Below, piece by piece: positions 1-24,999 of a stretch of DNA of 24,999 nucleotides. Numbering within the stretch: position 1 is the stretch's first letter; every line of letters starts with the position of its first letter. The notes under the pieces were generated by a model. That model saw only the letters and a program-made list of their open reading frames with translations, was not told the DNA's origin and searched no databases. Source of the DNA: a virus; IMG/VR virus record IMGVR_UViG_3300035199_000332, positions 1 to 24,999 of that record; one strand, given 5' to 3'. Position numbers and translations under genes: made by a program.

Positions 1-1
1 T

Positions 2-511
2 TTTGGTAAGTTGCAATCGCAGTACCAAGAAACTGCCCAGTGGAATCAGTGGGCTTGGCAGGAGATGCAGAATTCTAAGTCTAAGCCTGCTGTGCAGGAA
101 GAGGCGGACCCTTATGCAGATCCACTTGAGCGGAGGGTCAAGGAACTGGAAGGCCGGATAACAAACCAGCAGCAGTTCCATGACCACCGCTATCAAGAGA
201 TGCAAGTCAAGCAAGCTGAGCGAGAGATTATGGCTGAGATTAGTTCAGCAAAGGCGAAGTACCCTGAGATGCGCGACAATGATGTTGTCAACTCACTGGT
301 ACAGAACCCGAACGCATCGGTCATGGCTCTGGCTAAGAGATCCCACGAGGCAGAGGTACAAGCTTTCAACCAGCGCCTGAAGCGCCAAGGTTATAAGGCA
401 CCGCCCAAGTCCCTACAAAGGGGCCGAGGTAAGATGCCTGTAAAGAAAGACTTTGGTGACGACTTAGGCGCGGCTGAGGAAGCAGCGTTGCAATACTTTG
501 GTGAAGAATAA
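2..511 (+). CDS. Scaffold-like protein, 3' part (5' end outside window)
   Basis: The reading frame is open to the left edge, and the first in-frame start-like codon is only a TTG at position 11, so this is the C-terminal about 170 residues of a longer gene. The visible protein is highly charged and rich in Gln, Glu and Lys, with a predicted helical and coiled-coil stretch over roughly its first 110 visible residues. It ends in a basic segment followed by an acidic tail (GAAEEAALQYFGEE). It lies directly upstream of the major capsid gene with a 24-base gap. That position and composition are typical of capsid scaffolding proteins, which direct procapsid assembly and then leave the shell. No protease motif is visible in this fragment. 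The scaffold call rests on context and composition; a head-associated helical protein of another kind is possible. Confidence 0.55.
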   Translation, partial: FGKLQSQYQETAQWNQWAWQEMQNSKSKPAVQEEADPYADPLERRVKELEGRITNQQQFHDHRYQEMQVKQAEREIMAEISSAKAKYPEMRDNDVVNSLVQNPNASVMALAKRSHEAEVQAFNQRLKRQGYKAPPKSLQRGRGKMPVKKDFGDDLGAAEEAALQYFGEE

Positions 512-535
512 CTTTCAATGCAATGGAGCTAAATA

Positions 536-1840
536 ATGGCCACACAAAAAGCTAGCGCTGGCGGCGGAACCGACTTCGATGTAGTACTCAAGGAGTTCTA
601 CGAGGGTCCCGTTCGCGAGCATCTCAATAATAAAATCACTATCCTTCAATACGTCGAGAAGTCCAAACGAAAGTGGAACGGTCGTCGTGTTCTTTTCCCC
701 GTCCATCTTCGCCGTAACCACGGTGTTGGTGCTCGTGGCGAAAGCGGCACGTTGCCGACTGCTGGGCGTCAAGAGTACGTCGAGAGTAAGATCAACTCGA
801 AGTTCATGTATGGACGCATCGAGTTGACAGGTGTTGTTATCGCAGCATCTGAAGGTGACAAGGGCGCGTTCGCTTCAGCACTTCGTACTGAGGTTGAGGG
901 TCTTCGTCGCGACTTACGTGTCGATATGAATCGTCAAGTATGGGGCAATCCTGTTGCCGCAACAGATGGTACATCAACCAACACTGGTATCTTGGCTCAG
1001 CTTAATGCCGAACCTGGTTCATTGGCTGACGAGGGCAGCGCTACGTTTACCTTTGATAACCCAGGAACTCGTTATCTGAAGCCAGGAATGAAGCTTGCTT
1101 TTGGTACGGCGACAGGGGCCAATGCGGGCACGGTGAAGACGGCAGCGGCTGCACGGATACTGGACGTTACTGCAATAACGAGCACAACCCAGGCAACGTT
1201 GAAGAACAATACTGGCGGTGCAGTTAATTTGGACATCAATGATGTCTGTGTTCTTGGTGACTCCAGTGATAACTCCTTCAATAAGGAGATTACTGGCCTG
1301 TCATTCATGGTGACTGATGCTGACGATGACTTCCAGACGGTTGACACCGGACTTAACCCCGAGTGGAAAGCCAATGTGCTGGACAACAGCGGTGAGAATC
1401 GCCCGTTGTCCCTGGAACTGATGCAGCTTGCTATTGATACTGCTGATGAGGTTGCTGGCGGAGAGCCTAACCTTGTCATGGGTCATCACAGCATTCGGCG
1501 TGAGTACATCAACTTGCTGACCAGTGACGTTCGTTACGCCCCTGAGCAGCTAAAAGGTGGATTCCAGAAGTTGACTTATGCGGGTGGCACAACGCCTATG
1601 CCGCTTGAGTTTGACCGAATGGCTCCCTACAACAAGCTCTTCTTCCTCAACACAAACGACATCAAGTTGTACGTGATGAAGGATTGGGCTTTTGCAGACC
1701 GTGATGGCAGCACATTTAGCCGAATGGCTAACTCTGATAGCTGGGAAGCTTTCATGTGTTGGTATGGCAACATGGGTCTTGAGCGTCGTTTCTCGCAAAC
1801 GGTTCTCACTGACATCAGCGTTGATAACTTGATCTTCTAG
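536..1840 (+). CDS. Major capsid protein, HK97-fold
   Basis: This 434-residue protein builds the icosahedral head. Its N-terminal third has the pattern seen in many phage capsid proteins: a short N-arm with EFYEGPVREHLNN, then a stretch resembling the E-loop and spine helix (GRRVLFPVHLRRNHGVGARG, GRIELTGVVIAAS) and the helix FASALRTEVEGLRRDLRVDMNRQVWG. Residues of about 175-240 look like an inserted beta domain (YLKPGMKLAFGTATG onward). The C-terminal part contains a P-domain-like helix and strand region ending in RFSQTVLTDISVDNLIF. There is no long N-terminal delta domain, which fits a separate scaffold protein encoded upstream. GGAG at 524-527 supports the ATG at 536. A strong terminator follows the gene, as is common for the most abundant virion protein. 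Confidence 0.9.
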   Translation: MATQKASAGGGTDFDVVLKEFYEGPVREHLNNKITILQYVEKSKRKWNGRRVLFPVHLRRNHGVGARGESGTLPTAGRQEYVESKINSKFMYGRIELTGVVIAASEGDKGAFASALRTEVEGLRRDLRVDMNRQVWGNPVAATDGTSTNTGILAQLNAEPGSLADEGSATFTFDNPGTRYLKPGMKLAFGTATGANAGTVKTAAAARILDVTAITSTTQATLKNNTGGAVNLDINDVCVLGDSSDNSFNKEITGLSFMVTDADDDFQTVDTGLNPEWKANVLDNSGENRPLSLELMQLAIDTADEVAGGEPNLVMGHHSIRREYINLLTSDVRYAPEQLKGGFQKLTYAGGTTPMPLEFDRMAPYNKLFFLNTNDIKLYVMKDWAFADRDGSTFSRMANSDSWEAFMCWYGNMGLERRFSQTVLTDISVDNLIF

Positions 1841-1857
1841 GGTCGTGCCTAGTATCA

Positions 1858-1890
1858 CCTGGGGGGCATGTGCCCCCTGGGTGCTTTTCT
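1858..1890 (+). terminator. Rho-independent terminator after the capsid gene
   Basis: A 10-base stem pairs 1858-1867 (CCTGGGGGGC) with 1872-1881 (GCCCCCTGGG, two G-T pairs) around an ATGT loop. The T-rich run TGCTTTTCTT follows. It sits 17 bases after the capsid stop codon and before the next gene. It probably ends or trims part of the capsid transcript. No strong promoter is visible between it and the ATG at 1937, so the downstream structural genes may depend on readthrough. Confidence 0.8.
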
Positions 1891-1936
1891 TACTTAGTAT
1901 CCCCGCAATGGGGGGTAAACTGTGGAGTGGTAAATC

Positions 1937-2518
1937 ATGATTCGCGATAAGAATATTAACTATAAGTACCAGAGCCTATACTTTCCGGCTGCGGCCTTTG
2001 ACAAGGTAGATGACGGCACGTCAGGCCAAGATACCGGCGCTAGCGGCGATAACTTTGAAGAAGTTGCAACCACTGGGTTTATGGCTTGGCAGTTCGCTGG
2101 TGGCGATGACCAAGTACATGTGTCAATGACGACACCAACGAACGTTGATTGGGATAACAATGTCTTCTACCGGGCTATCTGGGCAGCAGCTTCAGCGGGT
2201 GGAGCTACGGAGACCTTTGCTTTCTCTGTCAGCGAGGTGGACTTTGGAACTGCGCCAGTAACGACTGCGCCAACGGCATTTGCCTCAGTATCGGACACTG
2301 CTGCGTCGATCAATGTCCCGCTGGCAACCCCATGGGCCAAGGCAGATTCGAGTACAACCGATGGCATTACCGGGACAAAGGATATGTTGCGGATATTCGT
2401 ACACTGCACATTAGATACTGCGAACGATCCACGGTTGATTGGCTTGGAAATCAAGTACTTACCCAAGTTGACGCCGGATACGCAAGTGAATGACCAGGCA
2501 GACCCAACGGACGCATAA
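1937..2518 (+). CDS. Small beta-rich virion protein (head decoration or fibre type)
   Basis: This 193-residue protein lies immediately downstream of the capsid gene. It has no signal peptide, membrane segment or catalytic motif. Its composition, rich in Ala, Thr, Asp and Ser with few basic residues, and the alternating hydrophobic segments (FMAWQFAGGDDQVHVSMTTP, NVFYRAIWAAAS, DMLRIFVHCTLD, PRLIGLEIKYLP) resemble the jelly-roll modules found in phage head and tail fibres. The spaced pattern of a Trp-containing strand, an aromatic RAIWAA strand and a late LGLEIKY-type strand recurs in such proteins. The likely role is a decoration or head-fibre protein, inferred from fold pattern and position; a tail component is also possible. 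A purine-rich TGGAG upstream supports the ATG at 1937. Confidence 0.6.
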   Translation: MIRDKNINYKYQSLYFPAAAFDKVDDGTSGQDTGASGDNFEEVATTGFMAWQFAGGDDQVHVSMTTPTNVDWDNNVFYRAIWAAASAGGATETFAFSVSEVDFGTAPVTTAPTAFASVSDTAASINVPLATPWAKADSSTTDGITGTKDMLRIFVHCTLDTANDPRLIGLEIKYLPKLTPDTQVNDQADPTDA

Positions 2519-3018
2519 TGATACTAAGCGAACTTCAGTGGCGTGACATCAAACGTGTCAAGTGGAACAAGGGCGAGAGCCGTCGTATTCAGGAGGCAAC
2601 CCATGATGATAAGATCACCGTGGGATGGTGTGGCAAGGAAAAGCGCTGGATGATCGCCCGTATTGTTGAGGCGACCGTCGAGGTGAAGTTCGGGGTGCAA
2701 ACCATCCCGACAAGGGAGAGAGTTCCCTACACCTGGAAGGTCTGGGAGGATGACGACGGGGTCGCTCTGAACATCAGGGACCCCCGTCTGATTCCATACA
2801 TTCGTCGATGTGACCTCTGGCGGGAGGGTGTGGATAAGTACATGAAACAGTACGACCACGCTGACTGGTTAGAGGAGGGCAAGGAGCGAAGCGAGCAGGA
2901 CGATGAGGACTACACCGCTAAGCACTTGATTTACCCACGAATAAAGAAGGCTGCGGATGCGTTGTGCGGCTACAATTACAATAAGAGTCATTCACAGCGT
3001 TTCTTCTTTGGGAGTTAG
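2518..3018 (+). CDS. Phage protein of unknown function in the head-tail region
   Basis: This 166-residue protein was not recognised. It starts at an ATG that overlaps the previous stop codon (TAATG), which suggests translational coupling, since no good Shine-Dalgarno sequence precedes it. The sequence is rich in Trp and charged residues, with many Arg and Lys in the first half. A middle segment mixes basic and acidic patches, and a strongly acidic loop (EQDDEDYTA) lies at about residues 125-133. The C-terminus is basic and aromatic (SHSQRFFFGS). Its place between the capsid and adaptor genes suggests a minor structural or assembly role. Nothing in the sequence identifies an enzymatic function. 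Confidence 0.6.
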   Translation: MILSELQWRDIKRVKWNKGESRRIQEATHDDKITVGWCGKEKRWMIARIVEATVEVKFGVQTIPTRERVPYTWKVWEDDDGVALNIRDPRLIPYIRRCDLWREGVDKYMKQYDHADWLEEGKERSEQDDEDYTAKHLIYPRIKKAADALCGYNYNKSHSQRFFFGS

Positions 3019-3021
3019 ACT

Positions 3022-3771
3022 ATGGCGTGGAGTGGACAGGTTATAACCCTGGAGGATGCGCGAGGGTTTGCGAAGGTGTTGCTTGATGAAACAGGCGACC
3101 TCTTCTGGTCCCAGGCGGAGCAAAATGCTTTGCTCAATGAGGCGAATCGCGTTGTATTTCGGGAGCTTGTGGCTACAAACCCTGAGTACTTCATTGAAAG
3201 CTCAAGTGGCCCATTCACTTTCACCAAGGATGCTCAGTACGTTGAGCTTGATACTGCCAGCATCTTAGGTGTTGGCGTTCTTCCTTATAAGATCATCGGC
3301 ATCGAAGAGACTGAGAGCGCTGCGGTGCCCTCAAGGACGAACCCGGCAGTCAAGTGGCGTACCATGCGCTTTGTAGATCGAAACATGGTTGAACGCACTG
3401 CAAGCGGCAGCTACGACTCCATGGGAAGGCACTATGTCTTGGTCAGGAACCGGCTGTACGCATCACCGATGCCAGACCAAGATGTAAACATGCACATCTA
3501 CTGGATAAACCACCTACCTGACCTCACTGCTGACGGTCACATGCTTTTGGCCACAACCTTATCCACAACCCTAACCAATGGCGCTGCACAGGAGTTCGGT
3601 GACTTAGTCGGCGTGTACCTGGCTAAGCTTATGAACTCAAAGCAGCAAGGGCAGAACATGACGATTGAGGGGTTATGGCAAGAGGGTCTTGCTCGCATGA
3701 ATAACAACGCTCACATGAGAAATGTTGATGAGCCTATGAGTGTGAGGGTTACCCGTGCCCCGTGGGAGTAA
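3022..3771 (+). CDS. Head-tail adaptor protein
   Basis: This 249-residue protein has the layout of podovirus adaptor (gatekeeper) proteins, which form the ring between portal and nozzle. An N-terminal helix (LEDARGFAKVLLDETGDLFWSQ) leads into AEQNALLNEANRVVFRELV. A beta-sandwich section with paired YVELD and YKIIGIEE strands follows. The C-terminal helical region runs from EFGDLVGVYLAKLMNSKQ to the end. The motif of a short helix followed by W-x2-x2-LLNEANR is frequent in this family. GGGAG upstream supports the ATG at 3022. The gene overlaps the nozzle-like gene by 17 bases, and this adaptor-then-nozzle order matches known short-tailed phages such as those related to SU10 and P22. The family call is based on pattern recognition, not a search. 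Confidence 0.7.
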   Translation: MAWSGQVITLEDARGFAKVLLDETGDLFWSQAEQNALLNEANRVVFRELVATNPEYFIESSSGPFTFTKDAQYVELDTASILGVGVLPYKIIGIEETESAAVPSRTNPAVKWRTMRFVDRNMVERTASGSYDSMGRHYVLVRNRLYASPMPDQDVNMHIYWINHLPDLTADGHMLLATTLSTTLTNGAAQEFGDLVGVYLAKLMNSKQQGQNMTIEGLWQEGLARMNNNAHMRNVDEPMSVRVTRAPWE

Positions 3772-5986
3772 AAAACCTGCAGTATTCTCAGGCCCTTGGG
3801 TCGGGATGGAGGAGCGGGAGACCTACCAAACGGATGGTCATTGCCAGCTAGCCCTCAACGTTGACTTCAGTCGCGGGTATATTGAACCTCGCCAAGGCTT
3901 CAAGCGGGTCATACAAGAGGCCCCTGCAAAGGCCCGATTGTATGTGCATCGGGAGAAGGGTAAGCCTTCATACCTGCTCTCCATTGGCCCAAGGTCGTCC
4001 GTTGATGGGAGTATTATGTTCAGGTCCCATAAGATACATGGCGCTGCAACCTCATTCACGTCCAGCGAGGCTCAGGACCTTACAAGCGATATGGGTGAGC
4101 CTGCTAACCTGGAGTTTGAGTGTTCGTTTGTGAGTGTGATCTTAAAGGGACTCGAGGACCCTGGCGCACAGTCGAAGATAAAGACAAAGCCGAACTACGT
4201 GACCATAATCACGACACCGAATCAAATGTACCTCTTCAATGCGTCTGAAGACTCGTCGTCATTGCGGACGGTTGATGTCATTGAAGAGTCGAAGCGGCTA
4301 AAAAAACTAAGCATGGCTTACTGGGGCATGAACCCACGGTGCCTGATTGCAACGGTCCACCAAGATTCAGTTTACTACGCTGGCTTTGCTAGTAATTTCC
4401 AAATCGCCTTCACCGACCTTTTGGAAGACCTGCAAACGGAAATGCCTGAGGAAAACATCGATGAGGAAGACAGGGCAATAGGTGAGATCTTCCCGAACTG
4501 GATATGGCGGACGGATCCGTTCGACCCGCTTGGCATAAGCGCGTTTAGCTTCTCGACTGTCAGCATCCGTGAGAACGTGACCGGCCTGAAAAGCTTCCTA
4601 GGCCAACTGATTGTATTTACAGACCAAGCCATCTACTCGCAGACGGGTGGGTCCTATGAGACTTGGCAGATGTTCAAGGCCGTGGACGGCGTGGGCTGCG
4701 TGGCACCTAACTCCATCATTGAGGTGGGTGGCGTGCTAATGTTTATGGCACGTGACGGCGTGTATGCCTATACAGGGACAGGCCAACAAGGGTCCCTTCA
4801 GAAGATATCCAAACAGATTGACTCAATCTTCACAGGCAAGCACCTGAGCACCTATCTGCCAGAAAAAGTCCGCACAGACCTATACAGCCTTGGGTATCCG
4901 TTTGAAATATCAAGGGATAATCTCAACAGGGCGCAGGTTGTCCATGTTCAGTCCAAAAACCAGATATGGTGGAGCGTCAACCCAACCCGAGCCAATGCAG
5001 AGGACTGGAACCTAACCCTTGTCTATGACTACCACCATCAGGCATGGTCTGTGTTCACACACGGGGCATCAACCGCCGCCGCTCCACAGTGCTGCATGTA
5101 CGATGGCGTGAGCGTGGCGATAGGCGGCAGAGAGCGCATCTTCGTGAGTAGCTCAACCGGCGGCATCTTTGAGTACGCTGGCGGCCATGATGAGTATGGC
5201 GTTGGCAGCACAGCATCAAAGAAGAACGTTCAGATGGTCTTTATCAGTGGCCGGATGTTCAAGGAGAACAACACGGTCAGCCTCTATCGACCGATACGCC
5301 TGAAGATGCTAAGCCATGGGTCCTCTGACGAAATGTCGGACCCAGCATTCTGGATGGCCTACGGTGAGGAAGCTCACGCAGATGCCCAGTTCGTGAACTC
5401 GGCGGGCACGGTTACGGATGCAGATAGTACGGACAGGCAATACACTGAGGGAACAGTATCTCTCCATCCTGCCGAGACCAGCAACTTCTTCTATGATGTT
5501 GGCGCTTACAAGGACTCGGTCGTCGTGGGTACGGGCAATGGATCGACAGCCGGATTTTCAGCAACGGTGACGCTCGGTCTTTCGGCGCAGCCCTACTGGA
5601 CTGATGTCCTTGGTGGTCATTTTATTGAATGGACCACGGGCGGGGTTACTAAGACTGTTGTCAGTGATACGGTGTCAGGGCAGCAGTTTTCTGACGCAAC
5701 AACTGGAGTCGTTGCCAGTGCAAATAAATCCAACGGTGCCACGGAGATTTTGTTCCAAGCGGGTTTCATTCCTGATAACGGAACAAGTATTACCTTTGGT
5801 GTTGATGGAGGAAAGCCGCTCACATATCAGGACCAGGATTGGTTTACCTCGAAGATTGAAAGCGCGTCCATTCGATCACGGAGCCTTCGTTTGGCGCTGT
5901 GCTCGGGCTATGGTAGTACAATCAGACCCACTGAGCTTGCAGTTCAAAGCGTCTTCGTTGAGGTTCAGGCCGGGGATACGCGATGA
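3755..5986 (+). CDS. Tail nozzle-like (tail tubular protein B type) structural protein
   Basis: This 743-residue protein is rich in beta strands and lacks membrane or catalytic motifs. It opens with PRGSKKPAVFSGPWVGMEE and a segment typical of nozzle proteins, in which a short region (NVDFSRGYIEPRQGFKRV) introduces a beta-propeller-like body. Recurrent segments such as LIVFTDQAIYSQTG, GGVLMFMARDGVYAYTG and NQIWWSVNP resemble propeller blades. Residues of about 575-690 (from TVTDADSTDRQYTEG) read as an inserted Ig-like domain, after which a C-terminal strand region resumes. The start is the GTG at 3755, which lies inside the adaptor gene and has GAGGG at 3744-3748. The product likely hangs below the adaptor and forms the short tail channel. 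Confidence 0.65.
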   Translation: MPRGSKKPAVFSGPWVGMEERETYQTDGHCQLALNVDFSRGYIEPRQGFKRVIQEAPAKARLYVHREKGKPSYLLSIGPRSSVDGSIMFRSHKIHGAATSFTSSEAQDLTSDMGEPANLEFECSFVSVILKGLEDPGAQSKIKTKPNYVTIITTPNQMYLFNASEDSSSLRTVDVIEESKRLKKLSMAYWGMNPRCLIATVHQDSVYYAGFASNFQIAFTDLLEDLQTEMPEENIDEEDRAIGEIFPNWIWRTDPFDPLGISAFSFSTVSIRENVTGLKSFLGQLIVFTDQAIYSQTGGSYETWQMFKAVDGVGCVAPNSIIEVGGVLMFMARDGVYAYTGTGQQGSLQKISKQIDSIFTGKHLSTYLPEKVRTDLYSLGYPFEISRDNLNRAQVVHVQSKNQIWWSVNPTRANAEDWNLTLVYDYHHQAWSVFTHGASTAAAPQCCMYDGVSVAIGGRERIFVSSSTGGIFEYAGGHDEYGVGSTASKKNVQMVFISGRMFKENNTVSLYRPIRLKMLSHGSSDEMSDPAFWMAYGEEAHADAQFVNSAGTVTDADSTDRQYTEGTVSLHPAETSNFFYDVGAYKDSVVVGTGNGSTAGFSATVTLGLSAQPYWTDVLGGHFIEWTTGGVTKTVVSDTVSGQQFSDATTGVVASANKSNGATEILFQAGFIPDNGTSITFGVDGGKPLTYQDQDWFTSKIESASIRSRSLRLALCSGYGSTIRPTELAVQSVFVEVQAGDTR

Positions 5987-6732
5987 GCCGGTTATTTCGC
6001 AGAGGCAAGCGCAAGCCCCAGATAATATGGGGGGACGACTATCGTCTTCGGGTCATAGGCCAGCAGCTTGAGGCCGAGGCAGGCGCTAACGGTGGCCTGG
6101 GGCCTGTGTTCTCGGATGCGTATTCATTGCGTGAGATCTTCGGTAACGTAGGTGCCGAGGGCGGGCGCGTGTTTCTGACAGAGGGCATTTGGTTCCTCCA
6201 CGGCAGCATGACCATCAATACGAAGAACCTGCATATCTATAGCACCTCACCGGGCAGGACCATACTCAGGCGAGCCTCAACAGGCTCCACTGCTGAGTCG
6301 ATGTTGATCTTCAAGGGTGAGGGCGTGACCGTTGAGGGTATCCGGTTTATTGATAATATGGCCAGCGCCAGGGCAGTCATTGAGTTGGACGGTCAGCGGT
6401 CCACAGTTCGAGACTGCGTCTTTGAGGATGTTTCTAATGGGGTAAAGGTTGAGAGCGCTGACTGGTGTGCTGTTCGCGACTGTCGCTTTACGTCGGTTAC
6501 GACGAACGCCGTTGAGTACAGCGGGACCTGCGAGGGCGGCATGGTTACTGGAAATATTGTCGAAACTAATGGCGGTGATATTTACTTAGGTGATAATGTC
6601 AGCGGAACGGTCGTAACTGGAAACTCTATTGACGCCGGTAGTCGAAAGATAAGCTACTTCACAGGCAGAAATATCAGTACCGGGTCCCTGCTGAACGCAA
6701 TCGGGCCTGAGAAAGTCGAGGAGAGATCATAA
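5983..6732 (+). CDS. Short right-handed beta-helix tail spike-like protein
   Basis: This 249-residue protein has a basic N-terminus (SRLFRRGKRKPQIIWGDDY), probably for virion attachment. It then shows a parallel beta-helix signature: a turn GGRVFLTEGIWFLHGS, NLHIYSTSPGRTILRR, and repeated rungs with V-x-G-I-R-F, V-R-D-C-V-F and V-R-D-C-R-F patterns, plus G-N-I-V and G-N-S-I turns. Such helices occur in tail spikes and pectate-lyase-like fibres that bind or degrade surface polysaccharide. At this length there is room for only a short helix. No catalytic acid pair can be assigned, and no separate receptor domain is visible. It overlaps the nozzle-like gene by ATGA, which supports a tail role. 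Confidence 0.7.
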   Translation: MSRLFRRGKRKPQIIWGDDYRLRVIGQQLEAEAGANGGLGPVFSDAYSLREIFGNVGAEGGRVFLTEGIWFLHGSMTINTKNLHIYSTSPGRTILRRASTGSTAESMLIFKGEGVTVEGIRFIDNMASARAVIELDGQRSTVRDCVFEDVSNGVKVESADWCAVRDCRFTSVTTNAVEYSGTCEGGMVTGNIVETNGGDIYLGDNVSGTVVTGNSIDAGSRKISYFTGRNISTGSLLNAIGPEKVEERS

Positions 6733-7277
6733 TGGGAAGTCCAATAGATTACACTGAGTTAGTTCCAGGCGCAACAGTTGCGGCCTCTGTGTTGAACGCA
6801 AACTTTGAGAAGACGAACACATACATCTCCGCAGGGATACCGAACAACAAGATAGCGAACTCGGCTCATAACATTGTGATGACCTGGACCCAATCGTTTG
6901 TGGATATCGGCACAGACACCCAGCACGTGTATGCGTTCAGGGTGCCAGTAGGCGTCACGCTTACCCCGGTCGAGATACAGCTTCACTGCGCCAATGTGAC
7001 AACGGCTTCCGTAAAGGCCAATTTTTATACAGCCTGGGATGGTAGTGCCACGCTGAATCCAGACACCACATCGACTCGGGTATTCGACGCGCCGCCAAAC
7101 GTTGATGCTGATAATGAACTCCAGACAAGGACTGCGCTGCGAAGTGGCTACACAAGCTCTGCTGCCAGCAGTGCGCTGTACCTGGGGCTTACGCTGGTTG
7201 ATTCTAGTGGCGGGACGACTGGAGACCTAGAAGATGTGACAATCACCTTATGGGCCAAAGCGGATAACAGGAGCTAA
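6732..7277 (+). CDS. Beta-rich virion protein of unknown function
   Basis: This 181-residue protein was not assigned to a family. It starts at an ATG overlapping the previous stop (TAATG), with GAGGAGAG just upstream. The N-terminal 40 residues (YTELVPGATVAASVLNANFE) resemble short helical attachment segments of fibre proteins. The rest alternates strands such as HVYAFRVPVGVTLTPVEIQLH, VKANFYTAWDG and DVTITLWAK. This jelly-roll-like pattern is reminiscent of the protein encoded at 1937-2518, although no clear alignment is evident by eye. It sits between the spike-like protein and the ejection-protein genes, so a tail or fibre accessory role is likely. Nothing catalytic is visible. Confidence 0.6.
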   Translation: MGSPIDYTELVPGATVAASVLNANFEKTNTYISAGIPNNKIANSAHNIVMTWTQSFVDIGTDTQHVYAFRVPVGVTLTPVEIQLHCANVTTASVKANFYTAWDGSATLNPDTTSTRVFDAPPNVDADNELQTRTALRSGYTSSAASSALYLGLTLVDSSGGTTGDLEDVTITLWAKADNRS

Positions 7278-7280
7278 CCT

Positions 7281-8876
7281 ATGGCAATGTACGAAAAGAA
7301 GGCCTATAAGAACCCGAAGATCGCTGGCAGTCCTGGGCAGATTGCCTCCGCAGGCCAGCAGGCACCCAGCGCCCCACCACGGGCAGGCGGCATGATGCAG
7401 ATGGCGGCACTGGCGCGACTAAAGCAGCCTAAGCCAGGGCAGCCTCCAATCCCTGTAACAAAGCCATTCGACCCAAGGCAACGTCCATCTGGGGCTACTG
7501 CGGGACCTGCCCCGGCGTACGACCCAGCCAAGCAGGCTGCGGCAAAGCGGATACTTAGCGCAGGGGGCAAGGCGATGGGCGGTGGCCCTCAGGTCCCCGG
7601 TATGAATCAAGTGCTCACTAGCCTCGAACCTGGCACAGGCATAACGCCTGCATACGCGGGTGGCATTGATGCAGTTGGCACTCCAGTGGGTGATATTGGT
7701 GGGCTGGAGGCTCCTTTCCAGTACGATATCCTGAAGGCGGAGGGTAGTGGTCAGGGCGGGGACATGCCCGTGGTCCCTGCAGAGGAACCAGAGCCTACAG
7801 AGGGTGGGATAAAACCCAAATTCGATGAGGCCCCAGAGGATAGTCCGTGGATCACAGGTGATTGGACAGGTACGGGTGTAGAGGATGCTGAAAAAATACT
7901 AGCAGCAGGCCAGTCTACAGCCGACGAAGAAGCTCAAGCAGTTGTTGATGCGTTTACTCAAGAGGCCGAGTCCAAGGGCTTCAAGCCGCTGGTAGATGAC
8001 TTTGGAAACCAGATAGGTTGGACAGATACGTTTGGTAATCAGTATGACGCGAAAGGAGATCCACTTGTCTGGGACGACGAGCCTCAGACCGACACCGAGT
8101 ATAAGTCAGACAACTTGACGAAGCAAGTCGTGGATCAAATGTTCGATTACCTGGGCGAGGAAACCGGCATCTCCAAGGAGGAGCTTGCGGGTCAGATCTC
8201 CCAGTTGAAGATGGCGTCCTCAGAGCAAATTGCTGATTTTGCCCAGCAGATGGCCGCTCGAGGAATGGGCGCATCCGGTCTCTTGGGTCAGGGCATGGGG
8301 CAGATAGCCTCGCAGACCGTTGGAGCGATTGCTAACTTACGCTTTGAAAATGCAAAGCTGGCCATTGATGAGAAGCTCAACAAGATGAAGGCTTACATGG
8401 CTATGTATGGGCAAGGGTTGAGTGAAGAGAATCGCATGGCGATCTTCGAAATGATGCACGCGCTCGAACAGGACAAGTGGGATACCCAGAAGGAACAGGA
8501 CTCACTCTCCAATAAATACATTGAGTTCAACAACATGGCTTCGCTGGCACAGGTATACGATGAGGGCGCACTCGCTTTCATCCTTGACAGCCTTAGCGAC
8601 CCAAATAAGTCTGCGGGTGATGTGTTCGATAGTATTACGCTTTATAAGGAAGATGGCTTATGGCACTTGAAGAAGAAGGACGACGAACAGCAGAGTGGTA
8701 GTCCTGACAAGGCAACCTGGGCTAAGGCTGAGAAAAAGGCTGAGTCGGAATACGAAAAATACGTCAACTCAATCGTGTCGGATGAGGAATATGCTAATAA
8801 ATTCACACTGAACCAGTTTGCCCAAGCCAAGGGCTTTAAAGATTGGAACGACTATATCAATTCATTCGTGGAGTAA
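7281..8876 (+). CDS. Candidate internal virion (ejection) protein 1
   Basis: This 531-residue protein has three zones. Residues of about 1-110 are rich in Pro, Gly, Ala and Gln and are probably disordered. Residues 110-280 are acidic. From about 278 onward the protein is helical and includes GMGASGLLGQGMGQIASQT and long amphipathic helices (FENAKLAIDEKLNKMKAYM). The Gly-Ala-rich segment followed by a coiled helix is common in podovirus proteins stored in the head and ejected with DNA. The C-terminus has a charged Lys and Glu region. AGGAG at 7269-7273 supports the ATG at 7281. It is the first of three consecutive large proteins between the tail genes and the fibre genes, the place where internal core proteins lie in podoviruses. 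This is an inference from order and composition. Confidence 0.5.
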   Translation: MAMYEKKAYKNPKIAGSPGQIASAGQQAPSAPPRAGGMMQMAALARLKQPKPGQPPIPVTKPFDPRQRPSGATAGPAPAYDPAKQAAAKRILSAGGKAMGGGPQVPGMNQVLTSLEPGTGITPAYAGGIDAVGTPVGDIGGLEAPFQYDILKAEGSGQGGDMPVVPAEEPEPTEGGIKPKFDEAPEDSPWITGDWTGTGVEDAEKILAAGQSTADEEAQAVVDAFTQEAESKGFKPLVDDFGNQIGWTDTFGNQYDAKGDPLVWDDEPQTDTEYKSDNLTKQVVDQMFDYLGEETGISKEELAGQISQLKMASSEQIADFAQQMAARGMGASGLLGQGMGQIASQTVGAIANLRFENAKLAIDEKLNKMKAYMAMYGQGLSEENRMAIFEMMHALEQDKWDTQKEQDSLSNKYIEFNNMASLAQVYDEGALAFILDSLSDPNKSAGDVFDSITLYKEDGLWHLKKKDDEQQSGSPDKATWAKAEKKAESEYEKYVNSIVSDEEYANKFTLNQFAQAKGFKDWNDYINSFVE

Positions 8877-8885
8877 GAGGGTAAT

Positions 8886-11018
8886 ATGCCAATATCAAAC
8901 CTAGCACCGGGCTTCCTCACTGCAGTCGCGCAGGGCCGGATGAAGGCAGCGCAGCAGCAGAAAGAGATTGATGCCAGACCCGGCTTCTGGGAGCGCGTCG
9001 GTGAGCGAGCCTTGGGTCAGATAGGGGGTGGCCTTGTTGATGCTGGCGGTGCTCTTATCAAGGACTACATGCCATCGGCTCAGTTGCAACGAAGGCTTGC
9101 AGAAGAAAAACACACAATGGATGTCGATGTTCCCATGTGGACGGCAGATGAGCGTGAGAAGCTCCTTGCCGAAGCAGCAATGGAGAGGGCGGATGCGAGA
9201 AAAGCCCTTCTCATGGATGCTAAATACAAGCAAGCAGGCGGCCTTAGTAAGGCCCTGTCAGACCTGACGCCACCGCCCGAGATGATGACGGCGGAGGAGA
9301 CGAGCCTCCTGCGGACTTCAGATCCAAAGAGATATTTTTCTGAAGACCCGAGAGCAATGCTGAGCTACTTCACTGGCGGCCCCGCGCCGATGTATATGCC
9401 TGGTGAAACGAAAGCGGAGCACCGTGGCGGGCCACCCCCTCGATGGATGGATAGACCAGAGGGTGCAGGGCGGTTCATGCCATCATCAGAAGAGCCGTCT
9501 CTCTCTGAGTCTGAGTTGGCAGGTATTGAGGCGCAAAAGACCCTCAATTTCTATGCCTCGAGCGGTATCGCTGACCCAGAGGGCCAGCCTGATTTTGAGC
9601 AGCTAAGAAAGCTAGCTGATGAGGCACCCATGGGAGCGGAGTCAATCCCAACCAGAGGGATGACACCAGTCCAGGCCAAAGACATGATCACGTACTTGGC
9701 GGGCAAGAGGGTTGATGTTGAGGGACGCCCTGAGTATGCGGGGTTACGCGTGCTGGCATCTAAAGCGGCATTAAAGCCAGAGGCTGTTCCGGCGGCAGAG
9801 AAACCGATAACGGTTGAAGGCGCAGTCAAGAAGGTTGAAGCGGCTGTAGGCAAGGCGATTGAGCAACCCAAGGGTTTCAAGGCACGCGCTAAGCGGTATG
9901 CCAGACAGATGGCTAAGGAGCAATTAGCCAAGGAATCTGTTGCAAAAGCAAAGGCGGAAGCAGCGGCAAAGGTGCAGAAAAAGAAGGATAAGCTAGCCAA
10001 CATCAAGACGATTGGTGAGATATTTAAAAATGCTGGTGATTTCAAGCGCGGGCGCGTTGTTACCAACATGAATAATTACAAAGACGCAGAGGATGAGATT
10101 GACGTGTACCTCATTGGCGGTTCCATCGGGGTTAACACCAAAGGGAATCGCGGTACCGAAAAAGCAAACCTGAAGTGGATCAACGAGTTGCAGGGGGATA
10201 TGACTGGTGGTGGTCATGAAGCAATAGCAGCGCTTGCAACAAAGTACTACGGGGGTGACATAGCCAGACTAAAGAAGGAAGGGAAGACCGCCCTGGGGTT
10301 TATTGCACTGCGCGATAATTTGAAACATGAGGGCTTCGATATTGGGGAGGCAAGGGTCGATAGGAAGGGGGACTCAGCTAAAAGGGTGGCAAATTGGAAG
10401 CTCCGCCGGTATGAGATTGATTTACTTGCGAAGGGCAAGATGAATGCGAGTCAGTTTGATTTCAACAACAGACTGGACTTGCTGCTGATTCAATCTCAGG
10501 TGGACACCTGGACCTTTGCCGAGAAGCAGCGGATCAACCGCATCTGGGAGGCAAGAACAGGGAAGGTAGGCCCGTTGGGGAAGGCAGTGAGGAGTTCTAT
10601 TCCGCTAGACCAGCCGAGTAGTGGATCCATTAAGGTCCGCGCACAAGATTTCCTAACCGTCCCAGCGGACTTCCAAGGAACCCCCACTGATTATCTTGCT
10701 CAAGTTATTCAAGACGAGATCAAGTCTGGTGCTACTCCTGCGCCAGATCTAAGCAAAAGCAAGCGACGGGTGGTAACGAGAGTCAGTGGCCTAAAGCCCG
10801 GAGGGGCGGGTAACAAGCTTAGTATGCTCCAGAAGCATGGCGATGGAATCCAGATAGCAGTTGGCAACTCTAACACCACCATTAAGGGCGCTTTGAGGGT
10901 GCTCAAGAATAAATTCATGAGGGAGGGGTCCAATTCTCGGGATGCCGCCAATAAGGCCATTCGGTGGGTATGGCACAGGGTGGGCCGCCAGATCACCCAG
11001 AAAGCCTCCGGTAAATAA
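8886..11018 (+). CDS. Candidate internal virion (ejection) protein 2, with internal repeat
   Basis: This 710-residue protein begins with a helical region containing GGGLVDAGGALIKDYMP. A Pro- and Glu-rich linker follows. Two related copies of a 40-residue element span residues 216-255 and 263-302. Residues of about 305-370 are an Ala- and Lys-rich probable coiled coil. From about 375 onward the protein looks like a folded globular domain (VTNMNNYKDAEDEIDVYLIGG, then many Trp- and Arg-containing helices). The C-terminus is strongly basic (RWVWHRVGRQITQKASGK). No lysozyme or transglycosylase active site could be identified, although an ejected wall-active domain would be plausible for this gene set. 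AGAGGG precedes the ATG at 8886. Confidence 0.5.
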   Translation: MPISNLAPGFLTAVAQGRMKAAQQQKEIDARPGFWERVGERALGQIGGGLVDAGGALIKDYMPSAQLQRRLAEEKHTMDVDVPMWTADEREKLLAEAAMERADARKALLMDAKYKQAGGLSKALSDLTPPPEMMTAEETSLLRTSDPKRYFSEDPRAMLSYFTGGPAPMYMPGETKAEHRGGPPPRWMDRPEGAGRFMPSSEEPSLSESELAGIEAQKTLNFYASSGIADPEGQPDFEQLRKLADEAPMGAESIPTRGMTPVQAKDMITYLAGKRVDVEGRPEYAGLRVLASKAALKPEAVPAAEKPITVEGAVKKVEAAVGKAIEQPKGFKARAKRYARQMAKEQLAKESVAKAKAEAAAKVQKKKDKLANIKTIGEIFKNAGDFKRGRVVTNMNNYKDAEDEIDVYLIGGSIGVNTKGNRGTEKANLKWINELQGDMTGGGHEAIAALATKYYGGDIARLKKEGKTALGFIALRDNLKHEGFDIGEARVDRKGDSAKRVANWKLRRYEIDLLAKGKMNASQFDFNNRLDLLLIQSQVDTWTFAEKQRINRIWEARTGKVGPLGKAVRSSIPLDQPSSGSIKVRAQDFLTVPADFQGTPTDYLAQVIQDEIKSGATPAPDLSKSKRRVVTRVSGLKPGGAGNKLSMLQKHGDGIQIAVGNSNTTIKGALRVLKNKFMREGSNSRDAANKAIRWVWHRVGRQITQKASGK
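9531..9791 (+). repeat. Two-copy 40-residue repeat inside the 710-residue virion protein
   Basis: Residues 216-255 (9531-9650) and 263-302 (9672-9791) align without gaps at a 47-residue offset. Thirteen of 40 positions are identical, including the core D-x-E-G-x-P, L-R-x-L-A and the closing E-x2-P, with many conservative changes. This suggests an old duplication of a small helical module. Confidence 0.6.
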
Positions 11019-11026
11019 GGTAACGC

Positions 11027-14000
11027 ATGGGTAACGGTAGCCAGGGTGGTGATATCTTTGACGAGATCGGGGAGGATATCGGAGTTGGCGGGGCAGGGGA
11101 ACCTAGCCCCCCTCCTGGTATGGTTGGCTCCGACCCGGCTGTGGACCTGGAATCGGAAGATGATATTTTCGACACAATAGCGCGTGATCTCGGAGTCGGC
11201 ATACCTCAGAAGAGCACGGACCATCTGGCCAAGAAAGCTCCGTATTCCACGATGGATTACTTCAAGCAGCCACCGCCTTATAAGGTGATCGGAGCGCCAG
11301 ACCCCTACGGGACGGGCGTGAAGCATATGCTTACTCGGACAAGCGAGGAGACTGGTCAGCCCCTAAGCCCCGGATTCCCGACGCCAGAGATACCTGGTAT
11401 CCGGGAGGCCATTCCTGATTATGACGAAAAGATGAGACCGGTGCTATCGACTCCGCCCAGCCTTCGCGAGTCCATGGTTGCAGAGGGCATGACGAAGGAA
11501 GACTACATCATGATGGTCTTTATCGCTCGGGTCGGCAAGATGGATAAGGGTCCTGGAACTGCCTCCATGAGGGTTGATGAGGCCGGTCCAAATGCTGAGG
11601 ACAGGGAGGTTGGTGAGGCGCTGTGGGTTGAGCGCGGTGGGCTGTTGAGAGATCAACTTGACCTCGAGGCAGAGTCGCGTGGCTTGACCAAGGGCGACGT
11701 CGTCATGGGGCCGTATGGTGAGATGACTGCCCCCGAGGGCGCTCCTGAGCATGTTGTTAGCGCAATTCATTCGGTTGTTGCCACAATGTTTGCTCCCTAC
11801 CTCCCTCTGAGTGAGAGGACCCAGATTGCCATGCAGCAGGGTAAACGAGCGGAGGTGCCGGGTTGGAAGTTATGGCTTGGCATGGATGCGTACAGGACTG
11901 GGTGGGGTGGCACGCTTCCAGGTATAAGTCGGACGCTGAATCGCGAACTGCCTGCGGCTATACTGGATTACGCCACTGACTTAGTGAGCGGCGCGGACGC
12001 GATTGATAGGATTGCAGCGGAGGTTTCCCCGAGCAACCCTGGCCAGAAGGCCGCTCTGGCAGCAGGCAAGCTCCGCGAGGCCGCTAGTGATATTGATAAT
12101 ACCCCTTGGGCGGTGAAGGCCATTATGCCGATCATGTCAAAGTGGATTGCCAAAGGGGAGAAGGGTGACCCACTTGATGGCATAGGGGTCGCAGCCTTTG
12201 AACATTGGGGCAGTTCACTTGCTGCTGCTGACTGGGGGAAGATCAAAGAGGCCACTATCAGCGAGGTAGCCAACGCCCCTCTGCTTGTCGGTGACCTTGT
12301 TTACGCAGTTTACAAGGCTGGTGAGTACTGGGGTAGCACGGCTACGGTTGAGGAAAAGATATCCAAGACTGGGAATGTCCTGTCGCAATTAGGTCATCAT
12401 CTTGCTGATCGCTACGGTGAGCTAGTCAGCAGCCCAGGCACCTTGCTTGAGAAGGGTGCATTCAAAGCGTTCTTTGACATCGCCCTCCTGTATCAGATAC
12501 CCGCTGCTGCCGCTCGGCTGGTCGCTCGCGCTGCGATGCGGAGAGTGGCCGCCCAGGCCGACCTCATGGGCGTGGAGGTAATGGTTGAGGATGCGGCTGG
12601 TGTGAGTAAGCAGATTCTCGCTGCCAACGCGGAGAAACAGGCGGCAGTCGATGCGTCGATTATACACCTGGAGGAGATGGCCGCGAACAGCAAGGCATCC
12701 ATGAGCCAGTTGATGGAGATTGACCTGAAGCTCACCGAATGGAGAGTCGCTAAGTACACGAAGGGCCTAGAAAAGGCCCGAGGAATATCAAGACCCGGCG
12801 AGACTTCGATTGCTTTTGATCCGGCCAAGGGGGTGGGCAGCTTCGCTGAGATTGTCGATCAAGACATCATACGTTACATGAGGTCCGCGTATAAGGTCCA
12901 AGACCCAGCAAGCAGAGCCAAGATGCTGTCGATTGCTAGAGATGCTCAGGCCGTAAGGGATTTTACCCAGGTCCGCAAGATGGTAGCTCGCGTGGACGAT
13001 CTTGCTGAAAACCTAAGGCAGACCCGGGTAAGCATAGCCGAGGCAGCTTCTGAGAGTGAGAACCTGACCCGCTTGGCCAATGTCACAAAATCCGCCCCCA
13101 AGGAAATGGTCCCCAACCCCCTTCTACCTAAGAGCGCCTTGGAGGACCTGAAGGACTACAACTTCTATGTGGAGACGGCGGAGATCTTAGACGATATTGC
13201 GTACTTCCATCTTCCAGTCGCCGGACAAGCAGCGGCAGCGTGGCGTGGTGCTAGGGTTCTGATGGATGGACCGGGCCGGTTCATGAACCCTCTGTGGTGG
13301 AATAAGCGAGTTGACCGGGCCAGAATGAGGAAGGCGTTCCTGGACCCAGAAAACAGGATGCCCGTCGTGGAGCAAGCGGCAATGCGGCAAACGCAGGGTG
13401 ATGCCCAACTCTACCACCACCTCCTTGGCGAGGCCGTTGCCAAGCTCCACCCGTCCGAGTACCCGACAGTTCAGGCATTGATGAAGTTTGATGCTGACAG
13501 CCGGTTTGCACGCTATCTCGACTACCACCCGACAGCCGGTCGAGGGGAGAGTCTCTACACCCTGAAGAAAGGTTTTGAGATTACACCGGAGGCCCAGCGG
13601 ACGCTTGATATTGCCAATAGATACGAGGACTTGGCCAGGTTTACAATAAAGGCGCACCGGGCTGCTTTAGATGCAATGGCACTATCGGCACCTGAGAAGG
13701 CGTTTGCCTATTACTTCCCTGAGAAGTACGAGATATTCTGGAAGGACTACAAGACCCGAATCGCCTTTTACAAGGAGTGGGTTTCAACGCCAAACCTTGA
13801 GTCCCAGCTTACTGAGCTACTCGCGCTTCGCCAGAAGCTGGACGGGGAGATCATGGGCCGGTCGCTTATGAGAAACAACATGCGTAAGAAGTTTGGCCTG
13901 GAGGAGCGGAAAGCGGGTCAGCTATTCGATGATGGGAGTGGCGCGGGTCTCAGACTGGCTGACAGTTTTCCAGAGGAAATGGCTGCGCTATCAAAGCATT

Positions 14001-16156
14001 ACTACGACATGCAGATGCTAAAGTATTATGACATTATTGGCGGCGATGCGGCATCGCTTACACCGTTCACCAAGAGTAAGATGTTTGGCATCAGTGTCGA
14101 GGATGCTCTGGTCGCGCGTGAGGCTGCAAAGAAAAGTGGTAGCGCCGATGAGCTTTTACGTGCCGACAAGGTGGTTAGCAAGGCGAGAGCGGAGGCCAGA
14201 CGAGCTTCGACTGTGAAGCAGCCTGCGAGTATCGAGGATGCCATTGCCAATTTGCAGGGCGCAAAGACCGAGGTTGCGTTTGAGGAGGCCAAGGCAGCAC
14301 TTATAAACATGCGGAAGGAGTTGTCTGGTCAGGCCGAGAGCCGGGTCCCGATTTTCTACGCAGAGACCCTGCCTAAGAGACTTGCTAATAAGGCCGATGG
14401 CGGCTTTATAATGGACAACCAGGGCAACTTGGTTGCTATCGTCAACGAGAAGATACACGGCACGGGTGTCCATCGATACGGCAAGCTAAACGGGATGTTG
14501 GATATAGACATTGCGTATGAGTGGATGGGCCAGTACAAGCTTGCCAAGCAGTACGCAGGTCTTGGCGGGGTCTCTTTGCGATTCTTCAAGGCGGCTCACA
14601 CGATCATGTCAGTCGGTACGCACGCTACGAACTGGCTAGGTAACATCCTGGTCCTCGCTCCCGTGGCAGGGATAGCCTTGTGGAATCCTCTGAACTGGAA
14701 GTATTACAAGCAGGCCATCAAGGACTTTGGAACGTCGAGAGCGAGGTCCGTTCATTTCCAGAGGTGGGTTGGTAGTATGGGGCGCGGTCCCGGTATGGCC
14801 ATTAACAAGGCTGAGTTGCTGTCGGTTACAGAAAGGGGTGTCTCCATGATGTACCGGGGGGTACTTGGTCACGGCAAGCAAACATACCGCAATATGGCCG
14901 GGTTCATTAAAGGGGGCATGAACATGGATGCTCGGATGATGGGCAAGGCAGTTGGGCAGGAATTGGAACACTTGTTCTACCTGCCTGGTTTGACTTACCA
15001 GGTTGCCGATGACTTCCATCGATACGTAAAGTTCCTCAAGGAAATTGACAATGCTGGCGTGTTCAATGTCTCGAAGGCCAATATCCTGAAGCACAAGAAG
15101 ATTGACCTAGAGGCTGCGGCATCTGGCCGTCGCGCATTTGCTGACTACGAGAACCTGAACGGGGTCTTTCAGGCTATCCGAAGTAATTGGGCGGGTCAGG
15201 CCTTTGTTGCTTTCGACATTCGGACGGTTCCCGTGATGGCAGACTTTGCTGTTAAGAGCGCGGCAAAGCTACAGCTACTTTACGCTCTCCAGGAGTACCT
15301 TGTTCAGACCAACAGGAAGGACGCCGGGTATGACTCGGAGCTTCTAGACGGTAGGCTTGCTGGTATGCCCGAGTACAAAAAGCACCAAGTCTTCTTATCA
15401 GATCACTTCCCTGAAATTTTCACGGGCAAGTGGAAGTATCTTGCGATGGATACCCTGAAGTACATGCCCGCTGGGCGAAGGCTGCCTCTGCCTGGGGAGA
15501 CTGGGATGGAGTGGTTCCTTCGTAACGTTAGTGGTGACATGCCTGCATTCGGTATGATGGCGACTGCAGCGAACTTTGACCCGCATTTTCAGCGGTGGAT
15601 ATATGACACGTTTGACAGCCCTGAGCTAAAGGCAGAGAAGGTCCTCGACCACGCCATTCAGATGTGGACTCCGTCAATAACTTTCATTGGTCTTGGGTAT
15701 AGGGAGAAGCGCATTGAGAAAGCCAAGCGTGGCGTCAGGGTGCAGGGCATTCCCATGGACCTCACAAAGGAGCGCATTGGTGCTTATGGTGGGATGCTCG
15801 TTGATTTCTGGACACCCGCAAAGATAGAGATAATTGGTGGCGCTGGTATCCGCCGTGGATTCTTTCAGTATAAGAAACAGTACAAGTCCCTCTACAAGGC
15901 CTTTGTTTTGGACGGCAAGATGACCGAGGATGAGTACAGACGGGAGCTTCTGCACCTCAAGAAGGCTTTCCATAGGACCATGAGGGACCAGGGTCATTTG
16001 GATAAGTTGATTGGCTGGTTCGAGGAGAACGAGTCCGAGCTTCTAAATCAAGAGCGGGAGCTTATTGATATCCTCGAGCAGCAAGGATACGACAAGATGT
16101 CAGGCGTGGAGCAGCAGATTGCTGATGACATAGACAAGGAGTTCGATCAATTCTAA
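11027..16156 (+). CDS. Giant candidate ejection/internal core protein, 1709 residues
   Basis: This is the largest gene in the window. The N-terminus carries two copies of a short acidic motif (residues 9-21 and 46-58) in a Pro- and Gly-rich, probably flexible region. The rest is mostly alpha-helical with long coiled segments. Two hydrophobic stretches stand out: about residues 480-505 (FFDIALLYQIPAAAARLV) and about 1193-1225 (MSVGTHATNWLGNILVLAPV). The second, with its T-N-W-L-G-N core, resembles the membrane-proximal domains of large polyvalent phage proteins, tentatively LPD38-like. The C-terminus is charged and coiled. A single very large helical protein after two smaller ones, with no tape measure elsewhere, fits the podovirus ejectosome, which spans the cell envelope during DNA entry. 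No polymerase, lysozyme or protease motif was found. AAGG at 11017-11020 supports the start. Confidence 0.55.
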   Translation: MGNGSQGGDIFDEIGEDIGVGGAGEPSPPPGMVGSDPAVDLESEDDIFDTIARDLGVGIPQKSTDHLAKKAPYSTMDYFKQPPPYKVIGAPDPYGTGVKHMLTRTSEETGQPLSPGFPTPEIPGIREAIPDYDEKMRPVLSTPPSLRESMVAEGMTKEDYIMMVFIARVGKMDKGPGTASMRVDEAGPNAEDREVGEALWVERGGLLRDQLDLEAESRGLTKGDVVMGPYGEMTAPEGAPEHVVSAIHSVVATMFAPYLPLSERTQIAMQQGKRAEVPGWKLWLGMDAYRTGWGGTLPGISRTLNRELPAAILDYATDLVSGADAIDRIAAEVSPSNPGQKAALAAGKLREAASDIDNTPWAVKAIMPIMSKWIAKGEKGDPLDGIGVAAFEHWGSSLAAADWGKIKEATISEVANAPLLVGDLVYAVYKAGEYWGSTATVEEKISKTGNVLSQLGHHLADRYGELVSSPGTLLEKGAFKAFFDIALLYQIPAAAARLVARAAMRRVAAQADLMGVEVMVEDAAGVSKQILAANAEKQAAVDASIIHLEEMAANSKASMSQLMEIDLKLTEWRVAKYTKGLEKARGISRPGETSIAFDPAKGVGSFAEIVDQDIIRYMRSAYKVQDPASRAKMLSIARDAQAVRDFTQVRKMVARVDDLAENLRQTRVSIAEAASESENLTRLANVTKSAPKEMVPNPLLPKSALEDLKDYNFYVETAEILDDIAYFHLPVAGQAAAAWRGARVLMDGPGRFMNPLWWNKRVDRARMRKAFLDPENRMPVVEQAAMRQTQGDAQLYHHLLGEAVAKLHPSEYPTVQALMKFDADSRFARYLDYHPTAGRGESLYTLKKGFEITPEAQRTLDIANRYEDLARFTIKAHRAALDAMALSAPEKAFAYYFPEKYEIFWKDYKTRIAFYKEWVSTPNLESQLTELLALRQKLDGEIMGRSLMRNNMRKKFGLEERKAGQLFDDGSGAGLRLADSFPEEMAALSKHYYDMQMLKYYDIIGGDAASLTPFTKSKMFGISVEDALVAREAAKKSGSADELLRADKVVSKARAEARRASTVKQPASIEDAIANLQGAKTEVAFEEAKAALINMRKELSGQAESRVPIFYAETLPKRLANKADGGFIMDNQGNLVAIVNEKIHGTGVHRYGKLNGMLDIDIAYEWMGQYKLAKQYAGLGGVSLRFFKAAHTIMSVGTHATNWLGNILVLAPVAGIALWNPLNWKYYKQAIKDFGTSRARSVHFQRWVGSMGRGPGMAINKAELLSVTERGVSMMYRGVLGHGKQTYRNMAGFIKGGMNMDARMMGKAVGQELEHLFYLPGLTYQVADDFHRYVKFLKEIDNAGVFNVSKANILKHKKIDLEAAASGRRAFADYENLNGVFQAIRSNWAGQAFVAFDIRTVPVMADFAVKSAAKLQLLYALQEYLVQTNRKDAGYDSELLDGRLAGMPEYKKHQVFLSDHFPEIFTGKWKYLAMDTLKYMPAGRRLPLPGETGMEWFLRNVSGDMPAFGMMATAANFDPHFQRWIYDTFDSPELKAEKVLDHAIQMWTPSITFIGLGYREKRIEKAKRGVRVQGIPMDLTKERIGAYGGMLVDFWTPAKIEIIGGAGIRRGFFQYKKQYKSLYKAFVLDGKMTEDEYRRELLHLKKAFHRTMRDQGHLDKLIGWFEENESELLNQERELIDILEQQGYDKMSGVEQQIADDIDKEFDQF

Positions 16157-16161
16157 CCATG

Positions 16162-16209
16162 GTTTGCAAAATATGCTAGCATGGGCAACATCAAACGGGA
16201 GGCCATACC
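16162..16209 (+). promoter_or_regulatory. Short intergenic region with 10-base palindrome, possible promoter or operator
   Basis: This is one of the few real intergenic spaces in the structural block. It holds a perfect 10-base palindrome ATGCTAGCAT at 16173-16182 preceded by an A/T-rich run. GGGAGG follows as the ribosome-binding site for the ATG at 16210. Possible promoter hexamers (TTGCAA at 16164, TATGCT at 16172) do not have good spacing to each other. A start point for the fibre and lysis genes is plausible but unproven. Confidence 0.2.
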
Positions 16210-16683
16210 ATGGCAACAATTAGTATAGCGGGTAGATCAGTCACTCAAGGAGTGGGCACAGGTACATCGGGTTTTCTAGACCCTCATATGGAGAAGTGTA
16301 TCGTGGCGGCTGGAGAAGTCTTCCGCGTCATCCCACCGTATGCGTGTGACACATGGGAAATCAAGCTTGCCATCGGTGCGACGGGCCAAGCTCCAGTCAT
16401 CCGAATCTTTGGATTGGATGATGACTATACTGGTAGCGGAGCGCCGGTTGTGGCAGACGGCTCTACCGTGAAGTGGGAGGTTGACGATACCACAACTGAG
16501 TACGCAGCCGGTGTTGGCTTTATAACGACCGACCTGCCGCGAAGTCTCATATGGGACCATGCCTGGAAGGCTCTTCAGTTTGATGTGGTCACTGGGTCCG
16601 CGCTCGTCAAGGTCAAGGCGTACCGCGCCGGGAAGTGTACATTCGAGGGTAGTTATACTACTAGCACCTCGGAAGCTAGTTAG
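16210..16683 (+). CDS. Small beta-rich structural protein upstream of the tail fibre
   Basis: This 157-residue protein was not recognised. It has no signal peptide or membrane helix and is rich in Gly, Thr, Ala and Val. Alternating strands include EVFRVIPPYACDTWEIKLAI, PVIRIFGLDDDY and ALQFDVVTGSALVKVKAYRA. This looks like a single beta-sandwich domain of the kind used in trimeric fibres or receptor-binding accessories. GGGAGG upstream supports the start. The gene lies directly before the long fibre gene and after the ejection genes, so an adhesin-like or fibre-adaptor role is the best guess. Confidence in the ORF is high, in the function low. Confidence 0.6.
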   Translation: MATISIAGRSVTQGVGTGTSGFLDPHMEKCIVAAGEVFRVIPPYACDTWEIKLAIGATGQAPVIRIFGLDDDYTGSGAPVVADGSTVKWEVDDTTTEYAAGVGFITTDLPRSLIWDHAWKALQFDVVTGSALVKVKAYRAGKCTFEGSYTTSTSEAS

Positions 16684-16692
16684 GAGTAAGTT

Positions 16693-18363
16693 ATGCCAAC
16701 CAGAACTGGTATTAGAATTTCAGGTTTTCCTGTTGAAGTCACTGAAACCGCAGACGCACTGACCCTCGAGTCAGAAGGCAGTCGTGACCTTATTCTCGAC
16801 GCCGGTAGCGGCAAGGTTGGTATTGGAACAACAGATCCAGCAGTCGCATTGGATGTGATTGGCACTGCCTCCTTCGCGGGAGCAGAGGCGTCGCTATCCC
16901 AGGGTAACGTTCAGGTTGGCGTTGACTCAGGGGGTGACCCCGGTGGTGAACTGATGTTCCATACCGATGATTATGTTGGTCTCCGGTGCGCCGACTCCGG
17001 GGCTTTGTCTCTTGCGGTGAAGCCATCCGGCAACGTGGGGATCGGCACAACGGCACCGGCTGTAGCCTTAGATGTTATTGGCACCGGCTCCTTTGCGGGC
17101 GCGGCGACATCACAATCGCAGGGCAATGTTCAGGTTGGTGTTGATTCAGGCGGCGATCCGGGCGGCGAGTTGATGTTCCATACGGACGATTATGTCGGCC
17201 TCCGTTGTGCCGATTCAGGCGCACTACCGTTTGCAGTAAAACCATCCGGCAATGTTGGCATTGGTGATGTTGCTCCCGGCACCCAATTACAGGTGTCAGG
17301 CACCGCGCCATACGTCACACTGAAGAACAGCACGGCAGAAAACACAGCGGGTGGCTGTGAGTCTAAGATTATCTTCGAGGACCATGCAGACGTTGCGCTG
17401 GCACAGGTAGAGGGAAGTCACAGCGGAAGCTCGGATGACACCAAGGGTAAGATGATTCTATCTACCCACACAGGCTCTGCTCTTACTGCTGCCCTCACCA
17501 TCAACGATGAGCAAGAAGCAACCTTTGCTAGTGACGTTGTGGTTACCGGCGTCCTGGATGTTCTCGGTGGTTCGATTGCGTTTGGCAATTCAGAAGATGT
17601 GGAGATAGATTTTGACGCAACTGCTCACAATGTAGCGGGTAAGTCTATATCAATCTTAGCGGGGACGACGACTGCCGGGACAACAAGCGATATCGCTGGT
17701 GGCTCAGTTACTATCGCAGCAGGCCAAGGCAAGGGCACAGGCGCTGGTGGCAATATCGTATTCAAGACTGCCAATGCTGCTGGCAGCACTGGTTCAAGCC
17801 TGAACGCACTGGCTACCGCGCTAACGATTAGTGATGACCTATCCAGTACGTTTGCTGGTGATGTTGCGGTTGCTGGTGAAATTGAGGCTGGGTCTGGCTC
17901 TGGAGCGGGTGTCTTCCTGTCGAATGGTAACCAGGACGTAACCCTCAAGACAGGTAACTCATCGACCGGTAGCATTACGATTACAGATGGTGCCGATGAG
18001 GACATCACGATTGCTCCTAATGGTGATGGAATTACAGTGGTCTCAAGTGGTCTCACATGTAACGCACTGACTGTCAGCAGCGTTGACAAGACAGTCAACT
18101 ACGAATGCGATATTGACTTCCTTATCATTGCTTCGCGAAGTGTGACAATTAGCCTTCCAGAAGATGCTGACCGGGGCACCATCTATAAAATCAAGCGTGT
18201 AGATGATGGGACGAGCGATGGCACGATCACAGTCGGTAGGTCAGGCTCAGACACAATAGACGGCGCGACTTCGTATTCACTAGACGCCAACTACATGATG
18301 GTTGAAGTGATGAGTGATGGTTCAAATTGGTTCGTTACAGGTGCCTACGAGGTTCCTGAATAG
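16693..18363 (+). CDS. Tail fibre protein with tandem repeats
   Basis: This 556-residue protein has the signature of phage tail fibres: repeated G-N-V-G-I-G-T-T-x-P-x-x-A-L-D-V type modules. Residues 42-114 and 115-187 are two 73-residue tandem copies, and a partial third starts at 188 (VGIGDVAPG). A Gly- and Ala-rich stretch (GGSVTIAAGQGKGTGAGGNI) and long Thr- and Ser-rich strands follow. The last about 90 residues (from DKTVNYECDIDF to the end) form a terminal domain common in fibres, containing GTIYKIKRVDDGTSDG and SDGSNWFVTGAYE. The protein likely trimerises and binds the host surface with its C-terminus. TAGGAG precedes the ATG at 16693. No self-cleaving chaperone domain is present. The host receptor cannot be read from this sequence. 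Confidence 0.8.
   Translation: MPTRTGIRISGFPVEVTETADALTLESEGSRDLILDAGSGKVGIGTTDPAVALDVIGTASFAGAEASLSQGNVQVGVDSGGDPGGELMFHTDDYVGLRCADSGALSLAVKPSGNVGIGTTAPAVALDVIGTGSFAGAATSQSQGNVQVGVDSGGDPGGELMFHTDDYVGLRCADSGALPFAVKPSGNVGIGDVAPGTQLQVSGTAPYVTLKNSTAENTAGGCESKIIFEDHADVALAQVEGSHSGSSDDTKGKMILSTHTGSALTAALTINDEQEATFASDVVVTGVLDVLGGSIAFGNSEDVEIDFDATAHNVAGKSISILAGTTTAGTTSDIAGGSVTIAAGQGKGTGAGGNIVFKTANAAGSTGSSLNALATALTISDDLSSTFAGDVAVAGEIEAGSGSGAGVFLSNGNQDVTLKTGNSSTGSITITDGADEDITIAPNGDGITVVSSGLTCNALTVSSVDKTVNYECDIDFLIIASRSVTISLPEDADRGTIYKIKRVDDGTSDGTITVGRSGSDTIDGATSYSLDANYMMVEVMSDGSNWFVTGAYEVPE
16816..17253 (+). repeat. 219-base in-frame tandem repeat within the fibre gene
   Basis: Copy 1 is 16816-17034 and copy 2 is 17035-17253, directly adjacent and each 73 codons long. 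They share 66 of 73 residues (differences D/A, A/G, E/A, A/T, L/Q, S/P and L/F). By my count only 22 of 73 codons are identical, so 44 of the 66 conserved residues use a different codon. Confidence 0.9.
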
Positions 18364-18373
18364 GGAGGGGATA

Positions 18374-18490
18374 ATGTTTTTCAGACCAACAGTTAGACGA
18401 CGTAAGGCAACAGCCGAGGCGAAGCCCACTAAGAAGAAGGCTGCGCCTAAGAAGAAAGCCACTAAGAAGAAGGCTGCTAAGAAGAAATGA
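18374..18490 (+). CDS. 38-residue lysine-rich, histone-H1-tail-like peptide
   Basis: This short ORF has a very strong ribosome-binding site (GGGAGGGG at 18363-18370, 3 bases before the ATG), so it is likely translated. The product begins MFFRPTVRRRKATAEAK and ends in Lys-Lys-Lys blocks separated by Ala, Pro and Thr. It has 14 Lys, 4 Arg and one Glu, giving a net charge near +17. The pattern matches the C-terminal tails of histone H1 and of bacterial H1-like proteins, which bind and condense DNA. A 33-base unit is repeated in frame. The stop overlaps the amidase start (ATGA), so it is the first gene of the lysis cassette. DNA condensation, an accessory role in lysis or a purely translational coupling role are all possible. 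Confidence 0.65.
   Translation: MFFRPTVRRRKATAEAKPTKKKAAPKKKATKKKAAKKK
18426..18477 (+). repeat. Direct repeat encoding lysine-rich units
   Basis: The 19-base word CCACTAAGAAGAAGGCTGC occurs at 18426-18444 and again at 18459-18477, offset by exactly 33 bases (11 codons). It encodes the T-K-K-K-A-A blocks of the small basic peptide. This is coding-sequence repetition, not a regulatory array. Confidence 0.85.
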
Positions 18491-19173
18491 TTTGGTGGAA
18501 ATACGTCTTAGACTTCTTCGGTGGTGACAACCCGTCGTGGATAAAGAAGGGTGCGAGGTTGCGCTCTTACTCCAGACGGTACACCGAGATAGATGAGATT
18601 ATCATCCATGAATCAGTGACCAGCACCACAGCTAAAGCGGTAAAGGTTCTCAATGCCAGGAAGCTAGGCGTTCATTACTGTATAGATCGGGATGAGGCTG
18701 GGACGATTACATCTCATGTGCCAGCAGCGAAGGCTTGCTCTCATGCTGGCTCAGGCCACAACCGGCGCAGCATTGGCATTGAGGTGGTTTCACCATTTTA
18801 TGCTAAGTACGCCAAGGATGGGGATAAGACTCTGACGGGTGTATGGGTACACAGGAAGGAGTATCTCTTACCATACGAATCCCAGATGAAGAGCCTGTGG
18901 AAACTTGTCCTGTGGTTGGTGATGCGGCACGATGTGCGGCTTGAGTTCCCTGGTATCCCTGATGGCGTAATGCGGTGGGGCAAGATAGCTGACCATCACA
19001 AACCCGGCATCATGGCGCACCACAGATTCAATCACGGTGACGGAACCTTTGCTGAATGTTATATCTACCTGCGAACTCAGGCACTTTCACATGAAGATGC
19101 CTGGGCAAAAACGATTGTGGCTGCATCTGCTGGAAAGCGGAGCACGCCGCTGCTTGACGAGGAGTTAGCATGA
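18487..19173 (+). CDS. Endolysin: zinc N-acetylmuramoyl-L-alanine amidase (amidase_2 type)
   Basis: This 228-residue protein cuts the bond between muramic acid and L-alanine in peptidoglycan at the end of infection. The fold is recognisable from IDEIIIHESVTST (His41, probable first zinc ligand), GVHYCIDRDEAGTI, CSHAGSGHNRRSIGIEVV (residues 84-101) and the late MAHHRFNHGDGTFAEC block. In that block His178 or His179 and Cys191 or a nearby acid would complete the zinc site, by analogy with the T7 lysozyme His-His-Cys set. There is no secretory signal and no separate wall-binding domain, so a holin should be needed for release. The ATG at 18487 overlaps the stop of the lysine-rich peptide. The next gene overlaps its own stop (ATGA), which makes this a coupled lysis operon. 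Confidence 0.85.
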   Translation: MIWWKYVLDFFGGDNPSWIKKGARLRSYSRRYTEIDEIIIHESVTSTTAKAVKVLNARKLGVHYCIDRDEAGTITSHVPAAKACSHAGSGHNRRSIGIEVVSPFYAKYAKDGDKTLTGVWVHRKEYLLPYESQMKSLWKLVLWLVMRHDVRLEFPGIPDGVMRWGKIADHHKPGIMAHHRFNHGDGTFAECYIYLRTQALSHEDAWAKTIVAASAGKRSTPLLDEELA

Positions 19174-19451
19174 AGCCAGCCGATTGGATAAAGATAGCAG
19201 GTATGTTGATAGCGGCCTGCGCTGCCATCCTTACATACGTTGCGAGCATGGACCACACCGTCCAAGTCAACACGTCTGACATCGAGCGAGTTGAAGAGGT
19301 CAACGAGAAACAAGAGGTTGCAGTCGAGAAGCTTGAGACTAAGACAGCCGCGATAGATACGAAGCTCGTGCAGATACAGACACAACAATCATTCAACCAG
19401 CGTATCCTTGAGAAGATGGATCGCAAAATGGATAGGGTTCTAAAACGATGA
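19170..19451 (+). CDS. One-TM coiled-coil membrane protein in the lysis cassette (spanin or holin candidate)
   Basis: This 93-residue protein has one N-terminal membrane helix (about residues 7-27, IKIAGMLIAACAAILTYVA). A charged coiled-coil tail of about 60 residues rich in Glu, Lys and Gln follows. That topology, a short N-terminal cytoplasmic end and a periplasmic coiled coil, is typical of inner-membrane spanins. It is also seen in some antiholins and in XhlA-like proteins with the reverse order. GAGGAG precedes the ATG, which overlaps the amidase stop by ATGA, and the next gene starts inside its own stop in the same way. The spanin role is inferred from topology and position; no sequence family was recognised. 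Confidence 0.55.
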   Translation: MKPADWIKIAGMLIAACAAILTYVASMDHTVQVNTSDIERVEEVNEKQEVAVEKLETKTAAIDTKLVQIQTQQSFNQRILEKMDRKMDRVLKR

Positions 19452-19804
19452 AGAAAGAATTACATGAGTCACTAACCGTAAAGTCAGCCGTCGCCATCTG
19501 CGTGTTGGTCTTGGCCAAAGTATTACTACCGGTGTTTACCAATTATGAAGTACCTGATTCCATCTTTGAAAGTGTATGCGCAGTGCTTGGTGTTTCTGTC
19601 ACAGTTGGTATGCGCCGCGCCTTGCCTGTTCTCATTGTGGGTTTTCTTAGTTTCAGTACGATTCAATGCGGACCCAGTGTCTGCCAGAAAGCAACCATCG
19701 AGATAACCAAACACCCGGAGCTTCCCTCTCCTGCTGCTACGATCACTGTGAAGTGTGATGGCAAGGATAAGGCCGTTCTTCACGGCAAGGAATTGGTGAA
19801 GTAA
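19448..19804 (+). CDS. Multi-TM holin-like protein with cysteine-rich C-terminal tail
   Basis: This 118-residue protein has hydrophobic segments at about 13-30 (SAVAICVLVLAKVLLPVF), 38-54 (IFESVCAVLGVSVTV) and 58-74 (ALPVLIVGFLSFSTIQC). A soluble tail with Cys74, Cys79 and Cys103 and a Pro-rich stretch (HPELPSP) follows. Three membrane spans next to an amidase gene suit a holin, which permeabilises the inner membrane to release the endolysin. The third hydrophobic segment, preceded by Met55-Arg-Arg and ending in a Cys, also looks like a lipoprotein-type signal, so the ORF might carry a nested outer-membrane spanin. The residues before Cys74 (T-I-Q) do not match a standard lipobox. The start overlaps the previous stop by ATGA. 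Confidence 0.6.
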   Translation: MKKELHESLTVKSAVAICVLVLAKVLLPVFTNYEVPDSIFESVCAVLGVSVTVGMRRALPVLIVGFLSFSTIQCGPSVCQKATIEITKHPELPSPAATITVKCDGKDKAVLHGKELVK

Positions 19805-20038
19805 GTGAGTCCCGATGTAGCTAAGCAAGTCGTTGGTCTATTGATTGACGCGCTCCAGGCTGAGGCTAAGAGCCACCTCCCTTCCTATGTTCAGGAGTCA
19901 TGGCTTGATGCGATGAGTAACCTCTTGGAGTCAGGGCTGTACCATGTATGGCAGGCATTGCTTGAGAACATTGACACGGTAAAGCTAGAGGCTGAGATAG
20001 TAGAAATCATAGACCATAGGGAGGACAGTGATGGCTAA
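19805..20038 (+). CDS. Small helical phage protein of unknown function
   Basis: This 77-residue protein starts with GTG immediately after the previous stop (TAAGTG). AAGGA lies about 12 bases upstream and is only moderately well placed. The sequence is amphipathic and acidic, with helices such as VVGLLIDALQAEAKSHLPSY and LYHVWQALLENIDTVKLEAE, and it ends in an acidic tail (EIIDHREDSDG). There is no membrane helix or catalytic motif. It lies between the lysis genes and two small basic proteins. It may be a co-translated accessory; function is unknown. An internal ATG at 19913 is an alternative start, but it would lose much of the amphipathic region. Confidence 0.55.
   Translation: MSPDVAKQVVGLLIDALQAEAKSHLPSYVQESWLDAMSNLLESGLYHVWQALLENIDTVKLEAEIVEIIDHREDSDG
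20019..20025 (+). promoter_or_regulatory. Ribosome-binding site deciding the start at 20031
   Basis: GGGAGGA lies 5 bases before the ATG at 20031. For the GTG at 20028, one codon earlier, the spacing would be only 2 bases, so the ATG is the better start. Confidence 0.7.
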
Positions 20039-20363
20039 ACCACCGTTCCCCAGTGAGCACCCTCTTGTCAAAAATAAAGACGGGTCGTATAGTAATGTGC
20101 TTACGGCAACATTCGCGCTTGGCGACCCAGGCAACCTTAGGCATTATGTGATACCGACCATGGTTCGGGGCAAGAAGCTATCCGGCAAGGATGCCGTAGC
20201 CGTGGCCAAGAGGCATGGCCTGAGCAAGTACCCGTCGTTTGCCACCGCAGATGAAGCGCTTGCTGCATCAAAGAGGTTGCACGACAAGCAGCCACCACCC
20301 TCCCCGCGAAGGGAGGCAGCGAAGAATATGCTCAGGCGAAAGCGAAGAGGTCTTGATGACTAA
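20031..20363 (+). CDS. Small phage protein of unknown function with FPSEHPLVKN-type motif
   Basis: This 110-residue protein (from the ATG at 20031) contains KPPFPSEHPLVKNKDGSYSN, the segment HYVIPTMVRGKKLSGKDAVAV and the ending KYPSFATADEALAASKRLH. Such proteins recur in unrelated phages, often beside lysis or internal virion genes; from memory this looks like a widespread uncharacterised phage family. The Y-x-I-P-T-M core followed by a basic helix and a final K-Y-P-x-F helix suggests a small globular domain. The C-terminal 25 residues are strongly basic (PRREAAKNMLRRKRRGLDD) and could bind nucleic acid. It shares its ribosome-binding leader with the next gene. Confidence 0.6.
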   Translation: MAKPPFPSEHPLVKNKDGSYSNVLTATFALGDPGNLRHYVIPTMVRGKKLSGKDAVAVAKRHGLSKYPSFATADEALAASKRLHDKQPPPSPRREAAKNMLRRKRRGLDD

Positions 20364-20369
20364 GGAGGA
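20362..20369 (+). promoter_or_regulatory. Strong Shine-Dalgarno site for the gene at 20375
   Basis: AAGGAGGA lies 5 bases before the ATG at 20375. The 10 bases GGAGGACAGT that precede the start region recur in front of the gene at 20031. Confidence 0.75.
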
Positions 20370-20374
20370 CAGTA

Positions 20375-20581
20375 ATGCAGCTACGTAAAGGCGGGTCGGA
20401 TGCAGTCATCCGCGACAACATCAAGACCCTCATAAAGCAGCACCGCCTAAAGGGCAAGAAGCTGAGCCGAAAGGCAGCCGTTACCATGGCCATGAACAAG
20501 GCAGGCAAGACGAAGCTGAGTAAAAAAGATGTACGAAAAGAGGCAGCGCTAAGCCTGAGAAAGAAACTAAAGATGGCGTAA
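20375..20581 (+). CDS. Small basic phage protein of unknown function
   Basis: This 68-residue, very basic protein resembles a common phage orphan pattern. An N-terminal G-x-S-x-x-V-I-x-x-N-I-x-x-L-I segment (GGSDAVIRDNIKTLIKQHRL) leads into a lysine-rich S-x-K-x-A-V-x-M-A-M-x-K-A-G-K block. These short proteins appear in many tailed phages, but no role is established to my knowledge. The charge suggests nucleic acid or virion-interior binding. A strong ribosome-binding site (AAGGAGGA) precedes the ATG. It is the last gene of the block before the primase, from which it is separated by 48 non-coding bases. Confidence 0.6.
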   Translation: MQLRKGGSDAVIRDNIKTLIKQHRLKGKKLSRKAAVTMAMNKAGKTKLSKKDVRKEAALSLRKKLKMA

Positions 20582-20592
20582 ACACTTTCAGC

Positions 20593-20621
20593 TTGACAGC
20601 CAGATTCCAGGCGTGTCATTT
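20593..20621 (+). promoter_or_regulatory. Candidate promoter for the primase gene
   Basis: A consensus -35 hexamer TTGACA lies at 20593-20598. Seventeen bases later TCATTT (20616-20621) could serve as a weak -10. The expected transcription start is then within a few bases of the ATG at 20630. The -35 match is exact but the -10 match is poor, so the promoter is only a candidate. Confidence 0.4.
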
Positions 20622-20629
20622 TCTCATCC

Positions 20630-22927
20630 ATGAATATCGTAAGAGTGCTAACTGAGGTAGGCTACCCTGCCATCTCCAGGGTTGTCGGCACTGACCCTGT
20701 CCGAAACCTTCCGTGCCCTGTCGTACCCCATAGAAACCAGACATCCTCAACGGGTCCCGCCATGGTCTACCCGCCTGGTTGTGATGGCCCTGATGATCCA
20801 GGGACACTGGTCTGCATGAATTGCGGTGAGACGTGGGGAACCAATAGGCTTGCGGACGTCTTGTCTGTGACGAGCGAGGTCATTGATGGGAACGAACGCT
20901 ACGTCCCACCCCGCGTGACTTCCGTGCAGCGGTCACGACCGAGACTACCTGCAGAGCCTATTGATGTGCAGTCCACATGGATAAAGGCTCAAGCAACCAC
21001 ACCTCAATCGATGAAGTGCTTTCAATATTTCAAGCGACGTTGGCGAGATGACACCCTTGCTGATGTTGCGATGCAGTTCGTTGGGTGGACCAGCGGTCTC
21101 AAGCAGGGGTACTGGACACGGCACAAGGAGCACTTGCTCTTTGTCCCTCTTTACGATGTTCATGGTTCAGTAGTCAGCGGAGTCAGGCGTTTCGTTGGGC
21201 ATGGCAAGGCCAAGCTCAAGAGTCTCCGACTCCCAAACGAGGCCGTTGGTCTTCCTTCCGGTACCTCGGTGTGGTTCGGTGACCCACCGCCGGTAGCGGC
21301 AAACCTTTGCAAGTCCAAGGTGCTCTATGTGGCGGAGGGTGAGATTGATACGCTACTCCTGATGTGCCTCCGAGAGGAGGGTTACATTGAGGGGGGTATC
21401 CTAGGCTCACCGGGCGGCGCTGCTGGTAGCCCTGGCTGGTGGGATAAGACGGCTGAGCTAATCACAGACCCTCCTGCCTCGGTGGTGTTGGTCATGGATG
21501 CCGACACGGCTGGTGACCAGTACTGGCAGCGCTCTGCCAACGCCTTCCCAAACGCACAGCGAGTGATACTACCTGACCACACTGACCTTACTGACTGTGT
21601 TCACAGGTATGGCCAGCCAGAGGCAGTGACCTTACTGAACTCTGCAGCACGAAGTCACTTCCAGTTCTACCAGTTGGACAGTGGTCGCTTTGCTTACATG
21701 GCTGGCGGTGTTTGGTATGACGCTACGGGCCGGTCAGCGTTGACCTCTAGGCTAAGAGGTGCTGGCTACGACCACGAGGAAGCTCAGGGCATGGCAGCGG
21801 CCCTTCCCTCTGCACGTGACATCGTCTTCAACCCGAACTCTACCCAGGCAGTTGTCATTGAGCGTGGCAACACCTGGCTCAACCAATTCAGGGGCCTGTC
21901 GTTGCAAGCTGCTGAAGGTAACTGCGACCTGTACACCTGGTTGCTGCATTGGATATGCGGCGAGGACGCGTCATCGTTTGAGTACTGTATGGATTGGATC
22001 GCCAAGCCACTCCAGACCCTTTACAAGGGCAAGGGTGCTCACCGAAACAAGACGGCGCTCGTTTATCACGGCGCTCAGGGTTCCGGTAAGGGGTTCTTCT
22101 GGGGGTCCGATGGAATCATGCGTGCCATCTACGGTCGAATGATGACCGAGATAATGCAGGGGCAGATGGAAGATAAGTTTGACCCCGCTCCACTTACCCG
22201 CTCCCTCCTGGTCACAGCCAACGAGGTGGCCTGTTCGGGCTACCGAGATGCCAAGACCCTGAACAAGCTCAAGGCCTGGATAACGGAACCCTACGTCATG
22301 ATACGCCGGATGCAGAAGGCGGGTGACGAGCATCCCATCTGGTTCAACATGGTCTTGATGTCGAACGACGCCATGCCTATCCGGCTAGAGCCAGGTGACC
22401 GGCGGTACAACATCTTCAGACAGGACAAGAAGCTTGACCCATCAATCATATCTAACTTGGTGACCGAGCGGAACAGGGGCTGGCCAGGTGCCAGACACTT
22501 CCTCCACCACCTACTGGAGCGCGATATACAACGTGACCTGGCTGCTCCGTTTATCAACAGCGATAGGCAGACCCTGCTCGACGCATCCAAGCCGAGCCAG
22601 GTACAGTTCGCTGAACTCGTGGCCGACCTCGGCCTTTGTGCTGTGATGCGTGACTGGGAGGCCGCCCTTGGTGACAAGAGACAGGGTCCATTCACGGACG
22701 CATCCGTTGGCTTCATGGCCGGTGAGCACATCCATGAGGTCTACTCGTTCTGGTGTAAGCAGGTTGGCATCCACTACCCAGTACGCTGGCAGCACCTCAA
22801 GGAAGCCCTTCTCGCTGCAGTTCCAGGCGCAAGGGTTAGTTCGGGTCATCGACTGGGTAACACGCGCAAGAGGGGCCTCCTAGGGCTTCCTATGGGCGGT
22901 GAACAGAACTTAGTTGCTATAGGTTAG
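20630..22927 (+). CDS. Primase-helicase: zinc-finger/TOPRIM primase with SF3-type helicase domain
   Basis: This 765-residue replication protein starts with a probable zinc-binding primase module (Cys29, His34, Cys62, Cys65). A TOPRIM domain follows, with Glu236 in YVAEGEIDTLLL and Asp290-x-Asp292 in VVLVMDADTAGD. The C-terminal half is a helicase of the SF3/D5-like kind: Walker A GAQGSGKG at 481-488, Walker B-like LLVTANEV at 526-533, motif C MSND near 580 and an arginine-rich GDRRYNIF that may supply the arginine finger. Such proteins make RNA primers and unwind the template at the fork. The start ATG has no ribosome-binding site, and an in-frame stop lies at 20594-20596 with no better start between. 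The gene is transcribed with the lysis block but belongs functionally with the minus-strand module it meets at its 3' end. Confidence 0.85.
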   Translation: MNIVRVLTEVGYPAISRVVGTDPVRNLPCPVVPHRNQTSSTGPAMVYPPGCDGPDDPGTLVCMNCGETWGTNRLADVLSVTSEVIDGNERYVPPRVTSVQRSRPRLPAEPIDVQSTWIKAQATTPQSMKCFQYFKRRWRDDTLADVAMQFVGWTSGLKQGYWTRHKEHLLFVPLYDVHGSVVSGVRRFVGHGKAKLKSLRLPNEAVGLPSGTSVWFGDPPPVAANLCKSKVLYVAEGEIDTLLLMCLREEGYIEGGILGSPGGAAGSPGWWDKTAELITDPPASVVLVMDADTAGDQYWQRSANAFPNAQRVILPDHTDLTDCVHRYGQPEAVTLLNSAARSHFQFYQLDSGRFAYMAGGVWYDATGRSALTSRLRGAGYDHEEAQGMAAALPSARDIVFNPNSTQAVVIERGNTWLNQFRGLSLQAAEGNCDLYTWLLHWICGEDASSFEYCMDWIAKPLQTLYKGKGAHRNKTALVYHGAQGSGKGFFWGSDGIMRAIYGRMMTEIMQGQMEDKFDPAPLTRSLLVTANEVACSGYRDAKTLNKLKAWITEPYVMIRRMQKAGDEHPIWFNMVLMSNDAMPIRLEPGDRRYNIFRQDKKLDPSIISNLVTERNRGWPGARHFLHHLLERDIQRDLAAPFINSDRQTLLDASKPSQVQFAELVADLGLCAVMRDWEAALGDKRQGPFTDASVGFMAGEHIHEVYSFWCKQVGIHYPVRWQHLKEALLAAVPGARVSSGHRLGNTRKRGLLGLPMGGEQNLVAIG

Positions 22928-23223
22928 TCGGCGGTTGGCTGGGATACTCTGCTGGCAATGGCGTAAGCGTCGGCGTCTGCTGCGTCTGGGCTTTTGAGAT
23001 GCTCTTGTGCTGGTCGCTCTCTGTAGCTACCTCGCTCGATGCTTCTTCGCTTGCCCAGGATTGACGCCATCGCCTGCGAACAACTGTCGCAGAGATCTTG
23101 TGAGTCTGGCTCTTCATCATCCTCTCTCCATATCTTGAATTGTCTCCAGCCAACAATGGACTGGGTATTGTATGTTACTCGTGAGCAATTGTCACACTGA
23201 TACTTAGTCTCGTTGCTACGCAT
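22924..23223 (-). CDS. Zinc-ribbon protein of unknown function
   Basis: This 99-residue protein, from the ATG at 23223, has Cys10-x2-Cys13 and Cys45-x2-Cys48, the layout of a four-cysteine zinc ribbon. The intervening region is aromatic and charged (GWRQFKIWREDDEEPD). The C-terminal half is basic then polar and probably disordered. The ATG overlaps the stop of the resolvase gene (TGATG) and has AGGAG 6 bases upstream. The in-frame GTG one codon earlier is too close to that site. The position at the end of the recombination operon suggests a DNA-binding or processing accessory. Confidence 0.6.
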   Translation of the reverse strand: MRSNETKYQCDNCSRVTYNTQSIVGWRQFKIWREDDEEPDSQDLCDSCSQAMASILGKRRSIERGSYRERPAQEHLKSPDAADADAYAIASRVSQPTAD

Positions 23224-23561
23224 CACTCACTCCTGCTCATCCACCACTCGCCAACGAAATCTAAGAAGTCAGCGAGACTCATGGTTACAAGCGCCTCCTC
23301 CCTGTTGGCGCGGGTGATAGCAATAGGTACCTTCCCCTTCGGGCAGTCACCTACGGCTTGGCTATAAGCCTTCCTGATGTTAGGTCGCTTCATCCTCTTA
23401 GCCTCAGGCCAGAAGACAGGCATGTCCACGTCCGCCATCTCCGCGCCGCGACACTGGAGGCCCCGTTTTACAGGTGCCCCCGGCATCACGTCACGAAACT
23501 GGTGAACCAATTCCCGCTCGAAGTCTGCACCCTTCTTGCGGTTATAGGCTCCACTTACCAT
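23223..23561 (-). CDS. Hjc-like Holliday junction resolvase (PD-(D/E)XK nuclease)
   Basis: This 112-residue protein is read from the ATG at 23561, which has AAGGTGG upstream and overlaps the previous stop (TAATG). The longer frame, open to 23636, has no supporting start. Residues KKGADFERELV (Glu15) form the first helix. The core PD-(D/E)XK elements follow: Asp44 or Asp46 in EMADVDMPVF, Glu53-x-Lys55 in WPEAKRMKRP and a helix with Gln68. The E-D-ExK-Q pattern is that of archaeal and phage Hjc-type resolvases, which cut four-way DNA junctions formed in recombination or concatemer processing. Basic residues around the active site fit DNA binding. Gene order with a Sak4-like ATPase and an SSB-like protein supports the assignment. 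A general endonuclease role cannot be excluded. Confidence 0.75.
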   Translation of the reverse strand: MVSGAYNRKKGADFERELVHQFRDVMPGAPVKRGLQCRGAEMADVDMPVFWPEAKRMKRPNIRKAYSQAVGDCPKGKVPIAITRANREEALVTMSLADFLDFVGEWWMSRSE

Positions 23562-23845
23562 TAGTGGACCACCTTGATAAGACTGCTCTCCTCTTGGCCG
23601 TCCTCTATGGAGTTGCAGACCTCGACACCACCACACATCCAGACCATCTCGCCCATTGCATTGACAAACTCAGCCAATGTTTCGGGCTTGACGTTGCCAG
23701 TACTGTCCAGCTCTTTGACCATGTTCACAGTCAGCACGCCGAACCCAACAAGTAGCTCGCCCAGCCGCCGCTGCGGCCCCTTCAGCCTGTCCATAACTTC
23801 CTGTAGGTCGAACTTCTTGTCGCCGTCATTAGAATTTGATGTCAT
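23561..23845 (-). CDS. Small protein of unknown function in the recombination operon
   Basis: This 94-residue protein is read from the ATG at 23845 (MTSNSNDGDKKFDLQEVMDR). The open frame extends to 23926, but that upstream part lies wholly within the DUF669 gene and shows no better start. AAGGAG is present about 10 bases before the chosen ATG. The sequence is mostly helical and acidic, with an early helix LKGPQRRLGELLVGFGVLTV and a later one with two Cys residues. There is no recognisable motif. The gene overlaps its upstream neighbour by 17 bases and its downstream neighbour by one base, so it is translated as part of the operon. A regulatory or scaffold role next to the SSB-like protein is only a guess. 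Confidence 0.55.
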   Translation of the reverse strand: MTSNSNDGDKKFDLQEVMDRLKGPQRRLGELLVGFGVLTVNMVKELDSTGNVKPETLAEFVNAMGEMVWMCGGVEVCNSIEDGQEESSLIKVVH

Positions 23846-24290
23846 CGTCGTCGAACTCCTTGCCTGGTATTGGTGCGCCGCTAACCTCGGACACCAGTTT
23901 GTCAATATAGATATTCTCAAAGTCACCCTTGGTCTTCTTGGTGATCTTCACCTTCCGATCAAGGAGGGACTTGAGGTCAAGGTCGCTGAGCTTATCAGGC
24001 ACAGAACAACCACACGCTGCAATGTCTCTCTTCAAAAACGACATGTTCTGGGCATTAGCCAGCATGTTCCGCTTGAAGAGCCACCGACCATCGTGCGATC
24101 CACCGTTGATAATCAGAACCCAGTTGAGATAAGGGTTGCCACTCTTGGACTCCCGAAACTCAACCTTGTCCACCACGCAGACATAAGGTCCATCCGGCAC
24201 GGGGTCATAGTCCGTACCAGTGTCACCACTATCAGCGCCAGCGTCGGCCCAGCTAGAGTCAAGGTCATCCCAATTCATTGAACTACTCAT
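23829..24290 (-). CDS. DUF669-family protein, probable single-strand DNA-binding protein
   Basis: This 153-residue protein has an acidic, disordered N-terminus (about residues 1-30). A core beginning VPDGPYVCVVDKVEFRESKS follows, with strands NPYLNWVLIINGG and GRWLFKRNML and the helix LKRDIAACGCSVPDKL. This is the layout of the phage DUF669 family. The C-terminus is a flexible segment ending FDDDDIKF, closely resembling the acidic tip of bacterial SSB proteins (E. coli DFDDDIPF), which recruits partner enzymes. I therefore infer ssDNA binding. ATG at 24290 overlaps the ATPase stop (ATGA). Its neighbours, a RecA-fold ATPase and a resolvase, fit an annealing and recombination module. Confidence 0.75.
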   Translation of the reverse strand: MSSSMNWDDLDSSWADAGADSGDTGTDYDPVPDGPYVCVVDKVEFRESKSGNPYLNWVLIINGGSHDGRWLFKRNMLANAQNMSFLKRDIAACGCSVPDKLSDLDLKSLLDRKVKITKKTKGDFENIYIDKLVSEVSGAPIPGKEFDDDDIKF

Positions 24291-24999
24291 TGCTTCTTCT
24301 CTCCATTCTTCTTAGTCGTGCCACCGAAAGCTGACGACAACTCGTCGTAGCCCAGAGGTAGCGTTTCAGGAAGTCTTCCCGTCCTATCACCAGCCACCCA
24401 CTTGGGCGACGGCTTTGTACGGATAACACGGCTGCCATCAGACTCAACATCCGCGAACAGAAGCAGGTCGCTCATGCTCTCAACGATGTTACGTGCTGAC
24501 GCCGGTAACGTCGGTGCCCACCGCATCTGTTTGCCAGTGCGAGTGTCCACCTCAATCTCCTTGGCATGGCTAATGATAACCAAGCCCATCTTCCCACCAT
24601 CCTTGGTGCGAAGCGTGCCCAGCTTAGCCAACACACGACGGAACTCGCTGTTGACCATACTGAACCCCTTACCATAGCTCAGGTCAGAAGGATGCTGTAT
24701 CCCAGCCAACCCACAAACGTGGGCCTTGACCTGCTCATACAGGATGTCGATGGTATCAATGACGAAGGTCTCTATCTGTCGAGGGTCCTTCGCTATGATA
24801 GCGCACACCTGTGTGAACTCAGCCCAGTCCGCTATCGGAACCTGGTACACCTCAAGGTGGTTGAGTCCAGGCTCAGTCGCCGCGAACAGTGCGTTCGGGA
24901 ACTGACTAGCGAAGGTGCTCTTCCCAATCTTAGGTGAGCCATACATGGTTATCACTTGGTCACCCAAGGTCGTTGTAACCTTGGTCTTCTTAGTTGGTA
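24287..24999 (-). CDS. Sak4-like RecA-fold ATPase (AAA_24), 5' end outside window
   Basis: The frame is open to the right edge, with residues T-K-V-T-T-T-L-G-D-Q-V-I visible before the Walker A loop GSPKIGKST, so the gene is cut at its N-terminus and about 236 residues are seen. The TTG at 24967 is only an in-frame codon and not a supported start. Walker B is in ETFVIDTIDILY, and a later LVIISHAKEIEVD strand, a common feature of these ATPases, follows. The core resembles AAA_24 (Sak4) proteins, phage single-strand annealing recombinases related to RecA that often accompany an SSB protein. The C-terminus is charged (GGTTKKNGEKKQ). Neighbouring SSB-like and resolvase genes agree with a recombination role. 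Confidence 0.75.
   Translation of the reverse strand, partial: PTKKTKVTTTLGDQVITMYGSPKIGKSTFASQFPNALFAATEPGLNHLEVYQVPIADWAEFTQVCAIIAKDPRQIETFVIDTIDILYEQVKAHVCGLAGIQHPSDLSYGKGFSMVNSEFRRVLAKLGTLRTKDGGKMGLVIISHAKEIEVDTRTGKQMRWAPTLPASARNIVESMSDLLLFADVESDGSRVIRTKPSPKWVAGDRTGRLPETLPLGYDELSSAFGGTTKKNGEKKQ

Follow-up and report, generated by a model that had tools for sequence, protein, structure and literature searches.

A lysine-rich micro-gene of the lysis operon overlaps the endolysin start in an uncultured phage group

Translational coupling was found experimentally in 13 of 14 overlapping gene pairs tested (PMC6728339), and a pair which shares with these a same-strand ATGA or GTGA overlap, a strong upstream and a weak downstream Shine-Dalgarno (SD) sequence lies within the stretch of DNA analysed here, 24,999 bases of an IMG/VR virus record (the window). 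It differs from the described pairs in its upstream partner, which is a polycation of 32-44 aa in the window and its relatives, and in that we infer coupling from the anatomy. As a disordered basic stretch rich in Lys, Ala and Pro, the encoded peptide also resembles bacterial proteins whose tails are Lys-rich or H1-like, such as AlgP (PMC9239181) and the Chlamydia proteins HctA and HctB (PMC13317200); unlike these, it is the product of a phage micro-gene, is only 38 aa long, is encoded in a lysis operon and has no detectable sequence relationship to them. A further likeness is to small phage proteins with Lys-rich C-termini in IMG/VR, in which KKKxxKKK and the stop codon overlap the next start, but most of those listed have long non-basic N-terminal parts, unlike the micro-ORF peptide. 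The literature searched, which was partial in coverage, contained no description of such a peptide.

The micro-ORF (Table 1) translates to MFFRPTVRRRKATAEAKPTKKKAAPKKKATKKKAAKKK followed by a stop codon, and this translation bears out the 38 residues with 14 Lys and 4 Arg ahead of the amidase, as well as the ATGA overlap with the endolysin start, from which the initial annotation had set out. With a single Glu, the net charge is +17, and by composition the peptide ends in a basic tail rich in Lys, Ala and Pro (KKKAAPKKKATKKKAAKKK). The SD sequence follows directly on the TAG (18361-18363) of the upstream tail gene, and the strong ribosome-binding site claimed for it has the lowest duplex energy with the 16S anti-SD among 18 gene starts checked in the window, on a scale where 5% of all window ATGs attain about -7.9 kcal/mol; the endolysin start reaches just -4.4 kcal/mol. 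An upstream GTG would extend the open frame to 58 aa (18314-18490), and the ATG at 18374 is favoured as start by the strong SD and by all relatives. The window holds a single ATG-started ORF of at least 30 aa with a K+R fraction of at least 0.36, and none of 500 dinucleotide-preserving shuffles attained the fraction of 0.47 in such an ORF (maximum 0.42); a chance ORF is ruled out by these shuffles together with conservation. Counts of promoters and terminators in 17900-20700 were not above those in shuffles, and none was found at the micro-ORF. On the opposite strand, an ORF of 46 aa (18322-18462, -) is strongly hydrophobic (MAFFLGAAFFLVGFASAV...) and mirrors the Lys and Ala codons; it is probably a meaningless by-product, though it could mislead membrane-protein searches.

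Table 1. Coordinates of the micro-ORF, its signals and the neighbouring genes in the window
Feature	Position	Strand	Evidence
Tail/fibre-like protein, 556 aa; stop abuts the micro-ORF SD	16693..18363	+	phrog_18345 tail fiber protein, E=1.2e-4
SD sequence GGAGGGG of the micro-ORF	18364..18370	+	Sequence; duplex energy -12.4 kcal/mol
Lys-rich micro-ORF, 38 aa; N-terminal MFF.PTVRRR motif and K-rich tail	18374..18490	+	Translation, homologues, purifying selection
ATGA shared by the micro-ORF stop and the endolysin start	18487..18490	+	TGA 18488-18490, ATG 18487-18489
Amidase_2 endolysin, 228 aa	18487..19173	+	PF01510, E=1.7e-15; PHROG endolysin/amidase matches; 91% identity to L001/L011
Rz-like (inner-membrane spanin-like) protein, 93 aa	19170..19451	+	phrog_739 Rz-like spanin, E=1.5e-6
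Probable holin-like membrane protein, 118 aa; conserved CGPxxC	19448..19804	+	Role inferred from hydrophobic stretches and position

The proposal that the micro-ORF opens the lysis cassette was upheld, as it is a conserved gene and the first in the lysis operon. The junctions after the micro-ORF/endolysin pair are ATGA (endolysin and Rz-like gene), ATGA (Rz-like and holin-like gene) and 0 nt, so that an overlap of -4 is a habit of the operon and nothing special to the micro-ORF and the endolysin. The holin-like protein had no family match, has counterparts in the lysis regions of relatives, and its alignment was too diverse to serve as a search query. In two of these counterparts (L014:9102-9500 and L015:1282-1686) a lipobox-like stretch (FLAGC and ISGC, respectively) was observed after the hydrophobic part, so that the protein may combine holin with outer-membrane spanin there. 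Between 18300 and 19457 the window and its close relative L011 form a near-identical island (74-96% per 100 columns), which covers the 3' end of the tail gene, the micro-ORF, the amidase and the Rz-like gene; as its flanks are diverged, being mostly less than 60% identical, the lysis module appears to have been recently exchanged.

A search with the amidase gave one close relative (L011, listed in Table 1), the primase gave eleven further contigs, and an alignment of GH25 endolysins added more viral contigs and one bacterial MAG (L037). All relatives are metagenomic, and the Rhodospirillaceae label of L037 stems from binning. Each contig was counted once (L001=L003=L011=L016, L018=L006=L036, L021=L004=L034, L020=L008=L078, L024=L012, L025=L009, L029=L013, L035=L010 and L019=L162). 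In type 1, the slot between tail and endolysin gene is occupied by a peptide of 32-44 aa with MF(S/F), an R-rich head and a Lys-rich tail, found in 11 genomes (the window, L011, L004, L006, L013, L024, L025, L032, L033, L035 and L037). Conservation of the frame in relatives, which the initial annotation had named as a check, was thus found in ten other contigs; start, charge and overlap are retained as well, the net charge staying between +16 and +19 despite varying length and repeat pattern. Behind type 1, the endolysin is an Amidase_2 enzyme in two of the 11 genomes (the window and L011) and a GH25 enzyme in nine, which in L006 was scanned (PF01183, E=4e-35, with a PG_binding_1 domain) and in the eight others was assigned, again with PG_binding_1, by alignment or tblastn. 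When all IMG/VR contigs were scanned for the MFSI head, eight contained it, with every motif directly 5' of an endolysin.

Type 2 (L008 and L019) carries the same Lys-rich tail behind a 45-residue N-terminal part (MTEVEVAAK...RLYLKP), a domain which is unrelated to type 1 and for which a low-confidence structure model gave no match. Type 3 (L022, L026 and L028/L031) consists of MKHHSF... proteins with a C-terminus resembling SAP/Rho_N domains (PF07498 and others). In L022 this C-terminus is joined to a Lys-rich linker; in L026 and L028/L031 the protein has no Lys run, and another ORF follows. The window peptide differs in having no such helix-loop-helix domain (Pfam), for which the sole match was that of the L022 protein to Rho_N (PF07498, E=0.012, below the Pfam cut-off). 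The L022 protein also gave PHROG matches down to 1.5e-7 (phrog_3281, named endonuclease VII), and its SAP/Rho_N-like part was modelled as a helix-loop-helix (pLDDT 84-87), for which Foldseek matches to the Rho N-terminus and T4 EndoVII were individually non-significant (E-values >1). L014 has an ORF of 73 aa which is not Lys-rich and retains a GTGA overlap, and L015 has nothing Lys-rich; as the slot differs or is without a Lys run in these two and in L026 and L028/L031, its function is dispensable or replaceable. In part of the group, an acidic ORF of 57-63 aa (MAQVKDIEQLA...NILVEE; L022:4616-4789, L025:4-177, L029:22-195) was observed directly 5' of the micro-ORF or of the SAP-type gene; its L025 copy had no match in Pfam or PHROGs. 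Among annotated cultured phages, no relative was found by the peptide, the amidase, the type 2 or the SAP-type protein, and the capsid, primase and GH25 relatives were only remote.

Codon comparison of type 1 members revealed mostly synonymous substitutions in the micro-ORF, with pN/pS of 0.07-0.28 in closer pairs, values which are not independent of each other and are affected by poorly aligning Lys-rich tails and by pS near saturation in many pairs. L024 and L035 differ by 18.5 synonymous and 4.5 non-synonymous changes (pN/pS 0.07), third codon positions accounting for 18 of the 23, and further values are 0.12 (L024/L025), 0.12 (L032/L033), 0.17 (L004/L006) and 0.18 (L013/L032); alignment gaps comprise whole codons. 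The pN of the peptide is lower than that of the endolysin in six of ten pairs compared (L013/L032, L004/L006, L024/L035, L024/L025, L032/L033 and L013/L033), for example 0.085 versus 0.344 in L013/L032. Judged by these codon data, the micro-ORF is a genuine protein-coding gene, with the peptide as such under selection.

In all 13 Lys-tailed genomes SD pairing is strong for the micro-ORF (-6.8 to -12.4) and weak for the endolysin (+0.4 to -4.8), and the overlap is constant at 4 nt, either ATGA or GTGA; an AAG in place of AAA as last Lys codon turns the endolysin start into GTG. Such an anatomy of termination and re-initiation makes it likely that the endolysin is translated by coupling to the micro-ORF, and the coupling suggested in the initial annotation is the best reading of the SD contrast and the constant overlap. 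In an RNA structure prediction, the endolysin start region is mostly unpaired and an occluding hairpin was accordingly rejected, so that coupling via melting of a structure is not favoured and some independent initiation would be possible.

From its conservation, codon substitutions and operon anatomy, the micro-ORF is a genuine gene and stands first in the lysis operon; it is probably coupled to the endolysin and encodes a polycation that most likely binds nucleic acid, and to this reading as a whole we assign a probability of roughly 0.55. Ribosomes would load on its strong SD and, after the 38-aa peptide, re-initiate at the overlapping endolysin ATG, where SD pairing is slight, so that coupling would account for most of the endolysin made. 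Selection acts on the peptide itself, a disordered polycation with a nearly fixed net charge and a short MF(S/F)..RxRR head, which would most likely bind nucleic acid without sequence preference late in infection, candidate targets being DNA in or around the virion, or RNA. Binding of nucleic acid is suggested by the charge and by the R-rich head, as well as by the type 3 protein that takes the slot in L022, and condensation of DNA by the peptide is plausible.

The SD contrast and the constant overlap would also be expected if the micro-ORF were a leader that just delivers ribosomes to the endolysin start, with the peptide as a by-product and the Lys codons as an A/G-rich stretch (AAGAAGAAATG) before the start that favours re-initiation or sets its timing. 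In agreement with this, the 40 nt 5' of the endolysin are 70-80% purine in all 13 genomes, and phage ORFs commonly have a Lys-rich end that overlaps the following start: a scan of IMG/VR for the DNA pattern of KKKxxKKK-TGA gave at least 119 contigs, and among 117 places examined, 81 are followed by an overlapping ORF of 60 aa or more. Nevertheless, we regard a mere leader as unlikely, as it accounts neither for purifying selection at the protein level nor for an R-rich head conserved far from the overlap. Moreover, synonymous divergence of micro-ORF and endolysin is of similar size in most pairs, which argues against a general RNA constraint; the exception is the window and L011 (pS 0.08 in the micro-ORF, 0.44 in the endolysin), a pair that sits in the recently shared island. 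As Lys codons are twofold (AAA/AAG), selection for purine-rich RNA could supply part of the synonymous signal; that it supplies the whole is made less likely by the R-rich head and the Ala, Pro and Thr codons. The next junctions of the operon use the -4 overlap without Lys tails, as does L014 its GTGA, and AAAAAGAAATG of several members shows almost no SD pairing (-1.5 to +0.4).

An extension of the nucleic-acid-binding reading, which we consider doubtful, would have the polycation of fixed charge, produced by coupling in stoichiometric amounts as endolysin synthesis begins, act on nucleic acid at lysis and the slot after the tail-tip gene serve as an exchange site for small nucleic-acid-binding genes. 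The peptide might then, for example, compact leftover host or phage DNA or load late virions, and the exchanged contents would be a Lys-rich peptide, a domain with Lys tail, and a Lys linker with SAP-like domain.

Phage T4 has Lys-rich internal proteins, a precedent for a peptide that is packaged or tail-attached and acts as a protamine-like counter-ion of DNA or as an assembly or ejection factor, and both the fixed net charge and the late-gene position just after the tail/fibre protein (in relatives where that gene is visible) would suit such a role. It appears improbable, as the limits of the island shared by the window and L011 indicate that the micro-gene travels with the endolysin and the Rz-like gene and not with the tail gene, and as a charge of +17 per copy would call for many hundreds of copies before an appreciable share of a ~40 kb genome was neutralised. 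The disturbance of membranes that had been proposed, here read as the action of a cationic peptide assisting lysis as a holin helper, would be in line with the extreme charge and the position in the lysis operon, but was not borne out: no hydrophobic or amphipathic segment can be read from the sequence beyond the first few residues (MFSI/MFF) and the cassette already has separate Rz-like and probable holin genes, which renders this role very unlikely. Hardly credible is a -1 frameshift at the Lys codons leading to an endolysin form with a Lys-rich N-terminal extension that binds cell wall or membrane, since, although the micro-ORF is rich in A-AAG runs at its end and the endolysin is read in the -1 frame with respect to it, an in-frame X-XXY-YYZ heptamer is absent in 12 of 13 genomes and the sole one (L033, codon 21) is unshared.

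The likeness to histone H1 tails stated in the initial annotation holds for the Lys/Ala/Pro composition and not for kinship; H1 homology was rejected, as no sequence match in Pfam, NCBIfam or PDB accompanies the composition. The globular winged-helix domain (Pfam Linker_histone) had no match in the peptide, which at 38 aa is too short to accommodate it. The same three databases gave no similarity to H1 or bacterial H1-like proteins, and as low-complexity peptides are hard to search, the missing H1 match is weak negative evidence. PHROGs likewise had no match for the window peptide or for its homologues in L004 and L024, and that in L006 reached merely E=0.1. Among the KKKxxKKK matches listed, the next genes form about 45 groups, which include head proteases and a head-tail adaptor and, as lysins, M15 peptidase, Phage_lysozyme (GH24-type) and GH25; given this variety, the idea that Lys tails are specific to lysis was rejected, and no enrichment is claimed. 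In two unrelated phages, KKKxxKKK ORFs with an ATGA or GTGA overlap were observed before a lysin, namely an M15 peptidase endolysin (L064:267-605, -) and a phage lysozyme (L122:1292-1693, +). As phages widely have Lys-rich C-termini that overlap the following gene, the general kind is known, and the micro-gene is no histone but a new, well-supported family among small basic phage proteins and coupled pairs.

The lysis operon of an uncultured phage group thereby gains a micro-gene family that is unannotated and clearly under selection, and genes of this type, despite their strong SD sequences, are easily missed by phage ORF cut-offs and standard gene finders. Should DNA or RNA be the target of the peptide, lysis cassettes would contribute more than holin, endolysin and spanin; should the micro-ORF serve for ribosome delivery only, it would be a natural leader ORF setting the endolysin dose. 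Short basic proteins are also frequent in the group's genomes in the stretch between lysis cassette and primase, where the window has two further small Lys-rich ORFs, 20028-20363 and 20375-20581, the latter with a match to phrog_2423 (E=7e-6) and an SD of -12.0; MPKVxGKKYPYT-type peptides are encoded by the relatives L006 (7591-7731) and L013 (2522-2662). In addition, a single ORF of 1709 aa spans positions 11027-16156 of the window and may encode a large virion protein that is internal or ejected.
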